In this document: positions 1 through 64,000 of the stretch, in pieces
Layout: each line of letters opens with the position of its first letter
Numbering within the stretch: the first letter of the stretch is position 1
Assembly: GCA_026929865.2 (NCBI GenBank)
Contig: CM049398.1
Span: 24,423,001 to 24,487,000 of the forward strand
Length of the DNA: 64,000 nt
Direction: 5' to 3'
Source: Hyperoplus lanceolatus
Lineage: Eukaryota; Chordata; Actinopteri; Uranoscopiformes; Ammodytidae
Notes under the pieces: model-generated
Database searches by the model: none
Seen by the model: the letters and a program-made list of their open reading frames with translations, nothing else
What the model was told of the DNA's origin: nothing
Made by a program: the position numbers and the translations under genes

Positions 1-530
1 TTTCCAAAAAGTTTGAATAAATATGAAAAATCATCAGTAACTTACTAATGATGCGTAAATTTGCATATCTGCAAAGCCCCAAAATCTAGATGTTGGACAA
101 AAGCAGAGTCAATTTGTTTTTAAATTTTGAAAACAATACAAGTGTCCAACTGCCTGAAGCTTTTCCTAATCACAGTTCAAATTTGATCAATAACCCATAG
201 AAAATGAATTTTTTTACACTGTTTTTTCCAAGGGAACGTCTAGCCGTAAAATACCAGCTGGAGACTCCAAAAGGACACTTTTGGTCCATGGCACATGAAA
301 TGTAACTGTGTAAAAAATTTATTTTCTATGGGTTATTGATCAAATTTGAACTGTGATTAGGAAAGGCTTCAGGCAGTTGGACACTTGTTTTGTTTTCAAA
401 ATTTAAAAACAAATTGACTTTGTTTTCTTCCAAAATCGAGATTTTGGGGCTTTGCAGATATGCTAATTTACGCATCATTAGTAAGATATTGATGATTTTT
501 CATATTTATTTAAACATTTTGGAAAATACT
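1..530. repeat. Long inverted repeat (foldback/hairpin), about 525 bp
   Basis: The first ~220 bases recur as their reverse complement at about 305-525, separated by an ~85-base loop. Matching landmarks include ATTTGATCAATAACCCATAG at 191-210 against CTATGGGTTATTGATCAAAT in the other arm, and GATGCGTAAAT against ATTTACGCATC. The arms carry scattered mismatches, so the copy is not brand new. The left arm may continue beyond the window edge, so its true end is unknown. No coding potential was seen. A short piece near 568-606 (AGTTTCATAATGATAT followed by AGTTAAAAAA) resembles 19550-19587, hinting at a dispersed family. Confidence 0.8.
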
Positions 531-1232
531 GTAATACAAAAAGTTTTTGTTTTAATGTCAGTAATCAACTGGCAAAGTTTCATAATGATATCTATAAGTT
601 AAAAAAATTCCCCTTTAGCCCATCCCCATTCACCCCCATTCACTTAAACAGTGGTTCTGATTTGCTATGTCGGCCTGCTGTAGCTTTCCAGCAGCTTGTT
701 GACAAGGTTGTCCACCCAGGTTGTGATCGTGGAAGGTCCTAGATGTCATTTTTGGTGAACAACCTTTTACAACACTCCATGTCCATAAAATCACTTTGCC
801 CCCTGGGTATATCCTATTTCCATAGGAACAATCCAGTGAATGTATTGCAGTTTACACATTGCTGCTATAACACCGATGGCTGCCAATTATAGGACTATTT
901 AAAACAAATGTTTTTGGTTGCAACTAACATAAATAAGAAAATATGTCGGAGCAAACAATTTACATGTGTAAGTAACAATATCTTGATAATCTGAGTAACC
1001 GTGACGAAATTCAATGTTTGTTATGCTATGGAAATGACTTTCTGCATCTGCAATATAGGTTACCCTTGCAGAATGTTATAATTCTGTATTATTTGCATTC
1101 AGAACTACCTATGTAACTGACGGTCCATTGCGAGTACAAGGGCAAGTGGGTTCCATTTAAATCCTCCGCTCCTCCCCCGCCCAGTCTCCCTCCGCACTCC
1201 AAGTTACCTCCATGCAACGTATGCTGTTACGT
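531..1232. other. Unannotated AT-rich spacer
   Basis: I see no gene, RNA or recognised repeat here apart from the short tail similarity noted for the preceding hairpin. A pyrimidine-rich patch sits at 1160-1200, just before the palindrome-rich element. Confidence 0.5.
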
Positions 1233-1563
1233 ATGGCAAGCCGAATTATCATTTATCAACTAAGTTTGACTATCCGGAATTAACATTGCGGATATCCACA
1301 ACTTATTTATGACTAGTCGTAATTACATGTTGAATAGTTGGATTTTTCATTCAAGATATCTGCAACGTAGTTGTGACTAGTCGAAACGACAGATAGAGAT
1401 ATCTGTAATTCAGTTTTGACTAGGCGAAACTGAATTAGAGATATCTGAAATGACGTCACGGAAAGCGACATTCAACTCGTCACACATCTTAAATGACAAT
1501 TGCAGATATCTATAATTCAGTTTTGACAAGGCAGAATGGAAGTTAAAGATATCTCAAAGGTCA

Positions 1564-2160
1564 TTATGCAAGCCAATTTAACATAAATTCAATAGACTGG
1601 ATATGTGTTGCAGATATCTGTAATTCAATTTCGCCTAGTCAAAAAGAACATTTCGGATATCCGCAACTACATTCCTCCTATCCACAACTATTATTTCGGA
1701 TATCCACAACGACATTCCGCCTAGGAGAAATGACGTCATTTTTGCCATTCATGTCTATGGGGTTTCTCATTAGAGATATCTACAATTCAGTTGCGGATAT
1801 CCACAATGTGAATTACGGATACCTGCAACTGAATTGTAGATATCTGTAACTCCAGTTTAAGATATCTACAATTTGATTCTGACTAGTCACAATTCCAGTA
1901 AAAGATATCTTTAATTCACCTCAATTCCAGATATCTACAAGTCCCTTTTCAGATATCTTAAATTAAGTTTTGACTAGGCAAAATTAAGTTGTAGATATCT
2001 CTAACTAGAGTTATGACTAGTCGAAATGAAGTTGTAGATATCTCTAACTGGAGTTAGGGATAGTCATAATTTAATTGTAGATATCTATAATCAAGTTATA
2101 GATATCTTGAAATGAGTTTTGATTAGAGATATCTACAATTGTAGATATCTGTAACTTTCA
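1564..2160 (+). repeat. Direct repeat unit 1 (~601-bp period) in polypalindromic element
   Basis: This stretch (landmark ACATAAATTCAATAGACTGG at 1581) recurs 601 bp downstream with only scattered substitutions. It includes its own copies of the element-end motif (here ATGCAAGCC) and of the TGACGTCA site. Confidence 0.8.
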
Positions 2161-2162
2161 TT

Positions 2163-2760
2163 ACTATGGCAAGCCGTTTTAACATAAATTCAATAGACTG
2201 GATGTGTGTTGCAGATATCTGTAATTCAATTTCGCCTAGTCAAAAAGAACATTTCGGATATCCGCAACTACATTCCTCCTATCCACAACTATTATTTTGG
2301 ATATCCACAACGACATTCCGCCTAGGAGAAATGACGTCATTTTTGCCATTCATGTCTATGGGGTTTCTCATTAGAGATATCTACAATTCAGTTGCGGATA
2401 TCCACAATGTGAATTACGGATATCTGCAACTGAATTGTAGATATCTATAACTCCAGTTTAAGATATCTACAATTTGATTCTGACTAGTCACAATTCCAGT
2501 TAAAGATATCTTTAATTCACCTCAATTCCAGATATCTACAAGTCCCTTTTCAGATATCTTAAATTAAGTTTTGACAAGGCGAAATTAAGTTGTAGATATC
2601 TCTAACTGGAGTTAGGACTAGTCGAAATGAAGTTGTAGATATCTCTAACTGGAGTTAGGGATAGTCATAATTTAATTGTAGATATCTATAATCAAGTTAA
2701 AGATATCTTGAAATGAGTTTTGATTAGAGATATCTACAAATGTAGATATCTGTAACTTTC
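2163..2760 (+). repeat. Direct repeat unit 2 in polypalindromic element
   Basis: This is the second copy of the 601-bp unit and starts with ATGGCAAGCCG, the same motif as the outer end of the element. Its 94-codon open frame reads through palindromes and recurs only because the DNA repeat recurs, so I do not treat it as a gene. Confidence 0.8.
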
Positions 2761-3739
2761 ATTTCGCCTAGTCAAAAAGTAATTACAGATATCTTGAATT
2801 AGAGTTTTGACTAGGCGAAATGACGTCAGCCGGAATTGTCATTAATCAATTTGTTTGACTATCCGGAACTTTTTTCCGACTAGTCGTAATTACATGTTGA
2901 ATAGTTGGATTTTTCATTCAAGATATCTGTAATGTAGTTGTGACTAGTCGAAACGACAGATAGAGATATCTGTAATTCAGTTTTGACTTGATTATAGATA
3001 TCAACAATTAAATTATGACTATCCCTAACTCCAGTTAGAGATATCTACAACTTCATTTCGACTAGTCATAACTCCAGTTAGAGATATCTACAACTTAATT
3101 TCGCCTAGTCAAAACTTAATTTAAGATATCTGAAAAGGGACTTGTAGATATCTGGAATTGAGGTGAATTAAAGATATCTTTAACTAGAATTGTGACTAGT
3201 CAAAACTGAATTACAGATATCTGCAATTGTCATTTAAGATGTGTGACGAGTTGAATGTCGCTTTCCGTGACGTCATTTCAGATATCTCTAATTCAGTTTC
3301 GCCTAGTCAAAACTGAATTACAGATATCTCTATCTGTCGTTTCGACTAGTCACAACTACATTACAGATATCTTGAATGAAAAATCCAACTATTCAACATG
3401 TAATTACGACTAGTCAGAAAGAAGTTGTGGATATCCGCAATGTTAATTCCGGATAGTCAAACTTAGTTGATAAATGATAATTCGGCTTGCCATACATTTC
3501 GCCTAGTCAAAACTGAATTACAGATATCTCTATCTGTCGTTTCGACTAGTCACAACTACATTACAGATATCTTGAATGAAAAATCCAACTATTCAAAATG
3601 TAATTACGACTAGTCGGAAAAAAGTTCCGGATAGTCAAACAAATTGATAAATGACAATTCCGGCTGACTTCATTTCGCCTAGTCAAAACTCTAATTCAAG
3701 ATATCTGTAATTACATTTTGACTAGGCGAAATGAAAGTT

Positions 3740-4327
3740 ACAGATATCTACAATTGTAGATATCTCTAATCAAAACTCATTTCAAGATATCTATAACTTG
3801 ATTATAGATATCTACAATTAAATTATGAATATCCCTAACTCCAGTTAGAGATATCTACAACTTCATTTCGACTAGTCATAACTCCAGTTAGAGATATCTA
3901 CAACTTAATTTCGCCTAGTCAAAACTTAATTTAAGATATCTGAAAAGGGACTTGTAGATATCTGGAATTGAGGTGAATTAAAGATATCTTTAACTGGAAT
4001 TGTGACTAGTCAGAATCAAATTGTAGATATCTTAAACTGGAGTTACAGATATCTACAATTCAGTTGCGGATATCCGTAATTCACATTGTGGATATCCGCA
4101 ACTGAATTGTAGATATCTCTAATGAGAAACCCCATAGACATGAATGGCAAAAATGACGTCATTTCTCCTAGGCGGAATGTCGTTGTGGATATCCGAAATA
4201 ATAGTTGTGGATAGGAGGAATGTAGTTGCGGATATCCGAAATGTTCTTTTTGACTAGGCAAAATTGAATTACAGATATCTGCAACACACATCCAGTCTAT
4301 TGAATTTATGTTAAAACGGCTTGCCAT
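3740..4327 (-). repeat. Inverted copy of the 601-bp unit in polypalindromic element
   Basis: This is the reverse complement of units 1 and 2 and ends in CGGCTTGCCAT. With the upstream copies it could form a stem of about 590 bp. The block 3190-3497 is likewise the inverse of 1233-1565, and 3500-3740 the inverse of about 2760-2990. Confidence 0.75.
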
Positions 4328-4443
4328 AGTTACGTCATACCAAGGGCTGAGGGTAAATGAACGAGGGGAAGTGCAACTACTTTTGGAATGCAGCTTGGGT
4401 GTACAGTGCATTTCCCAGCTTTCGCCGGAGAATCTACAGTCGT

Positions 4444-4873
4444 CCAATCAGCGAACAGAGCGAGTGGCTAGTTCCGAGTAGTTCCGAGTTTCGACCTGTC
4501 TGTGTTCCAGTGCATATGCTCGCGAAAGTATGGACGCCTAAAACCTTTCTCGTCCAAATAACTAAACGTTAGGCTCTAACAAGTTACTGTTGCCAGGTAC
4601 CGGTAGATTCATATACTACAATATGTAGTGAAGTCGGAAATTTCCGAGTTCCCTGTCCAACTGGAACGCACCGTCAAAAGCCGGCTCATGACACACGTGA
4701 CGACCAAATGTGATGCGATTGGTTGACTAATCCAGAGTGGCACTGGGCAGATCCAATAGTTTTAAACTTCGACAGACACCCGCCTCCAAGTGAGTGAACG
4801 TTTGCCAATTACAGCACTTCCAGACCTTCTGTACAAATGAAATGAAGTACGATGGTCTGGTTGGACCAGGCTA
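4444..4873. mobile_element. Partial copy of a TAGCCTGG-type element
   Basis: This matches the complete copy at 51386-51983, sharing CCAATCAGCGAACAGA near its start and ACACCCGCCTCCAAGTGAGT, then ending in CCAGGCTA. The left terminal repeat is not visible, so the copy is truncated or diverged on that side, next to the polypalindromic element. No coding capacity. Confidence 0.65.
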
Positions 4874-6452
4874 ACACAGCATCAAGCAGGAGATACAATG
4901 TAGCGTCGCGCAGCAATGGGATAAAGTATACCCAACTTTCAGCAGCTCTCACGGATTATCCTAGAGGAGTTGCATTTCAACTTTTTAAGATGTGTTAATA
5001 GACACCTTTACAAACACATTGTTGAAGGAAGCTAGTGGTTATGAATTTATTACCAGATTTTCACAATATGCCCTCACTAGTGTATATCTAAATGACTGAC
5101 TTTTTTGTTAACATTATAATTGCATTTCTTTATTTTTTTACTGATCAGACTCTGCAAAAGCTGCTGTTCTCCCTCATCCATGTTACAGTATTTCACAAAT
5201 TGTGCTACGCTAAAATGTTATATTCATATTCTTCTTTAATTAATAATTTTATCAGGCTATTTAACAGGGCCATCTTATGTTGTCTAAAATTGTCCGTCAC
5301 CCTCAGTTTGTGTTCTTTATCTTACTTGGCTTCACTAGGGAGCGATTGAGCCTGGTAACGTACCATTTTACCAGTCAGTTAACTTCTGTTTCTGGGTGTG
5401 CTTCAGTCAGAAGAAGAACAAGCTGGTATAAAATGATTCATTATTGTGCAACTGTATGGCCTATTATTTTTTTATCTCAAATATAGTCAGAACATATTTT
5501 TTAACCAAAATAAGTAAAAGTACATATTTTGGATGCAGTTAAATACTTTTTTGTCGAAATACCCTTTGACCGCAATTGTCACTGAGCAAGTCTTCACTGG
5601 AGCCTTGTGTAATACTACATGCTGTGCTATATTCACCAAAGAGCTGTCCCTGTTTCCATAGTGTAAGAGGGCTATTTTTAGAAAGGCAGGGGTTTCTAAA
5701 TAAGAGATGAAAGCTTGGGTTTTGATCAATGCAGACCAAAGAGAAGGAGGAGGCAGCCCTTTTTATGACGAACTGCAGGACCTATGGGATTGCCCTTGCT
5801 CTAAATGCAGGAATCCATCATTACACATAATACTATTTAAGGAGCTGTGTTATTAAGTTTGCGTATGACCCCAATGAAAACCCTCAACATTTGTGAGGAA
5901 GCCTTGTGCGATAGTCTGTCTTTGTGTCTTGTAGCTTTGTTCCTGTTCATTTTACTCTATATAAGTAGTAAATGACTAATGTCCCCTTGTTACTGTGTTT
6001 GTAGTTACAGCTGGCTGGTGGAAGTGTGCCTCAGCAGAGTTGGGCTCTGTTAAGAAAGAGAAGAGTCTGTTGTGAATGAAATCATTTGCAATACAAAGTG
6101 TTCATTCTACTTCACAGCAACTTTGTTTGCAATCGGATGCCAATGTGACTGGAGCTCTTGTAAGATTTAGATGGTAGATTAGCACAGGAAAGGGAAAAAA
6201 GGTGGGGATGGAGTGAAGTCTCTTACATGAGCAGGGTATAATCTCATCATAGCTTCAGAGCACGTAATATTCCCCTATCCATGGGGAGAACATACTGCAT
6301 CTTTACTGTGCCGCATGATGGACTCCTACTGTACATGAATGTGTTTTTATAGGGCAAGTTTGTTTAGTATATTCTCCACATCGTAGTTAGTACATCAATA
6401 GCATCATGCCTGTAAGGGAGACAATTGCTCTGAAGCGGAGTATTAATAATAT
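4874..6452. other. Unannotated intergenic stretch
   Basis: The sequence is AT-rich with only short open frames lacking recognisable domains. I see no splice-bounded exon, RNA gene or clear repeat. Confidence 0.5.
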
Positions 6453-7641
6453 CAGTGTTTCCCCCAGCGCTTTATAGTTAAGGCGGCCGCCTTAGCAAAA
6501 CCAGCCCCCCGCCTTGACTACTGACCGACCAAAAAAAAAAATTAAATCTTTAATTTTTTTATTTTTAGTGCTGCACAATTAATGTACTAGCAAGCGCGAT
6601 GTGTGATTTTTCATGGTCAGAAATGCGCGAAAGGCCGTGATTTGCGGTAAATAAATGTGCACATATGTCTCCAAGCGTTTCTCTCTGCTCAGACTATCAG
6701 CTGCTCTGTGTCGGGGGCTCTGCGCGCGCGACCGTGCCGCGCTGCGCGTGACTACAGCATGTACGCGGGAGAGTAAACGAGCAGCAGCAAACCGACATTT
6801 AACCGGTGGCGATAATAAACGCAGTGCGGTTCTATGGGGATATTTAGCTGAACAGAAAGAAGTGCTATGCAAAGCTAGACTAGTTTAAGACTCCACATCA
6901 CCGTGGCAACACAACTTATCGGCTCATACAGCGCAGAGAAAAGTCTGATAAATGCATGAGAGGGATGGCCCAGGCACCTTTCAGTAAGTTTACAGAAGTG
7001 CACACTGTAACTGTCTTTGAAATGCATTAGTCATTTTAAGGGGAAAACACATTGTATTATTATAATAATTGAATTATTTTTCAAACAGCATGCTTGTGTA
7101 GACCGACAAGATTTATTTTTCTGAATTTTAAATGCTGCTTTATTTTTATGTTTTAAATTTTGAAAATACATGTTCCAAAACAACCAATAACCTCTGCATT
7201 TAAAAAGAAATCAAGCAAGTAGGCTAATAATAACCATATATGAATTAATCACATCACAGTATGCCTATTGTCCACAATAATCTCACAACAGCCCCCCATC
7301 CAAAAAGGAACTTTAAAAAGCACTTTGATGTGCATACACATGTTGAGTGTATGGTCCATTATTTGTATTTAGAGTGTGTGCATGGTATTGCACCAAAACA
7401 GTAGAATTTCTTTAATTGTATTTTTTTTGTCTGCATGTTTGCACAAAATGTGCACATAGCAAACAAAATTGCACAACTGTAAGGTCAGTGTCATTCAAAT
7501 AAACAGAACCATTTCTTTAGTGCGCCATGGCATCTTTGAGCAAAATACCCCCAAAATTTTCGCCGAGGCGCGTTGCGCCGCGCCTCCTGTACGGCTAGAC
7601 AGTGACCACCTTGACTAAGACATTTCCTGGGGGAAACACTG
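6453..7641 (+). mobile_element. Non-autonomous hAT-like element, CAGTGTTTCCCCCAG termini (copy 1)
   Basis: The ends are perfect inverted repeats, CAGTGTTTCCCCC at the left and GGGGGAAACACTG at the right. The flanks share AATAT (6448-6452 and 7642-7646), a possible 5-bp target duplication. The same 5-bp pattern is seen at two related insertions, which would fit the hAT5 group (recalled as having 5-bp TSDs). The interior has an A-rich tract, a GC-rich core rich in CpG (6660-6780) and an AT-rich tail. No transposase domain was seen; the short open frames across the GC core recur only because the element recurs. Confidence 0.8.
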
Positions 7642-9689
7642 AATATACATGTACGTTAAAATGGGATTTCATCTTGATAATTCCCTTTGAAAAGAAAACG
7701 TTGTCTCATATGTGATTTCACGTATCTTAATGTGTTTTTGCATGCATAATCTTAATGAGTTTCTTACATTCTTTCTTGCATGTATTTCTGATTCCTCAAA
7801 TTAACAAATACCATTAAATACACAATATTGTGATTGTTCATTTGGTGAGAAACATCAAAGACAAATTTCAACATTTTATATCATAACAACAATGTTTTTC
7901 ATAACATAATAACAATATTGAATCATACGTTCATTAGTTTATCCCTCTCGCCAGTATAAAGGACAGAAAAGACAGAATAAATGACTTAATATGCTTCTTT
8001 CCCTTTTAATATATTCTTTTTCCACATCTGGCTTGTCTATGTGCCTTTTTTGAATTTAGGGTCTCTATACTTCTTCATTGTTTTTGTACTTTTCATTATT
8101 TATGAACCATTGACTCTCAATGTTTTGTGCCTTTGTACAGAAGCCATTTGCTTAATCAGAGCACTTTACGCCGCACATGTATTTTCATGAGTGTTAGTTT
8201 AATCAGCTTCAGCATGCCTCTGTAATCTGCCTACGGTCTTTGACATTGTGCTGTCAAAGGACACAGTGCTAAGAATAGGGAAGCAGGGAACAATGGAGCT
8301 AAACTTTGATGGTCAGTAATGACGCATGGGAGGCAGGCAATCACATCGTTTTTCTGTCTGAGTAGCCATCACGCTAATGGAAAACTGTACTCTCTGTCCC
8401 AGCTGTAACAGCAAAGCTTCTCTGTGGTAGGTCCATCTGTTGACTCCACTAATATATATATGCATGGTAAAGAGCACAAGACCCTGGGATACAAGATTGC
8501 TGGACTATAAGAGCTCTCCTTCCTATGAATTTTTATATTATAGTGAACTTTCACTGCTCAGGTGTATCAACCATAGGTATCACCACACTATCCAGCTAGA
8601 GAGCAGTGCTTCACAGTGTTTCTACTTCCTGACCCAAGACTCTATGAAAAAATGAATAATCCTAAAATAACATAAGAATCATGGCGGTGGCTTTGTATCC
8701 TCACTCTTACACTTAATTCTAAATCATGCCCGCATGTTCAATCAAAACGTCAGTTGTTCAGCTGAGTTGAACCCAGCGGAGCCAGCATTGTATGAGGCCA
8801 CTGGAATGTGTTAAACCATTACGAGAAACTTTGTCTTTCCATGATCAATGCACGATGCTCCCTCACTTCCACACTCAGTCTGCAGGACAGAGTGTGTGTT
8901 CTGTTATAGTGTGTGTTTGTGTGTGTGCCTTTGTGCATTTGCTGAGGGCTACATAGTATCACATGTTTATTGAAACATAAACTGTGCCATTATGGAACAT
9001 GCATAAATTATTATTTATATCCTTTTTGTTTAAAGGTTTATCTATTCCTTAGCGTGCAGGGTCAAGACATGTCACTAATGCCACCTGTCAAAATATTTTT
9101 AAAGAACTTTGATTTATAAATTATGTGTCAAGTATTTACAATGAAAGTTAGGTCCTTTTGTTTCAACAATACATGATAGGAATTCCAAATTGGTAAAATA
9201 CCTGGGGTGTTTAAGCTCAGTCTTACAAATGTCCTATTTAATCTTTATGACCCTAGGTTTTTTTCTTAGCAAAAAGCAATGTAAAAAATGGCATGAAAAT
9301 GTTTGACATTTATTTTAACTTTAATCATAGCAGAGTATCGATGATGAAAAATATGCAGATATGATTATGTCTAGAGTCACATAAAAGTAGTCCTGCCTGT
9401 GATTGTGACTATTGGTTAGTGACCAAGTAGTTGAAATATTTAAAGTTTCACTTTGGTGAGCCTAAACTGACCTGGTTTGATCTCTGTTTTATCTAGTGCC
9501 ACCCAATTTCTTCCCTAAAGATCTCTCATTACATTGGTCTATTTCATCAATCAGTTTGGCCCACTTGATTGTTTTTACCTGCTCGATCTAAGCAATGCAG
9601 CTTAGGATTCACACACTTTTGCAGATACAACAGTTGGAAAATAATTTGTTTTATCTCTTTTAACAATTGATTTCTGGAAAATAAAAATG
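7642..9689. other. Unannotated AT-rich stretch
   Basis: I see no supported gene here. A loose TG-rich patch lies at 8891-8931. Nothing else was recognised. Confidence 0.5.
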
Positions 9690-9822
9690 TTGAATTGATA
9701 AACAAACATCTGTTATTTCATATAAAAAACACTGGTATTGATAAAAATGTATTAATAATGGTTAAACACATTAAAATTCCAAAATGCTCTAGGGGTTCAC
9801 AAACTTTCAAACAGCACTGTAT
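9690..9822 (-). mobile_element. Tc1-like terminal fragment
   Basis: The stretch ends with GGGGTTCACAAACTTTCAAA followed by CAGCACTGTA. Read in reverse, this is the familiar Tc1-type terminus CAGTGCTGTTTGAAAG followed by a TTTGTGAACCCC block. The other end is not clearly visible (a weak similar motif lies near 9606), so this is a degraded fragment. Confidence 0.45.
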
Positions 9823-10122
9823 GTATTATTAACCAGCCTCAATGCCACACAATACGGCACAATGATAGTTTCAATACGATTATTTGGTTTTCATGAACAA
9901 GGGAAGCCAAAATCATAATAGAAATTGAATTAAATTAATCTTGCAGCCAAAAAAGAACCATAACTTAAATTGGGCTGAACTAGAAACGCATTTGGAGAGG
10001 TTTTAAACATGTTAATTTGTTCTAAATTTGTATCATTTTTGCGCTGGTGATTTTCCTTTGGCACTGGTTAAATCCTCTTTCGGGGAGCCAAAAAGTTCTC
10101 TATGCAGGAAAAACCCTGCAGT

Positions 10123-10625
10123 CTTAGGGGGCTTCACACCTACCATGTTTGGTCCGGAATCACTGATTTTTCCGTATGTTTCGCACCTGGCTGGCTATCG
10201 CCAGTCCCAAAGAGGAAAAATTAGCCACTGACAAAGGAACTATAGGGTTGCTGACGGGAGACAAGCGAGTTTTTTTAAATAATTCATATTTTTTTAACAA
10301 AACTAGTCAAAGCAGGAGGTGGGTGTTTTCTTGGTGGGTGTTTTCTTGGTTTGCTCCGACATATTTTTTTTTCATTCACTCATTCAAACTGATGAAGGCT
10401 ATACCACCAAATAGAAACGCAGACGCCTGCGGATCTACAAACCATCCCATCAAATGTATGTGATAAACACAGGAGTGAGTATGTCATGGAAAGTTCTTTG
10501 GTGCGCTGTCGAAACTGCAACGTGAAACCAAACCTAAGCGGATCAAATCTATAAAGGGGATAAAAAAAAACATTTCTTGGTTTTCGGACTTTGGTGAAGA
10601 CTCTTAGGTGTGATAGCCCCCTTAG
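10123..10625. mobile_element. MITE-like element with CTWAGGGGGC termini
   Basis: The left end CTTAGGGGGCTTCACACCTA is mirrored by TAGGTGTGATAGCCCCCTTA at the right, giving an inverted repeat of ~20 bp around about 500 bp. No clean target duplication was found. An internal direct repeat GGTGGGTGTTTTCTT lies around 10318-10348. Confidence 0.6.
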
Positions 10626-11159
10626 TCATCATCATATAATTGATTCTTCAATGCTCCATATCAACATTGCTGTTCTGATGGCTGCAGATTAAGGTCAGTG
10701 TTCTGTGTTGGTGCTTGTTGACCTCAATCAATGCAGCCTTGGGCACAGCTGATGAGGCTACACTGATTAACAGACTGATGCAGTGGGTCTGTGTTACACG
10801 GCTTGTTTAACGTCCACGTCTCATGCTGTTAAAATGACTTTTATTTGCAGTCCTAAAGTAAAGGACCCAGAACCATAAAATGACATTTCATTGCTATGCT
10901 GAGGTTAGATGTATCTATCTGTAGACCACAATGATGCAGTTTATTTGTTGCGTAGCGTGGTATTCCCGCAAAAAATGAATGGCTCACAATTTATTTCTCT
11001 GACCACGGACAGCAAGTACTATTTTAGCAATTCTAGAATTCTAATTTTAAAATCCTGGTTTCAGGTATTATATTAGTTCATCTTAATCAATTAAAGGTTG
11101 AATATGCAAAATGCTCATTAAAAAACAAAGCCGTTATTAATATTAAATAATCACATATA
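10626..11159. other. Unannotated stretch
   Basis: No gene, RNA or repeat was recognised before the 3' end of the following LINE. Confidence 0.45.
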
Positions 11160-11697
11160 GTTTAGTTTTAGTTTTATTTGATTAGGACAGTGCATATTAA
11201 CCAACATGTCAGCAAAGCATCAATGTAAATATGCCGGAGTTAGCATAAATGCTAATTCGCATTCGTAGTCCTAAGGCAAGTCATAATAAAATACATCAAT
11301 ATACAGCTACATGAAACAATTTTACACAGTTATTTCACAACTAGCTAAAATACAGATTTACACTGACACCCAATCAGTATAGGTGGTTAGAAAAGACAAA
11401 AGAAACAAAACAACATCAGGAAGAAAAGAAGAGAAAAAAAAGAAGGTTATGCATGAGAACAGGTCTGGCTTGCTACTAACCAGTCTTTGAGGGTGTTTTT
11501 AAAGGTGGTGTAGGTGATACAGTCTCTGACTTGAGCTGGTAATTCATTCCAGGACTGTGTTCCTCTGATGGACAGGACCATTTGGCCAAATTTGGTCCTG
11601 CGCCGTTGTATTTCACAGTCACCTCTAGTTATTGCCCTGGTGTTTACTCTAGGGGATTTTTTCTTTATGTAGTTCTGTAGTGGTGGAGGGGCTAGAC
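11160..11697 (-). pseudogene. CR1/L2-type LINE, 3' part (end of ORF2 and 3' UTR)
   Basis: Read on the minus strand, 11697-11460 encodes the usual C-terminal end of a CR1/L2-type ORF2: a GLAPPPL block, then SWNELPAQVRD and a TFKNTLKDWL helix. A 3' UTR follows, ending near 11160 in a tail of the AATAAAACTAAAACTAAAC type. It continues the reverse-transcriptase part at 12943-13828; the two were separated by a hAT insertion. This is a dead copy. Confidence 0.75.
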
Positions 11698-11741
11698 CAG
11701 TAGAGCATACTTATTTATATGTATACATATTTATTTATTTA

Positions 11742-11998
11742 TTTATTTTTTACATTATTTGAATAATTGTTTTTACTCACTTGTTCTGTCGGTTGCATGT
11801 TTTTTTTTTTTTTTTTTTGATTTCCATTTAGATTGTCTGTTTTTATTTATGAGTACACGCGTATGTTTGTTTTATGTGATTGGTGTCGACCAATCAAGGG
11901 ACAAAGGATTCAAATTAGCACTTGCTACAATCCTGTATATTTACATGTAAATGTCTATTAATATGCAATGTCCCTTTTAAATAAATAAACTTAAACTT
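11742..11998 (+). mobile_element. LINE 3'-end fragment
   Basis: The + strand shows a LINE-type 3' UTR: a T-rich stretch, GGGACAAAGGATTCAAATTA, then GCAATGTCCCTTTTAAATAA and an A/T-rich tail. Comparable tails end CR1/L2-like elements in fish. No ORF is retained. The boundaries are approximate. Confidence 0.45.
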
Positions 11999-12178
11999 AT
12001 ACATTTCTGAGTATGTCAAAAAAAAGTAAGTCTCTAGCCCATTCCTGTGAGGAGTTATGAATTTTTAAAGAAATAACCGAAATGCTCACTCCTGCCGCTA
12101 GGGGGCAGCCTAAATAAAAAAGCACATTTTAGCAACGTGGGAAATGGTAAATGGCAATCCTGCTTCACCGCTATTAAT

Positions 12179-12750
12179 GTTTCCTCCAGTGCTTTATGGC
12201 AAAGTAAAAACCAAAAAAAAAAAAAAAAAATTATTTTTAGTACATTTTATTTTATTACTTTTAAATAAAAATAAAACTATTTTTATTTTTAGTGCTGAAC
12301 AATTAATGTACTAGCAAGCGCGGTGTGTCTGCGGCTCTGTGTGCGCAAAACGAGCAGGAGCATGCTAGTGTAGGCCTACAAGATTTATTTCCTAATTTTC
12401 AATGCTGCTTTATTTTTATGTTTTAAATTGGGAAAAACGAATTCCAAAACAACGAATAACCTCTGTATTTAAAAATAAATCAAAACAGTAGAAGTTGCAC
12501 TTTTATTTAATTGTATTTTGCAGTCTGCATGTTTGCACAAAATGTGTCCCTGTACATATAGCAAACCAAATTGGACAACTGTAAGGTCAGTGCCTGTTGT
12601 ATTTGTGTATTCAAATAAACAGTTGTTTATTTCATTAGTGCACATTGGCATCTTAAGCAAAATACCCCCAAAACTTTTGGTGCGGCGCTCAGCGCCGCAC
12701 CTCCTATTCCCATGGCCAGCAGCAACCTTTACTAAGACATTTCCTGGGGG
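12179..12750 (+). mobile_element. Internally deleted CAGTGTTTCC hAT-like element (copy 2)
   Basis: It begins TGTTTCCTCCAGTGCTTTAT and ends CTAAGACATTTCCTGGGGG, both homologous to the ends of the 6453-7641 element. It shares ATTAATGTACTAGCAAGCGC and TGCATGTTTGCACAAAATGT inside, but about half the interior, including the GC-rich core, is missing. Both termini have decayed. Confidence 0.7.
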
Positions 12751-12942
12751 CTACAGAGATCCCTTGTGATCCGTGATAATGTAGGTTACAAATGTAGGCT
12801 GAGTGATAAAGCATATTACTGAAAAACAAAGTTAGGGATTTGGAGTTATTTTGCCATTATTTTACTGGTCCGGCCCACCTGAGATCAGAGAGGCTGTATG
12901 TGGCCCTCGAACCAAAATGAGTTTGACACCCCTGGTCTAGAC

Positions 12943-13828
12943 CGTTTAAAACCTTATACATTAAACAAACATCCAAAAACTGTTGAAAACTATCAAGGTC
13001 CATGATTTTATGCTTATTAACAATTTTACAATAGTGGTAGGATATGGGTTTTTTGTCTAGTATTTTAAGTGTTCTTTTGAATAGAGATTTGATTGGTTTA
13101 AGGGTGGTCTCAGATGTGTGTCACCATGTTGTATAACAGTACGAGATATGGGCAAAAATCATTGCGTGCATATAAGTCTTTGCCGTCTCCATGGTCAGGA
13201 AAGGTCTTATATGCTTGAAGTTGGATACATGAAATGTAATTGTATCTCTAACTTTCTGAACATGCCGCTCAAAGTTCAGACCAGAATCAAAAATGACCCC
13301 AAGGTACTTAAAATGATCAACAACTTCAAGCCTCTCTTCACCCACCATGACAGAAGGTTGCTGTCCGTCTGTTGGCCGTCGAGAGAACAACATACAAACT
13401 GTTTTCCTTATATTCAAATGCAGACAGCAGCTCTGGAGCCAATGGGACACTGGTACCATAGCTCCTGAAAGCATTGCAGCAGCTTCTTGAATAGACCTGG
13501 CATGGCAGTACAATACAGCGTCATCAGCATATAGTTGCATATTAATATTTCTACAGACATCTGGTAAATCATTGACATACAGGCTTAATAAGACAGGGCC
13601 CAATATCGAGCCCTGTGGTACACCAGCAGTACATGTGAGGTATGAAGACAGAGAATCACCAATTTGAACTGCCTGTTTTCTGTCCGACAGGTATAATTTC
13701 ATCCAACAGAGGGCATTATTTGAGAAATTAAAATTAGTTAATTTAGCAATAAGCAAGTCATGATTAATGGTGTCAAAAGCACACTTTAGATCCAAAAATA
13801 CCGCAGCTACAAAGCCGCCCTGATCCAT
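12943..13828 (-). pseudogene. CR1/L2-type LINE reverse transcriptase fragment
   Basis: The minus-strand frame at 13828-13121 (235 codons) carries the reverse-transcriptase core. LDLKCAFDTINHDLL is the palm motif with the first aspartate, followed by AGVPQGSILGPVLLSLYVND, then MQLYADDAVLY with the catalytic YADD, then FKYLGVIFD. The frame then meets an in-frame TGA at 13118-13120 but stays open for ~58 further codons to the hAT insertion. The 5' end is truncated near 13830, removing the endonuclease. Family assignment within CR1/L2/Rex1 is uncertain. The copy is non-functional. Confidence 0.85.
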
Positions 13829-13829
13829 C

Positions 13830-15514
13830 CTGATAAATACATTACCTCATCATGATGCATCCTGTGATATCTATTTCACCCGCTTCTTAAACAAAGCTTG
13901 TGCGCTTTTTTCATAAAAGCACTACCGCTTTGGCCAATGGTCCAAAAAAAATATATATATTTTATTCCACCCTTAGGATACATAAAGGGCAAGGCATAGT
14001 TGTGTTCCTCCTGGGTAAGATTAGCAACAAAGATTTGATTTACAGTAGAGAGCAGCAAAGAATTCAAATGTATTACATTAGACCCTCCACATATATCCGT
14101 CGATGTTAACAAAGAAGGCTATGAGAGAGTGCAGAAGGCTGTGTTTACTATTAGCATTGTTTCTGCTTTATTTTCCTTGCCTTGGCCCATATACAGCAAC
14201 ACTCTTTTTTCATTAAATAGTGTCAGCACATCAGCTCCTCAGTCAAGGTTAAACACTTGGTGAGAGAGTTATTTTGTTTTCTGATCTATGCTGTGATGCG
14301 CCCTTTAACCCATAAAACATTCGGCCACATCTGTGACATTTATTGTGTGCAGTGGGTGGGGGATCTGTAGAGGTGGTCTCTGATTTTTTTTGTGGAAATC
14401 AACAGAATGTTCAATGGTCTGTGATAAACATAGTGTCGTTTTTAGGGAAGAAAGACATTAGGGAGAGATAAACTTGGGCTGGTGCATGGTGATTGATTAG
14501 CATTGTATGTATTAATTAGATCAGACTGTGGCCATGTGTGAGTGTGTTTGTGCATCAGAAGTGCAGCCTGTGATTGTGACTACTGGTTATCATATCTGCC
14601 TGTGTGTTCCTGTATACTGTGTCTTTTTGATCATTTGTGTGTGTTGTGGAGGGGGAGAGTGGCTTAACTTCGTCATCATCACCCTCTACCTTGCTTGTAC
14701 CTTGCAGTCCTATCACCTCCCTCTAACCTGTAGGTATTAACGTGGAGACAGCGACACTGACTGACACTAGACCGGACCCGAGTCCACAGCATGGGCACAG
14801 CCTGGGACAACAGTGCCTTCCTATGCTTCAGCAATTTTAAAATGACCAAATGGTGACAACCAGAAACCTCCAAGCGTTTTCAGGACACCAGCATCAATAT
14901 TCAAAGGCTGACAGTTGGTGCCTTCCTCTTTAGCATTAGCAACAGCAGCTAATGTAACAGCTTTGGCACCATGGACAGTAGCCTAGCCAATGTGTAAGTG
15001 AGTGGTTGTGTATGTATGTAACCTGGCCTGCAAGTCCCTGGGGAGGACCAGCAAAGGAGTTGTGTTTCACTCCCTGACAGGCCTTATACATGTTTCATCT
15101 GCTGCTCTCAGAACAGAAGCCCCTTTTGTTATCTTATCCAACCCTGTCCTCTCCAGCCTGAGAGACTGAGTTAACTGCCACAAGACTGCTCTTCAGTCTG
15201 TCAGCCAGCCACTGAACTGATACACATCAACCAACGGCTGAGGAGAAGGAGAAGGACTTGGTTAGGCACCAATATATGGTATCAGGGCTTCTCAGCCGGT
15301 CTAAAAGGAATTTAAGGAGGCAGTGTGAGGTCCACCAGAGAATGTCAAGGATCTAAATTGTGCCTCAACTGTTCAGCACTAAACCTCAACTTCTTGTGAT
15401 TCTCTACCCTTCAAGCTTTGGAACTACATCATTTTTTTATTTCATATTTACAAGGTTCTCATGATAGAAGTGCTTTAAGGGTTGTATTTGCACTTTAGTA
15501 CGCTAGTCAAGACT
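13830..15514. other. Region upstream of the first GRAMD1B coding exon
   Basis: No transposon was clearly recognised and no coding exon is supported. The last few hundred bases (about 15050-15514) are less AT-rich and may hold the 5' UTR and promoter of the long GRAMD1B transcript, but I cannot place a start site. In-frame stop codons lie just upstream of the ATG, so the open frame does not extend further unless spliced. Confidence 0.4.
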
Positions 15515-15924
15515 ATGGGGGACAGTCTTAGACCCCCTTCACTCCAGGTGAGCGTCCCAAACGACGTTCCGGTCTACTCAGATGGATTAGGCAATGCTGT
15601 GTCAGATGGCTCCATGCGTTCAAGCGCCTCAACGCCAACGCTCCGCCGCAAGCGCTTCAAGATGCGGCGCATGAGGAACGTTCCCAGTGAGAAGGAGAGT
15701 GAAAGGAGTAGGCTAACCGTCTGTCACCTCATGGTCCGATCCCGCTCTAGCTCCAAGGAGTACCTGCAGCTGCCTTCCATCGAGATCACGCCATCAAGCG
15801 ACGAAGACGCGCCCTCCTCCTGGTCACGCTGCTCCACGCCAAGTGCCTCCCCACGACGTAAGCGTTTCCTGTTGCGGAAGTGGCTGAAGGTCCGAGAGAA
15901 GAAGGACCAAGGCAGTGAGAGCAG
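15515..15924 (+). CDS. gramd1b: GRAMD1B (Aster-B) long isoform, first coding exon
   Basis: GRAMD1B is an ER-anchored protein at ER-plasma membrane contacts. It senses membrane lipid through its GRAM domain and moves cholesterol with its ASTER domain. This exon encodes 136 residues plus two bases of a serine-rich, probably disordered N-terminal extension with no signal peptide. Two similar basic blocks stand out: TPTLRRKRFKMRRMR at about residues 35-49 and SASPRRKRFLLRKWLKVREK at about 107-126, separated by an acidic serine patch (SSDEDAPSS). The ATG at 15515 has an upstream in-frame stop. The donor follows GAGAGCAG at 15925 (gttggt) and leaves phase 2, exactly what the exon at 39518 needs to read SES-S-SQQSS. 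The gene name rests on memory of GRAMD1B long-isoform sequence around that junction; a paralogue is less likely. The GRAM domain lies outside the window. Confidence 0.75.
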
Positions 15925-18866
15925 GTTGGTATTGGCCCTCCTTACTCACCTCTCCCCATTCCCTTCTTCCTACATCTTCCCTAATACGTTCATGCTGCTT
16001 TAAGCTTCCCGCTAGCTGCACTAATGGTTTGCATCACTAACCGGAAGAGAGTTAAGTTGTTGCCATGTCAACTGAGGTATTTTAAAATAATGAACTGAAT
16101 GTACTGTATGACTTCTGTTTGGCGTGAGGTTTATTTTTCTACATTGTTCAGCATCACGCAGCTCGGGGATCATACAGAAATGTTTGCAGGAGGTTGCTGC
16201 AGTGATGGTTTTTCTGGTGCTTTTCCAAAGATTTTTGTGAACCATAGGCCCCTGAGAAACTAGATTTAGTCACCTCTGTGTACTTGTATCGATAGGTCGA
16301 CAATAAAATTCTCCTAGTAGTAGAGTTATGCATCTGGATGTATTCCCATTGTTGCTTTTTTTGATGTCTCTTTTCTAGTAAGTGTAGGGTAACCAGGTTC
16401 ACTTTAGTTTAGACCTGTAAAATAACCTCCTTAAAGGAAATCCCTTATGACACGTGGAACAATTTTTTCTATGAAGCAAAATATAGATGTTATCCCTAAG
16501 TGCAAAGACCTACTATTCAGTTTTAAAAAGTTGCTTCCATCTTTGTGTTTCAATTGGTGGGCCCTGTTCTTTTGTTTTCATATGGATCAGGAAATGTGTA
16601 ATCAACCCATTAAGGTTAGAAGGCACAGGTTAGGGTCAAGTTTTCCCCCGTTTCCATCTTGTGTTTAGCGAAAAGTTTCTGTGTTTATCTCTCGGTGTAT
16701 TGTGTGGTGTGTTACCTCTTAATTTAGTTAATCAGTGGGTTACACTGTGTCCCAATGCTATGTCACCTGTGTTTCCCCCAGCGCTTTATAGCTAAGGCGG
16801 CCGCCTTAGCAATGCCAGCCTCCCGCCTTGACTACCAACCGACCCCAAAAAAAATAAAAATAAATAAATATTTTTTTTTTGTGCTGCACAATTAATGTAC
16901 TAGCAAGCGCAATGTATGTGTTGTGCATAGTCATAACTGCGCGAAAGGCCGCGATTTGCGGTAAAAAGCATGTGTCTCCAAGCGTTTCTCTATCAGCTGC
17001 TCTGTGTCTGCGGCTTTGCACGAGGGACCGTACCGTACCGCACGCGACCATACCGCGCCGCGCGCGACTACGGCATGCACGCAGGAGAGTTAAACGAGCA
17101 GAAGCAAACCGAGATTTAACTGGTGGCGATAATAAACGCAGTGCAGTTCTATGGGGATATTTAGCTGAACAGAAAGAAGTGCTCTGCAAAGCTAGAATAG
17201 TTGAAGACTCCACATCACTGAGGCAACACAACCTATCAGCGCAGAGAAAAGTTTGAAGAAGGCATGAGAGTGATGGCCCAGGCAAGTTTCAGTAAGTGTT
17301 GACAGAAGTGCCAAACTAGGCCTACTGTCTTTGAAATGCATTTAGTCATTCTAAGGGGAAAACACATTGTATTTATTATTTAAAGTTATTTTTCAAACAG
17401 CATGCTAGTGTAGGCCAAGAGGATTTATTTTCTGAATTTTCAATGCTGCTTTATTTTTATGTTTTAAATTGGGAAATACATGTTCCAAAACGACCTCTGT
17501 ATTTAAAAATAAATCAAGCAAGTAGGCTTAAAATAACCTTTAATCGCACAACAGCCCCCTTCCAAAAAGGAACTTTAAAAAGTTGTATTTGCACTTTGAT
17601 GCAACAAACATACACATGTTAAATGTATGGTCCATTATTTGTATTTAGTGTGTCTGTATAGTATTGCACCAAAACAGTAGATGTTTTCTTTAATTGTGCT
17701 TTGTACTGTCCAGTGTTTCCCCCAGGAAATGTCTTAGTCAAGGTGGTCACTGTCTAGCCGTACAGGAGGCGCGGCGCAACGCGCCTCGGCGAAAATTTTG
17801 GGGGTATTTTGCTCAAAGATGCCAATGCGCACTAAAGAAATAGTTCTGTTTATTTGAATGACACTGACCTTACAGTTGTGCAATTTTGTTTGCTATGTGC
17901 ACATTTTGTGCAAACATGCAGACAAAAAAAATACAATTAAAGAAATTCTACTGTTTTGGTGCAATACCATGCAGACACACTAAATAAAAATAATGGACCA
18001 TACACTTAACATGTGTATGCACATCAAAGTGCTTTTTAAAGTTCCTTTTTGGATGGGGGCTGTTGTGAGATTATTGTGGACAATAGGCATACTGTGATGC
18101 AATTAATTCATATATGGTTATTATTAGCCTACTTGCTTGATTTCTTTTTAAATGCAGAGGTTATTGGTTGTTTTGGAACATGTATTTCCAAATTTAAAAC
18201 ATAAAAATAAAGCAGCATTTAAAATTCAGAAAAATCTTGTCTGCCTACACAAGCATGCTGTTTGAAAAATAATTCAATTATTATAATAATACAATGTGTT
18301 TTTCCCTTAAAATGACTAATGCATTTCAAAGACAGTTACAGTGTGCACTTCTGTAAACTTACTGAAAGGTGCCTGGGCCATCACTCTCATGCATGTATCA
18401 GACTTTTCTCTGCGCTGTATGAGCCGATAAGTTGTGTTGCCACGGTGATGTGGAGTCTTAAACTAGTCTAGCTTTGCAGAGCACTTCTTTCTGTTCAGCT
18501 AAATATCCCCATAGAACAGCACTGCGTTTATTATCGCCACCGGTTAAATGTCGGTTTGCTGCTGCTCGTTTACTCTCCGCGTACATGCCGTAGTCACGCG
18601 CAGCGCGGCACGGTCGCGCGCGCAGAGCCCCCGACACAGAGCAGCTGATAGTCTGAGCAGAGAGAAACGCTTGGAGACATATGTGCACATTTATTTACCC
18701 CAAATCACGGCCTTTCGCGCATTTCTGACCATGAAAAATCACACATCGCGCTTGCTAGTACATTAATTGTGCAGCACTAAAAATAAAAAAATTTAAGATT
18801 TAATTTTTTTTTTTTTTTGGTCGGTCAGTAGTCAAGGCGGGGGGCTGGTTTTGCTAAGGCGGCCGC

Positions 18867-20516
18867 TGTGAGTACCAGATCTGCACGGGCTGCCAGATCT
18901 GCACGGGGTCCTGCGCCTACTGATGACGTATCGACACTTGACGTTGTCACCATAGATACCGCTACGCTACGGCAAAGCAATGTGGACATACACAACATTT
19001 GAAAAGATCGCGATAGCTGATGGTGCGATAGCTTAGCGAGTAAGCTAACTATAGATAGTTTATATACTATCTGTGTGAAACTCAAACAACATGTAAAAGA
19101 TCGCGCTAGCTGATAGCTTAGCCAGTAGGCTCCATAGATAGATCGATTTATTTATTGTATATACTATCTGTGTGAAACTCAAACAACATGTAAAAGATCG
19201 CGCTAGCTGATAGCTTAGCCAGTAGGCTCCATAGATAGATAGATTTATTTATTGTTCTGCAAGGTTTAAAATGAGTTGTTACGTTTGGCTTATAGTAGTC
19301 ATCTCTCATTATTAAGGTTAAATTACATTTTATTTTATACGAATTTATAGTTTAGCAAGGTTTAACCCCCGGTTTGAACCCTGTTTGAGTGCTAAATTAA
19401 ACATTTATTTAATAATACTTTAAACATTAAATGAGTATTTTAGTTTAATGTACTCTAGCATGTATTTTAAGAAATAATATTTTATTAAAAGAACAACTAT
19501 CCCCTGGGTTCACTGTTATTTTACATCACACTGAAAAACAATGTGTATAATGAGAGTTTCATAATGATATTTATCAGTTAAAAAATGTAAAGGTGTGGCT
19601 CTGATGTACAATTTCCAGCCCCTGGAGCATTTGTAGTGTCTTGCATCACTGATAAATAGATTCATTCATTCAACCTTCATTAAATAAAATAAAAAAGTAC
19701 ATCAGATTTTGTTTAATCTGATTTGTATTTTTCTTATTCAACCACATATACCACCTTTTGTAGTGTCCATCGACTGTCCAAACAGCAAACTAGCCTAAAA
19801 TTTACAGTGAGTCTCTGCAGAACATTTCTCAATGGGAATAGTTCACTTAATGTGTGACACAGCAGGTGAATAGGGTACACTTTTGGAATAATAGATATCA
19901 TGAAGCTCTGCTAGTTGATCACATTAAAACAATACATTTTTGTATAACAACTTTTGTTTGAAACATCTAGATGTTGAATAAAGCCAGTGTTGAATCTTAA
20001 TTCTCATTAATTCTTTTTATTATTTATTTTCATGATTGATGGGGTCCAGGATGGGCTGCACGATGGGGTCCTGATAACAGACAGGAAACAAAGTGTTAAA
20101 GAGATGTTCACGTTCCAATCCCCATACTTCCCTAACATATAGGCCGTTAGAAAAACATTGAGTTTGTCCCCATTATGAATATACACCATGTTAAAGTAAA
20201 ATATGTAAATATACTGTCCTGTTAGTGCTGCTATAACATTCAGCAAATAGTAACATTTATTTTTTCAAAGTTTAAGGTTCTGGACTAAGGACATGCAACG
20301 TTAATAAAGACTAACAGATGATTAATGGTAGAAGAAAAAAGTAAGACGGGATATATCCGAGCGGGAGAGATAGCGGGATATCCGGATAACCATAGCGCAT
20401 GCGCATTTAAAATAGCGCATGCGCATTTAAAAGACACCGTTTACAGGAAGTGCGTCATCATCACGCATCTAGGACCCCGTGCAGATCTGGCAGCCCGTGC
20501 AGATCTGGTACTCACA
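18867..20516. mobile_element. Element with perfect ~46-bp inverted ends, TGTGAGTACCAGATCTGCAC
   Basis: Both ends carry the same ~46 bp with no mismatch I could see. They contain two copies of a CCAGATCTGCACGGG block. Comparison with uninterrupted sister copies (GGCGGCCGCCTTA) shows that exactly CCGC is duplicated (18863-18866 and 20517-20520), a 4-bp target duplication. Inside is a ~97-bp tandem repeat. Near the right end, AGCGCATGCGCATTTAAAA is repeated twice (about 20394-20432). No transposase-like frame was found. The superfamily is undetermined. Confidence 0.8.
18990..19255. repeat. Tandem repeat, ~97-bp period, about 2.6 copies
   Basis: The block with landmarks ATACTATCTGTGTGAAACTC and AAAGATCGCGCTAGCTGATA recurs with a period of 97 bp (ATACTAT at 19064 and 19161), with a diverged partial copy in front. 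It lies wholly inside the 18867-20516 element. Confidence 0.8.
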
Positions 20517-21302
20517 CCGCCTTAACTATAAAGCGCTGGGGGAAACACTGCTGTCTGTACGTTTACACATCATTTGTACCTGCACATAGCAAACAAAAAT
20601 GCACAACTGTAAGGTCAGTGTCTGTTTTGTTTTTGTATTCAAATAAACAGTTGTTTATTTCTTTACGGTGCATTGGCATCTTTGAGCAAAATACCCCTAA
20701 AATTTTCACCTCCCCTAGCACAGGGCAGTGACCACCTTGACTAAGACATTTTCTGGGGGAAACACTGCACCATAGTTAGGCCTATACGTAGCTGCCGTGG
20801 CCAGTGCTGTTCGCTCACTGTGCCTGATGGCTCGCGTTGAGCCGTATCTGTGTATTTACTGTAACTACGCTCGCATTACGAGTGGCTTTAAATAGGAGCG
20901 GCTGGCTTGACCAAGCAAAAAAGAGAGAAGGCTAGCTTGACCGCAGTCGTTCCACTGTGCGATACTTTGACTCAGATTTAGCGTAACTTAGCTGACCCAC
21001 TCCGAGCTGCCCCTACCCTAGCCGCTCCGCTCGGTGGAAACCAGGCTTAGACTTACATAAAATGTACAATTTACAGATAGGGGAAGGTGGGGTGATTTGT
21101 GCAACTTTTTACTCAAAGTGATTTTAAAGTCAGGCCTTGACAGTTATGTCTCCAACTCAAATATGTACATATATTTCAGGATGTTGTGCATCCCTGGCAA
21201 TAAAAACTTTGGATCTGGAATAAACTGTTTAAGAAATATAGCTTTCGGAAAAAAAGTTGTCTTGTCGCACAAATCACCCCACGTAGTGGGGTGATTTGTG
21301 CG

Positions 21303-21527
21303 TCATTGTGTCACAATGACAAAGTCACCATCATCATCTTTCTGGCCATCTGAACTCTCATCAGTGGTGTCGTTAAGTGGAATTGAGATGTCACCCTCTT
21401 CTGAGCTACTGTAGACAATCACTTTCTTTTGGTGACCAGCGTATACAGCCATGCCACTGGCACAACTCTCAGAAATGTACTTTGCACTAGTTGCTCCGTG
21501 CTTGTGGAACCAACTGCCACCTGACAA
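21303..21527 (-). pseudogene. Possible C-terminal remnant of a pogo-type transposase
   Basis: The last ~50 residues of this 74-residue frame contain YAGHQKKVIVYSSSEE and an acidic DDDGDFVIV ending. The same peptide is kept in the sister element at 43479-43240, where it runs on as GDVIVSFAGKT. Ends of pogo-like transposases often look like this, but no DDE core or HTH is present in the window, so the assignment is inference. The upstream part of the frame runs through the embedded LINE piece and is unlikely to be real. Confidence 0.4.
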
Positions 21528-21800
21528 ATGTGATTCCCCCTACATTTCTGCCTTTAAATCAAGGCTCAAAACCCATATGTACACCCTGGTGTTTCCTCCC
21601 CATTAACCTCTGCACTACTTACTTACCTCTGCACTACTATCTGTGTTTATGTGGATGTATGGGCTTTACGTCTTTTATTTTGGTTATTGTTATTTTACCT
21701 TCATTGTTTACCTACTGAATGCACTATGTACAGCACTTTGGACAGTGCAAACTGTCATAAATGTGCTTTTATAAATACATTTTACTTACTTACTTACTTA
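21490..21800 (+). mobile_element. LINE (CR1/L2-type) 3'-end fragment inside the pogo-like element
   Basis: The + strand reads the typical ORF2 end (LWNQLPPD, then in another frame YISAFKSRLKTHMYTLVF), followed by a 3' UTR ending GCACTTTGGACAGTGCAAAC, ATAAATGTGCTTTTATAAAT and a TTAC repeat. The same fragment lies at the equivalent place in the 42958 copy, so it was captured before the two copies separated. Confidence 0.7.
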
Positions 21801-23080
21801 TAACTCACCCAGGCCCTTGCGCACAAATCACCCCATCCCCAGAATTTTGGATAATAGGCATGATGCAGCAATTTAGGGTTGACATTGTGCTAACTATATA
21901 GACTCAAAGTATAGCATACCAAAGCACTAAAACATGTGTCAAATGTTTTCAAACGTGTCTATAATTGTTCAGACACAATAATCAAAAAACCTTGATCATG
22001 GAAATTTTACTTTGAAAGGCAAAACACAGTTTTTTGAGCTTAAATGTGCTTATATCTTATTCCTTGTGTCTCCCTTCTTTACAGGATGAGTCAAATGGAT
22101 GGCTCTTCTTAAATATGTGGTCACATTTCCAATTTCTTCCACGGTTTTCTAGAAACAAGGGGTTTTGCAACTTCCAAAATGCACAAATCACCCCACCTTC
22201 CCCTATATGAGCTGAATAAAATAATCATTAATGGCAAAGATTTGCACAATTTGTTTCCCAGAATCGACAGACCTTTCAATGGTTTGCTTCTTCTTGGGAG
22301 TATAAGTGTATTCCACTGTGTTTACAACCAATGTCTCAGGAGAAATTTTAAGGTCATATGAAACTTTAAAGGTTGGCCTGACAGCAGCTCTAAAGGAAAA
22401 GTTGAGTGGTGTGAAATAAATCAATGAGTCTCTTTTGGATTCATGGTTGTGAGATAAACAGAAATCTGATATACCGTATTTGATGGTGGCACTACACTTG
22501 AGAAAAGGTTATCGGGTCAATAAAGTAACCCCCTTCAAAGTAAAAGCATTTTAACAATTTCAGCTAAACGACTTTCCTAAATGAAATACATTTAAATGAG
22601 CGTATGCAAATTGAAGAGTAACAGTTGATAAAAATGTAAAACAAAGGGTGCTAGGAATAATGATGCAGTATTTTCAGTTGAGTGTAATTAAAATCAGGGA
22701 CCAGATACATTTTTCTTCCATTCCCAGAAGTCATAGAGTTCACCAATAACAGTGTTAAACCTTCTGCTTGCTTACGACCTCAAAGGAAAATCCACCTGGT
22801 GTAGCCCACTTTTATAATTTCTGGGGATATAATGTCGTATTTTCAGTCTATATCAAGTGCAATTATTCAAGAGAGAATAATTTAATTTCTATTAGTAGTT
22901 ATTTATCTTCTGTCCTTCCTGTATCCTACAACTTATAACATATTGCAGACAGGAAAAGGTTCAATGTGTTTTCTCTCTGAATAAAAGACACCGTGTCTCC
23001 AGAGGCATGGGTGCGTAACCCTGACCGCTTCGAGTGTGAACAACTGTCATTATCCAGCACATCATAAGTGCAGCCCCCCC

Positions 23081-23083
<3 letters not shown>

Positions 23084-23112
<29 letters not shown>
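23084..23112. repeat. (CA)n microsatellite
   Basis: A run of about 14 CA units between C-rich flanks. Confidence 0.95.
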
Positions 23113-23116
<4 letters not shown>

Positions 23117-24534
23117 CCCCCCTCAGGGTGTAATGTGGACTGTTCTAACAAGCTCTCCTCAGTTTAAAACCACACACGCGATAAGAACACATCACTCCTC
23201 CGTATGCTGCTTGCTACTAGCTGCATGTAGTATATGAAAAAAATCTTTAGCCTTAAAGCAATGTGGGAGAGATGTAATTAATTCAGATATAAAGGTTTAT
23301 CATCACTTAATTATTGATGAAGCAGAAAAAGCAGGTTCTGTCATGTAAATGTTTGGCACACCATGTCCTTGCAGATGTATGTTGTTTCCCACATGTTTTT
23401 TTTATTGCTACCGTGTAGGCATTTTGTTGTTTATACAATGGGGGGTAGGGGGGGGAGTATTTCAGAAAAAAAGGTTACACCTCCTTGCTTCCCTGTTTAG
23501 CTGAGGAACTTTATAAATTGGTCCTGGAACTATAGCTACTGTATGGAGAACGGATATACGTGAACATGGGCAAACAGGAGAATGCTCACTGATGATTCAG
23601 CTCCTGTTTGTTCTAACATCAGCTGCACCTGCAGCAATGCAGCACAAGGCAAGTTTATTTGTAGAGCACCTTTCAACAGAGATTCAATGTGTACGGCATA
23701 ATACTGAATGCTAAATAAGCTAAAAAAGAATTACAATAACAGAACTTGGTTTAATTATTAATTACAGTAGTTTAATGCCTAAAAGAACTAGGAGTCGGAG
23801 AAGATGTCCAGTTACAGACATGAGGTGTATGAGTTTTGACCCTTGGGACTCAAATCAAACCTTCCCAGATGACCTGCGAGGTCTGAACAGTTCATTTACA
23901 AAATCAATTTTGCCCCCAGGCATTTAAGCACTTTATTTTGCAAAAAACATTGTTTTGCAAGGATCTGAGAAGTTGAATTATATAGTCCTGTTTCTTGATC
24001 TCAGGGCTGGGTTCATCTCAAAAGAACCAGTTCTTACACTGTGTTTTCCAACCACATTGGAAATCCAGAAGTATTTTTATTTTATTTTATCTTCATTTAT
24101 GTTTGTATGATGTTACACAACATGATAGTTCTGTACTATAAAGGGGAACAGGCAAAATAAATAAAAAATGTTTGAACCCAGAGCGGTGCAGCACTGTTGT
24201 CTTATAGATAAACAGTAATGTCTGGCTGGTTCTGATATTACTTAAAGTAATTATATGGAACGTCATTTTCTGACGCAGCTCAAACTTTCCCTCATTGAAA
24301 TGATGCTATTTTCTTCTCAGGTAAGTTTAAATCCATACATCTTTTGTGATGGGATGTATAAATAAATTTTTGTTTTTTAATTTTAGTTAAGCCTGATGCC
24401 TGGTCAGTGAATCATTCTTTGTCAAGTCAACTAGGGATCATCTGCGTCATTGTTTTTTGCCTAGCTACAGTTGTCATGCTAGCAACTTAATCTTGTCGCT
24501 CTAACCCTGTTTCTGGCTTACTTACTGTGGTGCA

Positions 24535-24575
24535 GTGTGTGTGTGTGTGTGTCTGTGTGTGTGTGTGTGTGTGTC
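24535..24575. repeat. Imperfect (TG)n microsatellite
   Basis: A TG run interrupted once by TCTG, with further TG-rich sequence following. Confidence 0.9.
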
Positions 24576-26548
24576 TGCCAGTGTGTGCATGAGTGCGAGT
24601 GTATGTGTCTGTTTGGGCCATCATGACTGCGTGTGCAAGTAAGATTGTGTGTCTAGCAACAGTGGAAGCTTGCAGACACAGTGGAATCTACTGTTTTGCA
24701 GGCCGATAAGAGCAGGGCTATTTTGAGGAAGTGGTGCAGTGTCTTTCACCGGGCTCTACTGCTTCCACCTAGTCCAGGCACGTGTTAATTATAAAGTGAG
24801 CGTTATCCACTTGGAGAGACATATATGTCTGCCAGTTGTTTTGATTGTTTCTAAACAGCAGCAGTAACATGGGGAATGTACTGGAATAACGTAGTATTTC
24901 ACAATATTTCAGCAATTCACCTTCATGACATTAATGAGTTGAATATAAAATCTGTGCAATACTTACACTTATACTAATACTTACAAAAATGTGGTCATAA
25001 ATAAGGGCAGCTCACAAGATCCATCACTTTAAATAAAATGTAATAATAAATGTACTGTAACTCTTAACAGTGTTCTGAATACATTTTAAGTAAATTAAAT
25101 ACAATATATTCTCACACAACTGATAATACTGTATATGTGCAACAATAACATTCAAATACTTAAGGATCGTGTTGGTGATATAATGACATGTTTAAAAATG
25201 CAAATTTATATTCTTATCATACATGATCACACAGAGAAGCTCCCTGATGTTGTACAGAATAATACATTATTGAAAACACTTGAAGTGTTTCTACTGTCTA
25301 CTGTGGATGGTTGTCCTTCCAACTCTTCCTTAAAATCTACAGTATTTTTTTTTTTTAATATTTTTATTGTAGTTTTCAGTTTTAAGAACAGACAGTGCAT
25401 ACAAACACACATAACATACAGAACAAAGCACATCAAAATTAGCAGCCGCAGTCCATGGTCAAAACATAAATATTAAATAAAATGATCAGAAGTCTTGCGA
25501 AAAGACAAGTGAATGTCAGAGTACAATAAAAAAGAAAAATAGACACATCCATACATTTGCACAGTAAAGCACTATAGAGCAGCCTACCCATTAAAGAATC
25601 TTATTACAGGGTCCCAAATCTTATCAAACACATCTCCTCTATCATCGTTATAGTATCTCAGTCGCTCCAAATGCAGTGTTAGACATTTCTCCTAACCACA
25701 GGTCGTATGTAGGCAGAGTCCAACTTCCACACACGCAATATCAATTTCTTGGCAATCACCATCCCAAATTCAATAGCCTTCTTCTCATATTTATTAATAC
25801 AAGAAAAGGGACTTGTAGCTCCCAGAATTGCCACAAGAGGGTCAGGTTCCAAACGTTTCCCAAAAGCCTCAGAGAAGCATTGAAATATACTTTTCCAATA
25901 TGAATGGAGTTTGCTACATAACCAAAATGAGTGTGCTAAATTACCTATCATGGATTTACATTAATTACAAACAGGTGAGACATTAGGGTAAAATTTGTTT
26001 AGCTTCTCCAGGGAATAATAAAGTCTGTGTTTAAACTGTATAAGATTGTGTCTAACATTAACTGAACATTTGTGCACATTCTGCAAACATTCATCCCAAA
26101 TATCATCACTCAATTCCACATTTAACTCATCTGCCCATGTCCGTTTACGCTCCTCGGTGCCCAGCACAGCTCCATTATGAAGAATTTTGTAAAAGAAGGA
26201 AACCGCCCCACGAGTAGCCGGGTCAAATTTATTAATTTTCTCAAGAGTTTCGTGCTTATTCAGGCTCTCAAAGTTTGTTAAATTTTTACGAATGAAGTCT
26301 CTAATTTGTAAATATCTGAAAAAGCTTGAGGCAGGAATATTATAAGCAGTTTGTAGCTGTCTAAATGTGGCAAAGCTTCCTTCAATATACAAATCATTTA
26401 TGTTAACAATACCCTTTTGTTTCCAGTCAAAGAAGGCTGCATCGTTAATGCCTGGTATAAAAGAGTGATTATTACAAATGGGAGTGTCAGTATACATTTT
26501 TGGAGCCTTAATATAAGATTTGATCTGCTCCCATATGCGTATAGTGCT

Positions 26549-27123
26549 TAGCCTGGAAATCCAGACCCTGATATCTTGAACGATAGAGGGTCTGGCCACG
26601 ATCAATAGTAATTTCCAACTCAAGGGGCGGCCACTCGTGCATTTCAAATGCCACTGCACACAGTTGGATAGCACTACAACCAATCAGAGCGATGCACAAG
26701 GCGACGTAAGCCCCTTTCGTTTAGCGAACAGCTGTTAAACTGTTAAATTAAACGTTTGCCGTTGTCGGTCGGCAAAATAGAACATTCCACTTACTTGCTA
26801 ATGAAAGATTTGAGTGCCGTCTTCCAAATTGTTAAGGGTCGAGGCCAAAGCAGTCTCAAACTCACACAACATATCCGCAGCCATCTTTGATGTTTACTAT
26901 CACGGCTTCGACGTCGCATGCACGTCACTGTCGTCATCCGGTTACGTCCTCCCCAGAGTACCATATAAGGGGCTCTGGTGCGCCCATATGAGATAGAACC
27001 AATTGAAACCATAGCCAGATTTCTGACTTTCTTGATAAAGCTTCAACGGAGCGTGTCCAGACCAACACGCGCAGCAAATTTAATTTGCCTGCGCCTAGCT
27101 GCAGGTCTGGGAATGCCAGGCTA
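26549..27123. mobile_element. TAGCCTGG-terminated element inside L1
   Basis: The inverted ends are TAGCCTGGAAATCCAGACC and GGTCTGGGAATGCCAGGCTA. The flanks TATAGTGC (26540-26547 and 27124-27131) are an 8-bp duplication (9 bp with one mismatch). Removing the element plus one flank rejoins the L1 frame as IHGTIRIWEQ. The interior differs from the element at 51386-51983 although the termini agree, so the two are separate subfamilies mobilised by the same type of transposase. It fits hAT (8 bp) or a 9-bp TSD class. Confidence 0.85.
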
Positions 27124-27795
27124 TATAGTGCCATGAATTACAAGGATGTTACTATAGCATGACTTCTTGACTGTGGTGGGGCTGTTAAGCAGTGCCAGCA
27201 AGGAAGACTTTTTGCAAAGCAGCCGTTCTATGCGTAGCCACGCTGGGCATGAATCTGTGATAGAGGGGGGGCCCCTTCTCCACCAAGCAAGCATAGACAG
27301 ATGAGTAGCCCAAAAGTACATTTTAAAATTTGGTAAAGCAAAGCCACCAACATTCTTTGCCTTACATAGATGTTTTTTTAGAAATTCTAACAGCTTTGTA
27401 GTTCCAGATAAATGAAACAACAATGGAATCTAGTTGCTTAAAGTAAGACTGAGCAATAAAACAAGGAATGGATTGAAAAAGATGGAGGAAACGCGGCAGT
27501 ACAATCATCTTAATAGCATTAATCTTCCCTATGAGAGAAATAGGAAGAGTCTTCCAGAAATTAATTCCCTGCTTAAGCTGTTCAATTTTGCTGTCCCAGT
27601 TCTTTCGTAAGAGGTCCTCCTTTTTTCGTAACAATAACACCAAGATATGAAAAATGCTCATAAGCCTTTTTAAAGGGAGTGGACACTAAATACGTCATAT
27701 TAACCTCCTTGGACACTGGCATTAACTTTTGTCCCAGTTAACAGAGAATCCAGAAAGTTTGCCGAAACTGCTAATTAGAGTCAAGAGGGCAGGTA

Positions 27796-28741
27796 GGGGA
27801 GAACGGGGTAATTTGTCACATGGGTTGGATGTCACATTCGTTATATCTCGCTACCAGAGCGCGCTAGCTCTGAAATGTTGATATAAAAAAGGTCCAGAAT
27901 TGGGATCAAAGGTCACATACATAGACTTCCTTGGAGGAAGACAGCTGCATTTCAGGTGAGAGGATGTTTTGTGTTTTTCATGTCAAATTCAAAATATTTT
28001 GCTTCTCAGTATTTTTCTTCTAGGCTTTTACACAATGGGTTTATAACAAAACACTTGTTACCCTCAGAAAGTGTGAAGGGTAAGCTATAGTTTAGATTGT
28101 TGTTAGCAAGCTAATTAGTTGTCAGATGGTTGTTGGCCTTGATGCTAGCAAGAAATTCAGGTTGGGGTTGGTCGTCAAATTTTTTGGGGGGGTTGGTTGT
28201 CACATGTTATCTCAAGGCTGCAGCCAGAAAAGGAACCCAATAACGAAAGAAATTGTCAAGCTGTATCCTCACTGACACCCCAGAGAAGGAAAGAATAGAG
28301 CAGGAAAAGGCAGCTAGCAAGCAAAAGAAAAAAGGGCAACAAAATCAAAACAACCCAGTGCATCCCAAACTAGACCAGCTGCCAAGGCTACAGTAAGTTA
28401 TGTAGGCCTATTTGTCAACTTGACAATGCAATTAAACTTTCAAATTTGGTTCTGCCTCATTGCCTTCTTTTTAAGATTTTTCCCATTAAGATAACATTGT
28501 GACAAACAACCCCATAGTGTGTGACAACCCACCCCTTGATGGGGTGGGTTGTCACAATGTGTCAGAGTGTCTTTGATGGTAAATTACTTCTTCATTACAA
28601 TAAGTTGGAAAAAAGAGAGACACACATTTCAAGCCAACACCTTAAGCTTCAATTTAATGTAGGAATGGCTATTGACAGATGTTTTGGTGATGAGCAATTC
28701 TCACTAGAGTAAAAAGTGTGCCTACTTACCCCGTTCTCCCC
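27796..28741. mobile_element. Pogo-like non-autonomous element, copy A (GGGGAGAACGGGGTAA)
   Basis: The inverted ends are GGGGAGAACGGGGTAATTTG and CTTACCCCGTTCTCCCC, with TA at 27794-27795 and 28742-28743. Deleting the element and one TA restores the L1 frame exactly (SRPQTSI then PALLTLISSF), proving the TA duplication. Internal copies of the terminal motif appear as GACAAACAACCCCATAG and GGGGTGGGTTGTCACAATG near 28501-28560, and as GGTTGGTTGTCACATG near 28190. It is about 946 bp long. No transposase domain was identified. Confidence 0.9.
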
Positions 28742-29539
28742 TATTGATGTTTGAGGACGAGATATAAACAAAAGAATGTCGTCTGCATGCAACGAGAGAT
28801 GATGTTCTTGCTCATGTATCTCAACGGGGGATATTCATTTACTTTGTCTGACACTGGCAGCAAGCGGCTCAATAATTATTGAAAATAAAAAATGGGAGAG
28901 AGGGCACCCCTGACGGGTCCCACGGTTGATTGCAAAAGGGCATGAAATGTTTTGATTGGTGATAACGGAGGCAGTTGGGTGTGAATAAATGATCTCAATC
29001 CACTTCATAAAGGAGGGTCCAAAACCAAATTTTTCAAGTGTGATCAACATATAAGGCCACTCTACCTGATCAAACGCACGCTGTGCGTCCAGAGAGATTA
29101 CTACAGCCTCCTCTGTATGCTCCGTGTACAACACATGAAATAAACGACGCAAATTAAAATACATATGTCTCCCTGGCATGAAACCTGATTGGTCAGGATG
29201 AATTATGGAAAATATGTGCTCCTTTAATCTGTTAGCTAAGACTTTACCCAGGATTTTGGTTTCTATAGGCAACAGTGAAATGGGGCGGTATGATGAGACC
29301 AATTTAGGGTCACGGCCTGGCTTGGGTATAAGTGAAATGTTGGCTTTATATAATGTGGGAGGTAACCTAGAGTTCAGCATTGAGTGATTCAGCATACGTA
29401 ATAAGAGAGGCGATAATTTAGAGCTAAATTTTTTTTTAAATTCCATACTGAAGCCATCTGGCCAAGCTGCCTTATTATTGGGAAGGGAGGAGATCACTTC
29501 CATTATCTCATTAGAATTAATTTCTTTATCTAGTGAAAG

Positions 29540-29590
29540 AGATAATAATAATATAATAATAAATTTTATTTATATAGCGCTCTATGATTC
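29540..29590. repeat. Small ATA-repeat / LINE-tail insertion in L1
   Basis: AATAATAATATAATAATAAA is followed by TTTTATTTATATAGCGCTC, a motif common at the 3' end of fish retroposons. It interrupts the L1 ORF2 coding sequence upstream (5') of the reverse-transcriptase core. The boundaries are approximate. Confidence 0.5.
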
Positions 29591-29877
29591 TGCTGATAGT
29601 TTAGGTAGGTCCAAATTTTCAAAAAATGTTTCCATCTCATCAGGGTCAGGTTCACCTTGTGACTAATAGACACGTTCATAAAAACCAGCAAAACATTTAT
29701 TAATTTTTTCAGGGTCTGTCCAGAGAGTGCCATCATCTGACTTAATAGAGTGTATGGCTCTGGAAGCCTGGGTTTGCCTTAATTGACGGGATAGCAAACT
29801 ATGGGGATTGTCGCCAAATTCAAAATATTTTTGTCTAATTTGGACCAGTAAACGTGACACATTCTTTGACAATAGAG

Positions 29878-30250
29878 TAGAGCTGCAATGATTAATCGAC
29901 AAATCGATTATTAATCGATTATTAAAATAATCGCCAACTATTTTGATAATCGATAATCGTTTCAAGTAATTTTTTAATAAAAAATGTCCAAATTCTCTGA
30001 TTTCAGCTTCTCAAATGCGAATATTTCTGGTTTCTTTAATCCTATTATGACAGTAAACTGAAATATCTTTGTGTTTTGGACATAAAAATACATTTGAGGA
30101 AGTCAACATGGGCTTTGGAAAATTTATCAAAATGTTTCACCATTTTCTGACATTTTACGGGCCAAAACACTAATCGATTAATAATCGATTAATCGAGAAA
30201 ATAATCGACAGATTAATCGATTATCAAAATAATCGTTAGTTGCAGCCCTA
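29878..30250. mobile_element. hAT MITE, TAGRGCTGCAAYG termini, inside L1
   Basis: The ends TAGAGCTGCAATGATTAATC and TTGCAGCCCTA are inverted, and CAATAGAG is duplicated on both sides (29870-29877 and 30251-30258), the 8 bp typical of hAT. Both arms are full of ATCGATTA/TAATCGAT repeats, so single-stranded copies would fold. This is a family I recognise as abundant in fish genomes. Confidence 0.88.
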
Positions 30251-30425
30251 CAATAGAGTATTGTATTCATATCGTAATGCAGTGATCTTCTTGAGTAACT
30301 CAGGTGTGTTACCTTCTCTATATAACACTTCCATATCAGCCAGTTGATTATCAATTTCAGTTAACCTTTCTTTAGATTTTCTTTTTTCTGCTGCCTCATA
30401 GGATATAATTTGGCCCCTAATGACC

Positions 30426-31015
30426 CCGGAATTCCACTGGCTGCGCGTGCGGTGTCCAACGGTTTTGCTCCGTGCGCCCACGTTCGTCAATACCCACCGG
30501 CTCCGTTTTCAAAGCAGGCACGGCCAGCTCCGCTGAACAGCTGGAGTCGCGAGAACGAGGAGTTCCCGCGGTAATAAAAGTGACGGGCGATCGCTCTTGA
30601 TAATATGATTCTCCTATATGGTATTTACACAACAACGAACGCACGGAAGGTTATTGTTCCCATCCGAACGAGTAAAAGAACAGTGGACATGCTTGTATGT
30701 GTCTCTGTTTTGAGAATGTCACCTGCAGTGAACACAGTGTCTTATTTTGAAAATTAACCGGAGGTTTTATTGTTTTGTCGGCGCTTGTGTTCCTGTCTAT
30801 CTCGATGTGTTCTGTGCTAAATTGATGCGGTGAGCTCAGGCATCCGGCAGAAATAGAAGTAGTGCGTATTTCACCGGAGAGCTGGAGCAGCAGCGGAGCA
30901 GAGAGACGGTGCAGCGGACGTGGTGGAAACTCACCCACTGACTGCTCTTAATTGTATTACTGTTTCTGCCGTGCTGGAGCGGAGAAGGACCGGAGATGCA
31001 GCCGGTGGAATTCGG
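30426..31015. mobile_element. Element with CCGGAATTCCACTGGCTGC termini inside L1
   Basis: The left end CCGGAATTCCACTGGCTGC is mirrored by GCAGCCGGTGGAATTCGG on the right, with GC-rich arms. It breaks the L1 ORF2 between EAMKAV and IRGQIISYEA. The target duplication is unclear (possibly a worn GTTAAGG/GTCATTAGG). The superfamily is unknown. The GC-rich interior looks unlike the AT-rich L1 around it. Confidence 0.65.
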
Positions 31016-32271
31016 CCTTAACAGCCTTCATGGCCTCCCAAAGCGTGGAATCATCAACTTCACCAGTGTCATTCATTTGTACGTATTGATCTATTTGGTT
31101 TGAGAGATAAGAGCAAAATTCTTTATCTTTCAGTGTTGCATTATTTAGGCGCCAGCTAAATTCTCCCCTCTTGTAATTCAATTTAAGTTTTACAGAAACA
31201 GGGGCATGATCCGATATGAGAATATTATGATACTTGCAGTCAACTATTTGTTTTAAAAGTTTAGAATCCAGAATTAAATAATCAATCCTAGAATAAGACT
31301 TGTGAACTGCTGAAAAGAAAGAAAAGTCTTTAGCTGTGGGGTTTAGGAGCCTCCAAATATCCACTAGATTATACAACTGCATTAAATTATTAAGAGTAAC
31401 ACTGCTCGTAGATGAACTGGTTTGGGGGTGTTGTCTGTCTAAGATAGGATCCAAAACACAATTTAAATCTCCACCCAAAATTATATTTGAGTTTGACATA
31501 TCGGGTATAGTGTTGAAGAGATTCTGAAAGAAATTGGGATCATCAAAATTCGGCCCGTACACATTTATTAGGGTAACTGCTACAGAGTTAAGCTCCCCTT
31601 TAACTATTAAATATCTGCCCCTATGATCAGAAATAGTTTGCTTGTGGATAAAAGCTATTGTTGTCTTTATAAGGATCGCTAACCCTCTTGCTTTTGTAGA
31701 AAAATTTGATTGAAATACATGAGATGCCCATGAAGGACACAATATTTTTGCTGCCGTTGTTTTTATATGCATTTCTTGAAAGAAGAAAATATCAGCCTTG
31801 AGTGTGCGTAGATGTGCATAAACCTTTCTTCTCTTAAGTGGGCTATTGATCCCCTGTACATTCCAACTAACCAATGTAATTCCACCTTCACTGTGTTTAC
31901 AAGATGTAGGTCTACCTGACATAATATGCTACATAAGGAAATTTGTTAAATGACCATGGCAAAAAGGAATATAAAGTAAACTGAAAGAAAAGATGTGCAG
32001 ACAAAAAAAGAACATCGAACAGAACACATGAACATAGTCAAGGGGAGAGACAACCCCATGGATAACGCTTCCATGCCCCAGACTTAAAGTTAAAGCTAAA
32101 CTCGGGAGGCCAATAAAGGCCCAAGATAGCAAACAACTACTCACCTCTCTCCAAGCAAGGGAGAGACTCCACATCAACAGTGGATAATAATCGCAAATAA
32201 AACATTTGTCCTCTCAAATCTCAATGCGAGTTTGGTCTTATTTTATTCTTATTTTTTTTTTCTTCTTTCTA

Positions 32272-34081
32272 TTAGTCAACTTGCCGGCTTGACCCAACAT
32301 CCGTGTTCCAGTCCCGTGCCTCCCGACCAGTGTTGCCACAGTTACTTTGAAAAAGTAATCTGATTACTGATTACTAGTTACTCCTTAAAATAGTAACTTA
32401 GTTACTTTACTGATTACTTGATGTTAAAAGTAACTAAGTTAGATTACAAGTTACTTTAAACGTTACTTTATAGGTTTTGAAACTCATCTCAATTTAAAAA
32501 CATGCACATATTAAGAATAATTGAAAATATATAAAATAAAGCGTGTAGGCTAGTAGCCTATAGGCATACTGTTTTCAAAATAATAAAAATTATGGTTTGA
32601 AAAATGTAATAAAAAAAAACTTTTTCCCCCCATGAAAATAAATGCATTCCTCCAAAGTGCAAAGACAGTAGCAGTGTCTTTAAAGTTAACGTGCTTGGCC
32701 CTTCACTCTCATGCATTAATTTGACTTTTCTGCGATGTCTCACGTGTTGATAGCATAGATAGTAAATAATAGGTTGATAGACTGGGTGTGTGCGGCCACC
32801 GGTCGCCACGTGACTATAAGTTTCCAAGTTTTAAACACTTCTATCTCTTCAACGTCACCGTACCCGAATCCTAAATATCCCCATAGCAGACGCTATATTT
32901 CATCGGGGGGAACACAGACACAGGCACACACACACGCTGCATGTCAGAGACGAGGGGCGCTACCAAAAAGACGAGAGGAGCGGTTGGAGCAGTTGGGGCG
33001 TTTAGAGACACATGCGCGCACATTTATTACATTAAATCGCAATTGCAGTCATTTGTGCAGTTATGTAAAATGTTTCACTAAGGAAAATGACAGAAAAAGT
33101 AACGCACAGTGACTTTGATGAGTAACTTTAATCTGATTAATGGTTTGGAGATAGTAACGCGTTAGATTACTCGTTACTGAAAAAAGAGGTCCGATGCCGG
33201 TAACGCGTTACTTAGTAACGCGTTACCGGCATCACTGCTCCCGACTCAGGAATTTTTCGGCTTTGTCCGGAGTGTTGAACGTGCCAGTATTGCCATCCAC
33301 TGTGACCACAAAGTTTGCTGTGTGCCTGAAACCGCACCTGATTTTCCTGGCTCTGCATTTCTCCTTAATGTGCTGAAACACCTTCCGTTTCTTCATGGTA
33401 GCAGATGTTAGATCAGGAAAGATGAACACAGAGCACCCATCGTACTGTAGCGGCGTTTTCTCCCTGGCAAGCTTCAGCACCAGCTCCTTCACCTGAAAGT
33501 GGTGTAGCTTGGCAATGATAGCTCTAGATTTCCCATCTTTAGCAGGCGCTGCGCTTCGATGTGCACGATCCACATTCACGGCCGGTCAAAATTCTCCTCT
33601 CCCAAAAGCTTCGGTAACAGCTTGGCAACAAACTCCGTCGGCCTACCGTTTTCAGCTTTCTCCTTGATTCCGATGATGCGGATGTTCTGCCTCCGGGAGC
33701 GGGCCTCAAGGTCGTCTAGCTTAGCTTCTTGTAGTGTGTACTGGGATGCAAGGCTAGCGTGTCGCCTCTCCAACTCCTCTAGCCGTTTCTCGTGCGATTC
33801 CACGGCAGCCTCGGTTGACGACACACGTTCAGTAACGTCTGATAGAGCCGATTTGAGGGCGGATAGGGACCCTTTTAGCTCGTCGAATCTCACATCTACA
33901 GCGCTTTCAATGCATTTATTGCTGCTAGGACGTCTTCGTTTGTAGCCGGGGCTTTAGCACTAGCAGCTACAGGGTTAGCTGCAGTAGCGCCAGCTTCTTC
34001 AGTGGCCTCGGCATCGTTTTCGACAAAACCCTCTTCATCTTGGCCTTTTTCAGATTTATGCCCCTTGCCTTTTCTTGTCAT
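32272..34081 (-). pseudogene. L1 ORF1 (RNA-binding chaperone), broken
   Basis: It starts MTRKGKGHKSEKGQDEE with an acidic/alanine-rich head. A long coiled coil follows (FDELKGSLSALKSALSDVTE ... LEELERRHASLASQ), then the RRM-like start RRQNIRIIGIKE and the C-terminal domain (KLHHFQVKELVLKLAR, MKKRKVFQHIKEKCRARKIR). It ends after the inserted hAT as ARDWNTDVGSSRQVD. This is the standard L1 ORF1p order. An in-frame TAG after LKAL, a one-base loss near FDRP and the 910-bp hAT make it non-functional. Confidence 0.85.
32328..33237. mobile_element. hAT element, CAGTGTTGCC termini, inside L1 ORF1
   Basis: It starts CAGTGTTGCCACAGTTACTT and ends CGCGTTACCGGCATCACTG. The host octamer CTCCCGAC is duplicated exactly (32320-32327 and 33238-33245), as expected of hAT. 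The subterminal regions are packed with AGTTACT/AGTAACT and TAACGCGTTA repeats. No transposase frame is present, so it is non-autonomous (910 bp). Confidence 0.92.
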
Positions 34082-34561
34082 TTTGACTTTCTTGTTAGTT
34101 CAAACTCGCCAAATTTTAAATTAAGAACAATAAGTGAGGTGAAAAGAAAAGTTGAGGTGGAGCTTCCCGCAAACACGTCTACTCCAAAGCCAGGGTTGCC
34201 AGATCTCCCAAAATCTACAGTATTTTGTTACGCCTCCTTGCTATCATGTTCACAGTGCATTCTCCATCAGTTGTGCATTAGTGATGAATAATTCAGTGAG
34301 GGCACATGCCATGTCAACTTTCTGTCTTGGCAATGTCAAATAAACGTGCCCTTAAGGCCAGGGATATAGGACTAAACACTCATATAAACCCGAACAAACA
34401 CATGTTCTCTTATAGATCATATGTGTTCCCTCAGAGAGAACAGCTCACAGACATTAGATGGTAACCTCAGCTCTGTACTCACTCTACACAGTCATATCAG
34501 CATTTTTTTAATGGAACACATTTATATAAAAATATATATTTGATAGCTGACTTTTACTTAA

Positions 34562-35163
34562 AGAGGACATATTATGCTACTTTTCTGGTCTTAATTTCTT
34601 GTTTTACACTGCTATAGAGCAACCTGACACGAATCACATCACAAAAAACTATGTAGATTTTCGGGAAGCTCTTTCTCTTATTTTGGCGATCCAGCACATC
34701 CTGTCAACACTTGAGTGTGTGTGCTTCGGCTCCCTCCGCCTGTGCTTCGGCCATCTCCGCTCCCCTCCCCCCCTCCTGCAAACCCCACTCCGTTGTGATT
34801 GGTTACCTTCCTTCCGGAACACTTTCAGTGGCGGGAAGCGCGAGCATGGACCTATAAGGGCGCGCGGCAGACGCGAACAGGGAAGTGACAGCCTTACCAT
34901 ACATGGAAACATCCGCGTGGAGACGTCACAAAGTTTTATGCGACGTCACAAATTATGAAAGGGTAGACCGCTTTGAAGAAGTGACTTCTCGACTGGCTAG
35001 AATAGTGTTTAGTGCTCTGCACAGACACCCCAGACGGTCAGCAGGGAATATGTCGAAATGCATGTAAGTCATTATTTGATAATTTAGTATGGTTAAGCAT
35101 GACTATGAATCATCATAACAACGTTTATAGGTCATAAAAGTCAAAAAGCATCATAGGTCCTCT
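34562..35163. mobile_element. TTAA MITE, AGAGGACMTATKATGC termini
   Basis: TTAA flanks both ends (34558-34561, 35164-35167). The ends AGAGGACATATTATGCTACT and AGCATCATAGGTCCTCT are inverted. TTAA targets are used by piggyBac and Kolobok transposases; the sequence here cannot tell which. The length is 602 bp. The interior is GC-richer than the surroundings. Confidence 0.85.
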
Positions 35164-35323
35164 TTAAATACACACCGACAAGTCTATCTCATTTCAGAAG
35201 TCAGTTCATATTTGTTATACAAATCCCTGTCTAGCTGAGTGGTGTAATTTGTGTCCCTTGTTATTCAGTTTAATGGAGCTTGGTGCTCTTGATAGAGGTA
35301 ACGATCCAATACAAGGTTAAGTA

Positions 35324-37592
35324 GGGGAGAACGGGGTAATTTGTCACACGGGTTGGTTGTCACAATCGTTATATCTCGGAACCAGAAGGCGCTGTCTGTG
35401 AAATTTTGGTATGTAATATCCAGAATTGGGATCAGAGGTCACCTACATAGTCTTCCTTGGAGTTAGACTGCTGAATTTGAGGTGAGAGGACTGTTTGTGT
35501 TTTTCATGTCAAATTGAAAATATTTAGCTCCTCAGTATTTTTCTTCTAGGCTTTTACACAATGGGTTTATAACAAAACACTTGTTACCCATACAAAGTGT
35601 GAAGGGTAAACTATAGTTTAGATTGTGGTTAGCAAGCTGATTAGTTGTCAGATGGTTGTTGGCCTTGATGCTAGCAAGAAATTCAAGTTGGGGTTGGGCG
35701 TCACATTTTTTGGGGGGTTGGTTGTCACATGTTATCTCAAAGCTGCAGACAGAAAAGGAACCCAATAATGAAAGAAATTGTCCAGCTGTATCCTCACTGA
35801 CACCCCAGAGAAGGAAATAATAGAGCAGGAAAAGGCAGCTAGCATGCAAAAGAAAAAAGGGCAACCCTATCAAAACAACCCAGTGCATCCCAAACTAGAC
35901 CAGGGGCCTATTTCAGGTAGCTGGTTTTGAGGCAACCCAGAGTTTGTTCGCTCTGAGTTAGTGGAAACTCTCGGTTTTCCGTTTCAAGAAGCAGGTTCAG
36001 CGCAACCGAGAGTCAGTTACTGCGGCAACATACGCCGTGGGTCTAACCTGCTGGATAGGTGGTTAGACCTACCCTGAGTTTGTTTTCACTTTACGCTGCA
36101 GCTCCGACTGAAGAAAGAGTCACTGTCACAACGCAACCCTGTACAGTTTAAAGCAAAATCACTCCATAGAAATCTCCATCGGGATGTTTTTATCATTTCC
36201 TGATGATTTTACGTTTGATCGATCATTTGATCAGTAGCCTTGTTCTCAGCCCTCGTTCGTTCATATGCAGCCACCTTACACATCGTGAACATGCTTTACA
36301 TTCAGATTAATAAACCTATTCTATTGTATGTATCTCGTTATTTATTTTTATCATTATCAGTAGTTTTTTAACATCTGTGCCACTGAACATAGGCTATTTA
36401 TGTCATGTTGAAATGTAATTCTGCGGCTGCACGCGATCGTTACTGTTCACTTGTGTCATCCCAAAGTCACAGACAAGCCTCGTTAAATAGCCCAATATGA
36501 ATTTAGAAATAATATAATAATTTAAACTGTGATCACTAGAGGACAAGGGATCTGGTAATAAAACAATCAGGATCTACAATGGAAACTGTCAACTTATGTG
36601 TCAAACGTTAATATCTTTCACTCCCCATTTAAAAGAAGCGACAGTCTGTTTACTGCACAGTAGGCCTATTATAGCTTGCCTACATAATAGGTTACATCGA
36701 ATATAAAACACTGTCAGCAGTGCTGTGCAGCGGCAGCTTGATAATTTTGTTGCTGCTGATATGCGTAACTTAATTCTTAAAATAGACTTGCTTCTCATAC
36801 GGAAGCAATGATGCTCTTGACAAAAAACGTTTGCACCGTTTTTTTCTGAATTGCCGAAGTGATTAGATCAGAGTTATGAGACTATCCCCGTTCATTCTTC
36901 TCCATAAGCTCATAAGTTGATATTTCTTACTCTAGTGGGAGGAGCGGAGAAGTTTTTTTTTTTTTTTTTTAAGAAGTGGAGAAGTGGGAGGATCAAGCAT
37001 TTGTTTCTCCTGTTTCCATGGTGAATCATGTTTTCAGCGATCCATTGACGATGGCTTTTATGCACACGCTCCACCCAGAGTGAACACGCTCAGAGTTGAT
37101 TAACCCAACGCTGATCCACTGTTCTGAAACCGAAAACCCAGAGTTTCTCGTCAACCCTGCGCTCTGAGTTGACCAACTCAGAGCGCAGGATTAAACCCAG
37201 AGTATGTAAAACCAGCTACCTGAAATAGGCCCCAGCTGCCAAGGCTACAGTAAGTTATGTAGGCCTATTTGTCAACTTGACAATGCAATTAAACTTTCAA
37301 ATTTAGTTCTACTTTCTTGCCTTCTTTTTAAGATTATTCCCATTAAGATAACATTGTGACAAACAACCCCATAGTGTTTGACAACCGACCCCTTGATGGG
37401 GTTGGTTGTCACAATGTGTAAGGGTGTCTTTAATGAGTAATTTCTTCTTTATTACAATAAGATAGAAAAACTTATGGGTACACATTTCAAGCCAACACCT
37501 TAAGCTTCAATTTAATGTAGGAATGACTATTGAAAGATGTTTAGGTGATAAGCAGTAGAGTAAAAAGTGTGCCTACTTACCCCGTTCTCCCC
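35324..37592. mobile_element. Pogo-like non-autonomous element, copy B, split by a Harbinger-like insertion
   Basis: It is a close sister of the element in the L1 (27796-28741), with TA at 35322-35323 and 37593-37594 and ends GGGGAGAACGGGGTAATTTG and TTACCCCGTTCTCCCC. Internal motif copies (GACAAACAACCCCATAG, GGGGTTGGTTGTCACAATG near 37356-37417) match its own termini. Without the inserted element it would be about 940 bp. Confidence 0.9.
35904..37232. mobile_element. Harbinger-like non-autonomous element, GGGCCTATTTCAGGTAGCTG termini
   Basis: The inverted ends are GGGCCTATTTCAGGTAGCTG and CAGCTACCTGAAATAGGCCC. The sister copy at 28364-28381 shows the empty site (ACTAGACCAGCTGCCAAGG), which proves the insertion and a 3-bp duplication of CAG. 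A 3-bp TSD and GGGCC-type ends fit PIF/Harbinger, although that group prefers TWA. Subterminal blocks around AACCCAGAGT and ACTCAGAGCGC are repeated in both orientations. No transposase was found in its 1.3 kb. Confidence 0.85.
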
Positions 37593-37701
37593 TAATTGGG
37601 TAATGGCTACTATAAAGTTCAAAGTGTACAGCACACTGTGTAGTATATCAACTCTGTATATATGCTCTTTCATACATTCCAGCCTTTGTGCATTGCTACT
37701 G

Positions 37702-38743
37702 CAGGGCTGTACAGTGCGACAGTTTTGATCGCATTTGCTACTGAAATTGATCACGTGCGATTATGAATACAAGTCCAGTCGCACCAGTGCTAATGAGCAG
37801 ATGCTGTCTGTTTGAGACACAGAGGAGCTATGCACAATACTGCTTAGAGGGCTCTACATTAACACTCTCCAAATGCGGGTGAATGTAGTCTTAGGCGAGT
37901 AAGTTATTAAGTCTACCCTCCACTTTGGCTGGTGAAAGATGTGTGCTCGGGATCTGTGCTTGAGCGGCGATTATAGCGTCTAACTTCACCAACGGTTAAA
38001 ACAGGAAGGAGACGGCTCTCTTTACATTAACGCAGTCAAGTTAGTGGGTGTGCAAACAGAACATTTCCTGTGCGCCTTCACAATAAAAGTTGGTTACTAG
38101 CCAAATGCGAGTTGACTCTTATTTTGAAGCAGGTAAGAACAGGAAGTTAGCGCTTCACAGCCCTTCAGTCAACCATGGACCTATAAAGAAAGCAGTCAAG
38201 AGCAGTAACTATCTATGATTTAAACAAAGATTGACACAACCTATTTAAATTGGCCTAAATTGTATAACTATGTTTACTAATTTATTTAATAGGCTATATA
38301 TTCAATGTTTTAAAGTATGGTTTTCATTAAAAGAATGAAATGTTCTAAAAATGTTTGTTATTATTAGCCTAATATAATAATGATATGTTTATAAAAATAT
38401 ATAGGTATAGACATTATTTTTTATAGTTCTATGGGGGGAAATAATTTTGAATCAGCAAAAAAATTGCCATTGGCAGGTTAGACTCTTTTGTCTAAATTGC
38501 AATCAGTGCACCCCTATTCATTTTTCTACAATTATTACTGCACACTAGGATATCATATTAATTGAGAATCTCAAATAAAACCAAGGTGACATGCTCAAAG
38601 GTAATTAGAGCTAAATGCAAGGGTTAGGGTCATGCAAGTTTTTGATCATACTTTGTGTGCTACCAAATATATTTTTGTGCTACTGAATTTTTTTGCTTGC
38701 TAGCACCAGTGCTACCACTTTAAAAAATAAGCGTACAGCCCTG
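37702..38743. mobile_element. hAT-like element, CAGGGCTGTA termini
   Basis: The ends CAGGGCTGTACAGTGCGAC and AAGCGTACAGCCCTG are inverted. TACTG is present exactly on both sides (37697-37701 and 38744-38748), a 5-bp duplication that would fit the hAT5 group. The interior shows GTGCTACC/GCTAGCACCAGTGC blocks. No transposase is seen. Confidence 0.75.
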
Positions 38744-39282
38744 TACTGTAGGAATTGGATTAAGGCTCCCAGCAGTGTTAGTGTGAATTAATGAGGCCTC
38801 TTCCCAACAGACCAGCTTTATACCTAAATGTCAAAGTGTTGACCGGTTGACAGCAGAATCTTAAAATCTGGACATCATCCATGCAAAGATTACAGCCAAG
38901 CCTTTGTGATAGAATTATTATGTGCAACTTAAACTTTGCTCTATTGACAATTAAGTTGGAAAGTAACTAGAAACCAAACTCTGGACTTGAAATTCTGCAT
39001 TCTTTTTCGTATAGTAGAGACAGTTTCTGGAGGTTAAACTACTCCTGTGTTTCTTATACAGTAATCATCTTTCTCTTTACAATATCCAGTCCAGTATATT
39101 CATTCAAACATCTGTAACCCACTTCCTTCTTATTGAAAGCCTTATCATTTTCATAGCCTATGTTATATGGCCCCCTCTAGTGTTATTACTGGATACATGC
39201 ATGTACAGGATAGGACTATTATGAAAGAGATTTATGATTTACGATTCACTACCTGTCCTTACTCTGTGTGCGCCGAAAAAAA

Positions 39283-39306
39283 ACTTGCTGACTCCACCTT
39301 TAATAA
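39283..39306. repeat. Fragment of the TTAA MITE family seen at 49583
   Basis: TGACTCCACCTTTAATAAA matches the right end of the 49583-49847 MITE. No opposite end was found nearby. Confidence 0.35.
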
Positions 39307-39517
39307 AATAACTTTAATATCACAAAATTACTGCGGAGTTTATACAATAGGGTGTATTGTTGCCATGCCAATTAGGAACAATCCTGTTTCATGACATTAC
39401 TCACAAATTACAATTACCCTTTCTTAGATAACCCAATGTGACATGTATATACACAACTTAAATAGAACCAATGGCGCAATGATTAACGACCTCTCTTGTC
39501 TGTCTTGTGCCATGCAG

Positions 39518-39607
39518 CAGCCAGCAGAGCAGCCAGCAGAGCAGCCAGCAGAGCAGCCATGAAGATGATACCTCTCGCTTCCTGACTCCATTGATCCGAG
39601 AAGAGAG
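39518..39607 (+). CDS. gramd1b: GRAMD1B coding exon 2 (Ser/Gln repeat exon)
   Basis: This 90-nt exon has a clear acceptor (TGTCTTGTGCCATGCAG) and a strong donor (GAGAG followed by gtgagc at 39608). Entered in phase 2 from exon 1, it encodes SSQQSSQQSSQQSSHEDD and then TSRFLTPLIREE, leaving phase 2 again. I recall a near-identical Ser/Gln stretch followed by HDDDSSRFL in vertebrate GRAMD1B long isoforms; this is the main reason for the gene name. The Ser/Gln part is a 12-bp DNA tandem repeat (CAGCCAGCAGAG, three units). It belongs to the disordered region before the GRAM domain. A (TG)n tract begins 25 bases after the donor. Confidence 0.85.
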
Positions 39608-39629
39608 GTGAGCGATATGTGTGTATGGT

Positions 39630-39631
<2 letters not shown>

Positions 39632-39682
<51 letters not shown>
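39632..39682 (+). repeat. (TG)n tract just downstream of the exon 2 donor
   Basis: About 25 uninterrupted TG units, preceded by TGTGTATGGTTA. In the pre-mRNA this would be a (UG)n run 25 nt from the splice donor, the kind of sequence bound by TDP-43 and CELF proteins (established for UG repeats; its effect here is inference). Confidence 0.95.
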
Positions 39683-39683
<1 letters not shown>

Positions 39684-41045
39684 GCCTCTGTGTGGGCATT
39701 AATCAAAATGCAGTGGATTTAATCTAGGAAACTTTCCACGGTTCTTCCAATAAACTCAATGCAAAGGAAATACAGTAAATGCTGAAACTTTTACATTATT
39801 TTTACAAAATTATTCGGGAAGGTCAGAAACATCTCTGTGTCTGTGTGGTATACTAAGTCACATGTAGATTCATGCTACTGGGAATAAAATCCAAATGTTA
39901 ATGTGTTATCTCATGTCTGCAATCACATCAGTCTTTTGCTTGCATTCTTTCTCCACTAGGAGGCACTTCCCCCTCACACTGGTGTAGAAAAATAATTATA
40001 CATGACCTGTTTCTGTGTGTTTTATTATGGTTGTTAATTGATCTGTCTTTTTCCCTAAAATTACAAGCCTTTAACTAGTTTACATCCATTGTCTTGGAAG
40101 AGACTTTGTTTCTGTGCCAATGCAGTAATACCAGGGACATCAATAAGGAATCCAAAAGAGCTCAGAGTGATTTTTTTGCAATAGATGTAAAAGGCCGGTT
40201 GACATAAGGATATTAGGGGACATTGTCTCATGTTTGGACAAAATGTACAGTCTTTCTTTCACGTTAATGCCTATATAATAGTCATGGAATTGCGGATGTA
40301 TGGCAACTACGCATACAGTGATTTCTTTGTCTGTTTCTTCATGGTTCAGTTTTGAGTTGAGAGACGGACAGCACCATTTACTCATCGTCACCTTGGAATA
40401 TGCTGCTGTTGTTGTCACGGGAGTACCAGTGACAGGGCGGGACATAAAATCAGTTATTGGAGCCATTGTGTAGATGTGTGCATCTGTCTGTTTCTGTGTT
40501 TGTGTGTGCCTGCCTGGGGGGCTGCAGATGTGCTATATACTGTTTCAAACTTGAAGTAAAGTCACAAACTTCTAGATAAACTTCTGGATAAACAAATGCC
40601 TCTATGCAAAATGTGCTTTTTTTTAGCATCTGCAAAACACGATATATCCATAAATTGAATGCAATCGAGGGATTATCCCTGTGGTTAACTAGGAACGGGT
40701 TGCACTGAGAAGGCGCTGCTGCTGATTTTGTCATCATACATGTGTGTAAATACTGTAGTAATAGCTAATTTATTTATTAAAGAACATTGGTGAACGAAAA
40801 TTCAGATAAAAGTGCCTTCCTCTGAAACAGAAAATGTGTAGGAATCCTCTTGGTCTTGCCTAATTATAATCACCCAGTTATAGCTGCCTTTGCATTTCGA
40901 CTCTCTCCGCCGTTTGCTACACCTCAACTCTTTCTCTCTGTCCTGCGGTCTTCCCCCATGTCTCTCTCTCTGGCTCTGCCTCCCGCTTGCGCTGCTCACT
41001 CAGTGTCTCAACTTGCTCTGATCAGGAACGGTACCTGTCAAACCT

Positions 41046-41176
41046 ATGGGATTTCTCATTGCTCTTCTCTTTGCTGTGCTGGTGATAGCTAGTGAGTGGC
41101 ATCTGCAGCAGCTGCAGGGAGAGCAGCGTTCTGTAGCCGGCTTTAGAGGGCACGGAATGTCATGTCTCCTCTGCAG
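41046..41176 (+). CDS. Candidate alternative first exon (signal-anchor-like start)
   Basis: An ATG at 41046 opens a frame MGFLIALLFAVLVIASEW ... GMSCLLC that runs 43 codons plus two bases to a gtaaaa donor at 41177, giving phase 2. The first ~15 residues are strongly hydrophobic, like a signal peptide or membrane anchor. The upstream 150 bases are pyrimidine-rich, as seen in some promoters. Phase 2 is what the downstream GRAMD1B exons require, and vertebrate GRAMD1B is known to use alternative starts, but this could be chance (1 in 3 for phase). No transcript evidence exists here. Confidence 0.25.
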
Positions 41177-41708
41177 GTAAAAAAAAACAGCTGCATTTCT
41201 GCCTAGAGGCTGCACCGCTTCATGTCTCGCCGTCTCCGCATCCGTTTTGTTCTTACTGCAACTGTCTGTTTGTCTTGTGTGCTGCAGTGTGCTGCTACGT
41301 GCAGCTGCAATTTTTCTGGCAGAGTGAGAGCAGGCTTTGTGCTAATTTTATCACCAGCTGATAGATAGACTCTCTGCTGTATTATCGTGGCATGCCAATT
41401 TATTAAGGGAGAAACATTGAGGAAAATCAGATTATGGCAAGTGGAAAAGTTTGCTCATTTGATGATCATGTTGGTGTATTTGCTTCGGACGCCTCAAACA
41501 TGCTTATGTCATGTTGAACTCCTCCACTATAACTGCAGATAGGGTTATGTAATGTGGCAATGTGACTTTTTCTGAGGCAGTGTAAAATGACTCATCAGTG
41601 AAGATGACGTAGCACATGATTGTACGTTTTAAACAGGTCAATTTATAATAAAGTGTTCATATTTACGAAAGTGCTGTGAAAGTGCAATATTTAACTCTAG
41701 GTTGTCTC

Positions 41709-42082
41709 TTAAAGCTGTAGTGCATAACTTTTTCATATAAATTAATGTCGAGTATCATTCAAGACATCGACGACAACAGGTGGCACAAGGTTGATTAAGC
41801 CTATCAGCTCCACAAAACTCTCTGTATATCTCCGTCTGGCAGTGTTTACAAACTGGTGTCGCCCCCGACACTGGTGCAAGAGCTCAGAAAAATCTCAAAA
41901 AGCGCCTTAGAATTGTATCAGTTGTTGATTCTACTGCTAGAATAAAACCTGGACGTACAGCAGAAGGTATCAAATTCATTCGCTATCAACCAAGGCTTAA
42001 GTCGTGTAGATGTCCCGGCAGTGTTGTTGTTAATACTCAGAATTCCTCGTGGGGGCGACAGAAGTAACACACTATAGTTTTA
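41709..42082. mobile_element. MITE, TTAAAGCTGTAGTGCATAAC-type termini
   Basis: The left TTAAAGCTGTAGTGCATAAC and right TAACACACTATAGTTTTA are inverted, with GTCGCCCCC/GGGGGCGAC blocks further in. TTAA is intact on the left and appears as TTTA on the right, so a TTAA target is likely but decayed. Confidence 0.6.
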
Positions 42083-42157
42083 GAGGCTTGCAACACTTTA
42101 CCCTAACCTCTCCTTGTACCAGGTAAAAGAGAGGCTATATTCTAATAGCATCTATTA

Positions 42158-42385
42158 TCAACAAGGTAATACAAATAGGTAAACATTTTCATTTATATAA
42201 GTCAATGTTAAACAGAAAAGTCTGATTTTAAAGAGAGTTGGAACAGACCTTAAGGTTTCTTGAACTTTGTTCCAGATGTGTGGTGCACAAAAACTGAATG
42301 CTGCTTCTCTTTGTTTAGTTTTGACTGGGGACAGTAAGGACATCTGTTCCAGTCTGAGAGTGGATGGTTCAGAAAACAGCTGCAT
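42158..42385 (-). pseudogene. LINE ORF2 C-terminal fragment
   Basis: The minus-strand frame reads EAAFSFCAPHIWNKVQETLR and SVPTLFKIRLFCLTLTYI, matching the conserved tail of CR1/L2/Rex1-type ORF2 proteins (APxLWNxLPxxLRxAxSxxxFKxxLK). Everything upstream is missing. Confidence 0.6.
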
Positions 42386-43239
42386 ATAAGAAATGGATTT
42401 TGGCCCTTAAGCATCAATTGCTTTGTAAACCAACTGCATTATTTTTTTAAATCAATTATTTGCTAAACACAAAGCAATGAGCCAATAACTATACCAATAT
42501 GTCTTGCCTCGTTTGCGGTCTTTAACAATAGAGACTGAACTTGACTTATCTTGGTCTGAAAACAATCCTATCAGTTCCATCTGCATAATTGTGATAAGAT
42601 ATCTTGTTGCTCTCCATAATCTAAGGAAGCAAGATGTTGAATGGAATAGGCCTGAGAAAGAAGAGGTATTTTAAAATAATAACACTACTGTATAAATCAG
42701 AAGATTATGGATGGAAGCGGATACAAGGACATTTTTAAATATTATTAAATATGTTTTAAGTTATTTATATTACTCCTATTTAGCATCCTTAACTGAATTG
42801 TTAACGGTTAATAATATTTGTTCACATATACATATAATAATAATAATATATATATGGAATTAATCCCAGGTGGATTTGAAACTGTTCATATCAGTTTTTA
42901 TGATAACAGGGTTATATAATTTGATCAAATATTCATTAATCATTTTTATTTATTATAGGGGAGAGTGGCCTAAGTTGTGCAACTTTTCACTCAAAGTGAC
43001 TTTAAAGTAAGGCCTTGACAGTAAAGTCTCCAACTCAAATATGTACATATATTTCAGGGTGTTGTGCATCCCTGGCAATAAAAACTTTGGATCTGGAATA
43101 AACTGTTGTCTTGATGCACAACTTGCCCCCGGTGTGGTGTAAGTTGTGCGGTTGGAGAGAATACCATGGGGTGAATTGTGCCATTGCTATATATCTCATA
43201 AACTGTAATGCAAGACAAATCCATTAGACAATTACTTAT

Positions 43240-43479
43240 TTAAGGTTTATTTAAAGTAAATAAAGTAAATAGTTGACAAAGATTGAAGGACAATTTTCTT
43301 AAACAAGGCCTAGCAGATCTAATGGTTTTACCTGCAAAGCTCACAATGACGTCACCATCATCATCTTTCTGGCCATCTGAACTCTCATCAGTGGTGTCGT
43401 TAAGTGGAATTGAGATGTCACTCTCTTCTGAGCTACTGTAGACAATCACTTTCTTTTGGTGACCAGCGTATACAGCCAT
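43240..43479 (-). pseudogene. Possible pogo-type transposase C-terminal remnant (copy D)
   Basis: It has the same peptide as in copy C (YAGHQKKVIVYSSSEE, DESSDGQKDDDGD), here continuing VIVSFAGKTIRSARPCLRK. Conservation of this frame in both copies hints that it once was coding. No catalytic part is present. Confidence 0.4.
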
Positions 43480-43768
43480 GCCACTGGCACAACTCTCAGA
43501 AATGTACTACTTTTGGCTTGTGGAACCAACTGCCACCTGACAAATGTGATTCCCCTACATTTCTGCCTTTAAATCAAGGCTCAAAACCCATATGTACACC
43601 CTGGTGTTTCCTCCCCATTAACTATCTTACCTCTGCACTACTTTCTGTGTTTATGTGGATGTATGGGCTTTACGTCTTTTATTTTGGTTATTGTTATTTT
43701 ACCTTCATTGTTTACCTACTGAATGCACTATGTACAGCTCTTTGGACAGTGCAAACTGTCATAAATGT

Positions 43769-45496
43769 CATCATCATCATCTTCAGCCGCTTATCCGAAA
43801 TCGGGTCGTGGGGGCAGCAGCTTGAGCAGGGAACCCCAAACTTCTCTTTCCCGGGCCACATCAACCAGCTCTGACTGGGGGATCCCGAGGCGTTCCCAGG
43901 CCAGCGTGGAAATATAATCTCTCCATCTAGTCCTGGGTCTTCCCCGAGGCCTCCTCCCAGCTGGACGCTCCTGGAACACCTCCCTAGGGAGGCGCCCATC
44001 CTTACCAGATGCCCAAACTACCTCAACTGGCTCCTTTCAACGCAAAGGAGTAGCGGCTCTGCCCCGAGTTCCTCACGAATGACTGAGCTTCTCACCCTAT
44101 CTCTAAGGGAGACGCCAGCCACCCTCCTGAGAAAGCCCATTTCGGCCGCTTGTACCCACGATCTCGTTCTTTCGGTCATTACCCAGCCTTCATGACCATA
44201 GGTGAGGGTAGGAACAAAGATCGCCCGGTAGATCGAAAGCTTTGCCTTACGACTCAGCTCTCTTTTCGTCACAACAGTGCGGTAAAGCGAGTGCAAAACC
44301 GCCCCTGCTGCTCCGATTCTACGGCCAATCTCACGCTCCATTGTTCCCTCACTCGCAAACAAGACCCCGAGGTACTTGAACTCCTTCACTTGGGGTAAGG
44401 ACTCATTCCCTACCTGTATTAGACAATCCATCGGTTTCCTGCTGAGCACCATGGCCTCAGATTTAGAGGTGCTGATCCTCATCCCAACCGCTTCACACTC
44501 GGCTGCAAACCGATCCAATGAGAGCTGAAGGTCACAGGCCGATGATGCCATCAGAACCACATCATCCGCAAACAGCAGAGATGAGATCTTCAGACCACCA
44601 AACTGCAACCCCTCCCCACCACGACTACGCCTTGATATCCTGTCCATAAATATCACAAACAGGATTGATGATAAAGCGCAGCCCTGGCGGAGGCCAACCC
44701 CCACCGGAAACGAGTCTGACTTACTACCGAGAACCCGTACACAGCTCTCGCTTTGAGCATACAGAGATTGGATGGCCCTGAGAAGAGACACCCTCACCCC
44801 ATACTCCCGCAGCACCCCCCACAGTATCTCCCGGGGAACCCGGTCATAAGCCTTCTCCAGATCTACAAAACACATGTAGACTGGATGAGCAAACTCCCAA
44901 GCTCCCTCTAGGATCCTTGCGAGAGTGAAGAGCTGGTCCGTTGTTCCACGGCCAGGACGGAATCCGCATTGTTCCTCTTCAATCTGAGGTTCGACTATCG
45001 GCCGAACCCTCCTTTCCAGCACCTTGGAGTAGACTTTGCCGGGAAGGCTGAGAAGTGTGATACCCCGGTAGTTGGCACACACTCTCTGGTCCCCCTTTTT
45101 AAAAATAGGAACCACCACCCCGGTCTGCCACTCCTTCGGCACTGTACCCGACTTCCACGCAATGTTGAAGAGGCGTGTCGACCAAGACAGCCCCTCCACA
45201 CCCATTGCTTTCAGCATTTCTGGACGGATTTCATCAACCCCCGGGGCTTTGCCACTGTGGAGTTGTTTGGCTACCTCAGTGACTTCCACCAGGGAAATTG
45301 ACGATGATCCCCCATCAGCCTCCAGCTCTGCCTCCAACATAGAGGGCGTGTTTGTCGGATTCAGGAGTTCCTCAAAGTGCTCTTTCCACCGACCGACTAC
45401 CTCCTCAGTTGAGGTCAACAGCGTCCCATCCTTACTGTACACAGCTTGGATGATTCCCCGCTTCCCCCTCCTGAGGTGCCGGACGGTCTTCCAGAC
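43769..45496 (-). mobile_element. Rex3 (RTE-clade) retrotransposon, 5'-truncated
   Basis: It is inserted on the minus strand between two copies of GTCATAAATGT (43758-43768 and 45497-45507). The sister element at 21747-21770 has the single uninterrupted site, which proves the insertion and its 11-bp duplication. The 3' end is a short CAT repeat (CATCATCATCATC as read on +). It carries the segment matched by the classic Rex3 PCR primer pair as I remember them (the complement of ACCACCACCCCGGTCTGCCA at 45112-45131 is one of them). It is 1728 bp long, so the endonuclease part is missing. Confidence 0.92.
43791..45442 (-). pseudogene. Rex3 reverse transcriptase ORF, one frameshift from intact
   Basis: The frame 45442-44018 (474 codons) shows SGKAPGVDEIRPEML, GVVVPIFKKGDQRVCANYRG, EQCGFRPGRGTTDQLF, CFVDLEKAYDRVPREI, VGLRQGCALSSILFVIFMD and SLLFADDVVLMA with the catalytic FADD, then EFKYLGVLFASEG and TLTYGHEGWVMTERTRSW. 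It loses frame near 44018, and the tail resumes in another frame at 43979-43791 (RPAGRRPRGRPRTRWRDYI). The N-terminus and endonuclease are absent. The good state of the rest suggests a recent insertion. Confidence 0.92.
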
Positions 45497-46263
45497 GTCA
45501 TAAATGTGCTTTTATAAATACATTTTACTAACTTACTTACTTATAACTCACCCAGGCCCTTTGGCAAATCACCCCATCCCCAGAATTTTGGATAATAAGC
45601 ATGATGCAGCAGTTTAGGGCTGACATCGTGCTAACTGTATAGACTCAAAATGTAGCATACCAAAGCACTAAAACATCTGTCAAATGTTTTCAAACTTGTC
45701 TATAATTCTTCAGACACAATAATCAAAAAACCTTGATCATGGAAATTTTACTTTGAAAGGCAAAACACAGTTTTTTTAGCTTAAATGTGCTTATATCTTA
45801 TTTCTTGTGTCTCCCTTCTTTACAGGATGAGTCAAATGGATGGCTCTTCTTAAATATGTGGTCACATTTCCAATTTCTTCCACGGTTTTCTAGAAACAAG
45901 GGGTGGAACAACTTCCAAAATGCACAACTTAGGCCACTCTCCCCTATATTTATTAATGTATATAAACATGTATGTAACAGTATTCCATGCTTCATAGGTA
46001 GAGGTATAGGAGAGTTATAGTTTTTACACTCAATTATAAACACCATAATATGTCTTTGCTTCTGCTAAAACTACAGAGTATGTTATAGATATGTTATGTT
46101 TCATAAACCATTTATAAATAGTTTATGTGCTGCTTAAAAAGGGGAATGAAGTAATAGTCCAGTAAATATCTTACTATTAACAGTATTTGTTATTGGTGTA
46201 ACGCTGGAACCAGTGGCAGTCGATTCAGTTTCCCCTCACTGAATTGTGTCTTATCCTTTGCAG

Positions 46264-46290
46264 GTCTGACAGTGCACCGGACAAAATCCG
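46264..46290 (+). CDS. gramd1b: Likely GRAMD1B 27-nt microexon
   Basis: A 27-nt segment sits between a strong acceptor (TTATCCTTTGCAG) and a consensus donor (CCG followed by gtaagt). Entered in phase 2 from the 39518-39607 exon it encodes R-SDSAPDKI-R with no stop and leaves phase 2, so it can be included or skipped without frame change. Vertebrate neuronal genes often use such microexons. I do not remember this peptide in a described GRAMD1B isoform. Confidence 0.55.
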
Positions 46291-47220
46291 GTAAGTCTGC
46301 TTTCTGGCTTCTCTTATTTCCCTATAGAAGCGTGGGTTTGCATCGTATGTCGGTGGGGCTTATGGGGTAGAGCTACAGTGGGACTGGCCTTGCTGTCACC
46401 CCATTTGCCCCGGCCCGCCCACCCCGCATGTAACACAGATTCGCGGCTTTGTCCGCAAACCAAGGTGTCTGAATGCGCTTTACATTTGGAGAGGCCAGCC
46501 GTGAATACAGTTGCAAGCCATGGAATGCCATTGTTTGCTTTTATTGGACAAACAACATCAGACACAAACAAGGCTTTGTGAGTGGGACACTATTGTGGAG
46601 CTTTTGGTCTTTTAACTAGCCAGCTGGTTTCAGGTCAGCACTGTGGACACACACTGTGGGCACAGGCACGTAATTCTTCAGGGTGTGAAGGCTTTGCTGT
46701 CACAGGAGACACTGTGCCGGTTCCTGAAGCAAAATAATCCAAAGCAAAGGCTGGAAAGGTGAGTGATAGGTGATGATGTATTTAGTCTGTGGTGTCCCAC
46801 GTGTGTGATGTTGGAATTTTATGAATAGCTGGTCTCTCCATGCTTAATTTTGCATTGTTTTAGTATCACGTTTAAACTGTAGGTTTCAGTCCATGCTGCA
46901 TAATCCACATCTAAATTGTGTCTGAGTTTAAACTGCTGAAACTTGTTGAATTTTACAGAATACCGTAGTATTAGTAATAGGAAGAAATAAGGGATGCCAT
47001 CATCATCACAATTCTTTAATTGGTTTTCCTAATATCATCTATATGTAGTACATGTTGTTTTGAATGATTTTACTGTGAGTTGCATTGAATCATTCTCTTT
47101 ACATGATGTCTGGTGGTAATTCTGCACTGACTACATATTGTGTCATTTTAAGATGAATTGAAGCTGTGAGATGAGACACATTGCTTAAGTGTCATAACCA
47201 TGGGAGCTCTTGCTTTTTTG

Positions 47221-47260
<40 letters not shown>
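47221..47260. repeat. (TG)n microsatellite
   Basis: A run of about 17 TG units, with more TG-rich sequence to about 47400. Confidence 0.9.
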
Positions 47261-47262
<2 letters not shown>

Positions 47263-48584
47263 TTATGTGTGTAGTTGTGTATTAAGCGTGCTATGTGGTG
47301 CTGCTGGTCTGGAGCATTTTCTGAGCTGAGTGGACACTGTTATTTTGGTTTATTTGTGTGTGTGCACTCTGGTGTGTGTGTGTGTCTGGTTTGGTATGCT
47401 TTGAGTGGTCAGTCATGCGAGGTTGGCGAGGGTGAATAGCAATTCGGGCCAGGTTTAAGGAGTAGGAGTCTCTGCACTCCAACATACTGTTTATGTTTTC
47501 TTTGTAAACCACTCCAACTCATGTCACTTATCTTTTCAGAAACAGCCTACAATAATCGGTGACAGCTTCTTGTTGCTGTTGCAACATTAGACGGATATAA
47601 TTAACACGTTTCACCATGAACACCTGCTAGACAATAGCTTTCAATCCAGTTGTGGTGCTTTAAATTGAAACCTAAATTAATTAAATGTTTAAATTCCAGT
47701 CGATGTAGCTCACTGCTGCTGTTGAGTGTGATAAGTAGCAGTAAGCTATCAGACTTGATGTATTAAACCATCTTTGGGGTTCCTGTCCACACAAGTTTTG
47801 TGACTTCACTTGGACGTTTGAGCTTCACTGTGAAGAATGATTTCTCTACAGAGTCTGTACCAGTTATTAAACCTTTTGAAATGAGAAATATTTTCTTATT
47901 CGTATAATCTGTATCTTTGAAAGAAGGAGAAGATATAATTTTAAATATTTGTAACTAGTTAAATTATTATTATATATATTTTTTTTTGCAAAACCCTATT
48001 TGACTGATTGATCAAAGCAGAGTAATCTTATGTCATATAAAATGTTTTGGAGGGATTCTTAGGAATGCATGCACCAAAAAGTGGCTACTAAGTGAACTCT
48101 TCCTTCAGTTGTATTCCAGATAGAGCACATGTATACCACAAACAGCACCCTTAAAGTAGTGCTTAAATGAAACATCTTGCCATAGAGTTTCTATTATGGT
48201 ATCTCACACTGACAGAACAAAGTTAACCTTTAAGATGTAATCTGCCGTATTTGAATTACTCTATTGGCCGTAAATATAATTGCAGGCGCTTCTGGACCAG
48301 AGTTTCTTTCAAAACAAATGATGATTGACTGCCTGAAGTCAATAGATTGGCAGTTCTTCTTACCTGCGCAAAGCTTTCTCTGTGTTCTGATCCGCAATTG
48401 TAACCCAGAAGTACAGACAGTGTCTCTATCGCTACAGCTTCGGCACTCTGCAACACTCGCCCAGGCATGCATGCTGCCTTCAATTGTAGGGTGAAAATCA
48501 GGGACTTCCGACTTGGCAGCACACACACAGTGTGTTTTCATCAATTTTGAAAAAGTGGGACATAGGACCGTGTCTTATAAAAAC

Positions 48585-48700
48585 CATAGACTGTATATAA
48601 AATATAATAACAAAATGAAAAGACTAAAAAGTACTGGAATGTACACAAGTCGAACCCAGTACTTCTGAGTCTGAAGCTGCCATGTTCCGAGTACAAGGAA
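48585..48700. repeat. Possible repeat fragment with CCATAGACTGTATATAAAA
   Basis: The motif CCATAGACTGTATATAAAA is one I associate with dispersed fish repeats. No partner end was found, and the boundaries are guesses. Confidence 0.3.
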
Positions 48701-49582
48701 ACACACCGCTGCAGCGTGGGAAGGTTAAACCAGACACTCCAATATTATTACTGGTCAAATGCTCAATCACCATTGTTTTAACTCACTAGTTGATGGATAG
48801 AAACTTAATAGACAGTTTACTAGATGAAAACTTTACGGAGTATAACTTAAACTGTAGTAAAGCCTTTCACACAATGAAAAATTACATGTACAGTGTTCAA
48901 AATCCCATAGGACATCTGACTGTCTCATATTACAATATTGATCATTCACTTTTATACTGTGTCTCCTTTATCTACAATTTTCTTGGACTTCATAAGATCG
49001 ATACTTAAGTTTGCTATAAAGCCAACTGTTAATAATGCATGCAAAAAGCCCTCTGGCTGGAGAAAGTGGGCAAGCTGCAAGTGCATTTAGAAACTCTGGA
49101 GTTTGCATGTTTGACTCCGTTGTTGTCAGTGTGTCTACGAGGCAAAAATAAACTCTATTGTTTTTCATGGCTGATAAAATAAGCGGCCCTGAGTTGCACT
49201 ATTGATGACTACAATCCTGAGTGCTGCTGCCTAGATTCTCCTGTGCATTGTACTTTCTGCCTTTTTCCATCTTTCTTTTGATGTCCGCATTGCTCTTCCG
49301 CCATCTCAATTGCTGGATTATCGACCGTTGTCTGTGGTTTGATACATTAGATTCTCGTGAGTTGATGTCAGCATAATCTGATCTCACTCTTCACTTGTGT
49401 GTGCAGAGGGAGCCTTGGAAAAAGCAAAGGATCCAACATATTGAGTAAATGATACTTCCGGATGACTTTCAAACAGGGGAAGGATAAGTCAGTGCAGTCG
49501 AGCACAATTCAAATCAGAATTTCAAACTAGGCCCAGGTGACATGTTTCAATATGAAGATTTAAATAATCAATCCAGACTTAA

Positions 49583-49847
49583 AGATGAAATCAGCTATTA
49601 TGGAGAATGTTTGTTGTCAAAATCAGTGAATATCATGCTCTGTAAACGGGCATGCTAGCAACAATGGACCCTTTTGTTAATATACACTTTCTTTACATAC
49701 CAGTTTACAGAGCCTAGGCTGTTTAACACCATATTTATTTTGAGCGCACCCACAGTACAGATAGGTAGCTGATCGGGAGGAGATATTTACTGATTTTGAC
49801 AAAGGGATTTTGACAACAAGCATTCTCCAGAATCACTGACTCCACCT
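49583..49847. mobile_element. Short TTAA MITE with ~60-bp inverted ends
   Basis: TTAA flanks both ends (49579-49582 and 49848-49851). The left AGATGAAATCAG ... TGGAGAATGTTTGTTGTCAA is mirrored by TTGACAACAAGCATTCTCCA ... CACTGACTCCACCT. The length is 265 bp. One arm carries a short duplication (TTTTGACAAAGGGATTTTGAC). TTAA targets suggest piggyBac or Kolobok mobilisation. Confidence 0.75.
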
Positions 49848-51024
49848 TTAATGAAAAACGTACTATTATCATCCTCATAATTGTTTTCATCTTGTATAAT
49901 GTGTGCACTCTCCATTCAAATGGTGCATATCTATTCATCTAATAAGGTTACAGTTTACCTATTAATAGCTTTCCATGGGTATATCTGTAGGGTTATTCCC
50001 CAATGATTCCTTTCCTTGATCACAGCTGCAAACAAGGTTATGTCAGCACATCCTAATGTTTTATTTAGATGAAGATGGCAGTGATGTAAGTGTGTTCTTT
50101 GGGGGGATTTTTTGTTGCGTTTTCTGAATTTGGGTCATGGGCTTTGCCGGGAGAGTTAAAAAATGCTGCAAAATGCTATGATTTCATGACGTAGCTGCCC
50201 ATTCCTTCTCCATATTCAAAAGCTGACAGCGTATGTGTGTGTATGTGTGTGTACTGCCACAGCATCAAAGATTTTATCCAGTACCTTACACGCAGACACT
50301 GTGATGCTTCGGTGGAGGATGCCGTATGCGTGCCGCTGAAGCTTGTAGTGTAGACAGGAAGACGGAGGAGAGGGGGAGAGATGGAGAAAGCATAGGGGAG
50401 AGGAGGAGGGGAGGGGAGGCTGATGGGAGAAGGAGGAAGTGAAGGACCACCCTTATCGAGCATTGCCTTTTGCAGGGAGCCTACCAAAGGGACCTTCCCA
50501 CACACACACCATTGCCAGCCAGCCAATCCGAGCGCTCACATCCCTTGACCCATCCTCCCTCGTACAACTGCTCATCCGTGGCTCAGCGAAGCAGATGTGA
50601 GGTGGTGATGCAGTAGGAAGCGAGGCTGAGAACCACCTGGGTGGAAAACTGAAATTCATTGTCCCCTTTTTTAACACATGCGTGGTTTGACAATAGCTGT
50701 GAAGGATTGTGGGCAAGGAGGAGAGCTACTGAATTGAGATATATCTGTATCAGCATAGTGCCAGCGAGCCTGTACATCCCGCAGCTTCTGAACAGGCATT
50801 TTAGCTTAACAAGTGTTTTCTGTATCACCTCCTGTATTGCAACTTTGAGTTCCTGAGGTGGTGACTTTTTTTTCTTTTTTTTTTTCTTCTGACTGATTTT
50901 GGATGTGCTGGTGTAAGAGGGAGGAGCACAAGGGATTGTATTTGGACTTTGCGATGATGACAAAGCATGCTGGACAAGTGGCAATCTGACAACGAGACAG
51001 CGGGACAGTGATTGAAGAGAGGCC

Positions 51025-51083
51025 ATGAGAGCCAGGAGAGAGGCCAGGATGGTGTCTTCCTGTTCACCATGCACAAACATAAG
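51025..51083 (+). CDS. Candidate alternative first exon
   Basis: Two in-frame ATGs (51025 and 51049) open a short frame ending MVSSCSPCTNI plus two bases at a gtcagg donor (51084), giving phase 2. The preceding ~400 bases contain no recognised repeat and could be a 5' leader. Phase 2 is compatible with the GRAMD1B downstream exons, but that alone is weak evidence and the donor is not ideal. Confidence 0.22.
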
Positions 51084-51385
51084 GTCAGGTCTGATTTCTG
51101 TCGCTTTTCTTAAGCTGTTGCCTTATTTGATTTGATTTTTTCTGTCCTCCTGAGTTTGATCAAAGAGCGAATTAGCTGACTTGCCTAACCGATATGATGC
51201 ATGAAATTGATAGGATATGTGATGGATGAGTTTATGATAAAGAATATGTAGTGTTTTCACAATAGTATTTGTATATATCAAAAATGGTGAGAGAGGATAC
51301 GACACAAGATAATGTTCATAGGTCAACTTACAGGCAAATATTCTATGTTGAACTGCCAAATCTGCCTCTGATTGTTACAAGAAAC

Positions 51386-51983
51386 TAGCCTGGCTCCGCC
51401 CGCCTACCTACTTCCGCCCAAATTTCATTTTCCCTTCAGTAGTCAGTCTGGTGGTGGGGCGTATTAGTGAGATTTTTCCGAACACATTTCTGAGTATCCA
51501 ATCAGCGAACAGAAGAAGTGGCTGAGAACGATGAGGGTCGAAGTCGCGCTCCAGTTTCAGTTGAATGCTGCGTTCCCTTACGCTCGGAGCTCGGAAACTT
51601 CCGACTTGTTAGTTCCGAGTTCCGACCTGTCTTTGTTCCAGTGCATCTGCTCGGGAAAGTATGGACGCCTACAACCTTTCACATCCAAATAACTAAACGT
51701 TAGGCTCTAGCAAGTTACCGTTGCCAGGTACCGGTAGATCCATAGACTACAATATGTAGTGAAGTCGGAAATTTCCGAGTTCCCTGAACGCACCGTCAAC
51801 AGCCGGCTCACGACCAAACGTTATGCGATTGGTTGGATAATCCAGAGTGGCACTGCGCAGATCCAATAGTTTTAAACTTCAACAGACACCCGCCTCCAAG
51901 TGAGTGAACGTTTGCCAATTATAGCACTTCCAGACCTTCTGTACAAATGAAATGAAGTACGATGGTCTGGTAGCGCCAGGCTA
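51386..51983. mobile_element. TAGCCTGG-terminated element, complete copy
   Basis: The ends TAGCCTGGC and GCCAGGCTA are inverted. ACAAGAAAC is duplicated exactly on both sides (51377-51385 and 51984-51992), a 9-bp duplication (or 8 bp with one extra terminal base). It matches the partial copy at 4444-4873 over most of its length. It is 598 bp long with no coding capacity. An internal terminal-like hairpin is seen around CTTCCAGACCTTCTG and GATGGTCTGG. Confidence 0.85.
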
Positions 51984-52439
51984 ACAAGAAACCCCACCCT
52001 GGATAGTTTCACGTGCATGTGATACTACTTTATATAATTCATTATATACTATATAATTCCAAATTGATCCTATAGTTGGCTGATAATCTTCCTTTGATTT
52101 ACCTCTGAACTAAGGTCTACTGTAGTTTCCTATGTCTAAATCACATGGCCCAGACAGCCCTGCTATTGTTTCTTCAGCTGGATTCTTCCCTGTTTGACCT
52201 TCGGCTGAGATAGTGCATCTGCTTTCCCTCTGTCCAGGGCAGACTTTTTTATGTCAATTACATTCATTTGACTTTCTTAAGAAAGGAAGCATTAAAAGAT
52301 TTCAATGAGCCTTTTACAACATAGGACTAATGTTAAGAGGCATGTTTTTATCCCTTTGTAGTGTCTCATAGAGAAACCTCCGATCCAGAAGAAAAGCTGT
52401 AACTATGTAACTGCACATACTTGTAATACTATATATATA

Positions 52440-53510
52440 GTCATATGAAAAAGTTTGGGAACCCCTCTCAGCCGGCATTATAATTGACTCTGCTTTCACA
52501 CAAAAAAGATAAAATTGGTATGTCTTTCATTTACCAGGAACAACTAAGTACTGGGATGTTTTCCAAACAAAGATTTTTTGAAAAGCAGTATTTAGTTTTA
52601 TGAAATTAAATAAAATGTGAAAAACTGTCTGTGCAAAAATATGGGAACCCTTGTGGTCTTGCTGATTTTAATGCATGTAACAGCATGTAAAACTGAGGAC
52701 TTTAAACACAAAATTGGTTGGATTATGTTGTTAAGCCTTGAACCTCATATAAAGGTCTGTTTATTCATGATAAAAGGTATTTGCAAATTGCGCTGAATTG
52801 TTGAACGATGTACAGATACACAATCTGCAGCCAGATGTTCTTGCAGGTCTTTGGAAGTGATCTGTGGGTTGTGTGCAACCATTCTCACAATCCTCCACCT
52901 ATGCCGCTCCTGTTTTTTTCTTGGTCTGCCATGCCTGGGATTAACTGCCACTGTGCCTGTGTCCTTCTTCCATTTCCTGACAACGTTCCCTACAGTCGAA
53001 ATTGACAATTGAAACCTTTGGGAAAGCTTCTTGTAGCCTTCCCCTAAACCATGACAATGAACAATCTTTGTTTTTCAGATCTTTTGGGAGCTGTTTTGAT
53101 GATCCCATTCTGTCTCACTTCAGCAGAGAGTCAAAGAGAAGTGCAACTTGTATTTAGGCACCTAAAATACATTTTCTCATGATTAAACAGACATTTCTAT
53201 GAGGTTCAAGGCTTAACAACATAATCCAACCAACTTTGTGTTTAAAGTCATCAGTTTTACATGCTGTTACAGGCATTAAAATCAACAAAACCACAAGGGT
53301 TCCTATATTTTTGCACAGCCAGTTTTTCAGATTTTATTTTATTTCATACAACCAAATACTGCTTTTCAAAAAATCTTTGTTTGGAAAACATCCCAGTACT
53401 TAGCTGTTCCTGGTAAATTAAAGACATACCACTTTGATCTTTTTTTTTCTGAAAGCAGAGTCAATTATAATGCCGGCTGAGAGGGGTTCCCAAACTTTTT
53501 CATATGACTG
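52440..53510 (-). mobile_element. Tc1/mariner element, internally deleted
   Basis: Long inverted ends (AAAAAGTTTGGGAACCCCTC and its complement, extending over ~60 bp each) are flanked by TA-rich sequence, with TA at 53511-53512. The left end has lost its first base. The 1.07-kb length is below the ~1.3-1.6 kb of intact fish Tc1 elements. Confidence 0.9.
52745..53110 (-). pseudogene. Tc1 transposase N-terminal (DNA-binding) remnant
   Basis: The frame from about 53110 begins MGSSKQLPKDLKNK, shifts, then runs SISTVGNVVRKWKKDTGTVA, NPRHGRPRKKQERHRWRIVR and TSKDLQEHLAADCVSVHRST. This is the paired-like helix-turn-helix and GRPR hook of Tc1 transposases. The DDE catalytic domain is deleted, so the copy cannot transpose on its own. 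Confidence 0.9.
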
Positions 53511-56500
53511 TATTTATGCTTGAAGGTGTACCAGGGTACTGTTGGTCAACTATTGCTTTATTGGGCAACTCATTCAAATAGGAGAAACTTCTAAATGAAT
53601 AATATAAACATGTATTTGCCTTAACCCTATTGAATGCAGGGTGTAGTGGTGTAAGTACATTTTGCAGTGTCCCTCACAAACACATACACTTACATTTGAA
53701 TGGCTTGTGGCCCCCTAAATCCTCTGCAGTGATCTTTGGCCCCAGTTCCATTAAGGGCAATTAGGTTAGATTTACTGTGCCGGTTAGCGGGGATACAGGG
53801 AAGCCATGGCACTGCTTTGGGTTACCTCTCTGTGATAAATACTCCTGGCGGGTAATTCTGTGTTACCGTCACATAACTATCTCTTTAGCCTCTCAATGAA
53901 CCATGAATGATAGTCATTGTGGAGCAAAAGAAGTGCTAGTAGCTCAAGCTAGATGTATTGTTCCTATTATGAGACAATGAAAAAATGGCTAATTTAATAT
54001 GCTGTAAAATGAGAACAAAGCAATTGTTAAATGTGTTCCAAAATGTGTCCACAACTCCACACCATTTTACAAAATGGTGATACAAATGGTGTCACAACTT
54101 GCATAAATTGAGATATAATTTGAATCTTTTCTTTCTATTGCACTATTGCATTTCATTAAACCCACCAAACATTGATTTATTTATTTTTGTGAGATATTCC
54201 TCTGTTTGCCATCTATATTGTATATTAATCTGTTAACAGAAATACATGCGGCTATACAACAAATTCATATTAGTGAGTGCTGACACTGGATCGTAAACAC
54301 TTTGGTCATACACAAAAATGCAAATAGAGCCAGTCAGTATGTGCTGCATCGGTATTACTGTATATGCAATGATATCCTACCATGCTCCTAAAATTCCAAC
54401 AGGTGTTATTGAGTATGTTGTAATTTCTGATGTGCTCCCACCTTCCTACAATGAAAAAGCATAAAAAATAATTGGCTTTACTAAATTTACTAGCTATTTA
54501 ACTAAGCATTGAATTATCCCCTGCTAATGTGTATGCATTACCTTATACTGACTAAACTTGTATAATGCTTTAAAACATTTTCCTACTTTACAGAAACATT
54601 TGAACTTGAATCACTTAATTGTGTCAAAGCTACGAAATCTTATCAAGTATTGATATACCGTATACAAAATGTCATATTGTTTCACATCTTGCCCATCTCT
54701 TCAATTGGTGGGAGAAATCCTGACCTGAAAATGACTTTCTTTTAAAACTGTAGCATCCATAATATTCAAAAGCACCCTGCCCCCACCATCCGCAAGCTGA
54801 GAATGACACAAATGTGACCTTTATAAGAAAACTGTGACCAATGTTTATAGCGCTAGTACCTGGTGTGTCTCTACTGCTCTCAGCTTTAGTGCACAAAGCT
54901 AGTGCGGTTGAATCGTGTCAGTCAATGAACTACAGTGGTCCCATATGTAGCACTGATCAGTGAGATCAATACATCCTTTGACAGAGCTGTCCATTTAACC
55001 ACTGAATTCAGGTTAAAACAAACTGTGTAAATCGGACTGTTTTCATGTTAATTTGTGAAGCTCAAAAGACTTAACCACATTTTTCTGTTGTGTTTATGTC
55101 TTCAGTTTAACATTGTTGAAATTGTTATTTCAGTTGCAGTAAATGTAAAATGAGTCTAGTGTCAATTTAAACATTTAAGAACAAATTAATCAAGTAATAA
55201 ATCGTACAGCACCCTTTGCCAGGCTGTATGGCACTCACTGTGGGAACAACTGCTTTAGATACAGAATTTCAGAAATGGACTTTCAACCAGGACATACTGT
55301 ATAGGCGTAGGTCTTTTTAGGCAGAATCTGGTATTTGGATGGGCTGGTTGGAACTATGTCAAAGGATGTAGCCATTTCTCTATCATTTAAACAAATACAT
55401 GTTCCAAAAAGCAAATAAAGCAATTTCCAGGATTGTCTGCGAGATTTTCTCGTATTACTGCCTACATTTTGAGCTGGTGACGTCCCTGGTTCTAGGTGAT
55501 TCATTAGGTATCCCTGTCTGTCACCGGCAGACCCACTTACTGCTTTTGTGAAAGGTCTTGTTTTCCTGCTGGGTGGACATCTGCCTCACCATAGAGTTAC
55601 ACAAGGAGATCTGCCATGCACATATGCTATTTAATGATAACTAAACTTAATATAGAGCTATCTTGACCAAAAGCCCACTTAATATACCATCTTCTAAGTG
55701 TTGTATTGGTTACAGGGGGAATTGTCTCTGAGATAATGAAGCTGGGCTAATGATATAAATTGAACAACTCAAAGTAGTAAATTGGGGCCCTACAGTATGT
55801 GGGCAATGATAAGGGGACAGATACTATGGAGCCATAGTGTACATCCAGGTTTCTCACATCATCTTAACATATAACAGCCCTCCTACTACAGTATATCCAT
55901 CCGAGTAGGTAATGTGTCAGCATTTCAGCAGTCTCATAATGCTGACTAATCCCAGGGCCTCTGGTGACACGTCGTAATTCACATATTGATCAGCAAATAA
56001 TTCCCATTGATCCAGCTAAATGTCTATATCTGTGCCCCAGCAGGGCAACATTTAATGCACGCGTATCCACAGAGATGCAACCTAAATATAATAGGTCGAG
56101 ATCCATCTGTCATCTAAACATCTAAATCTCTATGATGTACGCTAATGGTTTATTCAGGGGGTTTATCTCTGCAGAGCTGTTGTGAATTAACACTATTATC
56201 CAAAGACCTGAACAGTCTAATTCAATTCTGATTGATTTTACTAAACATCTTTGTTCTTTGAAGCAAGGTCCGCTTTTCAAGCTTCATAAATCAAGTGGTG
56301 TAATCTGTCTCCTCTGAATCACCGCCCATCCATAGTGGATATGATTGATTTCCCCTCCAGCCGTTTCAATGGTGCAATGGATTATTCTTACGTGGGGCTT
56401 CCTCTGTTCCTCTGCATACTATGTTTCCAAGAGAACAAAGCACTGAGAGTCATTCTAAACATCAACTTTCAGCTTCTCAGTCTTGAATGAATATTGAAGG

Positions 56501-58839
56501 GTTTTTAAAGGGTTTTTCATTGGCAAAAACGTTATCGCTTTTGTGTTTTAATCAAACTAAGAAATTCTCAATGAATCAGTTTATATCGGTCAGAAAAAAT
56601 AATTTCTTTATTACCTCACTAACGGGCATCGATAGAAGTTGTTTCAGAGCATAAATACACTTCTTCAAAGGTTCTGGGAAGCTCAGTCAGGGGTAAAGGA
56701 GTGGGAAGAAATTGCTCTGTCTGGAGAGGCAAATGTATTATCAGGGCCCATGGAAAAATGAATTGATTGAATAAATGGAGGAGTGGTTGAGGGCCTCCGA
56801 TCACAGTGATTCACGATACATGTGGGCGCTCTGCAATTAATCACACGCGGCAACATGACAGTAGTGAAAGGACTGCACTCTGCAAGCCCGATGCTTTACT
56901 TTATACATGAACACACAAACACACCCATGTAAATGTAATCTTGTGAGAAATGTTCGTCTCTATCTATTACTGTTTGTCTTAAATTGCCTGGATTGGAATG
57001 AAATGAACAACAAATGTTAAAACACATTTAGAACCACATTAGGGCTTGTCATATGAAGTTGAGTGCTCACCAAATAACGGCCAAAATGACTAAAATTGTG
57101 TTTCTTGATCCTCTTCACCAGTGACATTCTAAATCTAAACCAAATACATGAAATACACATTAAAAAAACTATTTTCTACACTTTGTAAAGACCAGAGATA
57201 ATCGATTGTAAAAGTACAGTACATCTAAATTTTTACTTTCTTAATTTCTTTAGACTAGTGCTTGTGGAAACTGTAACAGACATGTGACATTGGTGCGTGT
57301 GCATTTTAGTTCGCATCAACTGTCTTCATAAGGACTATCACTTCATGAAAATTAAAGAAAAAAACTCTCATTCACTCTTCTCTACTTCCACTGATAGGCC
57401 AAGCAAAAGAAGTGGAAGAAACTGATATGGAAACCTCAAAGGTAGGATATAACTCAACAAGCAAAAGACACTCCACACATGAGCAGTGACATTATAGGGC
57501 AGCTTAGCCTCATGTCATTAAAGCATAGGTTGTGGCATAATTCAACATCCTCCATCTTCTGCATATGCACCACCATTATTTGAATACAACTGTCATCATT
57601 AGTTGAAAATAAAACCACATATTACAATGTCTTACTCAGACACACAAAAGGAGGGAGCTGTTCCAGAATGGTATACCATACACATACATGCCAAAGGTGC
57701 ATTTAGTTCCTCTCCACTCCCTCTGGTCCTCGGATTTCACAGTGTGTGAGGTACTGAAACTAAACAGCTGCTGTAGCATCATTTACTGAAGCACTGTCAG
57801 CATTGTCCTCTGCACAAGCTCCACTGGTTAGAGGTGGAGACATTTTGGTTCCAACATGGCCTTTCTGTAGTTTGAAATATCACTGCTCAAAACTTTGCAG
57901 CATGACAAGACTGTAGAAAAACTGGTAAAGCTCTATGCAGTTATGTGAGCTGAAAAGGTTAGCAAAAATAGGCCCTCCACTGATTTTACAAGATCTGTTT
58001 ACTACTCAAGGAATTTCTACTTATTTTGGCGTAGCACTTATATAATGTCTGGTAGGTCTGAAGGAACTATTTAATATCCGAGGGGGGAAAAAACCCTATG
58101 GTGTGATTATAATTATCAAATGTGTATGACTACAAATGTTATTACAAAGTTTTATAAACTGGATGTGTCAAGTTCAAAAGGTATGGGGTGCATAACAATA
58201 CCCATTCTTCAATGCAATTTAGCATGCCAGAAAAAGGTTTAGGTCTTACATGCATGCCAAAAACACTCAGATGTCCTACTACATCCGGTCGCAATTTGGC
58301 ATTGGCAGAGGCACAGAGAGAGCACAATCATAGGCTGCAAGAGCTATACAAGCAAGAAGGTCAAAGTTCAGGCCACATGTTATGACTAAATAGTATGTGC
58401 CAATCATGTAGCAACGTTTTTTGAAATAAAAACTATGCATGTTCCGTGGGGGGCTATGATGTGATTGAGCTGAACTCTGCTCTGGAGCCCTGTGACTTAT
58501 TGGTTTAAGGATGAATTCTTACAAGGAATGTAAAATATGAATATTTGGTAGTGAAGGTGGGTGCTGAGTTCAGAGGTTTATGCATCCTTCTAAATCGTAG
58601 TGACAGGGATCAATCAATCAATCCCCATGCAAGCTTTATGACTATCATGAGCTAAGGATCTGGTTAAGAATAAAAGTACAAAATCCAAAGTTCTGAATTT
58701 GTGTCAGGTTGGCAAATATCATCAGAAATGGCATCTACTGGACTAACTAACGAGTTTTGTAAAACTGACTTAATCTTGACTGTTCTCTGAGGACATTGGG
58801 GAAAAATCTCCCTATCTGGATTATAATAATTATTATTGT

Positions 58840-59013
58840 TTTTTGGCCTTTTCAATGCTTTTTATTGATAGTACGAGAGACAGAGATGAAATGGGTCAGA
58901 GAGCGAAATAATATGCAGAGAATGACCACAAGTTGGATTTGGACCCAGGTCTGTTGCAAAGAGAGCTGAGTCTCATGTGGGGTGCTCTAACCACTACACA
59001 GGAGCGCCCCCCT
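58840..59013 (-). mobile_element. tRNA-derived SINE
   Basis: Read on the minus strand, the head resembles a tRNA: GCGCTCCTGTGTAGTGGTTA with an A-box-like GTAGTGGTTAGAGC, then a B-box-like GGGTCCAAATCC about 50 bases later. A SINE body with CTCTGCAT, CTCTCTGACCCATTTCATCT and CTATCAATAAAAAGC follows, with an A-rich tail. The promoter boxes deviate from consensus, and it lacks cloverleaf pairing downstream, so it is a SINE and not a tRNA gene. Confidence 0.8.
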
Positions 59014-61184
59014 CTCTTCATTATTTGACCTTGTAGATGTAATCATGGGTGTCGGTTGTCATCCACAGCATAGGATTGATGTGTAAAAAGCAGTGAATCT
59101 TCATTGTGATTCTTGACAGTAGCTTTTCAGATTTCATCTTTGCAAAGTTGTGAGACCTTGCTGCGAGATTGTTGCTTTGTCACTGTGAGTGACGTGGATC
59201 ATTTGTAAAGCTCAAAATAGCACAAGTGTTGTCCTTGAAGGCCTTGTGGGCGCTAATGGCGTAGCAACCAGAGGTAAGCAAATGTAATGTGTGTGTGTTT
59301 CTATGGTGGATATTGGAAAGGTTATTGGCATTGACGGCAAATGGCCAAAACATTAGAACATTTGGTGTACAGTGACGAGTCTCCCAGTCAAGTGTTAAGG
59401 TTTGTGCCAATATGGAACTGCACAAAAAAAATTAATTGCTTTGTGATTTAGTTGTCTTGATTATATATTTTAAAAAATATAACCAAATAGATTTTGAAAA
59501 TGTACATTCAACTGTGTATGGGTAAACAGCTTTCCTCAGGTGACTCTTTGACATTTGTGTCTCTAGGCGGCAGTGTCAGCGGTGCAATAATACAGTAGCA
59601 GCTTAACAGTATATCAAACACCTCTGGATGTGGACGAGATCTAGAGAGACCAGCGGAACCTGATCTACCTGTGTCATGACATAATTTCTTCTGAACTGCA
59701 AAGCTGTGTATTTGAGGAGCTCAGGGTCATGGATGTGATGAGTCATTGTTGTACTGCATAATGGCTACAGCTCCGGTTCAGGCTTGAGATACACACAGAC
59801 CTCTGTACCTTTTTTTATGTAGCCAATATATTTCAGGCTACTGCTTCTACTTCTTAGTTTAAAATTGATGGACTGATGATCACTTCTGATTAATCTGGAT
59901 GTGTGAAGTCGATCACTGAAAACAATAACACTAACACATTGAATGGGTTAGTTATTATAGGACCATATATGGATATGGTTCCTGAATGACACGATTCCTG
60001 GAGTCAGATTTCATGTCAGACCTCTCCGTTTGATTATCTCTTTAAAAGTCTCCTTAAAATTGTCTTCTGTTTGGCTTAACACCAGATAGCCACTGCTAGC
60101 CAGTTAATTTTGTGTAGCATTGGCAACAAAGATGTAAGTAAGGACATGAGCCGTCTCTCAATTTGTTAGCATTAGCTTTCAGGCTAACATACTACTGTAA
60201 TGAGAGTTTATACTGTTGTGTAGGGATCACTCATTGAATGTGATGATTGATGATTGTTAGCTTCAGCAATGTAGCTAACGGAAAAGGCTGGAGCTCAGTG
60301 TGTTTAACTACTGGTGTTTTCATTTAAGATAGCTTAAATAAAAAAAACTAAAAAAGTGTAAAAGTATAACGCTAGTAAAGTATAAATATAAGATTAAGAT
60401 ATTTAATTGAATGCCTTAGTTTTGATTATGTAACTAAAACTGCAAGTTACTGCAGTTGTATTCCTGAAGTGTCCTTTTCTTTTTTTGCTTTATTTTGATA
60501 GTTTTGGGCTTAATGGTACTTGGTTAACAGCCACTTATATTACTTCCAATACACAACATTTGTTTTTCCCCAAACTTTAAATCTGTATAACTCACTGCGT
60601 GTGATTGATTAGAATATTTTTTTCTCTCTGTCGGGTAACATAATGTTATGAAGTTAAGAAGCTATGACTTAGTATTTATACAGTGAAATTAGATCACCAT
60701 ACTAAGTGACCAAAGCAGAACTGTAAAAGAAAAAAAAGGCTTTCTGCACAAAGGATCGTGCAGTGCTTTGGCCCAATGCAACCGTCATCAAAGGGGACTT
60801 AAAGAGACTAAACCCTAATTCACTGACTTAGGAACAGTTTTTATTGCGGATTGGTAAATTGCTCATTGGCCGCCTTATATGGGCAGGTATCGGTGAAAAT
60901 AAAAACATATATCATATCATGCATCCTTATAAATGGCCTCTATAGTATTTTTAAATTTGAAAACAATGAAGGGCAGTTTGTCATAGGAGAGCTTTCAAAT
61001 AATCCAATTTTAAAAAGCCACAACAAAACCAATGTTAACAATTTCTGGATATCTGGATTCAGTGGAGGTCTATTCTCTCCCAGGCCTAAACCTATTGTTG
61101 AGCTTGTTTGATAGTTCCATTTTCCGCCACCTCTCTCTTCCTCTCTTCTCCTCCCTCTCCATCCGCTTTGTTTCTTGATTATTA

Positions 61185-61323
<139 letters not shown>

Positions 61324-62524
61324 GAAAAAGAAACCTCGGCCCATTTTGATCTTGCTTGCTGGAGCAGAAGTGAAAGCTTTTTTTAAATGAGTGCTTTAAT
61401 GTCTGCACATGCTGTACGTTGTTCTTGTATTCATGGCACACGTGACAGCCGCGCAGAAGGCCGTCTGTATTTCACTTGATCACTTATTGGGTTGACGTGA
61501 TATTGAACAAGATATCTGTCCCTCACAGTTTTGCCTGTTAATTCATCATCATTGTCATTGTTCTGTTTTTCACTCCTCCCCTTTCTCTGGGCTGCTTTTA
61601 TGTTTGTTAGTGTTGGCTGTCTGCATAGTGTCTCTTCTGTCCCCTGTGGGATGTCTGTTGCTGGTGTGTTTTCTGCATAATGTTATATTTACTCTGTCCT
61701 CCTACTGAGCAGCTTTCTCTTATGCATTGCTGCCCAATGTTTGCACCTTTTCGGCAACTTGCAATTTTTACTTCTATTGGATTAAATGAAGATTATACTT
61801 GATATCCCTTGCACTCTTTTCATTTTTGCAGCAGATCTTTCTTGCAAAAATAATGTTTTGTTTGTATACTCCAACACGTGTGCACACTGTCTTTTCAAGC
61901 TATGAATCCACTTCTGCTCTCTGTCTCCCCACTGTGGCCTAAAGGGTTTGGATTAGCCAACATGCTCAATTCAGCTATAAACAAAAACAGCCATGCAGTG
62001 ATATATTTACCCACTTCCCCTTTTTGATCAAATAGTAGAAATAAATGCATGGGGGTTTATCAACATGAAAAGGAAAACAGTTTGAGGGTAATCTATAGCA
62101 TGTTACAGAGTGAGGAACACCCACCAGGCAGAATAAGACAGTCTAAATCACCATGGCGTCCAATCCCACAGAGCAGTGTACAGGGATTAATCCTCCTGAT
62201 TATCTGCCAATGCTATCTCTGTACAAGATTAGGGTTCAAGGAATGCTAAAAAAAATCTTTAAAAAAGGATAATACAGAAATGACATGGCTATCTGGCATT
62301 GCGTGAAGTGTGAGCATGAACCACTATTATTTATTTATTTTAATTGAAAACCATGTATTTTTTTGTTTTTTGTTTTTTTTTGCCCAATGCCAGTGGGAAG
62401 TTTTTTATTTATTGTTTGAACATAACAAGTGTTTTACCATGGCAGACTCTATCAGCTGTCTGGTCAGCAGGGGGCGTCAGTGAGAGGAAATATCTCTGAC
62501 TCGGTTGTTGACTCTTCTCTACAG

Positions 62525-62616
62525 GAGCTGTCCGTTCAGCACCACTCTGTAGCGGCTTCTCCTCTGCAGGCTGGACAAAGCACAGACAAGAGTCAAACGG
62601 CAATCATGCATAGCAA
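62525..62616 (+). CDS. Weak candidate exon
   Basis: A good acceptor (GACTCTTCTCTACAG) and a consensus donor (AGCAA followed by gtaaga) bound 92 nt. With phase 2 input an in-frame TAG occurs, so it cannot be an ordinary internal exon of the long isoform. If used as a first exon, the ATG at 62606 would give MHS plus two bases, again phase 2. Confidence 0.2.
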
Positions 62617-64000
62617 GTAAGATGAAAGAAAACTGACACTAAATAAAGTAGGGCAGACTTCAAAGGCCACAACACACTCAAATGTAACCAATTGTTTTTT
62701 TGTTTTTTTTGCATAAAACCCATCTTTCAATAATCGGGCATCGTATTGTTTACATTGTGCTGGCGTCCTTTTCTGTATAGGTTGGTTTAGATTGACTATC
62801 CAAAATGCAGCAGAGAGCCTATGTTTGTGAAAACTGAGGAAAGCACACCTCCGATTGCATTATTATCAGGCAAAGGGCTGCTCCAATGTCTCAGGATTAG
62901 AACATTATTAATTGTTGGCATGTGGTTCTTTCTTTATATTCGCGTTTCGATATAACACATGTACAATTCAATAAGTATCATTATTTTTGACAGGTACAGC
63001 AATAGCGCAAAATGTACCAGCATTTTGCACATTTACAGTGCATGCTCCTTGATGCAGCAGTAAAAAAAGCAGGTAACATCTTTGAAAAGTTGTGGTAACC
63101 CGGGAAAGCAGGTAACATCTCACTGCCTTGATTGTGCAGCCTTCCTGGATGTTCCCAGAAATCAAGACCAACAATCATGGCTTGTGTGATTTATAGTGAA
63201 ATAACTAAGGTGCATAGTGGCTGCAGGTATTGTTCCTGGGTTTTTTTTCCCCATAAATTGTTTAGCAAGCCGTGAATAGTTGGGCACCAGATGGACTCTG
63301 CGTGAGATGACTCACCGTCCTCTTGCTTGACTGAAGCTCAGGTTACTGCACCCACTGCTTCACCCTGTGAAGGGATTTAAAGCTTTCTCTTGCGTTGCCT
63401 TATTTCCTCTCTTCTTTCACTGTGACTGCAGCCCTACTGCATTCACAGTAGCCCATAAGGAGAGACAATGCATGGCTGAAAAGATTAATTATCCTTCTCT
63501 GTCTGAAAGATTTTGTTGATAAACGTAATCACAGTATGGCCTGATGTTCTTGTAAAAGTCAGTCGCTGCCATCTTATTATTTGGTAGTTATAGATTGCTT
63601 GATGAAGCCCTCATCTACCAAAGAAATACTCGCAAATATGGAGAGAGAAAAAATCCAAATCCAGTACAGTGCATAAAAAACACAGACATTAGAGTGCATT
63701 TTCCAGGCTAAACTTTGCTATTAATGAACCAGTGCCACCTATAAAAGTCACATTCACAAAGTCCTGATCAGAAATATGTTCAATTATCATTCATGTTTCC
63801 AATAATGAACATCAATTAATATTTGTATCAAAAACCAAGGAATAGTACAATAAAACATCAGGCCACAAAATGTCTAAACTGGTTCACAACGGCAACTTAT
63901 TATAGGCAACTAAAGATGCTGTTTTTATGTAGGGATCAGTCGGTTCACAAAATCCCCAAAATGTTCATGGAAAAAGGAGCGCTTAGTAAATAACTAAGAC

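Follow-up and report, generated by a model that had tools for sequence, protein, structure and literature searches.

Nested non-autonomous DNA transposons with long arrays of regularly spaced palindromic sites in Hyperoplus lanceolatus

We analyzed a 64-kb stretch of DNA from Hyperoplus lanceolatus (the window) and found that a region near its left end (1233-4328) is dense in short palindromes. There are 101 eight-base reverse palindromes in this region, compared to a mean of 16.8 (maximum 27) over 18 equally long segments elsewhere in the window, and a mean of 18.8 (maximum 30) in 50 shuffled controls. The initial annotation had reported about 73 GATATC sites here, and the total is indeed 73 (the whole window holds 85). 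The region also contains 59 copies of AGATATCT, 12 of GGATATCC, 16 of GACTAGTC, and 13 of GCCTAGTC/GACTAGGC. The spacing of these sites had been given as 20-40 bp, a range that is too loose: distances are mostly 21/22 or 43 bp. The direct and inverted blocks that had been described are present, with inverted pairs of 826, 595, and 324 nt that match at 97-98%.

Several other features are found in the window. A separate fold-back element occupies positions 1-525 (arms 1-214 and 312-525, 93% complementary) and may extend past the window start. Open reading frames (ORFs) with matches to reverse transcriptase (13121-13846, 28835-29569, and 44018-45511, all (-)) and to an endonuclease (30957-31928 (-)) would be, by our reading, pieces of non-LTR retrotransposons. 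In addition, a 97-bp sequence is duplicated in tandem, and its copies match at 98% (19061-19255).

We found that the palindrome-dense region consists of two non-autonomous DNA transposons, one nested in the other. It had been annotated as a single element, a claim that proved wrong: one copy sits within another, as indicated by two extra complete terminal inverted repeats (TIRs) at 2165-2176 and 3483-3494. We rejected a single 3.1-kb element based on these nested TIRs and on copies elsewhere that are unfilled. The whole feature (1232-4328, + strand) is an outer element of the 1761-bp type that is split by the nested copy. Its AATTATC-type end (the A-end) starts with the TIR TATGGCAAGCCG at 1232-1243 (+), and its TTTTAAC-type end (the T-end) finishes with the TIR at 4317-4328 (-). 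The arrays of palindromic sites lie at 1290-2150 on the A-end side and at 3501-4280 on the T-end side (site positions). Inverted ends and a flanking duplication had been recognized before, and both exist. The ends, TATGGCAAGCCG..CGGCTTGCCATA, are one base longer than claimed, at 1232 and 4328, and the duplication is not the 7-bp GTTACGT but the 6-bp GTTACG, at 1226-1231 on the left and 4329-4334 on the right. The seventh base, T, belongs to the element on the left and to the flank on the right.

The nested copy (2165-3494, -) is 1330 bp, lies in the opposite orientation, and has its own TIRs and array. It is flanked by CATTAC on the left (2159-2164) and CATTTC on the right (3495-3500), a duplication in which 5 of 6 bases agree. 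Without 2165-3494 and one 6-bp duplication, the outer copy is 1761 bp and is the same as the family consensus at 1750 of 1761 positions over its full length. At 1328 of 1330 positions, the inner copy is identical to a copy on contig C7 (L034) that is flanked by its own duplication, CAACCA. Furthermore, the nested target is unfilled, with a single CATTTC, in 16 of the 17 aligned small copies. Based on the CATTAC/CATTTC flanks and these unfilled targets, we conclude that a copy consisting of little more than transposon ends (see below) jumped into another in the opposite orientation. A second self-nested locus (L014) has an inner copy without a perfect duplication. Ends-only derivatives can pile into each other in this way and then resemble one huge palindromic element.

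We searched the genome (807 Mb, 527 contigs) for other copies and for empty sites, as the initial annotation had proposed, and found both, the unfilled version being that of the nested site. The DNA search reported 222 matches, and 40 of 592 candidates were scored. Further loci were read at 39 places and then at 29 places with the TIR (9 + 20). Perfect 6- or 7-bp duplications flank 22 of 27 end pairs (18 tabulated copies plus the outer copy in the window, the outer copy at L014, L043, and L049). The five end pairs without one are L035, the inner copies at L014 and in the window, and two older relatives, L055 and L074. Fourteen of 21 tallied duplications are 6 bp and seven are 7 bp; L049 adds one of 6 bp outside the tally. 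The earlier proposal of a mobile element is thus borne out by the many copies, their duplications, and a nested site found both filled and unfilled.

The family was active recently, since there are copies less than 1% from the consensus. Length is 1746-1762 bp in 17 copies, and divergence from the consensus is 0.34-0.74% in fourteen (L009-L022). L024 and L026 are ~5% from the consensus, part of which is accounted for by an inverted middle, an arrangement that occurs among the copies, and L031 is rearranged. Older relatives diverge by up to 7-10%. Two older elements, L055 (501-830) and L074 (501-1721), have the same TIR and few, degenerate units (3 and 5).

We also compared the flanks of 21 insertions, including that in the window, to a background of 294 stretches that came from this window only, with the right end of the window's insertion set one base too far: GC content was 0.44 compared to 0.40, and CpG observed/expected was 0.70 compared to 0.46. 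GC content of the insertion flanks climbs to 0.50 within 20 bp. It is possible that these richer flanks indicate a target preference.

The arrays are composed of a 16-bp unit, TTNN-(8-bp palindrome)-NNAA, in which the core is AGATATCT, GGATATCC, GACTAGTC, or a near variant. Choosing units by the pattern TTN5TAN5AA alone, we found 66 in the consensus, compared to a mean of 2.35 (maximum 8) in 500 shuffles. The gap between units is 21 or 22 bp, that is, two helical turns, in 48 of 65 cases. Periodicity is strongest at 10.85 and 21.4-22 bp. In older elements, gaps of this size are found in 10 of 22 cases (L050) and 1 of 5 (L074).

The two halves of a unit tend to be of the same type. Among the 66 units, half-site types were AGA/AGA (32), GAC/GCC (9), GGA/GGA (8), GAC/GAC (8), GGA/GAC (2), AGA/GGA (1), and others (6), and an AGA half-site was paired with another AGA in 32 of the 33 units that have one. 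Our first count of this coupling chose units by symmetry, which favors coupling, and the count was repeated with 23 non-redundant units chosen by TTN5TAN5AA only. Complementary pairs at positions ±2, 3, and 4 occurred in 20, 18, and 21 of the 23 (permuted means 12.6, 11.0, and 10.9). At ±5 and 6 they occurred in 5 and 7 of the 23 (permuted means 6.7 and 5.5).

In older copies, we found that variation at the site positions (core ±1 to 4 and TT/AA at ±7, 8) is about half as frequent as at NN and spacer positions. Variable sites were counted in 46 loci (28 young and 18 older) among L009-L076 without L049, using usable BLAST chains and omitting CpG sites. In the 18 older loci, there were variants at 169 of 673 spacer positions and 71 of 235 positions N5,6, compared to 49 of 367 core positions (2, 3, and 4), 19 of 132 in the central TA, and 39 of 264 in TT/AA. 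Variants common to at least two young copies were found at 27/673 (spacer), 13/235 (N5,6), 4/367 (core), 4/132 (TA), and 2/264 (TT/AA). Variants private to one young copy were nearer even, at 36/673, 16/235, 13/367, 7/132, and 11/264, respectively. Since alignments of older copies suffer from internal repeats, and since Fisher values treat related copies as independent, we used a circular-shift control, which keeps the CpG sites. The ratio for older sites was 0.55, and none of 1760 shifts was as low; the next-best shifts were 43 bp in both directions, followed by 21 and 22 bp, the periods of the units. For shared young sites the ratio was 0.30 (1 of 1760 shifts as low), and for private young sites 0.66 (108 of 1760).

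A similar comparison was made with the ends of the larger element described below. Six A-ends of its type were compared to the consensus of the small copies. Differences in at least three of the six fell at 2 of 429 motif positions and 22 of 536 others (4 of 1016 shifts were as low), and private differences at 6 of 429 and 22 of 536 (p = 0.012). For the T-end, the differences (1 of 378 motif positions and 7 of 426 others, p = 0.07) were too few. It seems that selection keeps the array sites. The pattern fits filtering in mobile copies followed by decay after insertion, although the private classes are not flat. Since private changes are also low in the motifs, both in young copies and in the large-element A-ends, part of the signal could be mutational.

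The initial annotation had also proposed looking for an autonomous relative with the same ends. We found a ~13-kb transposon that ends in these arrays, although no copy seen has both tips intact. The Pfam integrase model rva_4 had 87 matches listed in this genome and none in 14 control genomes. The four best places (on C2, C9, C11, and C13) and a weaker one (C18) are flanked on both sides by array stretches; many of the remaining matches among the 87 listed belong elsewhere. On contig C9, three pieces (L040, L083, and L027) together span ~13.4 kb, with ~0.95 kb of array at the T-end and 1018 bp at the A-end. These arrays contain 35 and 37 units, and 26 of 34 and 27 of 36 gaps, respectively, are 21 or 22 bp. 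The interior was read on C9 and on C2, which match at 98.6-99.8% over five long pieces, and C11, C13, and C18 were located by matches rather than read across. The T-end tip is missing in C9 and C11, and C2 keeps two cores of an array that is mostly gone, so no complete parent was seen. There were no strong core sites in C9 between 10345566 and 10357008, nor in L083, where there were 7 loose motif matches and none at unit spacing.

The inside of the C9 element has a first ORF with a helix-turn-helix match slightly below the Pfam cut-off and an integrase ORF that matches rva_4 (PF24764, E = 1.8e-87), in which the second D and the E are 34 residues apart. Based on its position, we infer that the rva_4 gene serves the array ends. 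Two HECT-like ORFs are on the opposite strand (L083 7153-7443 and 7968-8618 (-); E = 4e-9, above the cut-off, and 0.0096, below it). These HECT (ubiquitin ligase) pieces might be a passenger or an accessory gene. A second family of rva_4 genes has four matches of near-equal score and the same ORF length (C1, C9, C21, and C31). No palindrome array was found around C1:4919413 in the 9.4 kb that were read (L086, C1:4914900-4924300), where the element ends were not located. The rva_4 gene in L086 adjoins a 645-bp GGTGGTGCAGAGGAGAAGGAG-type minisatellite. In addition, one small copy (L049) contains ~2.3 kb of other DNA (~834-3172) that, as judged by eye, resembles the remnant of an RTE-type element and has palindromes of the ACCAAACGGTTGA type. 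We considered this insert as the coding part of the parent and rejected it for that reason.

The small copies (1.3 and 1.8 kb) are the two ends of this parent joined together, with little more. The small consensus tracks the A-end of the parent as far as a shared AATTACAGATATCT and the T-end after it. Variants beside the join take two forms in 9 and 5 of the 17 aligned small copies and a third in L024 and L026; L031 is unreadable there. These forms suggest that the ends fused at palindrome units more than once, or that exchange at such units took place later. Joining at palindrome units appears to be a route to ends-only derivatives.

What are the arrays for? The reading best supported by the site-level constraint and the regular spacing is that they would be dense sites for a dimeric DNA-binding protein. 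More specifically, we think it probable that they are cooperative binding sites for a dimeric protein of the transposon, most likely the transposase; the constraint was counted, and the binding protein is what we infer. Several features fit rows of protein dimers along a single face of the DNA: TT/AA and the core are conserved, the NN between them is free, units are two turns apart, and the arrays lie at the ends rather than inside. Insertion of the elements has been recent, creates target duplications of 6 or 7 bp, and has also occurred within the family, one element into another. A transposon-encoded protein would bind each site as a dimer, which would account for the constraint, and many dimers on one face would assemble cooperatively into a complex that unites the two ends. 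The first candidate is the transposase, which has a helix-turn-helix-like first ORF, and it is a natural one, given that transposase sites arrayed at the ends are known from other elements (IS1535, hAT, piggyBac, piggyBat). Ends-only copies might thrive by retaining the entire platform for binding and borrowing the protein of the parent. The match in half-site type at ±2 to 4 is more than a simple dimer needs; descent of units from each other could be the cause. In addition, the older relatives with the same TIR (L055 and L074) have few units, so movement may not depend on dense arrays. We suggest, more tentatively, that this could be an integrase-type transposon whose synaptic complex is a long, regular nucleoprotein filament, with ~35 selected sites at each end, mostly on one face, and with the ends alone as a complete platform for mobilization.

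It is possible, but in our judgment unlikely, that a host protein, rather than the element's own transposase, recognizes the sites. The element would then exploit a chromatin protein or a factor of transcription or replication. The several core types and the pairing of AGA half-sites with each other could mean more than one binding protein, and insertion into DNA richer in GC and CpG than the rest of the window may hint at chromatin. However, the C9 arrays are at the two ends and not inside, the usual place of transposase sites, and we judge the number of sites to be far above what a promoter or origin needs.

We give still less weight to the notion that the arrays are a minisatellite by-product, in which slippage, unequal exchange, and fold-back template switching would have multiplied a double unit of 43 bp and the palindromes would have no function. 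A 43-bp periodicity is seen in the palindrome stretch, AGATATCT alternates with other sites in 31 of 48 neighbor pairs (expected 24, p = 0.04), and there are inverted arms and middles. Growth by whole units, which had been suggested before, was found in one copy, L033, which is longer by exactly 43 bp, or two units. However, duplication alone would preserve spacers and NN, and among 18 AGATATCT units, whose core identity is fixed by the choice of units, NN identity was 0.25 (chance 0.28) and spacer identity 0.38. Moreover, changes in older copies avoid the core and TT/AA in the true register. Least probable of all is selection on DNA or RNA structure rather than protein sites (cruciforms, hairpin RNA, small-RNA effects, or nucleosome exclusion): inverted arms are 595 nt long within the outer copy and 826 nt long where they span both nested elements, and the cores are self-complementary and coupled, but N5,6 is neither conserved nor self-complementary, which speaks against hairpins and would leave a single unit with a stem of only 4 bp, and a hairpin does not explain the conserved TT/AA beyond the NN gap.

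Transposon ends usually carry one or a few protein sites. Here, the constraint over ~35 sites at each end separates positions that are likely contacted from those that are free, and the recognition site of an unstudied transposase can thus be predicted before any experiment. Because the family was recently active and a coding parent is in the same genome, the reason for so many phased sites is testable.

Judging from termini, duplications, and integrase profile matches, we would file the family as IS3EU-like and consider it novel by its ends. Families that duplicate only TA were rejected, as the 6/7-bp repeats outside the TA are perfect in 22 of the 27 end pairs. The termini TATGG..CCATA (TATGGCAAGCCG..CGGCTTGCCATA) show the TA..TA of IS3EU/GingerRoot. 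In the available portions of the papers cited here, IS3EU elements generally have TA..TA termini and duplications of usually 6 bp (PMC10045372), and those of fungi have termini TAYGG..CCRTA and 6-bp duplications (PMC12730594). The 6-bp length of 14 of the 21 tallied duplications is a likeness, whereas the 7 bp of the other seven is a difference. Further likenesses are a helix-turn-helix-like first ORF in the parent and a transposase of integrase type that is related to IS481 and IS3. Against the IS481 model, the integrase ORF has E = 1.5e-5 and 24.6 bits, far short of the model cut-off of 224. In contrast to IS3EU as described in those portions of PMC10045372 and PMC12730594, the site arrays of ~1 kb and the HECT-like pieces are peculiar to the present element. 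There was no HHCC zinc motif in the three parent ORFs that were read (short unseen exons are possible), in agreement with IS3EU/GingerRoot. At E = 0.01, the integrase ORF had no match among PDB chains.

PiggyBac elements make a 4-bp TTAA duplication. We rejected piggyBac because none of the 21 tallied duplications is TTAA (one 6-bp duplication, TTAACA, starts with it). Polinton/Maverick elements have genes for a polymerase, a protease, and a capsid beside the integrase; the inside of the C9 element gave only helix-turn-helix, integrase, and HECT matches in the 8 ORFs that were scanned out of 10 listed with 90 aa or more, a scan that may miss short exons. Foldback (FB/TU-type) elements have long inverted arms made of short repeats. 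The present family is like them in this respect, but each unit here is palindromic, the TIRs are short with TA termini, and the parent encodes an integrase-type transposase. Dada elements, by the available part of PMC8869645, have 6- or 7-bp duplications, a feature that the present family matches. Dada inserts into multicopy small-RNA genes, and it was rejected because there are no RNA-gene targets here: at the gathering score, Rfam gave 0 matches in 20 loci and 0 in positions 1-6000 of the window.

Our literature search, with partial coverage, found no eukaryotic transposon with ends this long and regular, and the family may already be in Repbase or Dfam. The closest comparisons are with elements that have several transposase sites at their ends, again as far as the available portions of the sources describe them. 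In piggyBac and piggyBat, subterminal palindromes are recognized by the two C-terminal domains of a transposase dimer, and the left end of piggyBat has three sites at 44-bp steps, the third of which lowers activity (PMC11707139). These elements have few sites and a different transposase, compared to ~35 palindromic sites per end here. IS1535, of the IS607 family, has a serine transposase and a set of four direct motifs, each of 9 bp, that lie within ~40 bp; the motifs are helically phased, and transposase dimers form a cooperative filament on them (PMC6188088). The hAT elements have many subterminal repeats with variable spacing (PMC6188088). In contrast to both IS1535 and hAT, the present family has ~35 palindromic sites at each end, mostly at a spacing of two helical turns, over ~1 kb.
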